Assembly: GCF_041320275.1 (NCBI RefSeq) | Contig: NZ_CP162023.1 | Coordinates: forward strand, 4,030,001-4,094,000 | Direction of reading: 5' to 3' | Length of the DNA stretch: 64,000 nt | Source of the DNA: Mumia sp. Pv4-285 | GTDB lineage: Bacteria; Actinomycetota; Actinomycetes; Propionibacteriales; Nocardioidaceae | In this document: piece by piece, positions 1-64,000 of the stretch | Layout of the letters: the number at the start of each line of letters is the position of its first letter | Numbering within the stretch: position 1 is the first letter of the stretch | The notes under the pieces: generated by a model | The model's database searches: none | Told to the model about the DNA's origin: nothing | Seen by the model: the letters and a program-made list of their open reading frames with translations, nothing else | Translations under genes and position numbers: made by a program

Positions 1-399
1 CGTACCGTCGGCCGCGCCCGCGACCACCGTGAGCAGGCCGGCGCGCGCGAACAACGGAGCCCAGTCGGGGTCGCAGACCACCACGCGTACGCCGGTCGTC
101 GCGCACAGCGCAGCGACCTCGTCGTGCGGCGCACGGGGGTTGGCGGGAACCACGACGAGCCCGAGACGCAGCGCGGCGAAGCAGACGACCGGTAGCTCGA
201 TCCGGTTGGAGAGGACGAGCGCGACGCGCTGCCCGGCGACCAGACCCTGGGCCGACAACCACGCCGCCGCCCGCGAGACCTGCGCGTCGAACGCGGCCCA
301 CGTCAGGGTGCGGCGCGGGCCGTATCCCTCCACGAACGCCACGCCGTCCGGGGTCCGCTCTGCCTGCTGCCGGACAAGCTCCGCGACGTTCACCGTCAT
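1..399 (-). CDS. AMP-binding acyl-CoA synthetase (N-terminal fragment)
   Basis: This reverse-strand frame starts at an ATG (397-399) and stays open for 133 codons to the window edge, so only the N-terminus of the protein is visible. It reads like the start of an ANL-family (AMP-forming) acyl-CoA synthetase: NVAELVRQQAERTPDGVAF, then TWAAFDAQVSRAAAWL, AGQRVALVLSNRIELPVVCF and ALRLGLVVVPANPRAP. These are the usual pre-P-loop blocks of fatty-acid or aryl-CoA ligases. The ATP-binding P-loop and adenylation motifs lie outside the window, so substrate and intactness cannot be judged. It is divergent from the HAD phosphatase at 463, with about 63 bp of shared upstream DNA. Confidence 0.8.
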   Translation of the reverse strand, partial: MTVNVAELVRQQAERTPDGVAFVEGYGPRRTLTWAAFDAQVSRAAAWLSAQGLVAGQRVALVLSNRIELPVVCFAALRLGLVVVPANPRAPHDEVAALCATTGVRVVVCDPDWAPLFARAGLLTVVAGAADGT

Positions 400-449
400 G
401 GCGACGAGTCTGGCACAGCAGAGTCTCCGTGCAAGGTCGCGTGCCTCGG

Positions 450-462
450 TAGGCTCACCCCC
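450..462 (+). promoter_or_regulatory. Putative -10 box of a leaderless transcript
   Basis: TAGGCT at 450-455 fits the actinobacterial -10 pattern TANNNT. It ends exactly 7 nt before the GTG at 463, and no Shine-Dalgarno sequence lies in between. That spacing puts the predicted transcription start on the first base of the start codon. No convincing -35 hexamer is seen. Confidence 0.35.
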
Positions 463-1356
463 GTGGACCCACACGAGTACCACCGGCCGCGCAACCCCCG
501 CGCACGCAACCTCCGCGCACGCTCGATGCTGGCGGGCGAGGCGTCCGCTGCGGCCGCCGAGGTCGAGAACGCGTTCGCGGTCCCGCCGGACACGACCGCC
601 GCCGCGTTCTTCGACGTCGACAACACGGTCATGCAGGGCGCCTCGCTGTTCCATCTGGCTCGCGGACTCTACAAGCGGAAGTTCTTCACGACCGGCGAGC
701 TCGCGAGCGCTGCCTGGAAGCAGGCCTACTTCCGGTTCGCCGGGGTCGAGGACCCGGAGCACGTCGAGTCCGCGCGGGCCGCCGCGCTCACGTTCATCGC
801 CGGCCACCCGGTCAGCGAGCTCGAGCTGGTCGGCAACGAGATCTTCGACGAGACGATGGCCGGCCGGATCTGGCCGGGCACCCGCGCGCTCGCCCAGATG
901 CACCTGGACGAGGGTCAGCAGGTCTGGCTCGTCACCGCGGCGCCCGTCGAGATCGCGCGGATCATCGCACGCCGGCTCGGCCTGACCGGTGCACTGGGGA
1001 CGGTCGCGGAGTCGGTCGACGGCGTCTACACCGGACGGCTCGTCGGCGACATGCTTCACGGTCCGGCGAAGGCCGAGGCGGTCGTCGCGCTTGCGCGGCA
1101 GGAGGGGTTCGACCTCGCCCGCTGCTCGGCGTACTCCGACTCGTCCAACGACCTCCCGATGCTCTCGCTCGTCGGACACCCCTGCGCGGTCAACCCGGAC
1201 TCCCGTCTGCGCGACCACGCACGGCGCAGCGGGTGGGAGATCCACGACTACCGGACCGGGCGCAAAGCGGCGAAGGCCGGGATGCTCGGTGCCGCCGTCG
1301 CCGGGGCGCTCACCGGCGCGGCTCTCGCCGTCGCACGAGCCCGCCGGGTCAGATGA
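463..1356 (+). CDS. HAD-IB family hydrolase (SerB-like phosphatase)
   Basis: A 297-residue haloacid-dehalogenase superfamily phosphatase of subfamily IB. Motif I is FFDVDNTVMQG with the nucleophile Asp51 and acid/base Asp53. Motif II is in LVTAAPVE, and motif IV is YSDSSNDLPML, which binds Mg. A helical cap (roughly residues 60-170) is typical of SerB-like or CicA-like enzymes that hydrolyse small phosphomonoesters. The C-terminus has an Ala/Gly-rich hydrophobic stretch followed by basic residues, possibly a membrane-associating tail. The gene is convergent with the acyltransferase downstream and overlaps its end by 8 bp. A serB-like gene near a PlsC-like acyltransferase and an SDR is also known in mycobacteria. 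The exact substrate is not deducible. Confidence 0.85.
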   Translation: MDPHEYHRPRNPRARNLRARSMLAGEASAAAAEVENAFAVPPDTTAAAFFDVDNTVMQGASLFHLARGLYKRKFFTTGELASAAWKQAYFRFAGVEDPEHVESARAAALTFIAGHPVSELELVGNEIFDETMAGRIWPGTRALAQMHLDEGQQVWLVTAAPVEIARIIARRLGLTGALGTVAESVDGVYTGRLVGDMLHGPAKAEAVVALARQEGFDLARCSAYSDSSNDLPMLSLVGHPCAVNPDSRLRDHARRSGWEIHDYRTGRKAAKAGMLGAAVAGALTGAALAVARARRVR

Positions 1357-2560
1357 AGGGGTGGCCGCGGTCGACGAGGAGCGCGTACAACGTCTGCTGG
1401 ATCGTCTCCCGCACCTGGTCGGTCACGTTGAAGACGAGCATCGGGTCGTCCGCGGCCTCGGGCGGGTACGCGTCCGTCCGGACGGGCTCCCCGAACTCGA
1501 TGATCCACTTGCTCGGCAGCGGGATCATCCCGAGCGGGCCGAGCCACGGGAAGAACGGGGTGATCGGCACGTACGGGATCCCGAGCAGGCGGGCCAGCGA
1601 CGGGACGTTGCCGACGAGCGGATAGATCTCCTCGGCGCCGACGATCGACACCGGGACGATCGGCACGCCGGCACGCATCGCCGCCGAGACGAACCCGCCC
1701 CGGCCGAAGCGCTGCAGCTTGTAGCGCTCGCTGTACGGCTTGCCGATGCCCTTGAAGCCCTCCGGCCAGACACCGACGATGTGCCCGTCGCCGAGCAGCC
1801 GTTCGGCGTCCTCGTTGCAGGCCAGCGTGGCGCCCATCTTGCGGGCGAGCTCGCCGACGAAGGGCAGGTCGAACACGAGGTCGGCGCCGAGCAGCCGGAG
1901 CGTACGGTGCGCGTGGTCGTTGACGGTCAGCATCGTCATCAGGGCGTCGACCGGGACGGTGCCGGAGTGGTTCGCGACCACGAGCGCGCCACCGTCGGAC
2001 GGGATGTGCTCGGCCCCGCGAACCTCGATCCGGAACCACTTCTCCGCGATCGGGCGCAGCGCGGCCATGCCGATCGCGTGCAGCTGGGGGTCGAGCCCGA
2101 ACTCGTCGATCTCGTAGCCGCCGGTCAGGCGCCGCCGCAGCGTCGAGAGGAGCTGGGCGGCCTTGCCCTCCCAGTCCTCGCCGAGGACGGAGCGCGCGCC
2201 GTGGGTGAGGGCGGCGACCAGGTCCGCCAGCGGGATCCCGGGACCATCCTCGTCCGCCGGCTCGGGAGCGTCGTTCACGATCAGGGAGAACGCCGACCGC
2301 CGCGACGAGACGTCCTCGTCGGCGGTCACCGGTGGGGTGGGCTCGGTCGGGGGCTCCGGCGCAGCCTTCTTGGTGGTCCGCTTCACGGTCTTCGGGGGGT
2401 CCGGCGTCGGGTCGGCAGCCGCCTTCTTGGTGGTCCGCTTCACCGGTGTGCCTCCGGCGAGCGAGCGTGCGGCGGACGACGGCGTCGCGCTGCCGGTGCC
2501 GCGGCCCGGACGACCCCTCGTGCCGAGCGGGGCCTGGGGGTCCTGGGGGGCGTCAGGCAT
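1349..2560 (-). CDS. Lysophospholipid acyltransferase family protein (PlsC/MGAT-like)
   Basis: A 403-residue protein with an N-terminal low-complexity Lys/Thr/Pro-rich region (about 40-80) and a C-terminal acyltransferase domain (about 200-400). The acceptor-binding motif is VVANHSGTVPVDALM; the His-to-Asp spacing is longer than the classic HX4D of PlsC and resembles the MGAT-like branch. The second block is GVWPEGFKGIGK, equivalent to the FPEGTRS block. It probably acylates a lysophospholipid or other hydroxyl acceptor at the membrane. The ATG at 2560 was preferred over one 16 codons upstream because it overlaps the end of the SDR gene, suggesting translational coupling. The low-complexity segment contains a duplicated VKRTTKKAA element. 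Confidence 0.85.
   Translation of the reverse strand: MPDAPQDPQAPLGTRGRPGRGTGSATPSSAARSLAGGTPVKRTTKKAAADPTPDPPKTVKRTTKKAAPEPPTEPTPPVTADEDVSSRRSAFSLIVNDAPEPADEDGPGIPLADLVAALTHGARSVLGEDWEGKAAQLLSTLRRRLTGGYEIDEFGLDPQLHAIGMAALRPIAEKWFRIEVRGAEHIPSDGGALVVANHSGTVPVDALMTMLTVNDHAHRTLRLLGADLVFDLPFVGELARKMGATLACNEDAERLLGDGHIVGVWPEGFKGIGKPYSERYKLQRFGRGGFVSAAMRAGVPIVPVSIVGAEEIYPLVGNVPSLARLLGIPYVPITPFFPWLGPLGMIPLPSKWIIEFGEPVRTDAYPPEAADDPMLVFNVTDQVRETIQQTLYALLVDRGHPFI
2364..2443. repeat. 23-bp in-frame direct repeat in acyltransferase linker
   Basis: The 23-bp unit at 2364-2386 recurs exactly at 2421-2443, offset by 57 bp (19 codons). It encodes the repeated VKRTTKKAA of the Lys-rich linker. It probably arose by slippage or tandem duplication inside the gene. 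Confidence 0.7.
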
Positions 2561-3536
2561 AGGTGCCTCCGAGGGCGGAGAGAAGGCCGGGGTCGATCGC
2601 CTCGGCAAAGGCGTCCAACGTCTGCGGCGTGGAGTAGAGCACCTCGTAGCCCAGCTCCTGCTCGAGCTTCGACCCGTCGCAGACGCGGCCGTACATGAAC
2701 AGGCGGGTGAGCTCGGGCGTGAAGTCGGAGCTCATCAGGCGCACCATCCGGTGCGTGACGCCGTTGAACCCGACCGAGGGCAGGCGCAGCATCGGCCGTC
2801 CGAGCCGGCGCGCCGCCTGGCTGAGCGTGACGACCTGCGGGCCGACGACGTTGTAGGTGCCGTCGACGTTGCCGGTCGCGGCGAGCGCGAGCACGTTGAG
2901 GGCGTCGTACGGGTGGAGGAACTGCAGGCGCGGGTCGTAGCCGAGGATCGCCGGCAGCACCGGGAGCCGGAGGTACTCGCTGAACGGCGACAGCACGTCG
3001 CCCGCGAGGACGTTGCCGAGCCGGAACGTCGCGACGGCGACGTCGGGCCGTCGGCGGCCGAACCCGCGGACGTACGCCTCGACGTCGACCGCGTCCTTCG
3101 GGAAGCCGTGCGTCGTCCCCGCCCGGGCCGGCGTCTGCTCGGTGAACATCGCCGGGTTGCGGGCGGAGGTGCCGTAGACCGCGGTCGACGAGGCGACCAC
3201 CAGCCGCTCCACCGTCCGGGAGTTCTGGCAGGCCGCGAGGAGCTGCATCGTCCCGATGACGTTGATCTCCTTGACGGCGCTGGTCGACCCCAGCTGACGC
3301 TGGGGCGCGGCGACGTTCGTGTGCACCACGGTGTCGACGTCCTCGACGGCGAGGACCTTGCCGACGACCGGCGTCCGGATGTCGGCACGCACGTACTTGA
3401 TGCCGTGCATGTCGCCGGTCGGCGGCTGGACGTCGAGGCCGACCACCTTGTCCACGCCAGGCGTGACGGCAAGGCGGCGCGCGAGCCTCGACCCGAGGTC
3501 GCGCGCGACCCCGGTCACCAGGACGACGCGGCCCAT
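2553..3536 (-). CDS. NAD(P)-dependent epimerase/dehydratase (extended SDR)
   Basis: A 327-residue extended short-chain dehydrogenase. The dinucleotide-binding motif at the N-terminus is VLVTGVARDLGSRLARRL, a variant of GxxGxxG. VVASSTAVYGTSARNP holds the Ser/Thr-rich strand that normally carries the catalytic Ser. The classic YxxxK is not obvious, so this may be an atypical SDR in the GalE-like group. It sits just downstream of bS22 (16-bp gap) and overlaps the acyltransferase start by 8 bp. The same arrangement (bS22, galE2-like, acyltransferase) occurs in mycobacteria. The substrate may be a nucleotide sugar or another ketone/alcohol; not determinable here. Confidence 0.82.
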   Translation of the reverse strand: MGRVVLVTGVARDLGSRLARRLAVTPGVDKVVGLDVQPPTGDMHGIKYVRADIRTPVVGKVLAVEDVDTVVHTNVAAPQRQLGSTSAVKEINVIGTMQLLAACQNSRTVERLVVASSTAVYGTSARNPAMFTEQTPARAGTTHGFPKDAVDVEAYVRGFGRRRPDVAVATFRLGNVLAGDVLSPFSEYLRLPVLPAILGYDPRLQFLHPYDALNVLALAATGNVDGTYNVVGPQVVTLSQAARRLGRPMLRLPSVGFNGVTHRMVRLMSSDFTPELTRLFMYGRVCDGSKLEQELGYEVLYSTPQTLDAFAEAIDPGLLSALGGTYA

Positions 3537-3552
3537 CGCGGTGCGCCGAGGG

Positions 3553-3654
3553 CTACTTGCCGAGCTTGCGACGCTGGACGCGCGTGCGCTTCAGGAGCTT
3601 GCGGTGCTTCTTCTTCGACATCCGCTTGCGGCGCTTCTTGATGACAGAACCCAC
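3553..3654 (-). CDS. 30S ribosomal protein bS22 (AURKAIP1/COX24 domain)
   Basis: A 33-residue, extremely basic protein: GTG start at 3654, [16 protein letters not shown] at the N-terminus and RVQRRKLGK at the C-terminus. This matches the tiny actinobacterial AURKAIP1/COX24-domain protein identified structurally as bS22 in the mycobacterial small ribosomal subunit. A strong Shine-Dalgarno, AGAAGGTGAACC, precedes the start with good spacing. It is likely the first gene of an operon with the SDR and acyltransferase genes. Its small size makes it easy to miss in automated calling. Confidence 0.9.
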
Positions 3655-3777
3655 GGTTCACCTTCTTTTGTTTCACACAGCCTGGGTCGTGAGATGCCCC
3701 GGACGTGGGACAACCCCCGCCAAGCGTACGGGCAGGCCGGGCACCTGCGTGAACCGACCCGTGGCGCGGGCGGATCG

Positions 3778-4968
3778 TCAGGGCATCGGATCGAGGCCGT
3801 ACGCCGGGAAGAGGGCGTTGCGGGTCGCAAGGATCTGGCGGTCGAGCCAGCTCGCGGGGTCGTAGCCCTCGCGCCAGTCGCGGAACGACGGGGTGCGTCC
3901 GTCGGTCATCCGGAGCGGAGCAGCACCGCCGCTCTTGAGCTCGGACACGTGGGCGCGCCACTGCGGCGGGGTCGGCGTCGTGGGGTCGATCTCGTGGCCG
4001 CCGACGATCGCCATGAGGTGGGCCCAGGACCGCGGGACGACGTCGGTCACGGCGTAGCCGCCACCTCCGTACGCGACCCAGCGCCCGCCGCAGACCTCGT
4101 CGGCGAGGCCGCGCAGCGCGAGGTACGACGCCCGCTGGCCGTCGACGCTCAGCATCAGGTTCGTCAGCGGGTCGTCCATGTGCGAGTCGCAGCCCTGCTG
4201 CGTGACCAGGACGTCGGGCTTGAACTCGCGGACGAGGGCGGGGACGACGGCGTGGTAGGCCCGGAGCCAGCCCGCGTCGGAGGTGCCCGGCGGCAGCGCG
4301 ACGTTGACGGAGGTGCCGACGGCGTCGCCCGTGCCGGTCTCGGAGGCCAGCCCGGTGCCCGGGAAGAGCGTCTGCGGGGTCTCGTGCAGCGAGATCGTGA
4401 GGACGCGAGGGTCGTCGTAGAAGACCTTCTGGACTCCGTCGCCGTGGTGGGCGTCGACGTCGACGTACGCGACACGGTGGGCCCCGTGGTCGAGCAGCCA
4501 GCGGATCGCGACGGCGACGTCGTTGTAGATGCAGAACCCGCTGGCCCGGTCGGGCATCGCGTGGTGGAGGCCGCCGCAGACGTTGATCGCACGGAGCCTG
4601 CCGCCGGTCCACACCTGGCGTGCCGCCTCGACCGACGCGCCGACGATGAGCGAGCTCGCGGCGTGCATGTGGGCGAAGGTCGGGTTGTCGTCGGTGCCGA
4701 GGCCGACCGCGAGGTTGGAGACCGTCGGGTCGTCGCTCGCCGCCTTCACCGCCGCGATGTAGTCGGGCGTGTGGACGGTCGCGATCAGGTCGTCGTCGGC
4801 GGGGACGGCGGGAACCTCGACGAGGTCGGCGCCGACGACCCCGAGCTCACCGGCCAGCTCCATCGCGAGGCCCACGCGGATGGGAGCCATGGGGTGGGAC
4901 GGGCCGAAGTCGTACCCGGTGAGGCTGTCGCTGCTGACGACGCACGCGGGGCCGGCTCCGTGATCCAT
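3778..4968 (-). CDS. acuC: Acetoin utilization protein AcuC (histone deacetylase family)
   Basis: A 396-residue arginase/deacetylase-fold enzyme, the usual AcuC length. Zn-hydrolase motifs are intact: GGLHHAM, GFCIYNDVAVAI, VAYVDVDAHHGDGVQ near residue 174 (His-His charge relay and metal-binding Asp/His), TISLHE, VTQQGCDSHMDDP with a metal-binding Asp, and YGGGGY near the end. AcuC removes acetyl groups from protein lysines such as acetyl-CoA synthetase, and may also act on other acetylated amines. It stands between bS22 and proC with its own direction-matched neighbours but a 123-bp upstream gap on the bS22 side that holds nothing else recognisable. Confidence 0.9.
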   Translation of the reverse strand: MDHGAGPACVVSSDSLTGYDFGPSHPMAPIRVGLAMELAGELGVVGADLVEVPAVPADDDLIATVHTPDYIAAVKAASDDPTVSNLAVGLGTDDNPTFAHMHAASSLIVGASVEAARQVWTGGRLRAINVCGGLHHAMPDRASGFCIYNDVAVAIRWLLDHGAHRVAYVDVDAHHGDGVQKVFYDDPRVLTISLHETPQTLFPGTGLASETGTGDAVGTSVNVALPPGTSDAGWLRAYHAVVPALVREFKPDVLVTQQGCDSHMDDPLTNLMLSVDGQRASYLALRGLADEVCGGRWVAYGGGGYAVTDVVPRSWAHLMAIVGGHEIDPTTPTPPQWRAHVSELKSGGAAPLRMTDGRTPSFRDWREGYDPASWLDRQILATRNALFPAYGLDPMP

Positions 4969-5027
4969 GCCACCCAGCGTAGCCCGCGCGTGATGCGCGT
5001 CTCGTCGGCATCCGTCGCGGAGGCCGC

Positions 5028-5825
5028 TCAGCCGCCGATCTCGCGCGAGCGGTCGCGGGCGGCCTCGGCAGCGGCGAGGAAGGCGGCGCGCAGGCCGCGC
5101 TCCTCGAGCTGTCGGAGACCGGCGGCGGTGGTGCCACCCGGCGACGTGACGCGCTCGCGGAGCACGGCGGGGTGCTCACCGGTCTCGGCGGCCAGCCGAG
5201 CCGCGCCGGCGAAGGTCTGCACCGCGAGCTCCGTCGACGTCGTACGGGGCAACCCGAGGTGGACGCCGGCCTCGACCAGGGCCTCGATCGCCAGGAAGAC
5301 GTATGCCGGCCCCGACCCCGAGACGGCGCCCGCTGCGTCCTGCAGCTTCTCGGGGAGGCGTACGACGGTGCCGACCGCGCTCATGATCTCGTCCACCACG
5401 GCGAGCCGGGTGTCGTCGCAGTAGGTGCCGGCGGAGATGACGGAGACACCGGCCCCGACCTGGGCCGGGGTGTTCGGCATGACGCGCGCGACGGGTGTGC
5501 CTGCAGGCAGTGCCGCCTCGAGAGCCGACGTGGTGAGCCCGACCGCCAGCGAGACGACCAGGGCGTCGGGACGCAGGTGCGGGCCGATCTCGCCGAGGAC
5601 CCCGGGGACGTCGACCGGCTTGACGCCGACGAGGACCACGTCGGCCTTGGCGGTCGCCGAGACCGCGTCGGTCACCTCGACCCCGTACGCCTCGCGCAGC
5701 GCCACGGCGTGCTCCTCACGCCGGACGGCGAGGACGAGGTCCGCGGGGGTCCAGCCCTTCGCCAGCATCCCCGCGACGATCGCCTCCCCCATCGCGCCGG
5801 CACCGACCACGGCAACTGTGCTCAT
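5028..5825 (-). CDS. proC: Pyrroline-5-carboxylate reductase
   Basis: A 265-residue enzyme that reduces 1-pyrroline-5-carboxylate to L-proline, the last step of proline synthesis. The N-terminal Rossmann motif is VAVVGAGAMGEAIVAGML. The family signature follows: VMPNTPAQVGAGVSVI and, in the C-terminal dimerisation domain, VSGSGPAYVFLAIEALVEAGV and VTSPGGTTAAGL. Length and motifs are complete. Gene order proC/bS22/SDR/acyltransferase/HAD parallels mycobacterial chromosomes, so this is ordinary vertically inherited sequence. Confidence 0.95.
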   Translation of the reverse strand: MSTVAVVGAGAMGEAIVAGMLAKGWTPADLVLAVRREEHAVALREAYGVEVTDAVSATAKADVVLVGVKPVDVPGVLGEIGPHLRPDALVVSLAVGLTTSALEAALPAGTPVARVMPNTPAQVGAGVSVISAGTYCDDTRLAVVDEIMSAVGTVVRLPEKLQDAAGAVSGSGPAYVFLAIEALVEAGVHLGLPRTTSTELAVQTFAGAARLAAETGEHPAVLRERVTSPGGTTAAGLRQLEERGLRAAFLAAAEAARDRSREIGG

Positions 5826-5871
5826 GGACCGAGGATAGGGGAGGCGACGACGCTCGGTCGGAGGCGGAGCG

Positions 5872-6609
5872 TCAGGGGGTACGGCGGCGCAGCGTGGCCG
5901 AGCCGAGCAGCAGACCGCCGACCGTGAAGGCGATCAGCGCGACGACGTCCCAGGTCAGCGCGGTCGTCCACGTCGCGTGCTGGGTCACCTCGGTCGTCGC
6001 GTCCACCGCGTACGACAGGGGTGTCGCGTACGACACCCACTCCAGCACGGTCGGCAGCTCGTCACGCGGGACGAGCAGCCCGCACACGAGCAGCTGTGGC
6101 AGCACGAAGGCCGGCATGAACTGGACCGCCTGGAACTCGGTCGCCGCGAAGGCGGACACGAGGAGGCCGAGGGCCGTGCCGAGGACGCCGGACAGCGCCG
6201 CCACGAGCACGAGCGGACCGACGCCGCCCTGCACGTCCAGACCCAGCACCCACACCGAGAGGCCGGCGGCGAGGAAGCCCTGGACGAGCGCGACCGCCCC
6301 GAAGGCCAGCGCGTACCCGAGGAGGAAGTCGAGCTTGCCCATCGGCAGGGTGAAGAGGCGCTCGAGCGTGCCGGACGTGCGCTCGGAGAGCGTCGTGATC
6401 GAGGTGACCAGGAACATGACGACCAGCCCGAACACGCCCAGAAGCTGGGGGCCGATCGTGTCGAAGAGACGGCTGTTGTCGGTGTAGACCCACCACAGCA
6501 GCGTGATCAGCGCGCACGGCACGACCAGCATGAGGCCGATGGTCCGGTGGTCGTGGCGCAGCTGACCCAGGACGCGCGCCGCGATCGCGGCGGTGATCCG
6601 GCCCGTCAC
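5872..6609 (-). CDS. ABC transporter permease (ABC-2 type)
   Basis: A 245-residue integral membrane protein with about six hydrophobic segments, for example LMLVVPCALITLLWWVY, LGVFGLVVMFLVTSI and LLVSAFAATEFQAVQF. It reads as an ABC-2 type exporter permease. The GTG at 6609 was chosen because it overlaps the ATPase stop as GTGA; upstream codons in this frame overlap the ATPase and look non-coding. It pairs with the ATPase at 6606-7331 and the TetR regulator at 7341-7934 as a three-gene operon, the usual layout of self-regulated drug or lipid exporters. Confidence 0.87.
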   Translation of the reverse strand: MTGRITAAIAARVLGQLRHDHRTIGLMLVVPCALITLLWWVYTDNSRLFDTIGPQLLGVFGLVVMFLVTSITTLSERTSGTLERLFTLPMGKLDFLLGYALAFGAVALVQGFLAAGLSVWVLGLDVQGGVGPLVLVAALSGVLGTALGLLVSAFAATEFQAVQFMPAFVLPQLLVCGLLVPRDELPTVLEWVSYATPLSYAVDATTEVTQHATWTTALTWDVVALIAFTVGGLLLGSATLRRRTP

Positions 6610-7331
6610 GCGGCACCCGGCTCGATCAGGGCGAGGAACGCCGCCTCGACGTCGTCCGTACGGGTCCGCTCGAGCAGCTCGGCGGGCGCCCCCTCGGCCA
6701 GCAGGCCACCGTCTCGCAGGAGGAGCAGGTGGTCGCACCGCTCGGCCTCGTCCATCACGTGGCTCGACACCACGAGCGAGATGCCCTGGCCGGCCAGGTC
6801 GGCGAACAGGCTCCACAGCCGCACCCGCAGGACCGGGTCGAGGCCGACCGTCGGTTCATCGAGCACCAGCAGCCTCGGCGAGCCGAGCAGCGCCGACGCG
6901 AGGGACACCCTGCTCCGCTCTCCGCCCGAGAGGCGGTCGACCATCGTGTCCGCGTACCGGGTGAGGTCGACGACCTCCAGCACCCGATCCACGTCGTCGG
7001 TCGCGACGCCCAGGACCCGGGCGAAGAAGCGGACGTTCTCGCCGACCGTCAGGCCGGGATAGACGCTCGGAGACTGGGTGACGTAGCCGACGCGGTCACG
7101 GAGCGCCGCCGAGCCTGCGACCTCTCCGAGAACTCGTACCGAGCCGCCCGCGACCTGCTGCACACCGACGATCGCACGGATCAGCGTCGACTTGCCGGAG
7201 CCGGAGGGACCGAGGAGCCCGGTGACGCGCCCGGCCGGGACCGTGCACGAGAGATCCGGGATGACCTCGCGGCCGCCGCGCACGACGTGCAGGCGCTCGA
7301 CCGTGATCGCCGGCTCTTCCGTGCGCGTCAT
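6606..7331 (-). CDS. ABC transporter ATP-binding protein
   Basis: A 241-residue nucleotide-binding subunit. Walker A is GLLGPSGSGKSTLIR, the Q-loop is in GYVTQSPSVYP, the ABC signature is LSGGERSRV, Walker B is RLLVLDEPTVGLDP and the switch His is in VVSSHVMDEAERC. This is the DrrA/CcmA-like exporter class. It lies 9 bp downstream of the TetR gene and overlaps the permease by 4 bp, so the three are almost certainly co-transcribed. The transported substrate is unknown. Confidence 0.93.
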   Translation of the reverse strand: MTRTEEPAITVERLHVVRGGREVIPDLSCTVPAGRVTGLLGPSGSGKSTLIRAIVGVQQVAGGSVRVLGEVAGSAALRDRVGYVTQSPSVYPGLTVGENVRFFARVLGVATDDVDRVLEVVDLTRYADTMVDRLSGGERSRVSLASALLGSPRLLVLDEPTVGLDPVLRVRLWSLFADLAGQGISLVVSSHVMDEAERCDHLLLLRDGGLLAEGAPAELLERTRTDDVEAAFLALIEPGAA

Positions 7332-7340
7332 GCGGCGATG

Positions 7341-7934
7341 CTAGGGCCTGCCGACCACGCGGTCGAGGTCCAGGTGAAGCTGGGCCGCGGGTCCCACGGC
7401 ACGGACGACCTCGTCGACCGACATCGACGCCAGCGGCTCGACCTCGAGCAGGTAGCGCGCCGCGACCAGGCCCACCATCAGGGCGAGCAGCAGGGCCGCG
7501 ACCTCCGGCGGGGCGTCCGGGCGGTGCCGCTGCACGACCTCCGCGATCGTCTCGCGCAGGACGAAGTCACGGACGATCTCGCCCTGCCCGGCCGTGCCGA
7601 GCCCGCTGCGCGACATCGCGACGACGGCCTCGCGGTTGGCGGGCTCGTCCCACGACGTCACCAGGGCACGGATGAACGCGCTGCCGACGTCGTCCGACGG
7701 GGCGACGAGCACCGGTCCGAGCACCTCGGCAGGAGCGACCGGGAGCGACAGCGCGGCCGTGACCAGGCGCTGCTTGTCCTTGAAGTAGTGGTGCACCAGA
7801 GCGGGGTCGACACCGGCCCGTCGCGCCACCGCACGCAGCGACGTCCCGTCGTATCCGTGCTGCGCGAGCTCCGCGCGAGCGGCGGCGACGATCTCGCCGC
7901 GGGTGTCGGGTGCGCCCGGACGTCTGCCTGCCAT
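7341..7934 (-). CDS. TetR family transcriptional regulator
   Basis: A 197-residue regulator. The N-terminal helix-turn-helix covers about residues 12-55: [20 protein letters not shown], then [20 protein letters not shown] and FKDK. The C-terminal ligand-binding half is helical and unassigned. The ATG at 7934 gives the normal short N-terminus; a start 16 codons further upstream is less plausible. As the first gene of the ABC exporter operon it probably represses its own promoter in the 79-bp gap upstream and responds to the exported compound. Confidence 0.9.
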
Positions 7935-8013
7935 AAGCGGAAGAGTACGACCGCGCGAGGTTCCTGACCGGAGGTTGTGCAAACCTCGTGTGCAGCGACG
8001 GCGACGGGACCGT

Positions 8014-8853
8014 TCAGGCGTCCGGTGCCGCCGGAGCAGCGGCGGCGAGGTGGAGCCGCGCGAACGCGAGCGCCTCGGCGAGGTCGCCCTCGCGCTGGGC
8101 GCGGTCCGCGGCCTTGCGGGTGGTCACCTCGACCGCGACGTCGCCCGCGTAGCCTCCCTCGGCCAGCAGTCCGAGAAGCTCCCCGACCGGCTGGTGCCCG
8201 CGTCCGGGGACCAGGTGCTCGTCGCGGGCCGAACCGGTGCCGTCACCGAGGTGCACGTGGGCGAGCCGGCGCCCGAGCTCGACCGCCATCTCCACCGGGT
8301 CGCTCCCCGAGGTCGCGCAGTGGGACACGTCGAGCGTCACGTGGTCGTAGCCGAAGCCGACCGGGTCCCACCCCGGCGCGTACGCCTGGAAGACCCGCTT
8401 CCCGGTACGCCACGGGTACATGTTCTCGACCGCGAAGACGACGCCCGTGCGCTCCTCGAGGCCTGCGACGCCGTCCTCGAACGCGCGAGCGTAGTCGCGC
8501 TGCCAGCGGAACGGCGGGTGCACGACGACGAGACCGGCTCCGCACGCGGCCGCCATCTCCGCGCTCTTCTCGAGCTTGACCCAGTTGTCGGTGCCCCAGA
8601 CGCGCTGCGTGATCAGCAGGCAGGGCGCGTGGACCGACAGCACCGGGACGTCGTAGTTCTCCTGGAGCCCGACGACGGCATCGATGTCGGCGCTGGTCGC
8701 GTCGGTCCCGACCATCACCTCGACCCCGTCGTAGCCGAGCCGCTTCGCGAGCTCGAAGCCGACCTCCGTCGGCTCCGGGTAGACCGACGACGTCGAGAGC
8801 GTCACCCGCGCGGCAGGCACGGAGACGGCGAGGTCGGACTCGGGCACGGACAC
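8014..8853 (-). CDS. Sugar phosphate isomerase/epimerase (TIM barrel)
   Basis: A 279-residue TIM-barrel protein of the xylose-isomerase-like / AP-endonuclease-2 family. Typical segments are [54 protein letters not shown] (metal-binding Glu) and [12 protein letters not shown], with a later HLGDG. The metal-binding Glu/Asp/His set appears intact. It starts at a GTG (8853). The gene is immediately upstream of ppx in the same direction (24 bp), an arrangement also present in mycobacteria. The true substrate is unknown. Confidence 0.82.
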
Positions 8854-8877
8854 GCCACCAAGGTTACGGGGGTGGCG

Positions 8878-9801
8878 TCACATGTGGTCGTGTCGCTCGA
8901 TCAGCACACCCTCGCGCAGGGCCCACGGGCAGATCTCGAGCTCGGGCAGGTCGAACAGGTCCATGAGCGCGTCGGCGACCACGGCTCCGGCGACCATCTG
9001 GTGGGCACGGTTCGGGGAGACCCCGGGCCGCGCCGCGATGTCGGCGACCGACATCGCCCGGAGCTCGTCGAGATGCGCTCCGAGAAGGTCGCGCGACAGC
9101 GCGCGGCGGACGTACGGGCCCGCCTCCGAGGGCGCCGCACCGCACAGCCTCGCCAGCGAGCGGAAGGTCTTGCTGGTCGCGACCACGTGGTCGAAGTCGC
9201 CGCCGCGGCGCAGGGCACCGACGTTGTCGGCGACCTGCTGGCGCACGAACAGGCGCAGCTGGTCGTACTGGGCATCGGTCGGCACCCCCTCGGGGAACCA
9301 CTCGCGCGTGAGCCGCCCGGCGCCGAGCGGGAGCGACGTGCACACGTCGGGCGTCTCGTCGCGCCCGGTCGCGATCTCGAGGGACCCGCCGCCGATGTCG
9401 AACACCCCGAGCCGGCCCGACGACCAGCCGAACCACCGGCGTACGGCGAGGAAGGTCAGCCGCGCCTCCTGGTCACCGGGGAGCACCTCGAGGCGGACGC
9501 CGGTCTGCGACTCGACCTTGGCAAGCACGCTGTCGGCGTTCACCGCGTCGCGGACCGCCGAGGTGGCGAAGGCGATCACCTCGGAGCAGCCCTTGTCGGC
9601 GGCGACAGCTCGGGCCTCGTCGACGAACCGGACCAGCGCCTTGACGCCGCGCGAGTCGACCGCACCCTCGTCGTCGAGGTGCTCAGCCAGGCGCAACGGC
9701 TCCTTGTAGGTGAACGCAGGGAGCGGCGGCGCACCCCGATAGGCGTCGACCACCAGGAGGTGCCCGGTGTTCGAGCCGATGTCGAGGACTCCGATACGCA
9801 T
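8878..9801 (-). CDS. Ppx/GppA phosphatase family protein (exopolyphosphatase)
   Basis: A 307-residue actin-fold phosphatase. Motifs: [16 protein letters not shown] at the N-terminus, [13 protein letters not shown], and [17 protein letters not shown]. The length matches the short, two-domain actinobacterial Ppx1/Ppx2 proteins that hydrolyse polyphosphate and/or pppGpp and lack the C-terminal HD domain of E. coli Ppx. The ATG at 9801 begins the conserved domain directly; the open frame continues far upstream but there it is antisense to the gene at 9850. Divergent from that gene with 48 bp between starts. Confidence 0.9.
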
Positions 9802-9849
9802 GGTTCGAGGGTACCGACCGAGTACGTCGCGCCGGTCTACAGTGAGGGT

Positions 9850-10596
9850 GTGCCCGAGGTTCTGCTCGACTTCCCGCGTGCGTGGGCGGAGTTTCCAGAC
9901 CCCGCCGACGGCGACCAGGTGTTCCGCTGCGACCTCACCTGGCTGACCTCGCGATGGACCTGCATCTTCGGGCAGGGGTGCCGCGGCATCTACGCCGACG
10001 CCCCCGACGTCGGGTGCTGCACCCTCGGCGCGCACTTCTCCGACGACGACGACTACCGGCGTGTGAAGAAGTACGTCAAGCAGCTCGGCCCGCAGGACTG
10101 GCAGCACCGCGCCGAGGGCAAGAAGCACGGGTGGACCGAGACGGACGACGAGGGCGACCTCAAGACCCGGACGTACGATGGCGCCTGCATCTTCCACAAC
10201 CGCGAGGGCTTCGAGGGTGGGACGGGCTGCGCCCTGCACAAGCTCGCCCTCGACCGAGGGATCTCGTTCGTCGAGACCAAGCCGGACGTGTGCTGGCAGC
10301 TGCCGATCCGCCGGCAGTTCCGTGACGTCGACCGCGGGGACGGCACCTCGTACACCGAGGTCGCCATCGGCGAGTACACCCGCGCCGGCTGGGGCCCTGG
10401 CGGCCACGACCTCGACTGGTACTGCTCCGCCAACACGGAGGCGCACGTCGGCCGGGAGCCGGTCTACGTGTCGAGCTCCGCCGAGCTGACCGCGTTGATG
10501 GGCCCCCAGGCCTACGCGCAGCTCGTCACGCTGTGCGAGGAGCACCTCGCCGGCGACCACCGCCGGACGCGTCACCGCGCCGATCCCGGCGCCTGA
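9850..10596 (+). CDS. Conserved hypothetical cysteine-rich protein
   Basis: I do not recognise a named family. The 248-residue protein has several cysteine clusters in its first two thirds: [26 protein letters not shown], and a later VCWQL and WYCSAN. This suggests metal (Zn or Fe-S) binding, loosely recalling cysteine-cluster domains of the YkgJ/UPF0153 or DUF3109 type. The N-terminus begins [15 protein letters not shown] at 9850 is the start; TACAGT at 9838-9843 lies 6 nt upstream, so the mRNA may be leaderless. A GAGG also lies close to the start, so a leader cannot be excluded. Divergent from ppx. Confidence 0.75.
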
Positions 10597-10650
10597 GCGC
10601 CCCGCGGACCCCGTCCGTCCGGCGCGATGTGGCTCAGGTCACAATGAGGC

Positions 10651-11289
10651 ATGCGCTTGGACCACCTCTCCTTCGCGGCCGGTCCTGACGGTCTCGCCGC
10701 GACCACCGCCCGCCTGAGCGACGCTCTCGGATCCGCCTTCGTCGACGGGGGCAACCACCCCCGGTTCGGGACCCGCAACATGGTCCTTCCGCTCGAGGGC
10801 CAGCAGTACCTGGAGGTCGTCAGCGTCCTGGACCACCCCGCCTCCGACAAGGCACCGTTCGGACAGGCGGTACGTGCCCGCACCGAGCTCGGCGGGGGTT
10901 GGCTGGGCTGGGTCGTGCGGGTGGACGACATGGACCCGGTCGAGCGCCGGATGGGCCGCCACGCCGTCGCCGGCAACCGCCGACGCCCCGACGGGTTCAA
11001 CCTGGAGTGGAAGCAGATCGGCGTGCGCGGGACGCAGGCCGACCCCCAGCTGCCGTTCGTGGTCCAGTGGGACGTGCCGGACACCGAGCACCCCTCGCGC
11101 GCCGCCGATCCTGCGGTCGCGCTGAGGTCGCTGGAGATCGCCGGTTCGCCCGACCGGGTCACCGCCTACCTCGGCGAGTCCGTGCTCGGTGCGCTCACCG
11201 ACGTCGACGTGCAGTGGGTCGCGCCGAACGGGACACCGGGCATCGTGGCGGCGACGTTCGCGACGCCGACCGGTGACGTACGCGTCTGA
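10651..11289 (+). CDS. VOC family / glyoxalase-like domain protein
   Basis: A 212-residue protein starting MRLDHLSFAAGPDGLAATTA, characteristic of the Glyoxalase_3-like branch of the vicinal oxygen chelate superfamily. FGTRNMVLPLEGQQYLEVV is the usual strand with the metal-binding Glu, and His5 is the likely first ligand. The C-terminal part repeats the fold more weakly (VALRSLEIAGSPDRVTAYLG). Enzymatic role is unknown; many members are uncharacterised. It stands alone between the cysteine-rich protein and a small membrane protein. Confidence 0.8.
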   Translation: MRLDHLSFAAGPDGLAATTARLSDALGSAFVDGGNHPRFGTRNMVLPLEGQQYLEVVSVLDHPASDKAPFGQAVRARTELGGGWLGWVVRVDDMDPVERRMGRHAVAGNRRRPDGFNLEWKQIGVRGTQADPQLPFVVQWDVPDTEHPSRAADPAVALRSLEIAGSPDRVTAYLGESVLGALTDVDVQWVAPNGTPGIVAATFATPTGDVRV

Positions 11290-11386
11290 CCCGGTCGTGC
11301 CGTCCGTGCCGGAATTCTCCCGATGAATAGTTGAACTGAGTACTAGCGCGGATGTCCGCGCGCCGATCGCGATCCACCCTGGACGG

Positions 11387-11833
11387 ATGAGCAGCGTCCT
11401 GCGGATCCCCGGGCACCCGAGCGAGGCGGCCGTCGTCGTGATCGCCATGGGCGCGACCGTCGTGCTCGGCGCGACCGGCGCCAACCTCCTGGTGACGCAG
11501 AGCCCGGACCGCTCCGGATACCTCGCCGCTGCAGTGACGGCCGGTGGCATCGCACTGTGCTGCTTCGCCGGGGCGATCGCGCTGCTCCGCGTGACAGGCT
11601 GCCTCCGGCCGGCGTTATGGGGCTACCTTCCCGGCCTGATCGCCGTCCTCGCCGCCGGGCTCCTCGTGAGCGAGCACGGCACCAGCGGTGCTGCTGACCC
11701 GGTCTCCCCGGCGCTCGGAGCACTCGTGCTCCTCCTGCCCAGCACCTGGATCCCGATCTACGCCGCCGTCCACGCCCACCTGGAGAGCCGCCGTGAGGAC
11801 GCCGCCGTACGCTCCTGGCGCGGCCGCATCTGA
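11387..11833 (+). CDS. Small four-helix membrane protein of unknown function
   Basis: I do not recognise a family. The 148 residues contain four hydrophobic segments at about 13-35 (AAVVVIAMGATVVLGATGA), 45-66 (LAAAVTAGGIALCCFAGAI), 75-93 (LWGYLPGLIAVLAAGLLV) and 105-127 (PALGALVLLLPSTWIPIYAA), followed by a charged tail. It is an inner-membrane protein by appearance. It precedes radA with 89 bp between; no Shine-Dalgarno of note. Confidence 0.7.
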   Translation: MSSVLRIPGHPSEAAVVVIAMGATVVLGATGANLLVTQSPDRSGYLAAAVTAGGIALCCFAGAIALLRVTGCLRPALWGYLPGLIAVLAAGLLVSEHGTSGAADPVSPALGALVLLLPSTWIPIYAAVHAHLESRREDAAVRSWRGRI

Positions 11834-11922
11834 CCTCCGGCGTTGGTTCCCGGGCGAGCCCTCGCCGTACTGTCCGACCTCTCGCCTAGCGTGTGCGACA
11901 TGGTGAGGAGCGAGGACGTCAC

Positions 11923-13332
11923 GTGAGCAGAGCCCGGACGACCTACTCCTGCGGCAGCTGCCGCGCCGAGTTCGGCAAGTGGTACGGGCGGTGCCCGAAG
12001 TGCCAGGAGTTCAGCACGATCGCGGAGACCGTCGTCGCCAAGGAGACCGGCCTGAAGGCGTCCTCGCAAGGCTCGGCGCCGCGTCGGCCGGCCCGCCGGG
12101 TCTCGGAGATCCGGGACGACGAGGTCGGCGCGCGCCTGAGCACGGGCCTGAAGGAGTTCGACCGGGTGCTCGGCGGCGGCCTGGTGCCCGGCCAGGTCCT
12201 CCTGCTCTCCGGCGAGCCGGGCGCCGGCAAGTCGACGCTGCTCCTCGCCTCCTCGAACGCCGTCGCCGCTGCGACGGGCCGACCGGTCCTCTACGTCTCG
12301 GGCGAGGAGTCCGTCCAGCAGATCGCCACGCGCGCGCGCCGCGTGGGGGCGACCAGCGAGCACCTCTACCTCGCGGACACCAACGACCTCGGTGAGGCCA
12401 TCGGCCACCTCGACGCGCTCGGGCCTGATGTCGCACTGGTCATCGTCGACTCGGTGCAGACGATCGCCTCGACCGACGTCGACGGCAGGTCGGGCGGCGT
12501 CACGCAGGTGATGGAGGTCGCGACCGCGCTGACCCGGCTGGCGAAGGCGCGCGGCATCCCGTTCTGCCTCGTCGGTCAGGTCACCAAGGACTCCAACGTC
12601 GCCGGTCCGCGAGCCCTCGAGCACGTCGTCGACACGACCCTCTCGATGGACGGCGACCGGCACACGCCGCTGCGCCTCCTCCGCGCCGTCAAGAACCGTT
12701 TCGGGCCCGCCGACGAGGTCGCCTGCTTCGAGCAGACCGACGACGGGCTGACCGAGGTGGTGGACCCGAGCGGCCTCTTCCGCGGTGTCCGCGACCAGCC
12801 GGTCCCCGGCACCTGCATCACGGTGACGGCAGAGGGCCGCAGGCCGATGATCGCCGAGATGCAGGCGCTCGTGTCGTCCACCAACGCTCCCAACCCCCGC
12901 CGTGGCGTGAGCGGGCTCGACTCGTCCCGCGTCTCCATGCTGATCGCCGTGACCGAGCGCGTCGCGGGTGTGCGCCTCCATGACAAGGACGTGTTCGCGG
13001 CCACGGTCGGAGGCATGCGGTCCAACGACCCCGGGAGCGACCTCGCGGTGTGCCTCTCGATCGCGTCCGCAGCCAGCGGTGCCCCGCTGCCGCTCGACCT
13101 CGCCGCCATCGGCGAGGTCTCGCTGTCGGGCGACATCCGGCGCGTGACGATGATCGGCCACCGCATCCGCGAGGCCGATCGGCTCGGCTACCGCCGCATC
13201 CTGGTCCCGCTCGGCACCAGGGACGAGGTGCCGCTCGCGTCCTTGAAGGCACAGGTCACCGAGGTCGCCACGATCCAGCGTGCCCTGGCCGCCGTGAGCC
13301 CGCTGGTTCCGAACGTGCAGCCACTACACTGA
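11923..13332 (+). CDS. radA: DNA repair protein RadA
   Basis: A 469-residue RecA-like branch-migration ATPase. It has an N-terminal C4 zinc finger (CGSCRAEFGKWYGRCPKC), Walker A GEPGAGKSTLLL, Walker B VALVIVDSVQTI, the RadA-specific KNRFG near residue 257, and a C-terminal Lon-protease-like domain (VSGLDSSRVSMLIAV, SLSGDIRRV) that acts as a DNA-binding scaffold. GTG at 11923 was chosen because GAGGA lies 7 nt upstream; a GTG ten codons earlier adds residues not typical of the family. disA follows 35 bp downstream, as in most actinobacteria and firmicutes, where RadA and DisA act together at recombination intermediates. Confidence 0.96.
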   Translation: MSRARTTYSCGSCRAEFGKWYGRCPKCQEFSTIAETVVAKETGLKASSQGSAPRRPARRVSEIRDDEVGARLSTGLKEFDRVLGGGLVPGQVLLLSGEPGAGKSTLLLASSNAVAAATGRPVLYVSGEESVQQIATRARRVGATSEHLYLADTNDLGEAIGHLDALGPDVALVIVDSVQTIASTDVDGRSGGVTQVMEVATALTRLAKARGIPFCLVGQVTKDSNVAGPRALEHVVDTTLSMDGDRHTPLRLLRAVKNRFGPADEVACFEQTDDGLTEVVDPSGLFRGVRDQPVPGTCITVTAEGRRPMIAEMQALVSSTNAPNPRRGVSGLDSSRVSMLIAVTERVAGVRLHDKDVFAATVGGMRSNDPGSDLAVCLSIASAASGAPLPLDLAAIGEVSLSGDIRRVTMIGHRIREADRLGYRRILVPLGTRDEVPLASLKAQVTEVATIQRALAAVSPLVPNVQPLH

Positions 13333-13367
13333 TCGAAGTCATCGAACCGACCAAGCGGGGGCCACTG

Positions 13368-14456
13368 GTGTCGATCAACGATCGGGCGAGCGGGACGCCG
13401 TCGATCCTCCGGGCCACTCTCGCCTCCGTCGCGCCTGGGACGGCGCTGCGCGAGGGACTCGAGCGCATCCTCCGCGGACGCACCGGTGCGCTGATCGTGT
13501 TCGGTCAGGACAAGGACATCGATGCCCTGTCCACCGGCGGGTTCACCCTCGACGTCCCGTTCACGCCCACTGCGCTGCGCGAGCTCGCCAAGATGGACGG
13601 CGCGATCATCCTCGACAAGGACGCGACCCGGATCCTCCAGGCCGGCGTCCACCTCATGCCCGACCCGTCGATCCCGACGCAGGAGACGGGCACCCGTCAC
13701 CGCACGGCCGACCGGGTCGCGCGCCAGACGAACGTCCCCGTCATCTCGGTGTCGGCGTCGATGCACATCATCGCCCTGTACGTCGACGGCACCCGCCGCG
13801 TCCTCGAGGAGGCCGGCGCCATCCTCGGCCGTGCCAACCAGGCCCTGGCGACACTCGAACGCTACAAGCTCCGGCTCGACGAGGTCTCCGGAGCGCTGTC
13901 CGCGCTCGAGATCGAGGACCTCGTCACGGTGCGCGACGTCGCGGCAGTGGCGCAGCGGCTCGAGATGGTCACCCGGATCGCCGCCGAGATCGAGGACTAC
14001 GTGCTCGAGCTCGGCACCGACGGCAGGCTCCTGTCGCTGCAGCTCGACGAGCTGGTGACCGGGGTGGAGAGCGAGCGCGAGCTCATCGTCCGCGACTACG
14101 CGCCGGGTGGCCGACGCGGCAAGCCGCCGGCAGAGGTCCTCGACGACCTCTCTCAGATCGTGTCGGGCGATCTCGTCGACCTCGCGGCGGTCGCGCGGGC
14201 GCTGGGCCTCGGCACCGGCGAGCACCTCGAGTCGGCCGTCTCTCCGCGCGGCTACCGGCTTCTCGCCAAGGTCCCTCGCCTCCCCAACTCGGTCATCGAG
14301 CGGCTGGTCGAGCACTTCGGCACGCTCCAGAAGCTCCTCGCCGCGAGCATCGAGGATCTCCAGGCGGTCGACGGCGTGGGCGAGCTGCGCGCGCGCACCG
14401 TCCGTGAAGGCCTGTCGCGGCTCGCGGAATCGAGCATCCTCGAGCGCTACGTCTGA
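13368..14456 (+). CDS. disA: DNA integrity scanning diadenylate cyclase
   Basis: A 362-residue c-di-AMP synthase. The N-terminal DAC domain (about 20-150) has the catalytic DGA motif in AKMDGAIILDKDATRI (Asp77) and the nucleotide-binding RHR motif (Arg110-His111-Arg112) in TGTRHRTADRVARQ. A central helical spine (about 150-280) leads to a C-terminal RuvA-like helix-hairpin-helix DNA-binding domain containing LQAVDGVGELRARTV. DisA makes c-di-AMP from two ATP and stops on branched DNA. The GTG at 13368 gives the standard length. Directly downstream of radA in the same direction. Confidence 0.96.
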   Translation: MSINDRASGTPSILRATLASVAPGTALREGLERILRGRTGALIVFGQDKDIDALSTGGFTLDVPFTPTALRELAKMDGAIILDKDATRILQAGVHLMPDPSIPTQETGTRHRTADRVARQTNVPVISVSASMHIIALYVDGTRRVLEEAGAILGRANQALATLERYKLRLDEVSGALSALEIEDLVTVRDVAAVAQRLEMVTRIAAEIEDYVLELGTDGRLLSLQLDELVTGVESERELIVRDYAPGGRRGKPPAEVLDDLSQIVSGDLVDLAAVARALGLGTGEHLESAVSPRGYRLLAKVPRLPNSVIERLVEHFGTLQKLLAASIEDLQAVDGVGELRARTVREGLSRLAESSILERYV

Positions 14457-14466
14457 GCCGACCCCG

Positions 14467-15216
14467 TCAGGGTGTCCGCGACGTCGTCGGTGTGCTTCCC
14501 GGCTTCGGCGTGGCCGCGCTGTCTGGTTTCGGGGAAGCCGGAGTGCTGGGAGTCGGTGGTGTCGGCGTGGGCGCCGCCGTCAGCGTGAACCGCGCGCTGA
14601 CGGGGTCTCCGCCCAGCAGCGCCGCCTGTGCGGTGTACTGACCGGGGTCGACGAACGCCCCCTCGTCGTCGCACGAGTCGGCATCGGCCCGACCGTCCCA
14701 CGCCAGCTCCACCACGGTGGCCCAGGACGGGTGGACGTCGACCGTTCGGCCTTTGACCCCTTCGCACGTCTGGGTGCTCCACACGGAGCCGCTCTCGCCC
14801 TTGACGCCCAGGACGAACGTCGACGGGTCGATGCGTACGGTGCACGGCTGCGGCGCGACGCTGACGACCCTCAGCGTGACTGCCACCGCGCGTCCGGCGA
14901 AGGCGCCGACCCGCACCGACGGCGAGACCGACACGGCTTCGGGCGGACAAGCACCCTCGACGGGGGCGAGCCGCACGTCGACCTGGACGTCCTTCGCCTT
15001 GCGCGGCTTCGGTGCGGGTGCGGGAGCAGTCGACGACGCGGCCGCGGTGGGGGTCGCGGCGGTCGGAGGTGGTTCCTCTGCCGACGAGTCGTCGTCGCCC
15101 CCGAGGAGGCGGACGACGAACCAGCCCAGGACGAGCACCACCGCGAGGAGCAGCAGGCGCCGGCGCCAGTACACCGCCGGGGGAAGCTTGCCCGAAGGCC
15201 TCATCACCGAGCTCAC
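14467..15216 (-). CDS. Membrane-anchored extracytoplasmic protein of unknown function
   Basis: I do not recognise a family. The 249-residue protein has a short cytoplasmic N-terminus, one transmembrane helix at about 18-38 (RLLLLAVVLVLGWFVVRLL), an Ala/Pro/Thr-rich linker (about 45-75), a compact domain with several Cys (EGACPPEAVSVS, QPCTVRIDPSTF, TQTCEGVKG, DADSCDDEG) that could form disulfides outside the cell, and a Pro/Thr-rich C-terminal tail. This is the layout of actinobacterial surface-exposed accessory proteins. A similar gene sits next to disA/mutY in many relatives. Convergent with disA (10 bp), divergent from mutY. Confidence 0.75.
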   Translation of the reverse strand: MSSVMRPSGKLPPAVYWRRRLLLLAVVLVLGWFVVRLLGGDDDSSAEEPPPTAATPTAAASSTAPAPAPKPRKAKDVQVDVRLAPVEGACPPEAVSVSPSVRVGAFAGRAVAVTLRVVSVAPQPCTVRIDPSTFVLGVKGESGSVWSTQTCEGVKGRTVDVHPSWATVVELAWDGRADADSCDDEGAFVDPGQYTAQAALLGGDPVSARFTLTAAPTPTPPTPSTPASPKPDSAATPKPGSTPTTSRTP

Positions 15217-15262
15217 GCCCTCAAACTAACTTCCCGCGGCGCCGTGGCAGGATCGACTCGCC

Positions 15263-16177
15263 ATGGTCTTCTCCACGTCACCGCAACAGGTCGCCGGCCC
15301 CGCCCTCGACCAGATGCACGATGCCGTCTGCGACTGGTACGCAGCACACGCCCGCCCGCTCCCCTGGCGTCGCCCGACCACGACAGCGTGGCACGTCATG
15401 GTCTCGGAGATCATGCTCCAGCAGACCCCCGTCGACCGCGTCGCCCCTGTCTACGACGAGTGGATCGCTCGCTGGCCGACACCGGGAGCGCTCGCGGCCG
15501 TGCCGTCCGGAGAGGCCGTGCGCGCGTGGGGACGCCTCGGCTACCCGCGCCGCGCACTCCGGCTCCACGCCGCCGCCGCGGCGATCTGCGAGCGACACGA
15601 CGGCGAGGTCCCGTCCGACCTGGAGGCGTTGCGCGCGCTCCCCGGCGTCGGTGAGTACACGGCCGCCGCTGTCGCGGTGTTCGCCTACGGGCAGCGGCAG
15701 GCCGTCCTCGACACCAACGTGCGCCGCGTCCTGGGCCGTGCCCTGGGCGGTGACGCCCTCCCTGCCCCGTCGCTCTCGGTCGCCGAGCGGGCACGTGCCA
15801 AGGCCGCCCTGCCGGTCGACCCTGCGATCTCCGCCCGGTGGTCGATCGGGCTCATGGAGCTCGGTGCCCTCGTGTGCACCGCACGGGCGCCCGTGTGCGG
15901 CGGCTGCCCCGTACGCGACCTCTGCCAGTGGCACGCGGCGGGCAGGCCCGCGTACGACGGTCCCGCCCGGCGCGGTCAGACGTACGCCGGCACGGACCGC
16001 CAGTGCCGCGGTCGCCTCCTCGCGGTCCTGCGCGACGCCGAGGGTGCCGTCCCAGGATCGGCGCTGCGTCAGGTCTGGGACGACGCGACGCAGCGCGAGC
16101 GTGCGCTCGACAGCCTGCTCGACGACGGCCTCGTCGTGACCACCGGCGCAGACGACGAGTACGCGCTGCCCGGCTGA
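15263..16177 (+). CDS. mutY: A/G-specific adenine glycosylase
   Basis: A 304-residue base-excision repair enzyme that removes adenine mispaired with 8-oxoguanine. It has the catalytic Glu in SEIMLQQTPVDRV, the helix-hairpin-helix LPGVGEYTAAAV near residue 125, the catalytic Asp in AVLDTNVRRV, and the 4Fe-4S ligands with spacing C-X6-C-X2-C-X5-C in CTARAPVCGGCPVRDLC (about 205-221). It is shorter than E. coli MutY because the C-terminal MutT-like 8-oxoG recognition domain is reduced, normal for actinobacteria. ATG at 15263. Confidence 0.94.
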   Translation: MVFSTSPQQVAGPALDQMHDAVCDWYAAHARPLPWRRPTTTAWHVMVSEIMLQQTPVDRVAPVYDEWIARWPTPGALAAVPSGEAVRAWGRLGYPRRALRLHAAAAAICERHDGEVPSDLEALRALPGVGEYTAAAVAVFAYGQRQAVLDTNVRRVLGRALGGDALPAPSLSVAERARAKAALPVDPAISARWSIGLMELGALVCTARAPVCGGCPVRDLCQWHAAGRPAYDGPARRGQTYAGTDRQCRGRLLAVLRDAEGAVPGSALRQVWDDATQRERALDSLLDDGLVVTTGADDEYALPG

Positions 16178-16183
16178 TCGGCG

Positions 16184-17218
16184 TCAGCGTGCGCGGGGCC
16201 CGCGCGTCTCGAGCAACCTCCGAAGACGGCGGCGTACGCCGTCGCCGGGCCGCGCCTGTGCCTCCGCGGCCACCGTCTGGCGCTCGAGCCGGCGTCCGCG
16301 GCGCTCGGCGGCCGAGCGTGTGTACCAGGTGAGTGCCTCCGCCTCGCGGTAGTAGACGGCGTAGCGCTCAGCGAGCGCGTCCAGAGAGCTCTCGGCGACG
16401 CCGTCGCGACCGTCCGGGCTGCCGGCGAGGCGCACCAGGGCTTCCCAGACCTGATCGGTGATCTCGCGCAACCTCGCAGGCAGCTCGATGCCGTCCCAGC
16501 TCTGGACCGAGCGGCGCAGGCCGGGATCGACGAACGCGTCGACGACCGCTGCTCTCCCGGCGTCCACCGGCAACGACAGCCCGAGCGCGGGCTCGAGTCG
16601 GCCTACGGCGGTCCTCCAGTCGGCCACCAGGTCGGCATAGGGCAGGAAGACTCGCGGATGGCCGCGAGACGCGCGCTCGGCCATGAGGTTCACGTTCACC
16701 CAGCCGGCGACGTTCGTCGCGACGAAGCTCGCACCGAGGCGGTCGCGTCGCTCCCGGTAGTGGGTGGCTCGGCTCCGGTGCACCTCGGTGGGGTGACGCA
16801 GCATGATCAGGTCGCTCGTGACGAGCCCGAGATCAGCGGCGGTCGCGTGCCAGAGCTCCAGCGTCCACACGGTCCGTGGGTCCTTCACGACCGTCTGCGC
16901 CCGGCCTTCTGTCTGCTCCTTCAGCCAGTCGTGCAGGCGGCGACGTCGAGACTCGTCCACCACTCGCGAGACCAGGTCGAGCGCGTACGGGCGACCGTCC
17001 GTGAGGTCGACCTCGGCCTGCTCGAGCAGACGGTTGTGGAACTTCACGGACCACCGCGGCTCGAAGAATCCGCGGGGGTTCGACGTGTTGGCCTTGATGC
17101 TCGGCTGCGGGCTGTAGACGCCGAGGTGCGAGAGCGTGCCCGCCACCGTGCTCGTGCCGCTGCGACCTGCGCCACTGACCACGACCAGTCGCGGAGCGTC
17201 CGTACCGCCCGTGGGCAT
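16184..17218 (-). CDS. Sulfotransferase family protein
   Basis: A 344-residue P-loop protein. The 5'-phosphosulfate-binding motif is RLVVVSGAGRSGTSTVAGTL at the N-terminus, and DLIMLRHPTEVHRSRATHYR is the usual 3'-phosphate-binding segment with its Arg and Ser. These features identify the PAPS-dependent sulfotransferase fold of glycan-modifying enzymes. The ATG at 17218 starts just before the P-loop and has GAGG 9 nt upstream; an ATG 24 codons further upstream is possible. It follows a hairpin terminator after clpC, so it is probably transcribed separately. Substrate unknown; a role in modifying the surface polymer made by the neighbouring islands is inference. Confidence 0.82.
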   Translation of the reverse strand: MPTGGTDAPRLVVVSGAGRSGTSTVAGTLSHLGVYSPQPSIKANTSNPRGFFEPRWSVKFHNRLLEQAEVDLTDGRPYALDLVSRVVDESRRRRLHDWLKEQTEGRAQTVVKDPRTVWTLELWHATAADLGLVTSDLIMLRHPTEVHRSRATHYRERRDRLGASFVATNVAGWVNVNLMAERASRGHPRVFLPYADLVADWRTAVGRLEPALGLSLPVDAGRAAVVDAFVDPGLRRSVQSWDGIELPARLREITDQVWEALVRLAGSPDGRDGVAESSLDALAERYAVYYREAEALTWYTRSAAERRGRRLERQTVAAEAQARPGDGVRRRLRRLLETRGPRAR

Positions 17219-17301
17219 GAAGATGAACCTCGATCTCAACAGAGAGGGAAATCGCGCCAATGCTATCAGGGACGAGGGCCGGGAGACCACCGCCCGAGAT
17301 G

Positions 17302-17340
17302 ACGAAAGGGCCCGCGACGGGAGGTCGCGAGCCCTTTCGT
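17302..17340 (-). terminator. Intrinsic-type hairpin after clpC
   Basis: Arms at 17302-17318 and 17324-17340 form a 17-bp stem with one G-U/A-C mismatch and a 5-nt loop, starting 11 bp after the clpC stop. There is no poly-U run, as is common in actinobacteria. It should end the clpC transcript before the sulfotransferase gene. Confidence 0.8.
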
Positions 17341-17350
17341 ACGGTGTGGA

Positions 17351-19888
<2,538 letters not shown>

Positions 19889-20030
19889 GCAACTCCCCTT
19901 GATCCGAGACCCTTCTGCGGGTCGGGTCTCTGTCCATCCCATGCTAGTCACGACCACCAACGCCGGTGGAGCGCCCCACATCGGTTGTTACGCCTTATTT
20001 CAAGGGATCCGGGGCCTGCGTGCTTCCGGT

Positions 20031-20047
20031 GTTCACGCAGGGCGAAC
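20031..20047. promoter_or_regulatory. ClgR-like operator, copy 1
   Basis: GTTCACGCAGGGCGAAC is an inverted repeat of GTTCRC and GCGAAC around a 5-bp spacer, with one mismatch between arms. This resembles the published actinobacterial ClgR site (core CGC-N5-GCG with GTTCGC/GCGAAC arms). ClgR activates clp genes. Its centre is about 150 bp upstream of the clpC start. Confidence 0.5.
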
Positions 20048-20062
20048 ACCCTGGGGACCGAT

Positions 20063-20079
20063 GTTCACCGAGAGCGAAC
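20063..20079. promoter_or_regulatory. ClgR-like operator, copy 2
   Basis: GTTCACCGAGAGCGAAC has the same arms and 5-bp spacing as copy 1 and also matches the Y-N-A-N-R centre of the corynebacterial ClgR motif. The two centres are 32 bp apart, about three helical turns, so bound proteins would face the same side. A TANNNT box, TAGCAT, lies at 19941-19946 on the clpC strand, and TAGCGT near 20093 on the other strand. Confidence 0.55.
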
Positions 20080-20162
20080 AGGCTTCCCGCTGGTAGCGTG
20101 ATCGCCGTCCCGCGAGGAGGCTGAGATCCTCTCGACGTCGGTCACACCAGGTGGAGTTGCAG

Positions 20163-21128
20163 ATGAGCATCCGAAGCACTGTTCGTTCCCGTCTCGAGTC
20201 GGTCGTCGGTGAGGAGCGCGTGCGCGCAGCAGCGCGTACCGAGCGCGCCGTACGTACGCGCCTCGCCTCCGCGATCGCCCCGGCTGCGCCGCCGCCGAAG
20301 AAGAAGGCCGCGAAGAAGCCGGCGAAGCCCAAGCCGGTCGCCCGCACCACGTTCCAGCCCTCGGATCCGTTCACCCCGCACCCCGAGCCCACGATGTCGC
20401 GCCACGACCTGCTCGCTGGTCTGCACGAGCGGCTGCAGCCCCGCACCTACCTCGAGGTCGGCGTGCGCAACGGCGAGAGCCTCGCGCTGTCGTCGACCCG
20501 CTCGATCGGCGTCGACCCGGCCTACAGCGTGGACCGCGAGATCGAGGCGGACGTCCAGCTCGTCCGCGCGACCAGCGACGACTTCTTCGCTCGCGAGGAC
20601 CCGCTCGCGCACTTCGCAGGCGTCCCGGTCGATCTGGCGTTCATCGACGGCATGCACCTCTCGGAGTTCGCTCTGCGCGACTTCCTCAACACCGAACCCC
20701 ATCTGGCCCGCACCGGCGTCGTCGTCTTCGACGACATGCTGCCCCGCAACTCGCTCGAGGCCGCACGCGTCCGGCGTACGGCGCAGTGGGCCGGCGACGT
20801 CTACAAGGTGGCTGAGGTGCTGCGCCGGCGACGGCCCGACCTCGTGGTGCTGCTCGTCAACACCTCTCCGACCGGCACCGTCGTCGTGGCCGGGGTCGAC
20901 CCCGCGACGGCACTGAAGGACGCCGTGTACGAGGCCGAGCTCGCCTACTGCCTGGCGCCCGACCCCCAGGACGTGCCCTCCGAGTATCTCGACCGGTCGA
21001 CCGCGGTCAACGCGAGAGCCCTCCTCGAGCTGAGCGTCTGGGACACGCTCGTGAAGCGCCGCGAGTCCGACAACGAGCCCCTCGACGACGTCTGGGACCA
21101 GCTGCGCTCACTGCCCGTCGGAGGCTGA
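20163..21128 (+). CDS. Class I SAM-dependent methyltransferase
   Basis: A 321-residue protein with a basic Ala/Lys/Pro-rich N-terminus (about 15-65, PPPKKKAAKKPAKPKPVA) and a Rossmann methyltransferase domain of the Methyltransf_24 type. The SAM site is RTYLEVGVRNGESLAL, followed by SIGVDPAYSV, and the post-core DLAFIDGMHLSEFALRDFL and GVVVFDDMLPR. ATG at 20163 has GGAG six nt upstream. First gene of the glycan island, divergent from clpC and convergent (21-bp overlap) with a GT2 gene. O-methylation of a sugar or polymer end is plausible but not proven. Confidence 0.8.
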   Translation: MSIRSTVRSRLESVVGEERVRAAARTERAVRTRLASAIAPAAPPPKKKAAKKPAKPKPVARTTFQPSDPFTPHPEPTMSRHDLLAGLHERLQPRTYLEVGVRNGESLALSSTRSIGVDPAYSVDREIEADVQLVRATSDDFFAREDPLAHFAGVPVDLAFIDGMHLSEFALRDFLNTEPHLARTGVVVFDDMLPRNSLEAARVRRTAQWAGDVYKVAEVLRRRRPDLVVLLVNTSPTGTVVVAGVDPATALKDAVYEAELAYCLAPDPQDVPSEYLDRSTAVNARALLELSVWDTLVKRRESDNEPLDDVWDQLRSLPVGG

Positions 21129-22709
21129 CGCCCGCCCCGGACGGCGGACCCGGAGCATCGCGGAGGAGGCCGACGAGCGCGTGAGGCGTGCGCGTACGAC
21201 GTCGGCGCCGTCGCGCTCCTCCACCCGCTGGGCGAGCACCTCGGCGTGGACGTCGGGATCGAGCGGCACCGCCTGCACCGCTGGCTCGCCCAAGAAGCTG
21301 CTGCGCACCTGGAGCCGCCAGGTCCCGGGCTCGAGCGCGGGCCCGACGAACCCGACGAAGGGCTGCACCCGCGCCTCGATCCGGATCGACTGCAGCCAGC
21401 CGTCGCCGGCGCCAGGCTGCACGGCGACCGAGCGGCACTCCACCGGCCACTCGATCCCGGACTGGACGCTCCGGACGGAGAGCGACCCCCAGGGGGCGTC
21501 GTGCTGCCCCAGCGCGGCACTGATCACGCCGCTGGGCGCCGCGATCACCGCTGTCGCCCGGTCCGGCTCCTGCGCGACCGTGATCCGGTCGTCGTCGCTG
21601 CGGACCTGGACCTGGAGCCGGACGTCCAGCGCCGTACCGGACCAGCCGACCTCCTCGACGTCGACGTGGCGCTCGAGGCTGCTCAGCGCCTGGCACACGG
21701 CGAGGAACGCAGGCTCGTCCTCAGCCCGCAGCGTCTGGAAGCGCAGCCGTCTCAGGACCGAGAGGTCGCGGTCGACCTCCTCGCCGAAGGTACGGCGGAC
21801 GAACGCGACGGTGGACGCGAAGTAGGTGTGCCGGGTGGCCGGCGGTCGGCGCTCGAACCGGTTGATGAACGTACGGCTGAAGCACTGCTGCGCGCCCTCG
21901 CGCCGCAGCTCCCTCGAGACGTGAGGATCGGCGCCGCGCTCGTCGGCGACGTCGAGGGCGGCGGTGTAGTAGCCCCAGTACCAGTCAGGATCGACGGCCT
22001 TGCTCGAGTTGTTGGTGCCGTCGCGTCGACGGACCCAGCGGTAGCACGGCGACGACGCCAGCACCGACACCACCGGCGAGCACCCGAACACCTGACCCAT
22101 GAAGTGGTGGTCCTCCAGACGCACCCGACCCTCCAAGAACCGGATCCCGTGCTCCACCAGGAACGACCGCCGAAACAGCTTGTGCACCGTCCGCGACTGC
22201 ATCACCCCGTCACCGACCAGATCAGCCCGCTCCACATCACCGCCGGCCAACCCCCAGTACGGAGTCCCCCCACCGACCCGCACCACCTTGCCCGCCACCA
22301 CGTCCGAACCGTTGCGATCAGCCATCGCCACCATCCGCTCCAACGCCTCAGGAAACAGCTCGTCGTCCTGATCGGAGAAGAACACGTACTCCCCCCGCGC
22401 CCGCTCCAACCCCACGTTGCGCGGACGACCCGGCCACCCCGAACCCGGGATCGACACCACCACCATGTTCGAACGCTCCGCCGCCCGCGCCCGCAACCAC
22501 CCCAACGTCTCCCCATCACGAGACCCGTCGTCGACGAACACCAGCTCCACCGCACGCCGCCCCAACGACTGAGCATCCAACGACGCCAACAACGGCACGA
22601 TGTTCGACCCAGGCTCGAACACCGGCACCACCACCGACACCCGCGGCCCACCCCACGGCAACCCACCCCGAACCCGCTCCCACCAACCAGCCCCGCCCAC
22701 GTCAACCAC
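21108..22709 (-). CDS. GT2 family glycosyltransferase (copy with shared 5' cassette)
   Basis: A 533-residue protein. The N-terminal GT-A domain (about 20-225) has RVSVVVPVFEPGSNIVPLL, LVFVDDGSRDGETLGWL and the DXD-like VFFSDQDDELFPEA. The C-terminal 300 residues contain a helical part and then a beta-rich module (about 340-510; SGIEWPVECRSVAVQP, PGTWRLQVRSSFLG) shared in outline with the neighbouring GT2. Residues from the start through SSPCYRW are encoded by a 688-bp block identical to the start of the next gene upstream. GTG at 22709 was chosen; it overlaps that gene's stop by 8 bp, so translation is probably coupled. Sugar donor and acceptor unknown. Confidence 0.85.
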   Translation of the reverse strand: MVDVGGAGWWERVRGGLPWGGPRVSVVVPVFEPGSNIVPLLASLDAQSLGRRAVELVFVDDGSRDGETLGWLRARAAERSNMVVVSIPGSGWPGRPRNVGLERARGEYVFFSDQDDELFPEALERMVAMADRNGSDVVAGKVVRVGGGTPYWGLAGGDVERADLVGDGVMQSRTVHKLFRRSFLVEHGIRFLEGRVRLEDHHFMGQVFGCSPVVSVLASSPCYRWVRRRDGTNNSSKAVDPDWYWGYYTAALDVADERGADPHVSRELRREGAQQCFSRTFINRFERRPPATRHTYFASTVAFVRRTFGEEVDRDLSVLRRLRFQTLRAEDEPAFLAVCQALSSLERHVDVEEVGWSGTALDVRLQVQVRSDDDRITVAQEPDRATAVIAAPSGVISAALGQHDAPWGSLSVRSVQSGIEWPVECRSVAVQPGAGDGWLQSIRIEARVQPFVGFVGPALEPGTWRLQVRSSFLGEPAVQAVPLDPDVHAEVLAQRVEERDGADVVRARLTRSSASSAMLRVRRPGRASASDGQ

Positions 22710-22722
22710 CCACCACGTCGAC
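22035..22722. repeat. 688-bp direct repeat, copy 1 (GT2 catalytic cassette)
   Basis: By eye this block is identical to 23662-24349 (offset 1627 bp). It spans the 5' coding part of the GT2 gene on the reverse strand, including the start codon and the last codons of the upstream GT2. Homology drops sharply at both ends. Confidence 0.93.
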
Positions 22723-24336
22723 GCTCGGCTCCGGTCGGGCCTCAGCACGCCTGCCCGATCGGCCGTCGCGCAGCACGACGACCAGCGCTCCCCTGGTCCC
22801 GCGGCGCACCCGGGCACGCCGCAGAGCGCCCTTCGACCGCACGCGGGCGCGGCCCGCCAGGACGGCGTGCCCGGGCGGAACGGGGACGGGCCGCACCGCA
22901 CCGCGGCCGATCAGCCGCGATCGCACGTGGAGCGTCCACTGCCCGGCGTCGAGCCGTTGCCCGAACGAGCCCTCCTGGGGATCGAGCGTGGCCTCGACGG
23001 TCGCCGTCTGCAGGACGTCGCCTGAACGCGGTGTCTCGACCACGCACCGTACGGTCGACACCGGCCACTCGATCCCGGAGTCACGCTCACGGATCGACAG
23101 CTCCGCCCAGCCCGCATCGGGAGAGCCGACCGCCAGCGCAGGCTCCGAGTACGCCGGCACGACGATCTCGGAGACGCCGTCCACGCCGGTCCCCGGCACC
23201 GTCCGGACCAGAGCGGGATCGTTCGTACGCAGGCGAGCCAGGACGACCAGCCGCAGGAGGCCGTCGTCCCACGAGGCGTCGATCAGCTCGGCATCGACGA
23301 CCGTCGCGCGCGCCGCGCGCCGGATCGCGAAGAGGTCGGCGGCATCACCGCGACGCAGAGCGCCAACCTCCGCACGGCGCCACACCGGGAGTCCGGCGTC
23401 CACCGACTCGGGGACGGACCGTCGCACGAAGCCTGACACGGCCGCGAAGACCTCGGCCGCGTCATCGGCCGGGATACGGTCCATGTTCGCGACGACGGCT
23501 CGCCCCATCGCCTGGGCTGCGCCGACCGTCCGGAGCGCGGTGACCACGGCAGGGTCGGCGCCGGGGCGGTCCACCGCGTCGACCGCGCGGCCGTAGTGCT
23601 CCCAGTACGCCGCCTGGGTGACCGTGGCGGCCGAGCTGTTGGTGCCGTCGCGCCTGTCGATCCAGCGGTAGCACGGCGACGACGCCAGCACCGACACCAC
23701 CGGCGAGCACCCGAACACCTGACCCATGAAGTGGTGGTCCTCCAGACGCACCCGACCCTCCAAGAACCGGATCCCGTGCTCCACCAGGAACGACCGCCGA
23801 AACAGCTTGTGCACCGTCCGCGACTGCATCACCCCGTCACCGACCAGATCAGCCCGCTCCACATCACCGCCGGCCAACCCCCAGTACGGAGTCCCCCCAC
23901 CGACCCGCACCACCTTGCCCGCCACCACGTCCGAACCGTTGCGATCAGCCATCGCCACCATCCGCTCCAACGCCTCAGGAAACAGCTCGTCGTCCTGATC
24001 GGAGAAGAACACGTACTCCCCCCGCGCCCGCTCCAACCCCACGTTGCGCGGACGACCCGGCCACCCCGAACCCGGGATCGACACCACCACCATGTTCGAA
24101 CGCTCCGCCGCCCGCGCCCGCAACCACCCCAACGTCTCCCCATCACGAGACCCGTCGTCGACGAACACCAGCTCCACCGCACGCCGCCCCAACGACTGAG
24201 CATCCAACGACGCCAACAACGGCACGATGTTCGACCCAGGCTCGAACACCGGCACCACCACCGACACCCGCGGCCCACCCCACGGCAACCCACCCCGAAC
24301 CCGCTCCCACCAACCAGCCCCGCCCACGTCAACCAC
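22702..24336 (-). CDS. GT2 family glycosyltransferase (second copy)
   Basis: A 544-residue paralogue of the gene at 21108-22709. The first ~225 residues, which include the whole GT-A catalytic domain (VSVVVPVFEPG, VFVDDGSRDGE, FFSDQDDELF), are encoded by the identical 688-bp cassette. After CYRW the proteins diverge to clearly related but different C-termini (here RRDGTNSSAATVTQAAYW, then VDAELIDASWDDGLLRLVV and SGIEWPVSTVRCVVE). Start is uncertain: GTG at 24336, with an in-frame TTG four or five codons upstream as an alternative. The stop lies inside copy 1 of the repeat. Same catalytic head with different tails suggests same donor but different acceptors or partners (inference). Confidence 0.85.
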   Translation of the reverse strand: MVDVGGAGWWERVRGGLPWGGPRVSVVVPVFEPGSNIVPLLASLDAQSLGRRAVELVFVDDGSRDGETLGWLRARAAERSNMVVVSIPGSGWPGRPRNVGLERARGEYVFFSDQDDELFPEALERMVAMADRNGSDVVAGKVVRVGGGTPYWGLAGGDVERADLVGDGVMQSRTVHKLFRRSFLVEHGIRFLEGRVRLEDHHFMGQVFGCSPVVSVLASSPCYRWIDRRDGTNSSAATVTQAAYWEHYGRAVDAVDRPGADPAVVTALRTVGAAQAMGRAVVANMDRIPADDAAEVFAAVSGFVRRSVPESVDAGLPVWRRAEVGALRRGDAADLFAIRRAARATVVDAELIDASWDDGLLRLVVLARLRTNDPALVRTVPGTGVDGVSEIVVPAYSEPALAVGSPDAGWAELSIRERDSGIEWPVSTVRCVVETPRSGDVLQTATVEATLDPQEGSFGQRLDAGQWTLHVRSRLIGRGAVRPVPVPPGHAVLAGRARVRSKGALRRARVRRGTRGALVVVLRDGRSGRRAEARPEPSVDVVGG

Positions 24337-24349
24337 CCACCACGTCGAC
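23662..24349. repeat. 688-bp direct repeat, copy 2 (GT2 catalytic cassette)
   Basis: Partner of 22035-22722. The cassette uses codons ending in G or T (GTG, TTG, GGG, GGT) far more than the flanking C-ending genes, seen on the + strand as C/A-rich text such as caccaccacc. This marks it as compositionally foreign. Confidence 0.93.
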
Positions 24350-24424
24350 AAACCCGAGACAGAACGAGACTCAGGATAGACTCGCTGGCTACCGGCGAAG
24401 GGCTTCCGAGGAGGGGGGCGGCGC

Positions 24425-26824
24425 GTGAGCTGGATCCGGGAGCGCTCTCGCGTCCTGCTGCGCGGCCCGAAGTCCCCCGGCGTGGCCAGCCGCCCACCCG
24501 CCCCGACCGGCTGGACAGCCGTGGTTCGATCGGCACGGTGGAGCGCCTGCGGGCTCACGATCGGAGGCTGGGTCTACGTCGACGGGATCGACACGACCTC
24601 TCAGGCGACGGTGCAGGTCTCCTTGGTCGACGTCGCCTCGGGTCGGACGCTCTCCGCGGACGTTCGTCGTCGTCACGACCACGAGGTCAACCACGTCGCA
24701 GGTGACCCCGAGCACGACTATGCCGACGGCGCCTTCGGGGCCGAGCTCCCCATGCCGCCCGAAGACTCTGGCCACGAGTGGGACGTCCAGGTCAGCCTCG
24801 CGGTGGGCGGACAGCTGTGGACCGGCCCGCTGACCGACCTCTTCCGCCGCGGTTCACCCGGCTCGATGGCCCGCCGGTTCCTCGACGGCGGCGCTCAGAT
24901 CAATCCCACCTGGGTCCCTCAGCGTGGCCTCGTCCTGCAGGTCGTACGGCGCCAGGTCACCGCCCGGTCCTCCAGCTCCAGCACCACGGCGTGGTGCAGC
25001 GAGACCACGAGCACGGGCAGGCGTCCCGTCGCCGCCGACCTCCAGGGCCCGGACGGCTCCGTCGAAGGCGAGGTCCTCGACGTGCGCAGGGACGCCGGCG
25101 TGTGGCACGCCCGGCTGCGCTTCCCGCTGCCGGCAGCAGGCAGCGGCGACTGGTCCCCTCATGTCAGGCTCTCGGGCGGCAGCCGACGTCCGGTCCACTG
25201 GTCCGGTCCCGACGTTGCCGCCTCGACGGCGGACGTGAACATCGCGGTGACGCCCACCGGGATGCTTCGTCTCACACATCCGGCCGACGAGGTCGTCGTC
25301 GACGACATCGACGTCGACACGGGCGCGGATCCCGCCGTGATCCTGCGTGGACGGGCCAGCCCGCCCGGAGGCCGGTTCACCCTTCGCCTGGACGGTCGCC
25401 GCGCCGCCAGCGTCGTGGAGGTGGCCGTGGCCGACGGACGCTTCGATGTCCGCCTTCCGCTCTCGACCACGTCCGACCTCTGGTCGAGCGGCCCGCTCCC
25501 GCTCCCGATCGGGACGTACCGCGCCGAGGCACGCGACCCCGACGACCGGTCTCTCCACGTCCGCCTGACCCAGGACGTGCTGGAGCATGCCTGTGGACGT
25601 TGGTCCTTCGGTCCGGCGGTGATGGCACGCCCCGAGAGAGGCTCCAACAACCGCCTCGAGGTTCGGCTGGCTCCACCGCGTGCCCCGGACGAGTGGAGCG
25701 AGCTGGGGCAGCGGCGCGAGGACGACGCCTACCGCCGGAGGGCGTACGCGCAGGAGGATCTCGTGTTCTTCGAGAGCTTCCTCGGCAAGCGAGCAGCGTG
25801 CAACCCGCTCGCGATCCGGCACGAGGTCGCTCGTCGGAGTCCGGGCCTCCGGCGGGTCTGGGGAGTGTTCGAGGGCTCCGTGCCGGTGCCCGACGGAGAC
25901 GGCAAGGTCGTCATCGGCACCCGGGCCTGGCGCGACGCCCGCGGTTCCGCTCGCTACGTCGTGACCAACGACTGGCTCCGCCGCTTCGAGCACCGCCCGT
26001 TCCAGACCTTCGTGCAGACGTGGCACGGCACGCCGTTGAAGAAGCTCGCCCTCGACCGTCGGCCACGGGGACTCGATCCCGCGTACCAAGCCCTCGTCCG
26101 TGAGGAGACGTCGCACTGGGACGTCCTTGTGAGCCAGAGCCCGTTCATGACGGAGGCCCTGCGTGGGGCGTACGGGTACGAAGGGCCCGTGCTGGAGGTC
26201 GGCTACCCCCGCAACGACCTGCTGGCCCATCCCGACGCGCCCGCACGCCGCCGCATCGTGCGCGAACGCCTCGGTCTTGCCGAGGAGTCCACCGTCGTGC
26301 TCTACGCGCCCACCTGGCGCGACGAGAAGGACCGCTCGACGCCGCCGCCGCCCGACCCGATGACGCTGGCAGCACGGCTCGGGCCGTCGACGACGCTCCT
26401 GGTGCGGGGCCACGCCGAGAACATCCGCCACGATCGACGCATCGAGGGCCCGCACCTCCTCGACGTGACGCTCTACCCCGACGTCTCCGAGCTGTTCCTC
26501 GTCGCCGACGCCCTCGTGACCGACTACTCGTCCGTCATGTTCGACTTCGCCGTGACGGGGAAGCCCATGGTGTTCTACGCACCCGACATCGAGGACTACC
26601 GCGACGTCACCCGCGGCCTGTACCTCGCCCTCGAAGACATCGCTCCCGGGCCGGTGCTGCACTCCAGCGAGGCAGTCGCCGACGCGCTCGCCGACCTGAC
26701 GTCGCTGCGTGCGGAGCACCACGACGCGTACGTCGCCTGGCAGTCACGCTTCGTCCCCCTCGACGACGGCTCGGCCACGGCCCGGGCCGTCGACGCCGTC
26801 TGGCCGGACCACGTCGCCTCGTGA
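24425..26824 (+). CDS. CDP-glycerol glycerophosphotransferase family protein (TagB/TagF-like)
   Basis: A 799-residue protein. The N-terminal half (about 35-400) consists of beta-rich modules (CGLTIGGWVYVDGID and later repeats ending PLPIGTYRAEARDPD). The C-terminal domain (about 430-795) is a Glyphos_transf GT-B enzyme with intact motifs: QTWHGTPLKKLALD with the catalytic-type His534, GYPRNDLL, LYAPTWRDE, LLVRGHAEN, and VTDYSSVMFDFAVTGKP near 700. This family transfers polyol phosphate from CDP-polyols to teichoic-acid primers or polymers at the inner membrane face. GTG at 24425, preceded by an AGGAGGGG run; TAGACT at 24377-24382 is a possible -10. Overlaps the next gene as GTGA. Confidence 0.87.
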   Translation: MSWIRERSRVLLRGPKSPGVASRPPAPTGWTAVVRSARWSACGLTIGGWVYVDGIDTTSQATVQVSLVDVASGRTLSADVRRRHDHEVNHVAGDPEHDYADGAFGAELPMPPEDSGHEWDVQVSLAVGGQLWTGPLTDLFRRGSPGSMARRFLDGGAQINPTWVPQRGLVLQVVRRQVTARSSSSSTTAWCSETTSTGRRPVAADLQGPDGSVEGEVLDVRRDAGVWHARLRFPLPAAGSGDWSPHVRLSGGSRRPVHWSGPDVAASTADVNIAVTPTGMLRLTHPADEVVVDDIDVDTGADPAVILRGRASPPGGRFTLRLDGRRAASVVEVAVADGRFDVRLPLSTTSDLWSSGPLPLPIGTYRAEARDPDDRSLHVRLTQDVLEHACGRWSFGPAVMARPERGSNNRLEVRLAPPRAPDEWSELGQRREDDAYRRRAYAQEDLVFFESFLGKRAACNPLAIRHEVARRSPGLRRVWGVFEGSVPVPDGDGKVVIGTRAWRDARGSARYVVTNDWLRRFEHRPFQTFVQTWHGTPLKKLALDRRPRGLDPAYQALVREETSHWDVLVSQSPFMTEALRGAYGYEGPVLEVGYPRNDLLAHPDAPARRRIVRERLGLAEESTVVLYAPTWRDEKDRSTPPPPDPMTLAARLGPSTTLLVRGHAENIRHDRRIEGPHLLDVTLYPDVSELFLVADALVTDYSSVMFDFAVTGKPMVFYAPDIEDYRDVTRGLYLALEDIAPGPVLHSSEAVADALADLTSLRAEHHDAYVAWQSRFVPLDDGSATARAVDAVWPDHVAS

Positions 26825-29800
26825 GCGCCTCCTTACTCAGCCGCCCTCGCCGCGGCGCCGACCGTCCTCCCGAGAGCACGCTGAGGCTGCGCCTGGTCGG
26901 CGACCGCCTGCGTGTGGACGTCACCCTCGGCGACGGGCTGCGAGCCGAACGGCTCCTGCTCCGCTACCGCGACACCGGCCGCGAGTCCACGCTCGCCCCC
27001 GTCGCTCCGGAGGCGGGCGAGACCGGCACCTGCTTCGACGTGGACGTCCCCGCCGCAGTCCGAGCGGACCCGTCGTGCGAGTGGATCGACCTGTGGCTCG
27101 CGGTCGCCGGTGATGAGGCCCCTCGTCGCGCCGGACGGTTCGCCTCGACCGAACGCGGCGACGCCGTCACGCCCACCGACGTCGACGGGTTGACCGCGAC
27201 CGTCCACATGACGCACAAGGGCAACGTCAGCATCCGGGTCCAGGCCGAGCGCTCGCGCGAGGTGGCTCTGTGGACGCGCAGCCTCACCTTGCGCCACGGA
27301 CGGATCGCCTTCGCCGCGGACGTCGTCACGCACAACGTGCGCGCGGTGTCGGCTGTCCTGACCGTGACCTCCCGGGAGAGCGGCGAGTCCACCGACCTCC
27401 CGGTCGGCCTCCGGCTGCTGGCCGAGGACACACGTCGACTCCACGGTCTCATCCGCTACCGCGTCGATGCCGACTTCGACGTGCGGATCCTCGCCCGCAC
27501 CGGCGAGCACGACAGCGACATCTACGACCTCGCCCTCGTCCTCACGCTCGACGGCTTCACCGAACCTCTCGAACGCGGGATCCGTATCCCGCCGTACCGC
27601 GTGCGACGTCGCCTGCGTGCCACCGACGTCTCCGACGGCGAGGCGGGCCATCTCGTCACGCCGTACTTCAGCTTCAAGGCCCAGCGGCTCTGCCTGCGCG
27701 TCGAGACGTACGCCGGTGCGGACCTCGACTTCATGCGCCGGCTGCTGCGGTTCGCGTGGGCGTTCGAGGTCGTGCGACCGTTCACCCGCATCTGGCTGAT
27801 CGGCGAGCTCCCGTACAAGGCGCAGGACACCGGCTACCACTTCTTCCGCTGGGTGCGCCTCAACCACCCCCGTCGTCGCGCGTACTACGTCATCGAGGAG
27901 GACTCTCCCGAGCGCGCGCAGGTCGAGCCGTACGGCAACGTCGTCACGCACCGGTCTCGCCGGCACATCCTCTACTCGCTCGTCGCCTCGCGTCTGGTCG
28001 GCTCGCACCACGCCGAGTACCTCCTCGCCTCGCGCAGCCCTCGCTTCGTACGCTGGTCGCGCGGCGTCCGTGTGTTCCTGCAGCACGGGGTGATGGGCAC
28101 GAAGAACATGACCGGCAACTACGGCCGGCGTGCCTCGACGGACTTCCGGACGGACCTGTTCCTGGTCAGCTCCGAGCGCGAGCGCGAGATGGTGGTCGAC
28201 GACTTCGAGTTCTTCCCCGGCCAGGTCCGTGTCACCGGTCTGCCGCGCTTCGACACGTTGCTCGCCGACGACGTGGACGTCGAGCGTGCCCTGCTGATCA
28301 TCCCGACCTGGCGCGACTGGCTGAGAGCGCGCGACTTCGGCGAGAGCGAGTTCTTCGAGCAGTGGGACGGGCTGCTGACGTCGGCGAGGTTCCAGGAGAT
28401 GATCCGCCGCCACGGGCTGACCGTCCGGTTCATCCTCCACCCGAACATGCGCGACTACGCCGAGCGCTTCCACGCTTCGGGCGTCGTCGTCCTGCAGCAG
28501 GGCGACGCGCCGGTCCAGGACCTGCTCAAACGCAGCGCCGTCATGATCACCGACTACTCCAGCGTGGGGTTCGACTTCAGCTTCCTCCACCGTCCAGTGC
28601 TCTACTTCCAGTTCGACCGCGCGCGGTTCCTCGGCGCACGCGGATCACACCTCGACCTCGACTCGCACCTCCCGGGCGAGATCGCCTTCTCGCGCGACGA
28701 GGTGCTCGACCGGCTGGACGACGTCCTCGACGCGGGGATGACGATCTCCGACCGCAACCGCGCGCGTGCCGACGCATTCCTCGATCACCGCGACCGCGAC
28801 AACAACGCGCGGATCTACGAGGAGGTGCGCCGCGCCTGGTCCCCGCTCACGTCGTGGCGACGCCTGCGCAGTGCGGCGCCGTCCCGTGCCCTCTTCAACA
28901 GGTTCCGCAAGAGCCGCGCCTACTTCCCGGCGATGCGCGTGCTGTACCGCCTGGCGACCCTGCTGCCGCGTCGCGACCTCGTCGTCTTCGAGAGCGCCAA
29001 CGGCAAGCAGTACGGCGACAGCCCCCGCTACCTGTACGAGAAGCTCCTCGAGCGCGGCACCGACAGCACGCTGGTGTGGGTCAACGACTCCACCGTCCGG
29101 CTCCCCGACCCGGGCACGCGCAAGGTGCGACGGTTGACGCCGCGCTACTTCTGGCTGCTGGGGCGCGCGAGCCACTGGATCAACAACCAGAACTTCCCGC
29201 ACTACCTGCGCCCGGCTCGGGGCACCCGCTACGTGCAGACGTGGCACGGCACGCCGCTGAAGAAGATGCAGCACGACCTCGAGCACGTCCACGGCCGCAG
29301 CGACGGCTACCTCGAGCGGGTCACGAAGATGACCGGCTACTGGGACGACCTCGTCTCCCCGAGCCCGTACGCCACCGCGGCCTTCCGCACTGCGTTCCGC
29401 TACTCGGGTCGTGTGATCGAGGCCGGCTACCCCCGCAACGACGTCCTGCACCACCCGGACCGCGAGGCGAGGGCGGACCTGGTCCGCCGACGGCTCGGGA
29501 TCCCCGCCGGTCGACGGGTCGTCCTCTACGCACCGACGTTCCGGGACGACCGTACGAGCGGCGGTGGCTTCGCGCCGCAGGCCGAGCTCGACCTGGCGCG
29601 GCTGCACGCCCGGTTCGGCGACTCCGTCGTCGTCCTTCTGCGGATGCACTCGGTCGTCCGCGGACGACCGCCCGTGCCCGAGGAGCTGCGGCACTTCGCG
29701 ATGGACGTCTCTCGGTACCCGGACACCCAAGAGCTCCTGCTGCTCGCCGACGTCCTGGTGACGGACTACTCCTCGGTCATGTTCGACTTCGCGACGATGG

Positions 29801-30057
29801 ACCGGCCGATGGTGTTCTTCACGTACGACCTGGACCACTACCGCGACGACCTTCGCGGGTTCTACCTCCCGTTCGAGGAGGTAGCGCCGGGGCCGCTCGT
29901 CCGCACGAGCGACGAGGTCGCCGACGCGCTGTCGGAGGCGCTGGCCGGCAGCGACGGCTACGCGAGAGCACGCGAGGACTTCCGGGCTCGGTTCGCGCCG
30001 CTCGACGACGGCTCGGCCTCCGAGCGAGTTCTGGACGCCGTCTTCGGACCGCCGTGA
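26821..30057 (+). CDS. Double-domain CDP-glycerol glycerophosphotransferase family protein
   Basis: A 1078-residue protein with an N-terminal beta-rich region (about 15-260) and two complete Glyphos_transf domains of different subtypes. Domain 1 (about 300-690) has VFLQHGVMGTK with His422, TGLPRFDTLL, IIPTWRDW, ILHPNMRDY and ITDYSSVGFDFSFL. Domain 2 (about 700-1070) has QTWHGTPLKKM with His809, GYPRNDVL, YAPTFRDD, VLLRMHS and VTDYSSVMFDFA near 981. All expected catalytic residues are present in both, so the enzyme may alternate two polyol-phosphate or glycosyl-phosphate transfers to make a repeating unit (inference). Translationally coupled to the gene upstream by GTGA overlap. Confidence 0.9.
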   Translation: MSASLLSRPRRGADRPPESTLRLRLVGDRLRVDVTLGDGLRAERLLLRYRDTGRESTLAPVAPEAGETGTCFDVDVPAAVRADPSCEWIDLWLAVAGDEAPRRAGRFASTERGDAVTPTDVDGLTATVHMTHKGNVSIRVQAERSREVALWTRSLTLRHGRIAFAADVVTHNVRAVSAVLTVTSRESGESTDLPVGLRLLAEDTRRLHGLIRYRVDADFDVRILARTGEHDSDIYDLALVLTLDGFTEPLERGIRIPPYRVRRRLRATDVSDGEAGHLVTPYFSFKAQRLCLRVETYAGADLDFMRRLLRFAWAFEVVRPFTRIWLIGELPYKAQDTGYHFFRWVRLNHPRRRAYYVIEEDSPERAQVEPYGNVVTHRSRRHILYSLVASRLVGSHHAEYLLASRSPRFVRWSRGVRVFLQHGVMGTKNMTGNYGRRASTDFRTDLFLVSSEREREMVVDDFEFFPGQVRVTGLPRFDTLLADDVDVERALLIIPTWRDWLRARDFGESEFFEQWDGLLTSARFQEMIRRHGLTVRFILHPNMRDYAERFHASGVVVLQQGDAPVQDLLKRSAVMITDYSSVGFDFSFLHRPVLYFQFDRARFLGARGSHLDLDSHLPGEIAFSRDEVLDRLDDVLDAGMTISDRNRARADAFLDHRDRDNNARIYEEVRRAWSPLTSWRRLRSAAPSRALFNRFRKSRAYFPAMRVLYRLATLLPRRDLVVFESANGKQYGDSPRYLYEKLLERGTDSTLVWVNDSTVRLPDPGTRKVRRLTPRYFWLLGRASHWINNQNFPHYLRPARGTRYVQTWHGTPLKKMQHDLEHVHGRSDGYLERVTKMTGYWDDLVSPSPYATAAFRTAFRYSGRVIEAGYPRNDVLHHPDREARADLVRRRLGIPAGRRVVLYAPTFRDDRTSGGGFAPQAELDLARLHARFGDSVVVLLRMHSVVRGRPPVPEELRHFAMDVSRYPDTQELLLLADVLVTDYSSVMFDFATMDRPMVFFTYDLDHYRDDLRGFYLPFEEVAPGPLVRTSDEVADALSEALAGSDGYARAREDFRARFAPLDDGSASERVLDAVFGPP

Positions 30058-30078
30058 GAGCGCTGACGCGGGCAGACG

Positions 30079-31164
30079 CTAGGTCGCGCGGACCGCTTCC
30101 CGGGTCTCCGGGCGGACGTTCTCGTTCCCGAACAGCCAGTCGCACCGCGGCTCGACGAGCGGACGGAGACAGGCTCGCGCCGGCCGCGACGCGAGGGCGA
30201 TCGTGAGGATGACACACCCGGCGACGACGACGACGAGGCCGACCACATCGTCCACCCGCTCGTTCAGCGGGCTCGCAGCAAACGCCTTCATCACGAGCCC
30301 GTGGACGAGGAACGGGTACATCGACGCGGCGCCGACCGCGGTAAGCACAGGGGTTGCGCGTCGCGGGAGGACGGCGACGAACGCAACAGCCAGAACCACT
30401 CCGGCAGCGAGCACCGCAAGCCGCGTCAACGTCGCCTCGCCGATCCCGATGCCGTAGGCGGAGAAGGGCGCGATGTAGCCCAGCCAACCGATCATCCCGT
30501 GGTCTCGTGCATAGAGAGCGAGGGGCACGAGCAGCAGTGCGAGGACGATCCAGCCTACGACCCGGCCCGCACGCGGCGGGATGCGGTGCGGGCTCCTCCT
30601 CGTCAGGCAGAGACCGATGACGAAGAACGGCAGCATGGCGAACGTCCGGTTGAGCGAGAGAAGGAATCCGAGGTCCGACGCAGCGCCACCGAGGACGGAG
30701 ATCGCCAGCGAGAGCCCGATCGCCACCGACGGTCGGAGCTGGGCGAAAAGCGGCGCGAGGAGGCGCCACGCCAGCAGGGAGAGCAGGAACCACAGCTGGT
30801 AGAGCGGAGTCAGGAGCTGGTTCCCCGAGAGCTCGACCGCACCATCGCCGAGCGCGCGGAAGGACACCATGTACAGAACCTGGAACAGGACGTACGGGAC
30901 GACGATGCTACGGACGATGCCCCTGGCTCGGCGACCGTCGAGGCTCCGTCCGGCGAACATCCCGCACACCATGACGAACGCGGGCATGTGGAAGAGGTAG
31001 ATCGCGAAGTAGACGTCCCACGCTCCCGGCGCAGCGAGAACCTGACCCAACCCGTGGCCGACGACGACAAGGGTGATGAGCGCGCCCTTGACGTTGTCGA
31101 GATAGGGGTCGCGCATCTCCGCAGGAGCAGTCGCACGGGGCTCGATGCGGGAAGAAGGCAACAC
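30079..31164 (-). CDS. Acyltransferase family 3 membrane protein
   Basis: About 361 residues, multi-spanning. RDPYLDNVKGALITLVVVGH contains the characteristic early His of the Acyl_transf_3 family, and FHMPAFVMVCGMFAGRSL is the following conserved helix; about ten hydrophobic segments follow. Members O-acetylate or O-acylate surface polysaccharides at the membrane. Start is uncertain: GTG 31164 is used here; ATG 31116 begins right at the conserved domain but its GGAG touches the start; TTG 31212 would overlap the upstream stop as TTGA. Convergent with the double-domain glycerophosphotransferase gene. Confidence 0.82.
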   Translation of the reverse strand: MLPSSRIEPRATAPAEMRDPYLDNVKGALITLVVVGHGLGQVLAAPGAWDVYFAIYLFHMPAFVMVCGMFAGRSLDGRRARGIVRSIVVPYVLFQVLYMVSFRALGDGAVELSGNQLLTPLYQLWFLLSLLAWRLLAPLFAQLRPSVAIGLSLAISVLGGAASDLGFLLSLNRTFAMLPFFVIGLCLTRRSPHRIPPRAGRVVGWIVLALLLVPLALYARDHGMIGWLGYIAPFSAYGIGIGEATLTRLAVLAAGVVLAVAFVAVLPRRATPVLTAVGAASMYPFLVHGLVMKAFAASPLNERVDDVVGLVVVVAGCVILTIALASRPARACLRPLVEPRCDWLFGNENVRPETREAVRAT

Positions 31165-31208
31165 GATCGTCCACTGTGCCACATCGCTCGAGCCGCACTC
31201 AGGGTAGG

Positions 31209-32888
31209 TCAACCCCGCCGGAACACCGTCGCTCGCTTCTGCAGCCGGAGGTCTTCCCGCGAGAAATCAGGCAGCAGGCCCTCCCACATCTGGGCGACTT
31301 CCTGCTCATCGTTGCGGATCATGTCGTCGAGGACGACGGAAACCCGGGAGGCGAAACGATCGCGCAGCATCGGCACGGCCGGGAACCGAGCGTGAACGCC
31401 GGTTGCGGCGGGCGGACCGTCGACGAGGAGCAACCCCACATCGGAGAGCGTCTCGAGCGCAGCGGGGTCGTACCACCGTCCGTGGTAGCCGGCTACGTCG
31501 ACCTCGGTCAGCGGCGCGACGCGCACCTCTGCGATGTCGCCGAGGCCGTGCCGGGCGAGGACACCGCGAGACTGCTCCGCGAACCCTTCGTGGTGCTCGA
31601 GTGCGACAACCTTGCAGTCGAGACCGAAATGACGGATGGCGAGACCGAACCACAGCGTCGAGACACCGCTTCCGCACTCCACCACCAGCGAGGGACGGCG
31701 GGAGATCAGCTCGTCGACGACGACCTCCACCAGATCTGGAGAAGCCGCCCAGCCACCCATGGCGGGGATCCTGCCCTCGACCGGCAGGAGCGAGAAGAGA
31801 TGCATGGCCGACTGGATCTGGGCAAGCTGTGCCGAGTTCTCGACGGTCCGCCTGCTGACATCCTTGGTCAGGTTCGTCTCGAGGGTCCGCACCGCGGTCG
31901 CCGTGCGGGACTGCCCCGCTTCGAGGCGTCGCATCGAGACAAGGATGTCCTGCCACTCCTCTGCGTGCCGGGTCCGTTCCGCCTCGAGCTCGTCGGCGAG
32001 CTCGTGGTGGCGCTCAACCAGGTTCTCGAGGGCCTTTCGAACGGCGTGACTCTGTCCTCGGGCGGTGGAGCCGGTACGCCGCACCGCCCACAGGACGACA
32101 GCGAGAGCGACGACCGCACCGGCGAAACCGAGCGCAGCAAGGATCCCCGTGCCGATGCCGCCGACCGCCGCGAGCCATCCCACCACGACCGCGACGACGA
32201 CGAACGCCACAGCAGCCGCGGCAGCGACGACTCGGCGGCCTCCCAGACGTCTCGTCAACGTCGCCATCGCCCGTCCTGCACGGGCCCCACGAGACCTCTC
32301 GACCGCGTCCCGCCGGCGCTCAGCCTTGGCACGAGCAGCCTTCTCGCGCTTGAGGCGTTCCCGGACGCGCTGAACGCGCTCCCGCTGAGCCGCGAGTCGC
32401 TCGTTCTTGTCCTCCAGGATGTTGCGCAGATCGGCGACGACAGCATGAAGACGCGCGACCTCCTCGGGCTCACGTTCCGTCGCCTGCCGAGGATCCTCCA
32501 CCAGCAGGCGCGCCCACAGGTCGTCGACCTCGCTCGCAGAACGAGACGATCCGACCGACAACGCCATGACAGGCACGTCACCGAGCCAACCGACGCCCTC
32601 GACACCGAGTGGAGCGAACGAGCTCAGATCCCCCTGAAGACGGCCCAGGTCCACCAAGAGCTGCAGCTGCGGATCGTCAGCGACGCGTGCGACCGCAAGC
32701 GCGACGAGGTCGGAGGAAACGCTGCCCGACACCAGGATTCCCGACTCCACTCCGACGCTGCGGGGGATCTCCTGGTCAACGACAAGGAGATCGTCACAGC
32801 TGTCGCGGAGTGCGCCTACGGTCGTCCCAGGCTGGTCGGAGACCAGGACGAGCCGGCCCCGAACATGGATGCCGTGCCTACCGTCCAC
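31209..32888 (-). CDS. Membrane-tethered coiled-coil class I SAM methyltransferase
   Basis: A 559-residue protein with an unusual layout: an N-terminal globular region (1-135) I do not recognise, a charged coiled coil (about 139-200; LRNILEDKNERLAAQRERVQ), two transmembrane helices (about 219-241 and 245-269), a second coiled coil (about 281-360), and a C-terminal methyltransferase domain (about 384-559) with SAM motif LVVECGSGVSTLWFGL and post-core VSVVLDDMIRND. GTG at 32888 has a near-perfect GAGGAGGAC ribosome-binding site. The design recalls WbdD-type chain-terminating methyltransferases that use a coiled coil as a length ruler; this analogy is inference. Divergent from the GT gene at 32997. 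Confidence 0.85.
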   Translation of the reverse strand: MDGRHGIHVRGRLVLVSDQPGTTVGALRDSCDDLLVVDQEIPRSVGVESGILVSGSVSSDLVALAVARVADDPQLQLLVDLGRLQGDLSSFAPLGVEGVGWLGDVPVMALSVGSSRSASEVDDLWARLLVEDPRQATEREPEEVARLHAVVADLRNILEDKNERLAAQRERVQRVRERLKREKAARAKAERRRDAVERSRGARAGRAMATLTRRLGGRRVVAAAAAVAFVVVAVVVGWLAAVGGIGTGILAALGFAGAVVALAVVLWAVRRTGSTARGQSHAVRKALENLVERHHELADELEAERTRHAEEWQDILVSMRRLEAGQSRTATAVRTLETNLTKDVSRRTVENSAQLAQIQSAMHLFSLLPVEGRIPAMGGWAASPDLVEVVVDELISRRPSLVVECGSGVSTLWFGLAIRHFGLDCKVVALEHHEGFAEQSRGVLARHGLGDIAEVRVAPLTEVDVAGYHGRWYDPAALETLSDVGLLLVDGPPAATGVHARFPAVPMLRDRFASRVSVVLDDMIRNDEQEVAQMWEGLLPDFSREDLRLQKRATVFRRG

Positions 32889-32996
32889 GTGTCCTCCTCG
32901 TCGCCGATGCGCCGGTCGCAACCGGGCCTCGGATAGCATTGCACGGGCTCGATCGCGGGCCTGACCGGCCCTGCCTCGAACGCCCCCGGGGGAAAC

Positions 32997-35111
32997 TTGA
33001 CTCAGCACGACCGCCGCAATCAGCCGACGGTGTCCGTCATCGTCCCGAGCTATCTCGGCGCCAAGCTTCTGCCCACCAGCCTCGGCTCTCTTGCGCGGCA
33101 GACTCTCGACCCGCGGCAGTTCGAGGTGGTCGTCGTCCTCAACGGACCTGAGGACGAGTCCCGGACGGTCATCGACGATGTCCGCACGGAGTTTCCGGCC
33201 CTCCGAGTGCGTGTCGTGGAGTCGACCACCTCGGGGGCAGGGAATGCGCGCAACCTCGGCCTCGACGCTGCCGCCGGGCGAGCCGTGACGTTCGTGGATG
33301 CCGACGACGAGGTCACGCCGGGCTATCTCAAGGCACTGCTCGGCCACGCCGGGCTCGGGATCGTCCCCGTCGCCACCGTTGCCGACGTCACGCATGACCG
33401 CGCTGCACCCTCGTTCGACAACTACCTTTCGAACCGTCTCGTCACTCACGCAGGTGACGTGACCGACCCGACGTCGCTCCCGTCCTCGCTCGGATTCGTC
33501 GCCGGCAAGATCATCCCGACCGCGGTGGCCCGTGCAGGCAGGTTCGACACCTCTCTTCGCAGCGGCGAGGACGTTCTCTACTGGTTCGACGTGTTCGAGG
33601 CGGCCCCGTTCCGGATCAGGCCCGTCGCCCTCGACTCCGACGGCGTCTACCTCCGTCACGTCGTCGCCAACTCGGTCTCCCGGCAGGCCCATTCCTACGA
33701 CTTCTCGGTGACCCAGCGCCTCGACGTCATCGAGCGGCTCTGGTCGCGCGATGCCCAGGATCCCCGCAGCCGCAAGCTCCGTTCATCGTTCATCGCCGGA
33801 CAGATCTCTCTCGTCAACGCCCACCTGCGCCTCGAGCCGGACGACCACGCGCGAGTCGTCGCGGACATCCGCGCTCGCGGCCTCGAGGACGCGATCCCGT
33901 GGCGTCGACTCAACGCCGGGCTGGCGCGCGACCTCGGCATCCTGTACTCGTTCCTGCCGTACGCCGACACGAGCGCGCTCGTGGCCGCGCGCCGCATCCG
34001 TGATCGTGGTGTCGTCGTCGACGTCGTGTCCAACAAGATGGGGGCGGACAAGCCCATCGACTGGGCCGCCGGCGTCATCGCACGCGAGAACCTCGATCAG
34101 ACCTTCCAGATCGATAGCCGCACCGCGGCCTTCGAGTGGGGACCGTTGAAGGCGTTCACCCGCAAGGCGCTGGCCAAGGTAGCCGAGTGGGAGGACGAGA
34201 AGGGCCTCTACCGCAGCGTCTACAGCCGGACCATGTGGCCTGGCTCGAACCTTGTCGCGGCCCTCCTCAAGCTCCATCGACCCGAGCTCCGCTGGATCGC
34301 AGAGTTCTCCGACCCGCAGCTCTTCAACGCCTACGGGCAGCGTCGTGTAGGACAGGCGAAGGACGATGCCCTGTGGCAGCAGCTGGCCGCCGGACTGGCG
34401 GCTGTCGGCATCGACGCACCTGCGGATCGCAACATTCCCCACCTCGTCGAGCTTCTGGCGTACGCGCTCGCCGACGAGATCGTCTTCACGAACGAGCACC
34501 AGCGCACGATCATGCTCGGCTACCTCCCCGAGCAGCAGCTGGTCGAACGCGTCCTGGAGCGCTCGCAGGTCTCCCACCACCCGACGCTTCCCGAGCACTT
34601 CTACCATCGCGTCGACGGCGAGTACGAGCTCGGCACCGGAGTTCTCAACATCGCCTACTTCGGCGCCTTCTATGCCACGCGAGGCCTCACTGAGGTCGTC
34701 GACGCGCTCAAGGCGCTCGCGCCGACAGAGCGGGCAAAAGTCCGCCTCCACGTCTTCACAGGCGATCCGACGACGCTGGCCAAGGAGCTCGCCACGCACG
34801 GTCTGGCAGACACAGTGGTCGCCAAACCGTACGTCTCCTACTTCGAGTTCCTCGAGCTGACCACCCGCATGGACGTTCTCCTCGTCAACGACGCGAGGAC
34901 TCGCGACCACTTCGACGTCAACCCGTTCCTCCCGTCGAAGTGGTCCGACTACGCCGGAAGCGGGAGCGACGTCTGGGCTGTCGTCGAGGAGGGCAGCATC
35001 CTGTCGACGATGCCGACGACCTATCGATCGCCCCTCGGCGACGCCGGTGCCGCCGTCGGCGAGGTGCGCCGCATGCTCGACGATCGAGGTCTCGAGCCCG
35101 TCTCACAGTGA
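32997..35111 (+). CDS. Bifunctional-looking glycosyltransferase (GT2 head, GT4-like tail)
   Basis: A 704-residue protein. The N-terminal GT-A domain (about 8-230) has VSVIVPSYLGAKLLPTSL and VTFVDADDEVTPGYL. The C-terminal half (about 320-700) looks like a GT-B glycosyltransferase: RDRGVVVDVVSNKMG, FSDPQLFNAYGQ, ADEIVFTNEHQRTIMLGYL, LNIAYFGAFYATRGLTEVV (typical of the GT4 donor-domain start) and VLLVNDARTRDHFDVNPF. Start is TTG (32997), supported by GGGGGAAAC just upstream and by the motif starting soon after. TAGCAT near 32934 could be the -10. Two different catalytic heads suggest addition of two sugars in sequence, not proven. Confidence 0.82.
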   Translation: MTQHDRRNQPTVSVIVPSYLGAKLLPTSLGSLARQTLDPRQFEVVVVLNGPEDESRTVIDDVRTEFPALRVRVVESTTSGAGNARNLGLDAAAGRAVTFVDADDEVTPGYLKALLGHAGLGIVPVATVADVTHDRAAPSFDNYLSNRLVTHAGDVTDPTSLPSSLGFVAGKIIPTAVARAGRFDTSLRSGEDVLYWFDVFEAAPFRIRPVALDSDGVYLRHVVANSVSRQAHSYDFSVTQRLDVIERLWSRDAQDPRSRKLRSSFIAGQISLVNAHLRLEPDDHARVVADIRARGLEDAIPWRRLNAGLARDLGILYSFLPYADTSALVAARRIRDRGVVVDVVSNKMGADKPIDWAAGVIARENLDQTFQIDSRTAAFEWGPLKAFTRKALAKVAEWEDEKGLYRSVYSRTMWPGSNLVAALLKLHRPELRWIAEFSDPQLFNAYGQRRVGQAKDDALWQQLAAGLAAVGIDAPADRNIPHLVELLAYALADEIVFTNEHQRTIMLGYLPEQQLVERVLERSQVSHHPTLPEHFYHRVDGEYELGTGVLNIAYFGAFYATRGLTEVVDALKALAPTERAKVRLHVFTGDPTTLAKELATHGLADTVVAKPYVSYFEFLELTTRMDVLLVNDARTRDHFDVNPFLPSKWSDYAGSGSDVWAVVEEGSILSTMPTTYRSPLGDAGAAVGEVRRMLDDRGLEPVSQ

Positions 35112-35131
35112 GGGAGGCCGGGCGCCGACCG

Positions 35132-37702
35132 TCACTCGTCGGCGGCGGGCGCCCGGTACTTCCGGGACGACTCCTCGATCGCGGCCACGACGCGCTCGCG
35201 GCAACGGCCGTCACGCTGCGGGAACGTGGCTGCGGCGCGGTCGAGGAAGACTTGGTCCGGCGTGCGACCGCGGTCGACGATGTCGACCGCGGCGGCCACC
35301 GCGGCGTCCGCGGTCTCCGTGACTGGGCCGAACCCGTCACGGCCGTAGTCGAAGTAGCCGGCGCGCCCCACGTGCCCTCCTTGGGTCATGCGCTCCCGGT
35401 CGAACTGGAAGTACACGACCGGCCGATCAAGATAGGCGGCGTTGAAGGCCACCGACGAGTAGTCGGTGATCAGGACAGCCGACCGAGCGAAGAGCTCGCG
35501 GACGTCGCGGCCTTCGAAGCTCATGACCTCGACGTGCGCCGGTAGATCGAGCCTCCCCGCGAGCACGTCCATGTTGGGGTGCGGCAGGAAAGCAAGCTTG
35601 AGTCCGTGGCGGGCGGCGGCGTCGGCGAGCTCCTTCGAGCGCAGCACGGCCAACCATTCCTGCACGTAGTCGGTCTCCTCGATACCGTCCACGAGCTCCC
35701 TGCGCTGAGAGCCGCTCTTCAGCGGAGGCACCAGCCACACCCTCCACGTCGGGCAGACCAGCACCAGGTCTCGCTGCGCAGGCCCGAACCGCTGACCCTG
35801 CTCGAACAGCAGGTCGAAGCGCGGCAAGCCCGTCAGCTTCGTCTCGCGCCCGGTGTAGATGTACGGGGTGTCGTCCCCGACGATCGAGGCGTGCTCCTGC
35901 TGCGTGCTCGTGACGAACACGTCGAGCGGTCGGTGGTTGAGCCAGCTGGACAGGTCGTCCTTGATCACACCGTGCTGCAGGAAGGTGAAGCGGTAGGCCG
36001 GCGTCGCGAGCGACGTGATCGCCGGCGGGCGGCAGACGGCGATGTCGGCGTGCGACGACACCAGGTGTCGACAGTTGAGCATGAGGAGCTTCCACAGGAC
36101 GGACCCATGGGCAACCACCCTGCGGCCGTACGCTGCGCGGAGGCGCTTCCAGTCCGGGGTCCCTCGCTGGACGACGAAGAAGGCGTCGATGTCCGTACGG
36201 GTGCTCCGCAGGTGCTGGAAGAGATGCTCGGCACTGTCGTCAGCGTTGTGGATGCGGTCCATCAGCACCCATGACTTTCGCAACCGCCGACTCACAGGTC
36301 GGCTCCGAGCCACACGGAGGAGAAGACGATCTCGCCACGCCACGCCGCTCGTCGTGCCACCAACCTTGCGACGTGGTTGCAGAGCCTGTCGAAGACGCGC
36401 CGGTGAGAGCGATCTCGCCGGGACTGGCGGCTGTGAGAACCTGAGCTCGCGCACGCGACCGTCGACGACCAGTCGCAACGCACGCGCTGCCGGCACCCAG
36501 TGGATGCGCTCGCGCAGCAACGGACGACCGTGGTGGTAGAGCGCACGGACCTTGGTGTACGCCGGCGTGGTGACCTCGCCGCCCGACAGGACCTGGTCGT
36601 CGGGCGTCTCTCCGGTGAACCGGTAGACGATGCGTACAAGCCCCTGCCGGGAGTCGAGACGATCTGCCAGGGCGTACGAGGAGACCCAGGGTTCGTCGCG
36701 GTAGGCATGCAGGAGGATGTCGCGGGCGGCGCCCCGCAGTGGGACGACGGAGAACGACTCCACAACCTCCGGATCGAGGTATCGGACGATCCGCCTCATC
36801 AGGGCGTGAAACTCGTCGGCCTCCGACGCCGGGGCGACGACCTTCGACCCCGAGTCCTCCGCCGCGAAGTAGTAGCTCAGCTCGTACAAGACGAAGTTCT
36901 GCAGCCACTCGGGCACGTGGCCCCACTCGCGCTCCGCCGTCTCGAGGGCGTCCAGGTAGCCGTGACGGAGGACAGCGGTGAAGCGTCCAGGGTGTCGCTG
37001 CGAGCTCTGGAGGGTTGAGCTCTGATCACTGCGCTTGCGGTACTGGTAGCGCGCCGTCGCCAGGAATGCCACCTTGGGATCGGGCACAAGCAGCAGGTAG
37101 CGACTGCTGAAGTGGCCATCCTCGAAGTTGGGGCGAATCCGGTGATCGAAGCGCAATCCGCTCTCACGGAGACGGTCGACACGGTAGAAGGCCGCCGGCG
37201 CGCTTCCGTGGAAGTGGTCGGGAAACGCGGCCAGACGACGAGCGCGATCGCCGGCCGCGAAATGGCGACGGAGCGGGTGCTTGTCGGCGATGGCTCCGGT
37301 CGAGTCGTTCAAGAGGACGCGGTTGGTGGCCACCATGTCGATGTCGTCATCGCCTTCGAGGAACTCGACGACGCTGCGGACATAACCTGGATCGAGGATG
37401 TCATCGGGGTCCGGGAACGTCACCCACTCTCCGAGGGCGACCTCGAGACCTGCGTTGCGAGCGGCACCCTGTCCGGCATTCGGCTGGGTCAGGACCCGAA
37501 CGGCCCCGGGTCGCCTGGCCTCCCACGCGCGCAGCTCCGCGAGCGTGTCGTCGCTGGAGCCGTCATCGACCATGATGACCTCGATGAGCCCCGGATTCTC
37601 CGCCATCTGCAGCTCGATCGACGCGATGAAGTCGGGGAGGTAGCGCGCCACGTCGTACGCAGCAGACACGATCGAGAATCGTGGTCGCGGTGATTCGTCC
37701 AC
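35132..37702 (-). CDS. GT2 glycosyltransferase fused to CDP-glycerol glycerophosphotransferase domain
   Basis: An 856-residue fusion. The N-terminal GT2 domain (about 8-230) has FSIVSAAYDVARYLPDFIAS, VDDGSSDDTLAEL and VTFPDPDDILDPGYV. A middle region (about 230-480) links to a Glyphos_transf domain (about 530-830) with FLQHGVIKDDLSSWL (His near 575), LTGLPRFDLLF, VCPTWRVWLVP, FLPHPNMDV and ITDYSSVAFNAAYL near 745, all intact. This layout is known from teichoic-acid and capsule polymerases that alternate a sugar and a polyol phosphate. Start GTG 37702 (AAGG ten nt upstream); GTG 37732 is an alternative. Confidence 0.88.
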   Translation of the reverse strand: MDESPRPRFSIVSAAYDVARYLPDFIASIELQMAENPGLIEVIMVDDGSSDDTLAELRAWEARRPGAVRVLTQPNAGQGAARNAGLEVALGEWVTFPDPDDILDPGYVRSVVEFLEGDDDIDMVATNRVLLNDSTGAIADKHPLRRHFAAGDRARRLAAFPDHFHGSAPAAFYRVDRLRESGLRFDHRIRPNFEDGHFSSRYLLLVPDPKVAFLATARYQYRKRSDQSSTLQSSQRHPGRFTAVLRHGYLDALETAEREWGHVPEWLQNFVLYELSYYFAAEDSGSKVVAPASEADEFHALMRRIVRYLDPEVVESFSVVPLRGAARDILLHAYRDEPWVSSYALADRLDSRQGLVRIVYRFTGETPDDQVLSGGEVTTPAYTKVRALYHHGRPLLRERIHWVPAARALRLVVDGRVRELRFSQPPVPARSLSPARLRQALQPRRKVGGTTSGVAWRDRLLLRVARSRPVSRRLRKSWVLMDRIHNADDSAEHLFQHLRSTRTDIDAFFVVQRGTPDWKRLRAAYGRRVVAHGSVLWKLLMLNCRHLVSSHADIAVCRPPAITSLATPAYRFTFLQHGVIKDDLSSWLNHRPLDVFVTSTQQEHASIVGDDTPYIYTGRETKLTGLPRFDLLFEQGQRFGPAQRDLVLVCPTWRVWLVPPLKSGSQRRELVDGIEETDYVQEWLAVLRSKELADAAARHGLKLAFLPHPNMDVLAGRLDLPAHVEVMSFEGRDVRELFARSAVLITDYSSVAFNAAYLDRPVVYFQFDRERMTQGGHVGRAGYFDYGRDGFGPVTETADAAVAAAVDIVDRGRTPDQVFLDRAAATFPQRDGRCRERVVAAIEESSRKYRAPAADE

Positions 37703-37840
37703 TCGGACAAGACCTTCCGTTGGATTTCGCACAGAGGAGACCGGTGCCAGGCCGGACGAAGGACGATCGTACCTACCTGTCGGATCCGCCCTGGCATCGG
37801 CACACGAGAGCACGCGAGCCGAGGACCGCCCGGCACCAGG

Positions 37841-39100
37841 TCAGAGACGCTCGACACCTGGCTCGTCGACGACGCCACGCAGGTCCAGGAACCGGCGCGC
37901 CGCTCCCGACAGCGCGGGAAGGTCGAAACCGGCATGGTTCTGGACGAGAACCACGACGTCCGCGGACCGGGCAGCCTCGATGACCGAGTCGCGCCCGACC
38001 GGGCGCGCACCCTCGACCTCCCAGTCGTCGACGTAGAGGTCGTGATAGCTCAGCACCGCACCCTGGGCGAGCAGCTGCTCCGCAAGAGGCTTTGCAGGGG
38101 TCTCACGCTGATCTGCGATGTCCGGCTTGTAGGTGATGCCGAGGAGCAGGACCCCAGCACCTCGCAGGGCTATCGCGTCCTCGTTGAGCAGGTCCTGGAT
38201 GCGCTGGACGACGTAGCGGGGCATCCCAGCGTTGATCTCCTGCGCGAGCTCGACGAACCGGAACGGATATCCGAGCTGCTCCTTGACGCGGTGCGACAGA
38301 TAGTTCGGGTCGATCGGGATGCAGTGGCCGCCGACGCCGGGCCCCGGCCGAAAAGCCTGGAAGCCGAAAGGCTTGGTTGCGGCCAGATCGATCACGTTCC
38401 AGAAGTCGATCTCGAGCTCGTGGGAGAACCGTGCCATCTCGTTGACAAGGGCGATGTTGACGTGGCGGTAGGTGTTCTCGAGAAGCTTCGCCATCTCCGC
38501 CTCGCGGGTTCCCCGGGCGGGAACGACCTGCTCGACGAGCTGCGCGTAGAACTCGGCAGCCTGCTTGCCGCACCGTTCCGTGAGGCCTCCGACGACCTTC
38601 GGTGTGTTTGCGATCGTGAAGGTCTGGTTGCCCGGATCGACACGCTCGGGCGAGAAGGCGAGGGCGAAGTCCTCCCCGGCCGTGAGGCCCGAGCCCTCTT
38701 CGAGAACTGGCCGCAGGACCTCGTCGGTCGTGCCCGGATACGTCGTCGACTCAAGGACGACCAGCGTCCCGGTCGAGAGGTGAAGTGCGATGGAGCGTCC
38801 GGCCGCCAGCACGGCGCCGAGGTCGGGACCCCCGGCCGGGCCGAGCGGTGTGGGAACGCAGATGACCACGGTGTCGGCCGTCGCGACGACCGAGCTGTCC
38901 GTCGTGGCTCGGAAGCCGCCGTCGAGCATCTCGGAGATCTCGGCATCGCTCAGGTCGTCGACGTGAGAGACGCCGGCGGTGAGGCCGTCGACGACGCGGC
39001 TCGACGTATCGAGTCCGATCACGTCCAAGCCCTTGCGGACGGCCTGCTGTGCCAGGGGCAGGCCGACGTAGCCCATGCCCACGATGACTAGAGTGGTCAA
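37841..39100 (-). CDS. Nucleotide sugar dehydrogenase (UDP-ManNAc dehydrogenase type)
   Basis: A 419-residue UDP-glucose/GDP-mannose dehydrogenase family enzyme. The NAD site is LVIVGMGYVGLPLAQQAV; PGTTDEVLRPVLEEGSGL and FSPERVDPGNQ follow; the catalytic Cys is in GVGGHCIPIDPNYLSH near residue 260; and the C-terminal domain has LLLGITYKPDIADQRETPA. These enzymes oxidise a UDP-hexose C6 to the acid in two NAD-dependent steps. Next to a divergent UDP-GlcNAc 2-epimerase, the likely product is UDP-ManNAcA. TTG start at 39100 with AGAGG seven nt upstream. Confidence 0.9.
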   Translation of the reverse strand: MTTLVIVGMGYVGLPLAQQAVRKGLDVIGLDTSSRVVDGLTAGVSHVDDLSDAEISEMLDGGFRATTDSSVVATADTVVICVPTPLGPAGGPDLGAVLAAGRSIALHLSTGTLVVLESTTYPGTTDEVLRPVLEEGSGLTAGEDFALAFSPERVDPGNQTFTIANTPKVVGGLTERCGKQAAEFYAQLVEQVVPARGTREAEMAKLLENTYRHVNIALVNEMARFSHELEIDFWNVIDLAATKPFGFQAFRPGPGVGGHCIPIDPNYLSHRVKEQLGYPFRFVELAQEINAGMPRYVVQRIQDLLNEDAIALRGAGVLLLGITYKPDIADQRETPAKPLAEQLLAQGAVLSYHDLYVDDWEVEGARPVGRDSVIEAARSADVVVLVQNHAGFDLPALSGAARRFLDLRGVVDEPGVERL

Positions 39101-39180
39101 CTCAGAACCTCTTTCCCTGTTTCGCGCCCAAGTCTGACACAGGGATCCACCCCGCCCTCACGTCCAGCCCAGAAGGAACC

Positions 39181-40260
39181 ATGTCCGACCTCGTCATGCA
39201 CATCACCGGTGCGCGGCCGAACTTCCCCAAAGCTGCTCCGGTCATCGCCGCGCTCTCCGACCGTGGTGTCGCGCAGAAGCTCGTCCACACCGGTCAGCAC
39301 TACGACGACAACATGTCCGCGGTGTTCTTCCGCGAGCTCGGGCTTCCTCAGCCCGACGTCAACCTGGGAGTCGGCTCGGGGAGCCACGCGTCGCAGACCG
39401 CAGCGATCATGACCGCGCTCGAGACCGTCGTGCTGGAGGACCGTCCCGCCCTCGTCATGGTCTACGGCGACGTCAACTCCACCCTGGCCGCCGCGCTCGT
39501 CGCCTCGAAGCTGGGAATCGGGATCGCGCACGTCGAGGCGGGCCTCCGTTCCTTCGACTGGACGATGCCCGAGGAGATCAACCGGGTGGTCACGGACCGT
39601 CTGGCCGACCGGCTCTACGCGACGAGTGCCGACGCGGTCGCGCACCTCGGCAACGAGGGCGTCAGCGCTGACAAGATCCGGCTGGTCGGCAACCCGATGA
39701 TCGACACGCTCCTGGCGCACCGCGACCGGTTCGACGGCTCGCGCGTTCGCGACCAGCTCGGTCTCTCGGGCAGGTACGCCGTCGCGACCCTCCACCGTCC
39801 TGCGAACGTGGACGATCCTGCCGCGCTCACCCCGCTCGTCGCCGCGCTCTCGGCGGTCGCTGACGAGGTCGACGTCGTGCTACCGCTTCATCCGCGTGGC
39901 GCGGCGCGACTGGAGCAGTCGGGCCTCCTCGCTCACCCGAACGTCCACGCGATCGATCCCGTCGGCTACACCGAGTTCCTCGGACTGGTTGCAGAGTCGG
40001 CGCTGGTCGTCACCGACTCCGGCGGCATCCAGGAGGAGACGACGGTCCTCGGCGTGCCCTGCCTGACCCTTCGTCCGAACACCGAGCGTCCTGTCACCAT
40101 CACGGACGGCACCAACCAGCTGGTCACTCCTGCGTCGCTTCCCGCGACCGCTGCCAAGGCACTCGCCGAAGGCCGGCCCACCACCTGGCCGATCCCGCCG
40201 CTGTGGGATGGCCACGCGGGCGAACGCATCGCTCGCGACGTGGTGAGCCTGCTCGACTGA
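39181..40260 (+). CDS. wecB: UDP-N-acetylglucosamine 2-epimerase (non-hydrolysing)
   Basis: A 359-residue GT-B-fold epimerase converting UDP-GlcNAc to UDP-ManNAc. Features: HITGARPNFPKAAPVIAAL, VHTGQHYDDNMSAVFF, VMVYGDVNSTLAAALVA, HVEAGLRSFDWTMPEEINRV with the Asp/Glu catalytic acids, ATLHRPANVDDP, and VVTDSGGIQEETTVLGVPCL. Complete and normal in length. ATG at 39181 has AAGGA upstream. Divergent from the dehydrogenase across 80 bp that must hold both promoters. The symbol is by family. Confidence 0.95.
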   Translation: MSDLVMHITGARPNFPKAAPVIAALSDRGVAQKLVHTGQHYDDNMSAVFFRELGLPQPDVNLGVGSGSHASQTAAIMTALETVVLEDRPALVMVYGDVNSTLAAALVASKLGIGIAHVEAGLRSFDWTMPEEINRVVTDRLADRLYATSADAVAHLGNEGVSADKIRLVGNPMIDTLLAHRDRFDGSRVRDQLGLSGRYAVATLHRPANVDDPAALTPLVAALSAVADEVDVVLPLHPRGAARLEQSGLLAHPNVHAIDPVGYTEFLGLVAESALVVTDSGGIQEETTVLGVPCLTLRPNTERPVTITDGTNQLVTPASLPATAAKALAEGRPTTWPIPPLWDGHAGERIARDVVSLLD

Positions 40261-40338
40261 CACACGACGAAGCAGCCTTTCCAGGCTCTCCGTTCCTCGG
40301 TAGTGTGATCCGATCCACACCCCCGGGACGGAGTCCAC

Positions 40339-41208
40339 GTGAGCTCATCCGTGAAGCGCGCTGCGGCAAAGATCGTCAAGCCGATCGTTGGCGACAAGGC
40401 CTGGCAGAGGCTGAGGCGACTCGGCGGCGCTCCGCCGACGAAGCGGCCCTCGCGTCCCGCCGCGCAGTCCCGCCCGGCCGCTCCGGCGGCTCCCCCGTCG
40501 GGCGCGACGGTCGACGCGACGACGGCACGAGCCTGGTTCGAGCGACGCCGCCCCACGTACGAACGCCTCGCGGAGAGCGTGCGGCCCTACGTGCCGGCCG
40601 ACGGAGTGGTGTTCGACGTCGGTGGCAATGTCGGCTTCTTCACCGAGGTGCTCACCGATGCGGTCGGCTTCCGCGGCACCGTCCACCTCTTCGAGCCGTT
40701 GAAGAATCTCGCCGACCTCTGCACCGAGAACCTTTCCGGCAAGGACTACACCGCTGTCGTCCACGCCTATGGGCTGGGCGCAGAGGACGAGACCACAGAG
40801 ATCTTCGTCGCTGCCGACGGGAACCTCGGCTGGAACACACTCATCGCCGACAAGACGCAGCCCGAGATGACCACCGCCCCGATCGCGATCCGCGCATTCA
40901 GCGGAACTGGGATCTCCGATGTCCCCGACTTCGTCAAGATCGATGTCGAGGGCGCCGAGTACCTCGTCCTGCGCGGGCTCCTCCCGGCGCTGCATTCCTG
41001 GGCAGCTCTGCCGGTGATTCTCTGCGAGATCGGCTGGGGAGAGACTCACCCCGCGTGGGACGAGGAGCTGGCTGTGTTCGACGAGCTCGCAAACCTCGGG
41101 TACGAAGCACGCGATCTCGACGGCGGGCCGGTCGACATCGCCGCGATCAGGAAGACGACCGACGTCCTGCTCGTCCCGGGGCAGCTGGGGAGCCGCGAGG
41201 CGGACTGA
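40339..41208 (+). CDS. FkbM family methyltransferase
   Basis: A 289-residue SAM-dependent O-methyltransferase. After a basic Ala/Pro-rich N-terminus (about 30-60), the domain has GVVFDVGGNVGFFTEVL (SAM binding), VHLFEPLKNL, and the FkbM hallmark DFVKIDVEGAEYLVLRGL. Family members methylate sugar hydroxyls in glycans or secondary metabolites. GTG at 40339 has GGAG five nt upstream; TAGTGT near 40301 may be the -10. Convergent with lsr2; last gene of the clpC-lsr2 island. Confidence 0.88.
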   Translation: MSSSVKRAAAKIVKPIVGDKAWQRLRRLGGAPPTKRPSRPAAQSRPAAPAAPPSGATVDATTARAWFERRRPTYERLAESVRPYVPADGVVFDVGGNVGFFTEVLTDAVGFRGTVHLFEPLKNLADLCTENLSGKDYTAVVHAYGLGAEDETTEIFVAADGNLGWNTLIADKTQPEMTTAPIAIRAFSGTGISDVPDFVKIDVEGAEYLVLRGLLPALHSWAALPVILCEIGWGETHPAWDEELAVFDELANLGYEARDLDGGPVDIAAIRKTTDVLLVPGQLGSREAD

Positions 41209-41215
41209 CCGCCTC
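41197..41215 (+). terminator. Hairpin around the FkbM gene stop
   Basis: GAGGCGG at 41197-41203 pairs perfectly with CCGCCTC at 41209-41215; the 5-nt loop contains the TGA stop codon. No T run follows. Possible intrinsic terminator for the forward gene. Confidence 0.4.
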
Positions 41216-41240
41216 TGCAGGCGTCGTCGGTCTCGATGCC

Positions 41241-41257
41241 GCGCGCCGTCAGCGCGC
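41241..41257 (-). terminator. Hairpin around the lsr2 stop
   Basis: GCGCGC at 41241-41246 and 41252-41257 form a 6-bp stem whose 5-nt loop contains the lsr2 stop codon. With the hairpin 25 bp to the left it makes a paired, back-to-back terminator-like arrangement between convergent genes. Confidence 0.35.
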
Positions 41258-41587
41258 AGCCTCGTACGCCGAACGCACCTCCTCCGAGACGCGCCCGCGC
41301 TCCGACACCTCGTAGCCGTTCTCGCGGGCCCACTCGCGCACGTCGGCTGCGGACGCACCGGTCGACGAGCCACGGCGCCGCGGGGCGGTGCCGGCGGCAC
41401 GCCGGCGGCCGCCGCGGGCCTTGCGCGCCTCGGCGACGTACGGGGCGACCGCGTCCCGAAGCTTCTTCGCATTCTTTGCCGAAAGATCGATCTCGTACGA
41501 AACGCCGTCGAGTGCGAAGGAAATCGTTTCCTCCGCCTCGCCCCCGTCGATGTCGTCGACCAGGATCACCTGAATTTTCTGGGCCAT
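41249..41587 (-). CDS. lsr2: Lsr2 family histone-like nucleoid protein
   Basis: A 112-residue xenogeneic silencer. The N-terminal oligomerisation domain (MAQKIQVILVDDIDGGEAEE, then ETISFALDGVSYEIDLSAKN) is followed by a basic linker (ARGGRRRAAGTAPRRRG) and the C-terminal DNA-binding domain with VREWARENGYEVSERGRV, whose RGR clamps AT-rich minor grooves. The protein is complete. Lsr2 silences horizontally acquired AT-rich DNA. Its own promoter is AT-rich and appears to produce a leaderless mRNA. Confidence 0.96.
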   Translation of the reverse strand: MAQKIQVILVDDIDGGEAEETISFALDGVSYEIDLSAKNAKKLRDAVAPYVAEARKARGGRRRAAGTAPRRRGSSTGASAADVREWARENGYEVSERGRVSEEVRSAYEAAR

Positions 41588-41593
41588 GCTCGG

Positions 41594-41622
41594 AATATAC
41601 GCCGCCTTTTCTTCGGCGACAA
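41594..41622 (-). promoter_or_regulatory. lsr2 promoter, predicted leaderless
   Basis: On the reverse strand TTGTCG (41622-41617) and TATATT (41599-41594) are separated by exactly 17 bp. The -10 ends 6 bp before the ATG, so transcription should start on the A of the start codon; there is no ribosome-binding site. The spacer contains CGCC/GGCG arms that could also end the lysS transcript. Confidence 0.65.
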
Positions 41623-41638
41623 TTCCGTATTCATAAAT

Positions 41639-43144
41639 TCACACCTCGCGTGCTGCGGGGAAAAGAATTGCCTCCCGAATTCCGACTCCCATCAGGAGCA
41701 TGACCAGGCGGTCGACCCCCAGCCCCATCCCGCCGGCCGGGGGCATGCCGAACTCCAGCGCGCGCAGGAAGTCCTCGTCGACCTCCATCGCCTCCGGGTC
41801 GCCGGCAGCGGCCAGCTCGGCCTGCTCGACCAGCATGGCGCGCTGGAGCACCGGGTCGTTGAGCTCCGAGTAGGCGGGAGCCAGCTCGACGCCGTTGATG
41901 ATGAGGTCGAACGCCTCTGCCAACCCCGGCTTGCTGCGGTGCGGCTTGGCGAGCGGGCGCACCGCCTGCGGATAGTCGGCGACGAAGGTCGGCTGGATCA
42001 GCGTGTGCTCGACGAGCTTCTCGAACAGCTCGAGGACAATCTCCCCGGCGCCCCAGCCGTCGCGCAGCGCGACGTCGTGCTCGGCCGCGTGCTTGCGCAG
42101 CGTGTCCGCGTCGGTCTCGACGTCGACGGCGGCTCCGACCGCCTCGCCGACGAGCTCGTGGATGCTCGCCCAGCGCCAGTCGGCCTCGAGGTCGATCTCG
42201 GTGCCGTCGCGTCCGGGAACGACCGTACGGTCCAGCGCACGCGCCGCGTTGCGGACGAGGTCGCGGAGGAGGTCCGCCATCGTGTGGTAGTCGCCGTACG
42301 CCTGGTAGGCCTCGAGCATGGCGAACTCGACGTTGTGGGTGTTGTCGACGCCCTCGTTGCGAAAGGTCTTGGCGATCTCGTAGACCCGGTCGACGCCACC
42401 GACGAGCGCACGCTTGAGGTGCAGCTCGAGCGCGATGCGCAGCAGCATCTCCTGGTCGAACGCGTTCATGTGCGTCTTGAACGGACGGGCGGCGGCCCCG
42501 CCGTTGGTGAACTGCAGCACCGGCGTCTCCACCTCGACGAAGTCGCGACCGTCGAGGGTACGCCGCAGGGACTGCAGGATCGTCGCCTTCGCCCGGACGA
42601 TCTCGCGGGCCTCCGGGCGTACGACGAGGTCGACGTAGCGCATCGTCGCCCGCAGGTCGCTGGACAGCGGGTTGTGCTCGTTCGGGAGCGGACGGAGCGT
42701 CTTCGCGGCGACCTGCCACCGGCGGACGGCGATCGAGAGCTCGCCGCGTCGGCTCGTGATGATCTCGCCCTCCACGGCGAGGTGGTCGCCGAGGTCGACG
42801 AGCGCCTTGAAGTCGGCGAGCGACTCCTCCCCCACCTCCGCGAGGGAGAGCATCGCCTGGATCTCGCTACCGTTGCCCTCGCGCAGCCGGGCGAAGCAGA
42901 GCTTGCCGGTGTTGCGGAGGAAGATCACCCGGCCGGCGGTGGCGACCTCGAGCCCCGTGTGAGCGTCGGGACCGAGGACGTCGGCGTCGTGAGCGCCGAC
43001 GATCTCGGTGATCGTGTGGGTGTACGGGACCGTCAGCGGGTACGGGGCGACGCCGGCGTCGATCATGCGCTGACGCTTCTCGAGCCGGACGCGCATCTGC
43101 TCCGGGAGGTCGTCAGTGTGCTGGGTCGGGACGGCGTCGGTCAT
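41639..43144 (-). CDS. lysS: Lysyl-tRNA synthetase, class II
   Basis: A 501-residue aminoacyl-tRNA synthetase. The N-terminal OB-fold anticodon-binding domain (about 60-160) contains VATAGRVIFLRNTGKLCF; the class II core has FVEVETPVLQ, motif 2 in IAKTFRNEGVDNTHNVEF, and motif 3 GMGLGVDRLVMLLMG near the C-terminus. The ATG at 43144 is used; a GTG seven codons upstream is possible. lysS upstream of lsr2 and downstream of coaX is conserved actinobacterial order. Confidence 0.96.
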   Translation of the reverse strand: MTDAVPTQHTDDLPEQMRVRLEKRQRMIDAGVAPYPLTVPYTHTITEIVGAHDADVLGPDAHTGLEVATAGRVIFLRNTGKLCFARLREGNGSEIQAMLSLAEVGEESLADFKALVDLGDHLAVEGEIITSRRGELSIAVRRWQVAAKTLRPLPNEHNPLSSDLRATMRYVDLVVRPEAREIVRAKATILQSLRRTLDGRDFVEVETPVLQFTNGGAAARPFKTHMNAFDQEMLLRIALELHLKRALVGGVDRVYEIAKTFRNEGVDNTHNVEFAMLEAYQAYGDYHTMADLLRDLVRNAARALDRTVVPGRDGTEIDLEADWRWASIHELVGEAVGAAVDVETDADTLRKHAAEHDVALRDGWGAGEIVLELFEKLVEHTLIQPTFVADYPQAVRPLAKPHRSKPGLAEAFDLIINGVELAPAYSELNDPVLQRAMLVEQAELAAAGDPEAMEVDEDFLRALEFGMPPAGGMGLGVDRLVMLLMGVGIREAILFPAAREV

Positions 43145-43217
43145 GCGCACCAGGGTAGTGGGCACCCTCGTGGCGGCCGTCCGCCGGAGGTGTCACCGCC
43201 TCGTGCGGTGACACCGC

Positions 43218-43988
43218 TCAGGCGTTGCGTTCGGCGACGATCCGCAGGCCGATGAGCGTGAGGTCGGGCTCGTGCGCGGTGACCGTCGTGCACTCGCCGA
43301 GCACGACGTCGGCGTTGCTCCCGGTCGCGACGACCGTCACGTCGTCTGCCCCGAGGGCCTCGATCATCCGCGTGACGATCCCGTCGACGAGCCCGGCGAA
43401 CCCGAAGACCATCCCCGACTGGATCGCCTCGACGGTGTTCTTGGCGACGACGCCCCGGGGGCGGACGAGCTCGACGGACCGCAGCTGCGCCCCGCGTCGG
43501 GCCAGCGCATCCAGCGAGATGCCGATGCCGGCGGAGATCGCCCCGCCGACGTAGCGCCCGTGGGCGTCGATCACGTCAAACGTCGTCGCCGTCCCGAGGT
43601 CGACGACGATGCACGGACGACCCGCGTACAGGACGCCGGCGGCCGCCGCGTTGACGATGCGGTCCGCCCCGACCTCGCGGGGGTTGTCCATCAGGATCGA
43701 GACGCCTGTCCGGGTGCCCGGCTCGACGATCGAGACGGCGCACTCGGCGTACTGGCGCTCCAGCAGCAGGCGCATCTCGTGGAGGACGGCGGGCACCGTG
43801 CACGCGAGGGCGACCGCCTGCACCGGGCCGACGTCGCACTGGGCGAGCAGTCCCTGGAGGAGAAGGTGCCACTCGTCGGCCGTTCGGGAGTCGAGGGACG
43901 CCACCCGCCAGCTCCTCGTCAGCCGGTCGCCCTCGAAGACGCCGACGACCGTCTGGCTGTTGCGCACGTCCAGGCAGAGCAGAGTCAC
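43218..43988 (-). CDS. coaX: Type III pantothenate kinase
   Basis: A 256-residue CoaX-type enzyme of the ASKHA fold that phosphorylates pantothenate in the first step of CoA synthesis. Motifs: LLCLDVRNSQTVVGVFEG (phosphate loop with catalytic Asp), DNPREVGADRIVNAAAA, CIVVDLGTATTFDVID and GGAISAGIGISLDALARRGA. GTG start at 43988. It lies 25 bp after panD, so pantothenate formation and its first use are encoded together. Confidence 0.95.
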   Translation of the reverse strand: MTLLCLDVRNSQTVVGVFEGDRLTRSWRVASLDSRTADEWHLLLQGLLAQCDVGPVQAVALACTVPAVLHEMRLLLERQYAECAVSIVEPGTRTGVSILMDNPREVGADRIVNAAAAGVLYAGRPCIVVDLGTATTFDVIDAHGRYVGGAISAGIGISLDALARRGAQLRSVELVRPRGVVAKNTVEAIQSGMVFGFAGLVDGIVTRMIEALGADDVTVVATGSNADVVLGECTTVTAHEPDLTLIGLRIVAERNA

Positions 43989-44013
43989 GGTCTCATCATG
44001 GCGCAGGCAGCGC

Positions 44014-44439
44014 TCAGGCCGTCGGGGCGGCGGTGAGGTCGCCGCGGACCGTGCCCGAGCCGGGGACCGGCTCGGCGGGGTCCGACCCCGTGCCGAGGAT
44101 GCGGTTCTCGGTGTCGACGAAGACCACGCGAGGCGCCATCGCGCGCGCCTCGGCGTCGGTCACCTGGGCGTACGCGATGAGGATGACGAGGTCTCCGGGG
44201 TGGACGAGCCGGGCAGCAGCACCGTTGATGCCGATCACGCCCGAGCCGCGCTCGCCCTCGATCGTGTAGGTCTCGAGCCTCGCGCCGTTGTCGATGTCGA
44301 CGATGTGCACGAGCTCGCCGGGCAGGATGTCGGCGGCCTCCAGGAGGTCGGCGTCGACCGTCACCGAACCCACGTAGTGCAGGTCGGCCTGGGTCACCGT
44401 CGCCCGGTGGATCTTGGACTTCATCATCGTCCGCAGCAT
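44014..44439 (-). CDS. panD: Aspartate 1-decarboxylase proenzyme
   Basis: A 141-residue pyruvoyl enzyme making beta-alanine from aspartate. [20 protein letters not shown] is the classic start, and YVGSVTVD contains the Gly24-Ser25 self-cleavage site that creates the pyruvoyl group on Ser25. [20 protein letters not shown] is the conserved core. The start overlaps the panC stop (TGATG), indicating translational coupling. Complete. Confidence 0.96.
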
Positions 44440-45308
44440 CAGGAGTCCTCCTCGGCGCCGAGGGAGACGGCGACGTTGTCGATCAGGCGGGTCGACCCGA
44501 CGCGAGCGGCGACCAGCAGCCGCGCCTCCCGCCCGGGGACGGGGTCGGAGAGGTCGGGAGCACGCAGGGTGAGGTAGTCGACATCGACGCCGTCCACCTC
44601 GCCGAGCGTCTTCCGGGCGGCTTCGAGGACGGCGACCGTGCCGGACGGGCCAGCGTCCGCGCCGGCGTCGAGAGCACGCGACAGCGCCACGGCGAGCTGG
44701 CGCTGAGGACCGTCGAGGTAGCGGTTGCGCGACGACAGAGCCAGCCCGTCGACCTCGCGGACCGTGGGGCACCCCTCCACGACCACCGGCAGGCAGAGCG
44801 TGCGCGCCATCTGCTTGATGAGGACGAGCTGCTGGTAGTCCTTCTCGCCGAAGACGGCCACGTCGGGTCGCACGAGGCCGAAGAGCTTCGCGACGACCGT
44901 GAGGACACCGCGGAAGTGGGTGGGTCGTACGACGCCCTCGAGCTCCGCCCCGAGCGGTCCCGGGTCGACAGTGACGCCCGGGCCGTCGGCACCGTCGGGG
45001 TACATCTCGGCGACCGCCGGGTGGAAGACGACGTCGACTCCCACCTGGGCCAGCTGCTCGAGGTCGGAGTCGAACGTGCGCGGATAGCGGTCGAGGTCCT
45101 CGCCCGCGCCGAACTGGGTCGGGTTGACGAAGATCGAGACGACCACGAGGTCGGCGAGCTGTCGGGCACGCTCGACCAGGGCGAGGTGCCCATCGTGGAG
45201 CGCACCCATCGTCGGGACGAGACCGACCGAACGGCCCTTCGCCCGTCCGGCGGCGAGCGCAGCGTCGAGATCGCCACGCGTGGTGGCGACGACCGGGGCA
45301 CCTCTCAT
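44439..45308 (-). CDS. panC: Pantothenate synthetase
   Basis: A 289-residue ligase joining pantoate and beta-alanine with ATP. Motifs: [20 protein letters not shown] with the HIGH-like [44 protein letters not shown] and QLVLIKQM, then [12 protein letters not shown]. The ATG at 45308 overlaps the upstream stop as ATGA. Together with panD and coaX it forms a CoA-precursor operon; panB is not in the window. Confidence 0.96.
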
Positions 45309-46228
45309 GCGCCGGTCCGCGAGGCCTCGTCGGCGACCAGCGTGGCAAGGACGTCCCACTCGGACTCACGCAAGGCCTTGCGGATCGCCCGGGCGCGGAG
45401 CTCGTCGAGGCGACCGTCGGCCACGGCGTGCGCTGTGGTCGCTCGCGCCATCGCGACGTACGCGTCCATCGTGGGGACGGGCTGCTCCTCGAGGGCAGAC
45501 AGGTGTGCGCGAACCGTCTCGACGTCGCCGCGAACGACCGGGCCGGTCAGAGCGGCGTCCTCGTAGAGCAGCGCGTTCTCGAGGGCGGCCGTCAGGAGGG
45601 GGCGCAGGACGGCCGCAGGATCGTCGGCGCCGGTCCGTCGCAGGATCTGCATCGCCTGCGAGACGATCGTGACGAGGTGGTTCGAGCCGTGGGCCAAGGC
45701 CGCGTGGTACGTCGTACGGTCCTCGTCGCGGATCCACATCGGGCGCCCGCCGAGGTCGGCGACCAGGGCTTCGGCGACCTCACGGTCGTCGGCGCCCGCG
45801 GTGAGCCCGAAGACGCAGCCGCTGAGCCGGGCAAGGTCGATGTCGCTGCCGGTGAACGTCATGGCGGGGTGCAGCGCGACGGGCCGGGCACCCACGTGTG
45901 CCGCAGCCGCGAGCACGCCGAGACCGTGGCGACCGCTGGTGTGCACGACGATCTGACCACGCCGGAGGTGACCGTCAAGCGCCAGCTCGGCGACGAGCGC
46001 CGGCAGGGCGTCGTCGGGAACGGCGAGCAGGAGCACGTCGACGCGCCGTGCGACCTGGGCAGGAGCCATGAGAGGCACGCCAGGGAGCAGGGTGTCGATG
46101 CGGGTGCGGGAGGCGGTGGACCGGCCGCTGGCGGCGACGATCTCGTGGCCGGTCTCGCGCAGCCGGGCGGCGAGCACCGCTCCGACGCGACCTGCACCGA
46201 CCACACCGACGGTGTGAAGGGACTTCAT
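45305..46228 (-). CDS. Rossmann-like and DUF2520 domain protein
   Basis: A 307-residue dehydrogenase-like protein. The N-terminal NAD(P) site is [20 protein letters not shown], and [20 protein letters not shown] fits a ProC/6PGDH-like Rossmann domain. The C-terminal helical DUF2520 domain begins near [18 protein letters not shown]. It is the first gene of the panC-panD-coaX-lysS operon, the conserved position in actinobacteria. That placement suggests a ketopantoate-reductase-like role, but this is inference. ATG start with AAAGG eight nt upstream. Confidence 0.88.
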
Positions 46229-46284
46229 CGACGTGCCTTTCGTTCCAGTCCCCGGGTCGGGGTACCAGACAAACGGACGTCTTC

Positions 46285-46313
46285 AGTCTACGTGCGCGAA
46301 ACCTTGCTGTAAC
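46285..46313 (-). promoter_or_regulatory. Putative promoter of the DUF2520-pan operon
   Basis: GTTACA (46313-46308) and TAGACT (46290-46285) are separated by 17 bp on the reverse strand, about 57-85 bp upstream of the DUF2520 start. The -10 fits TANNNT; the -35 matches four of six consensus positions. Confidence 0.4.
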
Positions 46314-46326
46314 CCGGCTGTGGCGC

Positions 46327-46343
46327 GCCTCACACCGTGAGGC
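46327..46343 (-). terminator. Hairpin after the DUF6270 gene
   Basis: GCCTCAC (46327-46333) and GTGAGGC (46337-46343) pair perfectly around a 3-nt loop, 6 bp after the DUF6270 stop and upstream of the pan operon promoter. No T run. It would insulate the pan operon from the glycan block. Confidence 0.5.
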
Positions 46344-46349
46344 ACCTCG

Positions 46350-47399
46350 TCAGCTCGCACGAAAGGGGCGCCTGCGGCGGAGCCGGGAGACGGCGCGACG
46401 CCACGGAGTGCGCTCGAGACGCGCGACACGGTCGCGGAGGCGGGCCGCCTCCTCCTCGAGCTCACCGAATCGGTAGTCGATCTCGTCACGCTGGGCCGTC
46501 CGGGAACGGAGCTCGCGCTGAAGAGTGGACCGCGTACCGCTCTCGATCTCCGCCACCATCCGCGGCGAGGCACTTCCCTCGTTCGCCACCACGATCTTGT
46601 GCAGCTCCGCGAGGAAGCGCTGGTAGTAGTCGTCGGGGTAGTGGACGTAGAACGGCCCCCACGGGTGATCGTCGTAGGTCGGGAACCTCTCGCCCGTGAG
46701 ATCGATCGAAGCTGCCCCTAGGACCTCGACGGCCCGTGCGTCCAGACGGCTCCACAGGGCATTGGCGGCATCCACGTCGATCTTGTGGAGCCGGCGTTCG
46801 CTGCGAGCCCGGCCGCGCAAGGGGACGGGCTGCGGGCGGTCGGGAAGATCCAGCCACCCGGTGTGGTGGCCGTGGTGAACGACGACCCTCGACCGAGGGA
46901 GGTGCTCGCCCACGAACTCGGCGAACCGATCGAGCGCCTGTGACCACAGCTCAAAATAGGCATCGGGGTTCTCGCGCCCTCGCACCTGTTCGAGGCGCCC
47001 CTCGTCGCGGAGGCGCCGGTAGAGGTCGGTGTGTCGTACCTTCCAACGGTTGTCGGTCAGGAAGCGACCGTCGGGGAGGCGTACGCAACCGAAGTGGGCG
47101 TCACCGAAGAAGTCCACGACAAGGTAGTCAGGCTGCAGCCGGACGACCTTGTCGAGGAACTCCTTGCTGAACTCCGTGCGGACGTTCCAGAGGTCGTACT
47201 CGGACATGACCCTCGTGGGTTGCCAAGCCTCGAGCACCGGATCCGACATCAGGCTGAGGAGCGACATCTGGTTCTGCAGCAGGTCACACCGATAGGTGTC
47301 CTTGTAGTCCGGGTTGAACCGCGAGTTGAAGCAGTCCCGAGTGATGCAGCTCCCGAAGACGGCCACCGTCCTCGGCCCGGCGTCGGACGTGCGGTCCAT
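46350..47399 (-). CDS. DUF6270-like protein, possible SGNH-type hydrolase
   Basis: A 349-residue cytosolic protein (longer if an upstream start is used). The N-terminus TVAVFGSCITRDCFNSRF matches the DUF6270 type. GSC in place of GDS, followed by DFFGDAHFG, VVHHGHHTG and DDHPWGPFYVHY (a DxxH-like block), recalls the SGNH hydrolase order, but this is a visual inference. The C-terminus is a coiled coil (EEEAARLRDRVARLERTP) plus an Arg-rich tail. Start is uncertain: ATG 47399 begins just before the domain (AAGAGG 12 nt upstream); ATGs at 47420, 47459 and 47486 are in frame. Such genes are common in capsule or wall-polymer loci. Function unknown. Confidence 0.7.
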   Translation of the reverse strand: MDRTSDAGPRTVAVFGSCITRDCFNSRFNPDYKDTYRCDLLQNQMSLLSLMSDPVLEAWQPTRVMSEYDLWNVRTEFSKEFLDKVVRLQPDYLVVDFFGDAHFGCVRLPDGRFLTDNRWKVRHTDLYRRLRDEGRLEQVRGRENPDAYFELWSQALDRFAEFVGEHLPRSRVVVHHGHHTGWLDLPDRPQPVPLRGRARSERRLHKIDVDAANALWSRLDARAVEVLGAASIDLTGERFPTYDDHPWGPFYVHYPDDYYQRFLAELHKIVVANEGSASPRMVAEIESGTRSTLQRELRSRTAQRDEIDYRFGELEEEAARLRDRVARLERTPWRRAVSRLRRRRPFRAS

Positions 47400-47542
47400 G
47401 CGTGCGAGTGACCTCTTCATCAGTCGTGCGGCGCGCCGAGATCCTGGCTGCGGGCGCATGGGTGTACGCCACAGGCGATCGTACATCTGCGGCCCACTAC
47501 TCTGGACCGGACGCGACGAGGACGTAGAGGAGGGACGGCCCG

Positions 47543-48643
47543 GTGGAAGCAGTTGTGCCCTCGTTGCACGCCATCATCCCTGCGGGCGGTGCCGGCACCC
47601 GCCTCTGGCCGGTGTCGCGTGCCGGTCACCCCAAGTTCCTGCTGGACCTCACCGGCAGCGGCCGCAGCCTCCTGCAGCAGACGTACGACCGTCTGGTGCC
47701 GCTCGTCGGCACGGCGGGGGTCAACGTGATCACGGGAGCCCGCCATCGAGACGCCGTTGTCGCCCAGCTACCCGACCTTCCGGGCGACCAGGTCGTCGCC
47801 GAGCCGGCGCCACGCGACTCGATGCCGGCGATCGGCCTGATGGCTGCGCTGATCCGCCGACGCGACCCTGACGCGCTGGTCGCGTCCTTCGCCGCCGATC
47901 ACCTGATCCGTGGCGAGGACAGGTTCCAGGACGCGGTTCGACAGGCGGCAGACGTGGCGCGCGAGGGCTTTGTCACGACGATCGGGCTCCGCCCGACCTC
48001 GCCGTCCACCGCCTACGGCTACATCGAGGCAGGCGACGCGCTGACCGCCGCACCCGATGCGGCCACTGTGCTGCGCTTCGTCGAGAAGCCCGAGGTCGAT
48101 CTTGCCCGCGAGTACCTGCGCGCCGGCACGTTCCGGTGGAACGCGGGGATGTTCGTCTCCCGCGCCGACGTGATGCTCGACCACCTACGGCGGGAGCAAC
48201 CGAGGTTGCACGCTGGGATCGAAGAGATCGCCGCCGCCTGGGGCGACTCCGACCGGGACGCCGTCCTCGAACGCACGTGGCCGACGCTGACCAAGATCGC
48301 GATCGACCACGCCCTCGCCGAGCCGGTCGCAGCAGCGGGAGGTGTCGCGATGGTCCGGGCCGACTTCGGGTGGAGCGACATCGGCGACTTCGCCGCCGTC
48401 TCCGGTGCTGTTCACGCCGGGGAGACCGACCTCGGGATCGTCGGCGACCCACGGGATGTCGCGGCCATCGACAGCAGCGGCATCGTGGTGACCTCGGGAC
48501 GAGCAGTGTCCCTTCTCGGTGTCGACGACATCGTGGTCGTCGACACGCCGGACGCCCTGCTCGTCACGACCCGAGCACGGGCACAGCAGGTCAAGGAGCT
48601 CGTCGACCACTGGCGAGACGCAGGACGCGAGGACCTCCTCTGA
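47543..48643 (+). CDS. manC: Mannose-1-phosphate guanylyltransferase
   Basis: A 366-residue nucleotidyltransferase making GDP-mannose from GTP and mannose-1-phosphate. The signature is LHAIIPAGGAGTRLWPVSRA with GHPKFLLDLTG, then FAADHLIRGEDRF, GYIEAGDALTAAPDA, FVEKPEVDLAREYLRAGTF, WNAGMFVSRADVML and VRADFGWSDIGDF. Type-II single-domain form without a phosphomannose isomerase fusion. GTG at 47543 follows a GAGGAGGG element; a second GTG is four codons later. The stop overlaps the possible CTG start of the next gene. Symbol by family. Confidence 0.92.
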   Translation: MEAVVPSLHAIIPAGGAGTRLWPVSRAGHPKFLLDLTGSGRSLLQQTYDRLVPLVGTAGVNVITGARHRDAVVAQLPDLPGDQVVAEPAPRDSMPAIGLMAALIRRRDPDALVASFAADHLIRGEDRFQDAVRQAADVAREGFVTTIGLRPTSPSTAYGYIEAGDALTAAPDAATVLRFVEKPEVDLAREYLRAGTFRWNAGMFVSRADVMLDHLRREQPRLHAGIEEIAAAWGDSDRDAVLERTWPTLTKIAIDHALAEPVAAAGGVAMVRADFGWSDIGDFAAVSGAVHAGETDLGIVGDPRDVAAIDSSGIVVTSGRAVSLLGVDDIVVVDTPDALLVTTRARAQQVKELVDHWRDAGREDLL

Positions 48644-51600
48644 GCACCCGACGCGCACGCACCGCCGATCCCCTGCGGCGTCTGGTCCGAGCAGCGCGGG
48701 CTCGCCGCCGCTCGCCGGTGCTGAGCGTGGTGATCCCCGTGTACAACGTGGCTCCCTACCTCGACGAGTGCCTCGACAGCGTCCTGTCCCAGACCCTCCG
48801 CGAGATCGAGGTCATCGCGGTCGACGACGGCTCGACCGACGGCTCGGGCGAGATCCTCTCCCGCCGGGCCAAGGACGACAGCCGCCTGCGAGTCGTGAGC
48901 CAGGCGAACGCCGGGCAAGGACCTGCCCGCAATCTCGGTGTCACCCTCGCCACCGGCACCTTCCTCACCTTCCTCGACGCCGACGACACCTTGCCCTCGA
49001 CGGCGTACCAGCATGCGGTCGAGACGCTCAGGCGCACCGGTTCGGACTTCGTGGTCGGCGACGTGCAGCGGGTGCGCAACGGCGTCCGCTCCGCACCACC
49101 GTGGGCCGCCTCCGTCCACGAGCGGGACCGCCTCGGCATCACCATCGACGACTTCCCTGACGCATTGCAGGACGTCATCGCCTGCAACCGGGTGTTTCGT
49201 CGCCGGTTCTGGAACGACGAGGTCGGGGGGTTCGAGGGCCGCGGCGCCTACGAGGACCACGTCCCGATGGTCAAGGCGTACGTCCGGGCGGCGCGGATCG
49301 ACGTGCTCAAGCGTGTCACCTACTACTGGCGCATCCGGGAGAACCGCACGTCGACCGGCCAGCAGAAGCACCAGCTCGCCAACCTTCGCGACCGAGTCGC
49401 GGTGAAGGCACAGGCACAGGACCTGTTGGAGCGCGAGGCGTCGGAGATCGTGTTCTCCACCTGGCTCGGACGCGTGCTGGACCTCGACCTCCCGCCGTAC
49501 GTCAAGCACGCCCTCATCGCTGATGACGAGTACCGTGCCGTCCTCGCTCAGGCGTACCGACGCCACATCGCGATGGCAACGCCGCACGCATGGCAGTCGG
49601 TCCGCGTGTTCCACAAGCTCCGCGCCTGGCACGCTGCAATGGAGCGGTGGGATGACGTCGAGGTGATCCAGCAACACGTTCGCGACTACGGCCGCCCGCC
49701 GCGAGCAGTCGTCCGCGACGGGCGAGTCTTCGCCGACCTCCCCATCGCCGGCGCCCTCGACCCGGACACACCGCACGAGCTCTTCGAGCTGTCCGAGAGC
49801 GAGACCGCACTCGACGCACGCCTGCTCCGCGCCTCGTGGGACGATCCCGCTCTCCTGCGCCTTCGCGGCTGGGCAACCGTACGCGCCGTCGGCGGTGGAA
49901 GCGGCGAGCACCGGCTGACCCTGTCGCTCCGGCGGGCGGGCAGCGACGAGACCCTCGCCCTCGCCCCCGTCCAGGTCGACGAGCCGCGGGCGAACGCCAC
50001 GGTCTCCGAGCCTGAGGCAGACCATGCGCCGATGGGCTTCGAGGTCGTGGTCGACGTCGAACCACTGCTCCGTGCCGAGAGCGGACCGGCTGCTCGGTGG
50101 GTCCTCGAGGCGGACGTCTCGATCGGCGCTGTGACGAGAAGCGGGGGATTCTCCGGCGCCGTCGGGGGGAGCTCTGCAGCGTCCCAGTCCCTCACTCCCA
50201 CGACTGCTCGGGGCCAGCGGGTGACTCCCTCGTGGCAATCGCGCGAAGGGTTCGTGCTCGACGTGGCGCCGTCGTCTCGCCCTGACCACGATGAGACCGC
50301 CGCCGCTCCCCTTGTCGACGGTGCGAGCACCGTCGACGGATCGCTCGCGGTCACGATCACTGGCGCTCCCACCGACGCCGCAGCGCTTGTGCTCGAGGGT
50401 GAACGCCTCACTGTCGCGGCCGAGGGTGGCGAGCAGGCCCGGCCGACGCTCCTCCTCCCCTTGCGCGCGTCGGTCCTCGGGGGCCCCGTGCTGCCGCTTC
50501 CGTCCGGCTCGTACTCGCTCCGCCTCGCCGACGGGACGCCCGTGGGCGCCACCTCCGGCTTCCGTGCCCGCCTCCCGCTGGAACAGACCACGCGCGACAC
50601 AACCGTCCGTTGGACCGTCACCCGGGCCGGCGAGACCCGGCTGACCGTGATGTCCGGTCTCGGGCCGCGTGAGCGAAGCCGCTGGGCCCGCAGGCAGGTT
50701 CTCCACGGCTACCAGCGCTCGACGGATCCCGCAGCCGACCAGATCCTGCTGCACAGCCGTAGCGGACTGGCCGCCGGGGGTGCGCCCGCAGCGGTCGCCC
50801 GCGCGGTCGCCCGGCTTCGTCCCGACCTCTCCGTCGTCTGGTCCACGGCCGACCGATCGGTCGCCGTCCCGCGGGACGCCCGGCGTGTGATCGTCGGAAG
50901 TGCGGAATGGGCGCAGGAGGTGCACCGGTCACGCCTCGTGGTCGCAGACGGTCCCGTCGACGTTCTCCCTCCCCCGTCCGGCCGGCGTTGGATGAGCCTC
51001 GCCGCACTCCATCCGCTCACCTCGTACGGACGCTCGCGATGGGCGGCAGACGGCTTCTCGCCCGCGCACGTGCGGGAGGAGGAGCGTCGGCTCGCGCGCT
51101 GGGCCGTCCTCGTCGCCGCGGCACCCTACGCTGCGAGGGCGATCAGCGCGGACCTCGGTTACGGCGGTGACGTCGCGGTGCTGGGTGACCCGGAGACCGA
51201 TCTCGTCGTGAACGCAGAGGCGGCGGACACGCTTCGCGTCCGTGCGCGGCTCGGCCTGGCCCCCGACGCGTTCGTCGTGCTGTACGCGCCCGCCGATCGC
51301 CCCGACCGCGCAACCGGCGCACGCACCGCTCGCCTCACTCGCCTGCTCGACGTGCAGGAGCTCCAAGCATCCCTCGGTCCTTCGTCGGTGGTCCTCGTGC
51401 GGGGAGGACCCGCGGTCGCGCACGGCAACGAGCGCATCGTGGGAGTCCGTGGCGTCGTCGACGTGACCGACTACCCGGAGGAGGCCGAGCTCGTTCTCGC
51501 GGCTGATGCAGCCGTGCTCGACTACACGCCGCTGCGACTGACGTGGGCGCTCACTCGGAAGCCCGTCGTCTTCCACCAGCCGGACCTACCTGCGTACTCG

Positions 51601-51810
51601 GCATCCCACCCCCCGCTGGTGCCGTGGGAGGAGACCGAGACAGGTCCGGTCGTCACGTCGACGTTGGAGGCCGCTCGCGCACTGAAGGACCCCGACGGGC
51701 TCGCCGCCACCTTCAGCGCGGCGTTCGATCACGTCAACCGCACGTACAACGCCCTCGCTGACGGGCGGGCGGCAGAGCGGGCGGCCGCCCTCCTGGTACG
51801 CGGGCTCTAG
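48640..51810 (+). CDS. GT2 glycosyltransferase with degenerate glycerophosphotransferase-like C-terminus
   Basis: About 1056 residues. The N-terminal GT2 domain (about 28-240) is intact: VLSVVIPVYNVAPYLDECL, VIAVDDGSTDGSGEIL, FLTFLDADDTLPS. Next is a beta-rich part (about 380-680; LRASWDDPALLRLRGWATV). The last ~370 residues follow the Glyphos_transf layout but key motifs are changed: HPLTSYGRS where QTWHGTPLKK is expected, LGDPETD for YPRND, YAPADRPDR (near 883) for YAPTWRD, VRGGPAV for RGH, and LDYTPLRLTWA (near 961) for TDYSSVMFDFA. This domain is probably catalytically dead. The start is unusual: a CTG overlapping the manC stop, supported by a GAGGACCTCCT element; the first GTG is at 48718 and has no ribosome-binding site. 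Confidence 0.85.
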   Translation: MSTRRARTADPLRRLVRAARARRRSPVLSVVIPVYNVAPYLDECLDSVLSQTLREIEVIAVDDGSTDGSGEILSRRAKDDSRLRVVSQANAGQGPARNLGVTLATGTFLTFLDADDTLPSTAYQHAVETLRRTGSDFVVGDVQRVRNGVRSAPPWAASVHERDRLGITIDDFPDALQDVIACNRVFRRRFWNDEVGGFEGRGAYEDHVPMVKAYVRAARIDVLKRVTYYWRIRENRTSTGQQKHQLANLRDRVAVKAQAQDLLEREASEIVFSTWLGRVLDLDLPPYVKHALIADDEYRAVLAQAYRRHIAMATPHAWQSVRVFHKLRAWHAAMERWDDVEVIQQHVRDYGRPPRAVVRDGRVFADLPIAGALDPDTPHELFELSESETALDARLLRASWDDPALLRLRGWATVRAVGGGSGEHRLTLSLRRAGSDETLALAPVQVDEPRANATVSEPEADHAPMGFEVVVDVEPLLRAESGPAARWVLEADVSIGAVTRSGGFSGAVGGSSAASQSLTPTTARGQRVTPSWQSREGFVLDVAPSSRPDHDETAAAPLVDGASTVDGSLAVTITGAPTDAAALVLEGERLTVAAEGGEQARPTLLLPLRASVLGGPVLPLPSGSYSLRLADGTPVGATSGFRARLPLEQTTRDTTVRWTVTRAGETRLTVMSGLGPRERSRWARRQVLHGYQRSTDPAADQILLHSRSGLAAGGAPAAVARAVARLRPDLSVVWSTADRSVAVPRDARRVIVGSAEWAQEVHRSRLVVADGPVDVLPPPSGRRWMSLAALHPLTSYGRSRWAADGFSPAHVREEERRLARWAVLVAAAPYAARAISADLGYGGDVAVLGDPETDLVVNAEAADTLRVRARLGLAPDAFVVLYAPADRPDRATGARTARLTRLLDVQELQASLGPSSVVLVRGGPAVAHGNERIVGVRGVVDVTDYPEEAELVLAADAAVLDYTPLRLTWALTRKPVVFHQPDLPAYSASHPPLVPWEETETGPVVTSTLEAARALKDPDGLAATFSAAFDHVNRTYNALADGRAAERAAALLVRGL

Positions 51811-51820
51811 GGCTCCCTTC

Positions 51821-52867
51821 TCACTCGGCCACCCGCGTCAGCCAGATGGACGAGGTCCCAGGACCGATCAGCTCGGGCGAGTCGGCATCGTCCAGCTCTG
51901 CGGCGAAGCGGCCGACGAAGTCCGTCCACATGTGCACTCTGAAGTGCGAGTTGAACATGAGGAACGCTCGGAGGAAGTATGCCTCGTTCCAGGAGCGGTT
52001 CTGCTCGTGGAGCCAGCTCATCGGATAGTCGAACGGGTACGGGATGTCGTGGAGGTGGATCATCGCTCCGACCGGAACCCGCGGGAGGATCTCGAAGACC
52101 TCGGTGAGGACGTCGCTGCCGGTCTTCGCGAGGTGGGTCGAGTCGATGAAGAGCACGTCGCCGGACTGCAGCTGGTCGAAGACGGCGAGATCGACGCCCT
52201 GAACCTGCTCCGTGATGATGGTGCAGGTGGCGCGGTCGGACTCGCGGAGAAGGGATTCGAGCCGCTCTGGATGGGGGTCGATGAACGTCAGCTCGATCGG
52301 ATCGTCCGGCCGCCACTCGTCGTTGACGTCGAGGAGGACCGCCGAGCTGAAGCCCGAGCCGATCTCGATGTAGCGACGCGGACTGATCCCACCGATGGCT
52401 CCCGCGAGGAGGCGGGCGCTCTGCGTGCCGAACATCGAGTTCGAGTGGTAGCGACGGGTCTCGCTCCCCTCTCCTGCCTTCCACCGGCGGACGTGCGGCA
52501 CCCACGCAGCCCAGACAGCGGCCTGCGCATCGAGGTCGAGCTCGATCCCGGGAATGTTCGCGCGTCCCTCGACCTCACTTCCGCGACCGCGGAGCTGGCG
52601 GACATCGACGATCGGCGAGTAGTAGTGCCCGGGCGGGACGAACAACGGCGCACCGGACTCGTTCGGCGGTGGCTCTGGCGCAACGACGCGCTTCGAAGCG
52701 GACGGACGACCACCGCGGCGCGTCTGGGCAGGTCGACGGCCGAGAACGAGGTCCATCGTCGACCTCATCAGCGCGCGGGCCGCGTCGTCACGAGGTGGCG
52801 GCAGTCGATCTGCCAGTGCAGCGGCGGCCCGACGGGGCAAGGTCTGTGCTCTTGCTCTACTCGACAT
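51821..52867 (-). CDS. Class I SAM-dependent methyltransferase (Methyltransf_24-like)
   Basis: A 348-residue protein. A basic N-terminal region (about 1-75) precedes GHYYSPIVDVRQLRGRG, a segment common in CmcI-like/glycan-locus methyltransferases. The SAM site is RRYIEIGSGFSSAVLLDV, followed by LTFIDPHPERLESLL, DVLFIDSTHLAKTGSDV and AMIHLHDIPYPFDYPMSWL. The post-core DxTH/HDI residues could bind a metal. ATG at 52867 is used; a start 17 codons upstream exists. Convergent with the large GT2 gene (10 bp gap). Target hydroxyl unknown. Confidence 0.82.
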   Translation of the reverse strand: MSSRARAQTLPRRAAAALADRLPPPRDDAARALMRSTMDLVLGRRPAQTRRGGRPSASKRVVAPEPPPNESGAPLFVPPGHYYSPIVDVRQLRGRGSEVEGRANIPGIELDLDAQAAVWAAWVPHVRRWKAGEGSETRRYHSNSMFGTQSARLLAGAIGGISPRRYIEIGSGFSSAVLLDVNDEWRPDDPIELTFIDPHPERLESLLRESDRATCTIITEQVQGVDLAVFDQLQSGDVLFIDSTHLAKTGSDVLTEVFEILPRVPVGAMIHLHDIPYPFDYPMSWLHEQNRSWNEAYFLRAFLMFNSHFRVHMWTDFVGRFAAELDDADSPELIGPGTSSIWLTRVAE

Positions 52868-52922
52868 CACAGGACCGTAGCGTCTCGAATCGCGTGCGGT
52901 CCAGGGGCCTCCCGCCACTCAA

Positions 52923-53870
52923 TCAGGCTTCCCAGCGCGCTCCCGCCGAGATCCCGAGATCTGCCGGATCGGATGCTCGTCGCCACCAGCGGCGGGGTTT
53001 CTGCTGGAGCTTCCGCATCACGGTCCCCCAGTCGCCGGGCGCCGCCACGATCGTCGAGACGATGCGGCGCAGCTCGTCGGCGGGGACAGCGACGTGGCCC
53101 GAACCCCAGGATCGCTCGATCGTCCAGATGCGCTGACGGTCAAGTCCGGACTCCATGAACGGTTCCATGTGCAAGGTTCGATGGGTGTCCCCCGTGTTCT
53201 GGATGTAGAGCACACGATTGCGGGCCTCGCGGTAGACCGGTCGAAGATCGGACACGACCGGTGCGAGGGCATCTGCGATCGCAGCGTCGTCACTCGCGCC
53301 CAAGCACGTTCGCGCGTACCGCTCCACGTGAGCGCGTGTGTAGTTCGCGATGATCGTCTGGGGATTGACGGCGACAGAGAGCACGTCCTCCTGAGGGGCG
53401 CCGTAGAACAGCGCCGCGAATCCTCCGCCGGACCCGCCGAAGTAGAGCCGGCGACTCCCGTCGGCCGCGTCGTGGAGGTGGTTGATGAGTCGCGGCAGCT
53501 CGTGCTGGAGGTCGAGCTTGTCCGTGCCGGCGTACCAGGCGAGCGTGAGCGACTCGTGCCGATACAACGCGGGGTCCGCGATCAGGATGCGGTTGACGGC
53601 AGTGTCGCCGTGAAGACTGCCGCCCGTGAAGTACGGCAGGGAGACACCGGTCGTCGTGATCGCGGCGTGGAAGTTCACGATCGTCGTGGCCGCACCACGT
53701 GGATCGTAGAGAACGTCGATCACCGTGTCGGCGGCGCGAACTGCCAGCACGCCAGTCGGCGGCTGCGGGTCGGAGATCAGCGCGTCGATCGAGGGATAGT
53801 CGTGAACGGGCTGTCGCCACCTGGCCGGATCTCGGCGTGCCGGCAGTCCGTTCATCGTCCGCGTGTCCAC
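52923..53870 (-). CDS. Alpha/beta-hydrolase-like protein of glycan locus
   Basis: A 315-residue protein I cannot place in a named family. TTIVNFHAAITTTGVSLPYF resembles an oxyanion strand, and RRLYFGGSGGGFAALFYGAP a nucleophile elbow (GxSGGG) with Ser in the hydrolase position. Near the C-terminus, SWGSGHVAVPADEL supplies a His at the right place for a triad, and NRVLYIQNTGDTH may carry the acid. No signal peptide, so it acts in the cytoplasm. A deacylase or esterase acting on glycan precursors is plausible. GTG 53870 used; ATG 53855 is an alternative. Confidence 0.68.
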   Translation of the reverse strand: MDTRTMNGLPARRDPARWRQPVHDYPSIDALISDPQPPTGVLAVRAADTVIDVLYDPRGAATTIVNFHAAITTTGVSLPYFTGGSLHGDTAVNRILIADPALYRHESLTLAWYAGTDKLDLQHELPRLINHLHDAADGSRRLYFGGSGGGFAALFYGAPQEDVLSVAVNPQTIIANYTRAHVERYARTCLGASDDAAIADALAPVVSDLRPVYREARNRVLYIQNTGDTHRTLHMEPFMESGLDRQRIWTIERSWGSGHVAVPADELRRIVSTIVAAPGDWGTVMRKLQQKPRRWWRRASDPADLGISAGARWEA

Positions 53871-53897
53871 GCCACCACCCTAGCGACTGCGGCGGGA

Positions 53898-56036
53898 TCA
53901 GCCGCGCGCGAGCGCCTTCCGGAGCGGACCCTCCAACGCGGGTGCCAGGGTGCGGGCGTACGTCGCCGTGAGGTGCGAGCGGTCGAAGTAGACGACCACG
54001 CCGCCCACGGCCCCGTCGCAGCGGTCGGGTCGGCAGATCCGGTCGTTGAGGTCGGCCAGCACGATGCCCCGGTCGTCCAGGTCGCTCACGGCGTCGACGA
54101 CGGGCTCGGCCGGTTCCCATTCGCTCCTCGACCCCGAGCAGCGGGTCAGGTCGCCGTCGTTCGCGGCCAGGCAGTCCGGGATCATGTCGCCGGAGGCAGG
54201 AGTGTCTCGGATGACCGTGACCGGAACCCCGGACGAGCGCACCGTCGCCAGGACGCTCTCGTAGCCACGACGGTAGGCGTCCTGACTCCCGGCGATGTCC
54301 TTGCCGACCGCGGGGACGGAGATGCGGTTGGTGTAGACGACCATGTCGTAGCCCTCGGACACCAGGCGGCGCGTGACCCGCCGTCCCCAGGAGGAGCACC
54401 GCTCGGTCTTCGCCGTCGCGTCGAACTCCTGGTCGGTCTCGGCGAGCGCGCACTGGGACGCGAGGTAGGTCGTGATCCGCCATCCGCGGGTGCGCGCGAT
54501 CTCCTGCAGCGCGGGCAGCCACTGTCCGGCGTGCGAGTTGCCGGCGAGCGCGATCGACGTCTCGGCCTCGGGGTCGCCGAACTCGCACACCGTCATCGGG
54601 AACCGCGGGGCGCTCGACCAGCAGTCCTTGCCGCCCGAGACCTCCTCGTACGCGTCGGACTTGTCCTTCAACGCCTGGGCCGGCGCCGGCACCACCGGGC
54701 CCTCGGTCGTGCGCGGGCAGTCGGACCCGGGCGTGAGCGCGGCCGCGCCGAAGCAGGGGTCGTCGGTCGCGACCGCGGCGGCGAGGGCGTCGCGCGCCTC
54801 GGCCTCCTTGCGGTCGACCTCCGCGAGCTGGACGGCGGCCATGGCCACGACGACCGCCATGCCCGCGACACCGAGCAGGTACGGCTTGCGGAGCGGCCGT
54901 CCCCACTCGGGCGCCCGGAACCGGTCCTCCACGTACCGCTTCGTCAGTCCTGCGAGGACCAGCGACGACGCCAGGATCGCGAGCTTGTCGAGCGTCCCGA
55001 GCGCGGATCCTGTGGCGTACGGGAGGAGGACGATGATCGGCCAGTGCCAGAGGTAGACCGAGTACGAGACGTCGCCCAGCCACTGGACCGGACGCAGGGC
55101 CATCATCCCGGCCGGCGAGCCCGTCGCTGCGGGTGCGTTCGCGGCGATCACCGCGGCGGCACCGAGCACCGGGACGGCGGCCTGCCAGCCCGGGAAGGGC
55201 GTCGCGCCCGTGTAGGCGAAGCCGGTCCACACGATCGCCGCCAGGCCCGCCCACGCGAGAACGACCCGCGCTGTCGCCGACCACGCGACGGCTTCGACGG
55301 AGCGGCCACGGCCGAAGCCGTGCCGCCCCACCAGGACGGCCAACAGCCCTCCGACCCCGAGCTCCCACACGCGGGTGGGCGTCACGAAGTAGGCACGCGC
55401 CGGCTCCGTCACGGTCTCGTGGACCGAGTAGGCGAAGGACGCGGCGACCACGGCACCGAGCCCGAGTGCCACGACGGCCGTCGGCGACCGACGGAGACGC
55501 GACGCCAGGGCGACCAGCACCAGGATGAGCAGGGGCCAGCCGATGTAGAACTGCTCCTCCACCGACAACGACCAGAAGTGCTGCACCGGCGACGGAGCGT
55601 TCTCGGCGGCCAGGTAGTCGACCGCGTCCGAGGCGAGCAGCCAGTTGACGACGTAGAGGGCGGCCGCGCCGGCCTGCTTCGCGGTCGCCGCCCACTGGGT
55701 CTCCGGCGCGACCAGGCGCGACGCGACCAGCGTGACGGCGAGCACCAGCAGCGAGGCCGGGAGGAGACGTCGGATCCGTCGCGACCAGAATCCGGCGAGA
55801 TCGCGGCCGGTCCGGGGCGGTCTGCCGAGGAGGTGCGAAGTGATCAGGAAGCCGGAGATCACGAAGAAGACGTCGACGCCGGTGAATCCACCGGTGAGCC
55901 GGTTGGGCCACAGGTGGTACACGAGGACAAGAGACACCGCGACCGCGCGCAGCGCCTGGATGTCGGTACGGGTGCCCGACACCACGCGCTCGTCGCGCGC
56001 TCGCGGCGAGCGCTCGACCAGCGACCTGCTGCTCAC
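53898..56036 (-). CDS. Acyltransferase (AT3) with C-terminal SGNH domain
   Basis: A 712-residue OafA/OatA-like protein. Residues about 20-400 are an Acyl_transf_3 membrane domain: TDIQALRAVAVSLVLVYHLW with the conserved Arg/His, GFTGVDVFFVISGFLITSHL, and WSLSVEEQFYIGWPLL. The last ~270 residues form an extracytoplasmic SGNH domain: SIALAGNSHAGQWLPAL (GNSH for GDSH), YDMVVYTNRISVP and YFDRSHLTATYARTL (catalytic DxxH). The enzyme moves acyl groups across the membrane onto a surface glycan. GTG at 56036 has GAGG seven nt upstream. Complete. Confidence 0.92.
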   Translation of the reverse strand: MSSRSLVERSPRARDERVVSGTRTDIQALRAVAVSLVLVYHLWPNRLTGGFTGVDVFFVISGFLITSHLLGRPPRTGRDLAGFWSRRIRRLLPASLLVLAVTLVASRLVAPETQWAATAKQAGAAALYVVNWLLASDAVDYLAAENAPSPVQHFWSLSVEEQFYIGWPLLILVLVALASRLRRSPTAVVALGLGAVVAASFAYSVHETVTEPARAYFVTPTRVWELGVGGLLAVLVGRHGFGRGRSVEAVAWSATARVVLAWAGLAAIVWTGFAYTGATPFPGWQAAVPVLGAAAVIAANAPAATGSPAGMMALRPVQWLGDVSYSVYLWHWPIIVLLPYATGSALGTLDKLAILASSLVLAGLTKRYVEDRFRAPEWGRPLRKPYLLGVAGMAVVVAMAAVQLAEVDRKEAEARDALAAAVATDDPCFGAAALTPGSDCPRTTEGPVVPAPAQALKDKSDAYEEVSGGKDCWSSAPRFPMTVCEFGDPEAETSIALAGNSHAGQWLPALQEIARTRGWRITTYLASQCALAETDQEFDATAKTERCSSWGRRVTRRLVSEGYDMVVYTNRISVPAVGKDIAGSQDAYRRGYESVLATVRSSGVPVTVIRDTPASGDMIPDCLAANDGDLTRCSGSRSEWEPAEPVVDAVSDLDDRGIVLADLNDRICRPDRCDGAVGGVVVYFDRSHLTATYARTLAPALEGPLRKALARG

Positions 56037-56100
56037 GTCGTTCGTACCTCAGGGTCTCGTCAAAGGGGGCTGGGCGTTCTCGTCGATGATAGGTGGCGCC

Positions 56101-58440
56101 TCAACGCGCCTCGTACAAGGCATCGACCACACGTGCCGCTGCCCGGCCGTCGTCCAAGGGGTTGAACGTCGCCACCCAGGCCGCGTACCGCTCCGCGAAC
56201 CGGACCCGTGTGGAGTCGAGGTCTCGCAGGACGTCGATCACCTGCTCCGTCGTCCGCACGGCCGGTCCAGGTCCGGACTCCTCCAGGTCGAGATAGGTGC
56301 CGCGGCGACGATCCCGGTAGTCGTCGAGGTCGGGGACGAAGAAGACCAACGGCTTCCCCGTGACCGAGTAGTCGAACATGATCGAGGAGTAGTCGGTCAC
56401 GGCCACGTCGGCGGCGAGGAACAAGTCGTTGATCTCCGGGTAGCCTGTGACGTCGAGGACGTCGTGACCACCGATGCGCGTCGACCATCCGGAGATGTTC
56501 ATATGCCCCCGGACCAGCACCGTCACCTCGCGCCCGACCCCGCTCACCAGAGCTTCGGTGTCCAGGAGCTGGTCCATCACCCGGTTCCCGTCACGCCAGG
56601 TCGGCACGTACAGCACCACGAGACGGTCGTCGTCGATGCCCAGCGTGCGCCGCGCCCCAGCCACATCCGTAGCCCCTGCGCGAGCGAGAGCATCGTTGCG
56701 GGGGTAGCCGAGCTGATGGATCGGACCGTGGTAGCCCCACACGCGCCCGAAGACCTCGGCGCTGTGCGGGTTGCCGGCGAGAAGGGCGTCCCAGCGGGCG
56801 ACGCTGCGCACCATGGCCGTGCTCGGGTCATCGAAGCCTGGACGGTCGCTCCCGAGCCGCTTGAACGGCGTCCCGTGCCAGGTCTGGACCACCGTCTGGC
56901 CCTCCCTGCGACGCAGTCCGTAGGGCAGGCCCGCGTTGAATGTCAGGAACCGGGCGTGAGCCAGGACCTCCCACCACTCGCGCGAGCCTCGGACCACGGC
57001 GCGGCCGCCCTCCGGGACAACCACCGAGCGATCTTCGACGCCCCACACCAGCTCGAGATCCGACCCGCGGCGGCGCAGCTCCTCGTGGATCGCTCGCGCG
57101 CTGTCGGTCGCACTCGTCCCGTAGTAGCACTCGAAGTACGCCACCCGTCGAGGCGACGGGGACGAGGTCGCGTACCGGTGCTCCAGGATCGCCTGCGCCC
57201 GATCGCTGCGCTCGTCGTCGGCGAGGGGAGGCGAGGACTCGACCACCATCCGATCACCGCGCCCGCGAAGGAGTCGGAGGCGCACCTCGTCCGACCCGAC
57301 CCATCCGCCGCCGGGATCGACGAGGTTAGAGGAGAGCTCCACCGGTGCCTCGACCCCGTCCGACGCCACCCACACTCGATAGCGACCGGAGGGAAGCGGC
57401 ACCCGTTCGCCGTACCAGTCGCGAACAGTCGTCGGGATCACGACGACGACGTCACCGCACGACGCGTCGAGATCGACCATGACCCGGGTGCGGGATCCCC
57501 GCAGCTCCAGGATCGCCCCCGCCGGCAACCCCGCAGCCAGGCCACTGATGGTGATGCTCGTTGCCGTGATCTCAACCGCTGTCACGGAGAGAACCGGTCC
57601 TCGTCTGAGTTCTGCTGCTCCCGACGGCCGCGGCACGAGCCGCAGCCCGTCCGCGGCGGTGGCCTCGGCCGACGACCAGCCCGCCGGAAGGACGACGCGC
57701 GCGGCGGAGCCGTCTGCCCGGACCGCCACGAGCATCCGCCGTGGCGACGGGTTGTCATCGGCAGTCAGCGTGGCGCGCGCGATGCCCTCGGTCACCATCC
57801 CCACTGGACGCGGCTTGGCTTCCGCTCCCTCCCCCAGCAGCGCAAGCTCGGCGCCGTCGCCCGTCTTGACCTCGACGAGAAGTGCGTCGCCCACCGGCTG
57901 GCACCGCGACAGCACGGCTGCCACCGCTGTGCGGGTCAGCACCAGTCCGTCCTCATCGGACCAGGCCAGCTTCACGTTGGCACCATCCATTGCTCCCGAC
58001 GCCCGCAGGTGCCGCGACGGGGAGCTCGGAGGTCGAGTCGCGAAGGGGCGACGGACGAGCGCACCGCCGTCGCGGGAGACGGCCTCGACGACGAGCCGTC
58101 CGTCGCGCACGGCCGTCAGGTCGAGCGTCGCCTCGAACACGGCGTCCGCATGCGACGCCCGCTTGTCGCCGGGATACAGGTCGGCGGCGGCGTCGTTCAC
58201 GCGGTTGACGTGCCCGTCGGCTACGACCTCGCCGCGCGGCCCGACGGCGACGACCGAAACTACCGCGAGCGCCTCCGCCCCTTCGACATAAGCCCACCCG
58301 CGTACGACGAGGGTGCTCGGATCCTCGCAGCGGGCGCTCTCGAGCACGACCACTGCGTCGCGTTCGGCGCGCGGGGGCGCAACGGGCGCGGGTGCACGCC
58401 GCTGCAGGCGGGAGGCCATGCGGCGGAGTCGATCTCTCAA
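56101..58440 (-). CDS. CDP-glycerol glycerophosphotransferase family protein
   Basis: A 779-residue protein: N-terminal beta-rich modules (about 25-390; [20 protein letters not shown], then further repeats ending [15 protein letters not shown]), and a Glyphos_transf domain (about 420-775) with [14 protein letters not shown] (His near 518), [28 protein letters not shown] and [17 protein letters not shown] near 682. All motifs are intact. It is probably a polyol- or glycosyl-phosphate transferase for the wall polymer. TTG at 58440, overlapping the rmlA stop as TTGA, is preferred; ATG 58419 is an alternative seven codons in. Coupled to rmlA. Confidence 0.88.
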
Positions 58441-59315
58441 CGCCTGCTGTCCTCGGAAGCGAGCAGCCCGAGGAGGTAGTCCCCGTAGCCGCTCTTCACC
58501 AGCGGCTCGGCCCGCTCGCGCAGCTCGTCGTCGGTGAGGAATCCGACGCGCCACGCCACTTCCTCGGGGCATCCGACCTTGAGACCCTGCCGGCTCTCGA
58601 TCGTCCGCACGTAGTTCGAGGCGTCGTTGAGCGAGTCGAACGTCCCGGTGTCCAACCAAGCCGTCCCGCGCGGGAGGATCTCGACCTGGAGACGCCCCTC
58701 GTCCAGGTAGACCCGGTTCAGGTCGGTGATCTCCAGCTCGCCCCGGGCGGACGGGCGCAGCCCTCGGGCGATCTCCACGACGTCGCTGTCGTAGAAGTAG
58801 AGCCCCGGGACCGCGTAGCTGCTCTTGGGTCTCGTCGGCTTCTCCTCGAGCGACAGCGCGCGACCGTCCGCGTCGAACTCCACCACGCCGTACGCGCTCG
58901 GGTCGGTGACCTGGTAGCCGAAGACGGCGGCCCCGTCGAGGTCGTGGAAGCGGGCGAGCTGGGTCCCGAGTCCGGCACCGTAGAAGATGTTGTCGCCGAG
59001 CACGAGGGAGACGCGGTCGTCCCCGACGTGGTCGGCGCCCAGGAGGAAGGCCTGAGCCAAACCCTCCGGCCGTGGTTGCACGACGTACGAGATCGAGACG
59101 CCGAACCGGGAGCCGTCGCCGAGCAGACGGTCGAACTGGGATGCGTCCTCGGGGGTCGTGATCACGAGGATGTCGCGGATCCCCGCCAGGATCAGGGTCG
59201 ACAGGGGGTAGTAGATCATCGGCTTGTCGTACACGGGCACGAGCTGCTTGCTCGTGCCGAGCGTGATCGGGTGCAGGCGGGAGCCGGTGCCGCCGGCCAG
59301 GATGATGCCCCTCAT
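58437..59315 (-). CDS. rmlA: Glucose-1-phosphate thymidylyltransferase
   Basis: A 292-residue enzyme making dTDP-glucose. The full signature is present: [92 protein letters not shown] and [17 protein letters not shown]. Normal length. It shares its operon with the glycerophosphotransferase downstream and is divergent from the GT61 gene. With rmlB and the rmlC-rmlD fusion 1.9 kb away it completes dTDP-L-rhamnose synthesis. Confidence 0.96.
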
Positions 59316-59384
59316 GCGCAGATCGTACGGGCCTCGCCGCTCGGCCTGTGCCGAACGACCCGTGCGCGCGGCACAATGTGCGCC

Positions 59385-63557
<4,173 letters not shown>

Positions 63558-63588
63558 ACGCGCCAGAGCCTGCGCGCCGGCCGCCGGC

Positions 63589-64000
63589 TCAGGCGCGGAT
63601 CTCGAGAGCGGCGCCGGTCCGAGGGGCGAGCCCACGTCGTACGGCCCACCGCTCCGGGACGAGAGCGCGGTCGGGGCCGGCCAGCAGCTGGAGCGCCTCG
63701 CGCAGCCGCAGACCGTACGCCTCGACCTGCGCGAGAGCGTCGGAGACCTGGCCCGAGCCCCGCATCGCCGCCAGGTCGAGCACGAGGACGTCGACGTCGA
63801 ACGCGTCGAAGTCGAAGGCGTGCGCCTGGTAGGCGATCCGTCGCAGCTCGGTCGACCGGTCTGTGTCCGCCCCGAGGCGTACGGCAGCCGCCTCGATGAC
63901 GCCGAACCCGCTCGACCTGCGCAGTGCCTGCGTGTTCGGCGCCGCGAAGACACGTCCGCCGAGGTCGAGACCGGCGAGCGCGGCCAGGTCCTCGTGCACG
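63589..64000 (-). CDS. Partial GT8-like glycosyltransferase (C-terminal part)
   Basis: The frame enters from the right edge and ends at 63589, giving about 137 residues. HEDLAALAGLDLGGRVFAAP and AFDVDVLVLDLAAMRGSGQV resemble the segments after the DXD motif and the donor-site strand of GT8 enzymes. The DXD motif itself is beyond the window, so the assignment is tentative. Convergent with the rmlC-rmlD fusion (31 bp). Confidence 0.45.
   Translation of the reverse strand, partial: VHEDLAALAGLDLGGRVFAAPNTQALRRSSGFGVIEAAAVRLGADTDRSTELRRIAYQAHAFDFDAFDVDVLVLDLAAMRGSGQVSDALAQVEAYGLRLREALQLLAGPDRALVPERWAVRRGLAPRTGAALEIRA

Follow-up and report, generated by a model that had tools for sequence, protein, structure and literature searches.

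The closest described counterparts of the two adjacent glycosyltransferase genes considered here, P1 and P2 of Mumia sp. Pv4-285, are wall-teichoic-acid enzymes of Listeria and Staphylococcus. The Listeria monocytogenes rhamnosyltransferase RmlT (PDB 8bz4-8bz8, 9gzj, 9gzk), as far as the accessible part of its description goes, resembles P1 and P2 in its near full-length fold and conserved catalytic Asp, but identity is about 22%, and RmlT is a single gene whereas P1 and P2 form a tandem with a shared head (PMC4441387). Staphylococcus aureus TarS and TarP (PDB 5tz8, 6h1j), as covered in the accessible text, join a GT2 head to a TarS_linker as P1 and P2 do, with a weaker full-length fold match (PMC5156392). 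Another difference is that neither P1 nor P2 gave a match to Pfam TarS_C1. In eukaryotic UGT1-type glycosyltransferase clusters, variable first exons in a tandem array are spliced to common exons. From the available portion of their description, these clusters are like P1/P2 in having one shared and several variable parts (PMC1885805), but P1 and P2 are two full genes, apparently homogenized by DNA copying.

Long-lasting concerted evolution of prokaryotic paralogs, with paralogs closer than orthologs even at synonymous sites, has been attributed to recurrent gene conversion (PMC6053082). The cases in the accessible text of that study are whole genes, with no glycosyltransferase found by word search, whereas in P1/P2 one domain is homogenized and the other is not; PMC6959607, in its available part, is not concerned with head-limited conversion. 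Neither gene conversion nor the RmlT/TarS type of enzyme is novel in itself. No report of the present case appeared among the titles and abstracts listed by a literature search (mostly without subscription papers). As far as that search reaches, it is new that one protein domain of a tandem pair is homogenized, and that this is maintained in two species whose 3' block edges coincide to the base; so is a strand-specific synonymous bias confined to the homogenized block.

Two putative glycosyltransferases with one head

The genes lie in the window (the whole 64-kb stretch of DNA analyzed) beside two genes on the opposite strand:

21108..22709, minus strand: P1, RmlT/TarS-like GT2 glycosyltransferase, 533 aa; alternative start GTG at 22700
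21108..22034, minus strand: P1 tail, helical linker and C-terminal beta-sandwich; ortholog of the M. xiangluensis P1 tail
22035..22722, minus strand: block copy of P1, start region and GT-A head; also carries the last codons and stop of P2 (22702-22704)
22702..24336, minus strand: P2, RmlT/TarS-like GT2 glycosyltransferase, 544 aa; alternative start GTG at 24327
22702..23661, minus strand: P2 tail, helical linker and C-terminal beta-sandwich; ortholog of the M. xiangluensis P2 tail
23662..24349, minus strand: block copy of P2, start region and GT-A head
24425..26824, plus strand: adjoining TagF/TarF-like polyol-phosphate transferase (Pfam Glyphos_transf, E 1.7e-86)
26821..30057, plus strand: adjoining TagF/TarF-like protein with a TarS_C1 domain (Glyphos_transf, E 4e-150; TarS_C1, E 8.3e-14)

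Both P1 and P2 match Pfam GT2 (PF00535) above cut-off and TarS_linker (PF22181) at 38.7 bits (cut-off 27), while no NCBIfam model scored above its cut-off for either protein. D113, D115, D116 and D200 are invariant in an alignment of 20 sequences, and D200 aligns with the Asp altered in the RmlT D198A entry. The top PDB match of both AlphaFold models (pLDDT 87.7 for P1 and 86.0 for P2) in Foldseek is Listeria RmlT, with TMq to 8bz6_B of 0.80 for P1 and 0.77 for P2; the match extends over 520-535 columns and the models include a C-terminal beta-sandwich, in sequences where TarS_C1 goes undetected. P1 and P2 therefore look like RmlT/TarS-type GT2 wall-teichoic-acid glycosyltransferases, and they probably decorate a polyol-phosphate wall polymer, a role to which the two TagF-like neighbors point indirectly. 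By analogy with RmlT/TarS-like architecture, it is plausible that they use the same donor sugar and that each tail has a separate acceptor or assembly/partner role. With one head on two tails, any functional difference should lie in the linker and C-terminal domain, making P1/P2 a natural domain-swap experiment: a single catalytic head on two old tails. Across the 64-kb window, Rfam at gathering score and a tRNA search gave no hit of either kind.

An exact alignment of 22035-22722 with 23662-24349 confirmed the base-for-base identity claimed in the first-pass annotation: all 688 of 688 bases are equal, giving P1 and P2 225 identical codons apiece, and the exact match can be extended on neither side. 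The annotation was also right that the block takes in the start and the whole GT-A domain, since in the AlphaFold models the GT-A fold stops at the block edge (last strand, residues 214-226); the start codon conserved in M. xiangluensis is the GTG at 22700/24327, not the codon at 22709/24336. The tails had been called old, divergent and only distantly similar right after the head. Their divergence is borne out by 109 identical residues of 305 aligned (36%) and their age by the orthology of each to a tail in M. xiangluensis, but a short motif, RRDGTN, is common to both directly past the junction. The two copies sit on the same contig of 4,649,352 bases (a single-contig genome, completeness 99.1), and a whole-genome search for further copies, as the annotation had proposed, returned only these two and a 33-base match at 88%. 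Identical heads are unusual for such pairs, since in nine further pairs of related genes lying on one strand (five and four in two sets) the heads share 40-67% amino-acid identity.

Of 391 genomes from the order, 48 contain TarS_linker. The pair itself is present in two of six genomes of the genus, and a family search of 294 genomes from a larger group gave four matches at 1e-60, Pv4-285 and M. xiangluensis included. A scan of a species collection yielded at least 595 pattern matches and at least 234 relatives, of which the best 80 were taken on; among these and two family loci (82 in total), near-identical heads were found only at L030 and L031, both M. xiangluensis. In 15 regions from the order (same-strand pairs, opposite-strand pairs and contig-end genes) the best internal repeat was 74% in bases, and matches in plasmid and phage collections (83 and 32 records) were all below 60% identity. 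Alignments, trees and composition used 17 of 25 loci, omitting L039, L044, L048, L051, L054 and L056 (wrong frame) and L043 and L058 (near copies of L040).

Probable concerted evolution of the heads

The sister species Mumia xiangluensis carries the same tandem, with tails orthologous to those of P1 and P2. Over the 224 codons of the coding part its two heads are identical, yet they differ from the Pv4-285 heads at 53 bases, and these differences are common to both copies. Inside the block, 53 site patterns are species-specific and none is paralog-specific, whereas the first 450 tail bases hold 177 paralog-specific, two species-specific and 77 other patterns; the 3' edge of the block falls at the same base in both species. 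Paralog head dS is 0 in each genome and ortholog head dS is 0.216, so that even at synonymous sites the paralogs of one genome resemble each other more closely than orthologs do. The ortholog value is close to those of the tails (0.244 and 0.288) and clpC (0.266), which argues against recent exchange of heads between the species, although it sits at the low end, since other neighboring genes (TagF2, methyltransferase and TagF1) are more diverged (0.42 to 0.88).

Because the tails are orthologous across species but 36% identical between paralogs, the pair predates the species split, a conclusion with which the tail tree agrees; the two tails are sisters in that tree (support 0.93), so an old tandem duplication whose heads were homogenized is a better fit than the "domain shuffling" suggested in the first-pass annotation. 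This is concerted evolution limited to one domain, for which recurrent conversion is a better explanation than a single recent copy. We consider it very probable that P1 and P2 are old tandem duplicates whose GT-A heads are held identical by recurrent gene conversion while their tails are left different, and the annotation's suggestion of conversion is upheld by the separate identical pair in M. xiangluensis (53 versus 0 sites); the pattern is seen in two species, one of them a draft. Conversion between the two direct repeats would recur, presumably performed by RecA-dependent homologous recombination (with RecA as the inferred agent), and its tracts would end at the block borders, where flanking DNA is too diverged for pairing, so that linkers and C-terminal domains stay different. 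Since the repeats are direct, a crossover in place of conversion would remove 1627 bp and one tail; since neither species has lost a tail, the two tails are probably both needed.

Other histories account for parts of this evidence. The absence of differences within the Pv4-285 genome would suit any recent copying, including one transplant of a head in that strain with nothing ongoing, but a single recent copy cannot explain why M. xiangluensis has orthologous tails and its own identical pair of heads with 53 shared differences; at least one event per lineage, or continuous homogenization, would be required, and the one-event history is very unlikely. A separate tandem duplication in each species would likewise yield identical copies per genome, yet it is scarcely credible for a pair whose divergent tails are older than the split. 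The M. xiangluensis assembly invites a further suspicion, that assemblers duplicated or collapsed the block: its contigs break at the repeat, its P1 gene is split over two draft contigs overlapping by 127 identical bases, and 75 kb of sequence is present redundantly in contigs C1 and C8. However, collapse of slightly different heads is unlikely, and the draft preserves three edge differences as distinct; with the same tandem in two independent assemblies, one of them a single contig in which each block leads into a different tail, an artefact is a highly improbable source of the whole pattern.

The first-pass annotation had also raised a recombination-driven switch of surface glycan type. Direct repeats within a surface-glycan locus are compatible with this, as a crossover would place tail 1 behind the promoter and head of P2, and the clpC-lysS stretch of other Mumia species has only distant matches to these genes. 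Against a switch, there are two direct rather than inverted copies and no silent ones in the genome, both tails persist in both species, and a Pfam scan of 15 window ORFs found no recombinase family. Switching was thus not borne out, and we regard it as very unlikely.

Strand-specific synonymous bias within the block

The block has an extreme G+T bias: at its four-fold sites, 131 of 142 coding-strand bases are G or T. The corresponding share in a sample of the genome is 46%, and the excess over synonymous recodings has a z of 14.5. Both G and T are enriched at these sites, where A does not occur. The background comprised 240 genes and 1291 windows from the window and twenty further 20-kb stretches, together about one-tenth of the genome, called with a simple gene caller and with P1 and P2 excluded. 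The bias stops at the block edge and the tails are ordinary. Comparisons with homologous heads used 24 heads in one case and 25 for composition and G-quadruplexes; an ORF scan gave 877 genes with an overlap filter that lost the M. xiangluensis genes, and 1565 ORFs, some of them not genes, without it.

The DNA on which RecA filaments have their greatest stability is TGG repeats, so the G+T bias may be linked to conversion, and the block could tentatively be read as a self-reinforcing conversion island in which repeated RecA-mediated exchange drove the coding strand towards G+T-rich, TGG-type DNA, leaving codon choice as a readable fossil; as it stands, we find this reading doubtful. A bias not due to conversion is, on balance, probable, whether as an old quirk of composition, through a foreign head, or by selection on the transcript or on G-quadruplex/R-loop structure. 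Consistent with such an origin, the head contains two G-quadruplex motifs, a count attained in 1.5% of recodings, where 0.22 would be expected, G+T is mildly raised in the head of a related locus (L032, 0.67), and the longest G/T run, at 13, is not exceptional among recodings (mean 9.5, maximum 14). Against it stand the arrest of the bias at the block edge, the joint enrichment of T and G with loss of A, and a head tree in which the Mumia heads group with the relatives that their tails also group with, so that a foreign head is not suggested. Should the conversion-island reading be true, strand-skewed stretches could reveal hidden conversion islands in genomes. Through the composition signal, a connection of conversion with base composition in bacteria becomes testable, one that differs from ordinary GC-biased conversion.

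Two familiar sources of bias were rejected. The E. coli Chi sequence, whose consensus may not be the host's, occurs zero times in the head (0.57 expected). Ordinary GC-biased conversion by itself has no preference for G over C on one strand, and head GC is 0.68, below that of the tails (0.73 and 0.74).

Two glycosyltransferase genes sharing one catalytic head

Exact alignment of 22035-22722 with 23662-24349 bore out the base-for-base identity claimed in the first-pass annotation: 688 of 688 bases agree, and the match breaks off sharply at either end. The genome is a single contig of 4.65 Mb, where the best further match to this block is 33 bases at 88%. The two copies open an overlapping pair of glycosyltransferase genes, P2 and P1:

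22702-24336, minus strand: P2, upstream gene of the pair, block at its start
21108-22709, minus strand: P1, downstream gene of the pair, block at its start

The block copy that opens P1 also contains the P2 stop codon (22702-22704), and the start position kept in the sister species Mumia xiangluensis is the GTG at 22700/24327. The annotated contrast between heads and tails also holds: codons 1-225 are the same in both genes, whereas the protein tails are only 36% identical (109/305 aligned residues).

Both proteins score above the cut-offs for Pfam GT2 and TarS_linker; the Pfam scan did not find TarS_C1 in either, and an NCBIfam search returned no model at its cut-off. AlphaFold models of good quality (mean pLDDT 86.0 and 87.7) run from a 17-residue low-confidence N-terminus through a GT-A fold, closed by a strand at residues 214-226, and a helical linker to a beta-sandwich at the C-terminus. 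Listeria RmlT chains are the top PDB matches of both models, nearly full length, with TarS and TarP ranking after them. Residues D113, D115, D116 and D200 are invariant in the 20 sequences compared, and D200 aligns to the Asp altered in the RmlT D198A entry. This fold layout, together with the structural matches and conserved Asp residues, identifies the identical block in the predicted structures as the catalytic head, leaving the linker and C-terminal domain as the portion that diverges. Sequence and models alike point to P1 and P2 as probable wall-glycan glycosyltransferases. One account of TarS describes C-terminal domains that trimerise and are thought to aid polymer binding (PMC5156392).

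Probable concerted evolution of the heads

P1 and P2 occur at high identity in two of six genus genomes, the window genome and the draft of M. xiangluensis NEAU-KD1. The M. xiangluensis tails are orthologs of the window P1 and P2 tails, while its heads are the same as each other across 224 codons, with three differences at the 5' edge. Between species, the head carries 53 base differences in 222 codons (dS 0.216); dS is 0.244 and 0.288 for the tails and 0.266 for clpC, and higher in the neighbours (methyltransferase, 0.53; the TagF/TarF-like genes TagF2, 0.42, and TagF1, 0.88). Head dS is at the low end, yet since it is comparable to that of the tails and clpC, there was no recent exchange of heads between species.

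In a four-way alignment, the block contains 53 species-separating and 0 paralog-separating sites, versus 2 and 177, plus 77 of other patterns, in the first 450 tail bases; a 3-base indel within the block likewise separates the species. Combined with orthologous tails and heads identical in each species, these counts, from two species of one genus, support and strengthen the earlier suggestion that gene conversion keeps the heads identical, and point to its recurrence. Assuming an even rate of change, zero paralog differences against 53 species differences would date the most recent homogenisation in each lineage to roughly the final 6% of the period after the species diverged (3/53, the upper 95% limit of a Poisson count). 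The block's 3' edge falls at the same base in both species, as expected if conversion tracts were unable to enter the diverged tails and so halted there. The three edge differences hint, weakly, at transfer from P1 to P2 in the window lineage, because window P2 has the edge present in both P1 genes. Recombination-driven switching, also raised in the first-pass annotation, is unsupported; our verdict is concerted evolution limited to one domain of two tandemly arranged, probable wall-glycan glycosyltransferases.

Since the M. xiangluensis draft splits P1 across two contigs with a 127-base overlap, assembler collapse of slightly different heads is possible there, though unlikely. Its contigs C1 (locus L012) and C8 (loci L013 and L025-L027) are the same across 75 kb save one 21-base gap. 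C1 has an additional 8.7-kb tandem copy, with a junction approximately 106 bases into the head and 5 shared bases; this may be an artefact of the draft or a genuine duplication.

Trees built from 29 sequences place the P1 and P2 tails as sisters (support 0.93), beside relatives from Xylanimicrobium and Luteimicrobium. The same relatives also group with the heads, a pattern that fits an old tandem duplication. Heads are generally more conserved than tails, but identical heads are not normal: five other same-strand pairs, some several kb apart, have heads at 40-63% and tails at 29-38%, and four further same-strand pairs have heads at 49-67% and tails at 33-55%.

Coding-strand G+T bias

An extreme synonymous G+T bias on the coding strand is confined to the homogenised block. 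This strand is 47% G and 21% C, and its four-fold sites comprise 105 G, 26 T, 11 C and 0 A: 131/142 are G or T, versus 34,016/73,194 in 240 sampled genes covering about a tenth of the genome (Fisher p 3e-31). Block G+T lies 14.5 s.d. above 5000 synonymous recodings with sampled codon usage; by the same measure, the highest of 1291 other 225-codon windows reaches 5.1 s.d. The tails lie close to the expected value (z -0.1 and 2.5), and the G-minus-C profile drops at the block edge in 4/4 genes. The M. xiangluensis heads share this bias (126/139 four-fold sites). Among 1565 ORFs (1.95 Mb, 106 sources), the top six four-fold G+T values, 0.918-0.927, all belong to heads of this type (both window heads, plus the M. 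xiangluensis P2 head in four redundant copies); the next-highest is 0.794.

TTG accounts for 11/18 Leu codons in the block, and the words GGTG (31 vs 8.2 expected) and GTGGTG (7 vs 1.2) are enriched in the head. The longest G/T run is unexceptional, and a word count found no E. coli Chi sequence in the head. For the E. coli protein, RecA filaments are described as most stable on TGG repeats, through slower monomer loss rather than nucleation at Chi (PMC3763553). We propose that recurrent RecA-mediated exchange and G+T composition may be causally linked. The bias may instead come from an effect of G-quadruplexes or R-loops, or be an older peculiarity of this head. Heads of 25 other homologs have four-fold G+T of 0.30 to 0.67, with the maximum in L032, a locus among the nearest relatives. 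The strand-specific G+T imprint on this block deserves testing.

The surrounding glycan genes

The glycan genes are flanked by clpC and lysS, and two TagF/TarF-like genes, assigned by Pfam, adjoin the pair:

17351-19981: clpC, one flank of the glycan stretch
24425-26824, opposite strand to P1/P2: TagF/TarF-like gene
26821-30057, opposite strand to P1/P2: second TagF/TarF-like gene
41639-43165: lysS, other flank of the glycan stretch

In the four remaining genus genomes (G001-G004), the approximately 20 kb beside clpC gives only distant matches to the window glycan genes, except for the methyltransferase (20151-21128; 79% match in G002), and lysS is present in three of these four stretches. Because most matches are so distant, the clpC-to-lysS/panK stretch (17351-43988) looks like a variable surface-glycan locus.

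The second TagF/TarF-like gene is a single 1078-aa ORF that carries a TarS_C1 domain and Glyphos_transf in two stretches; in its C-terminal part, 70-71% of bases match the corresponding part of 24425-26824. A single 893-aa ORF at 35132-37813 has GT2 and Glyphos_transf domains, in that order.
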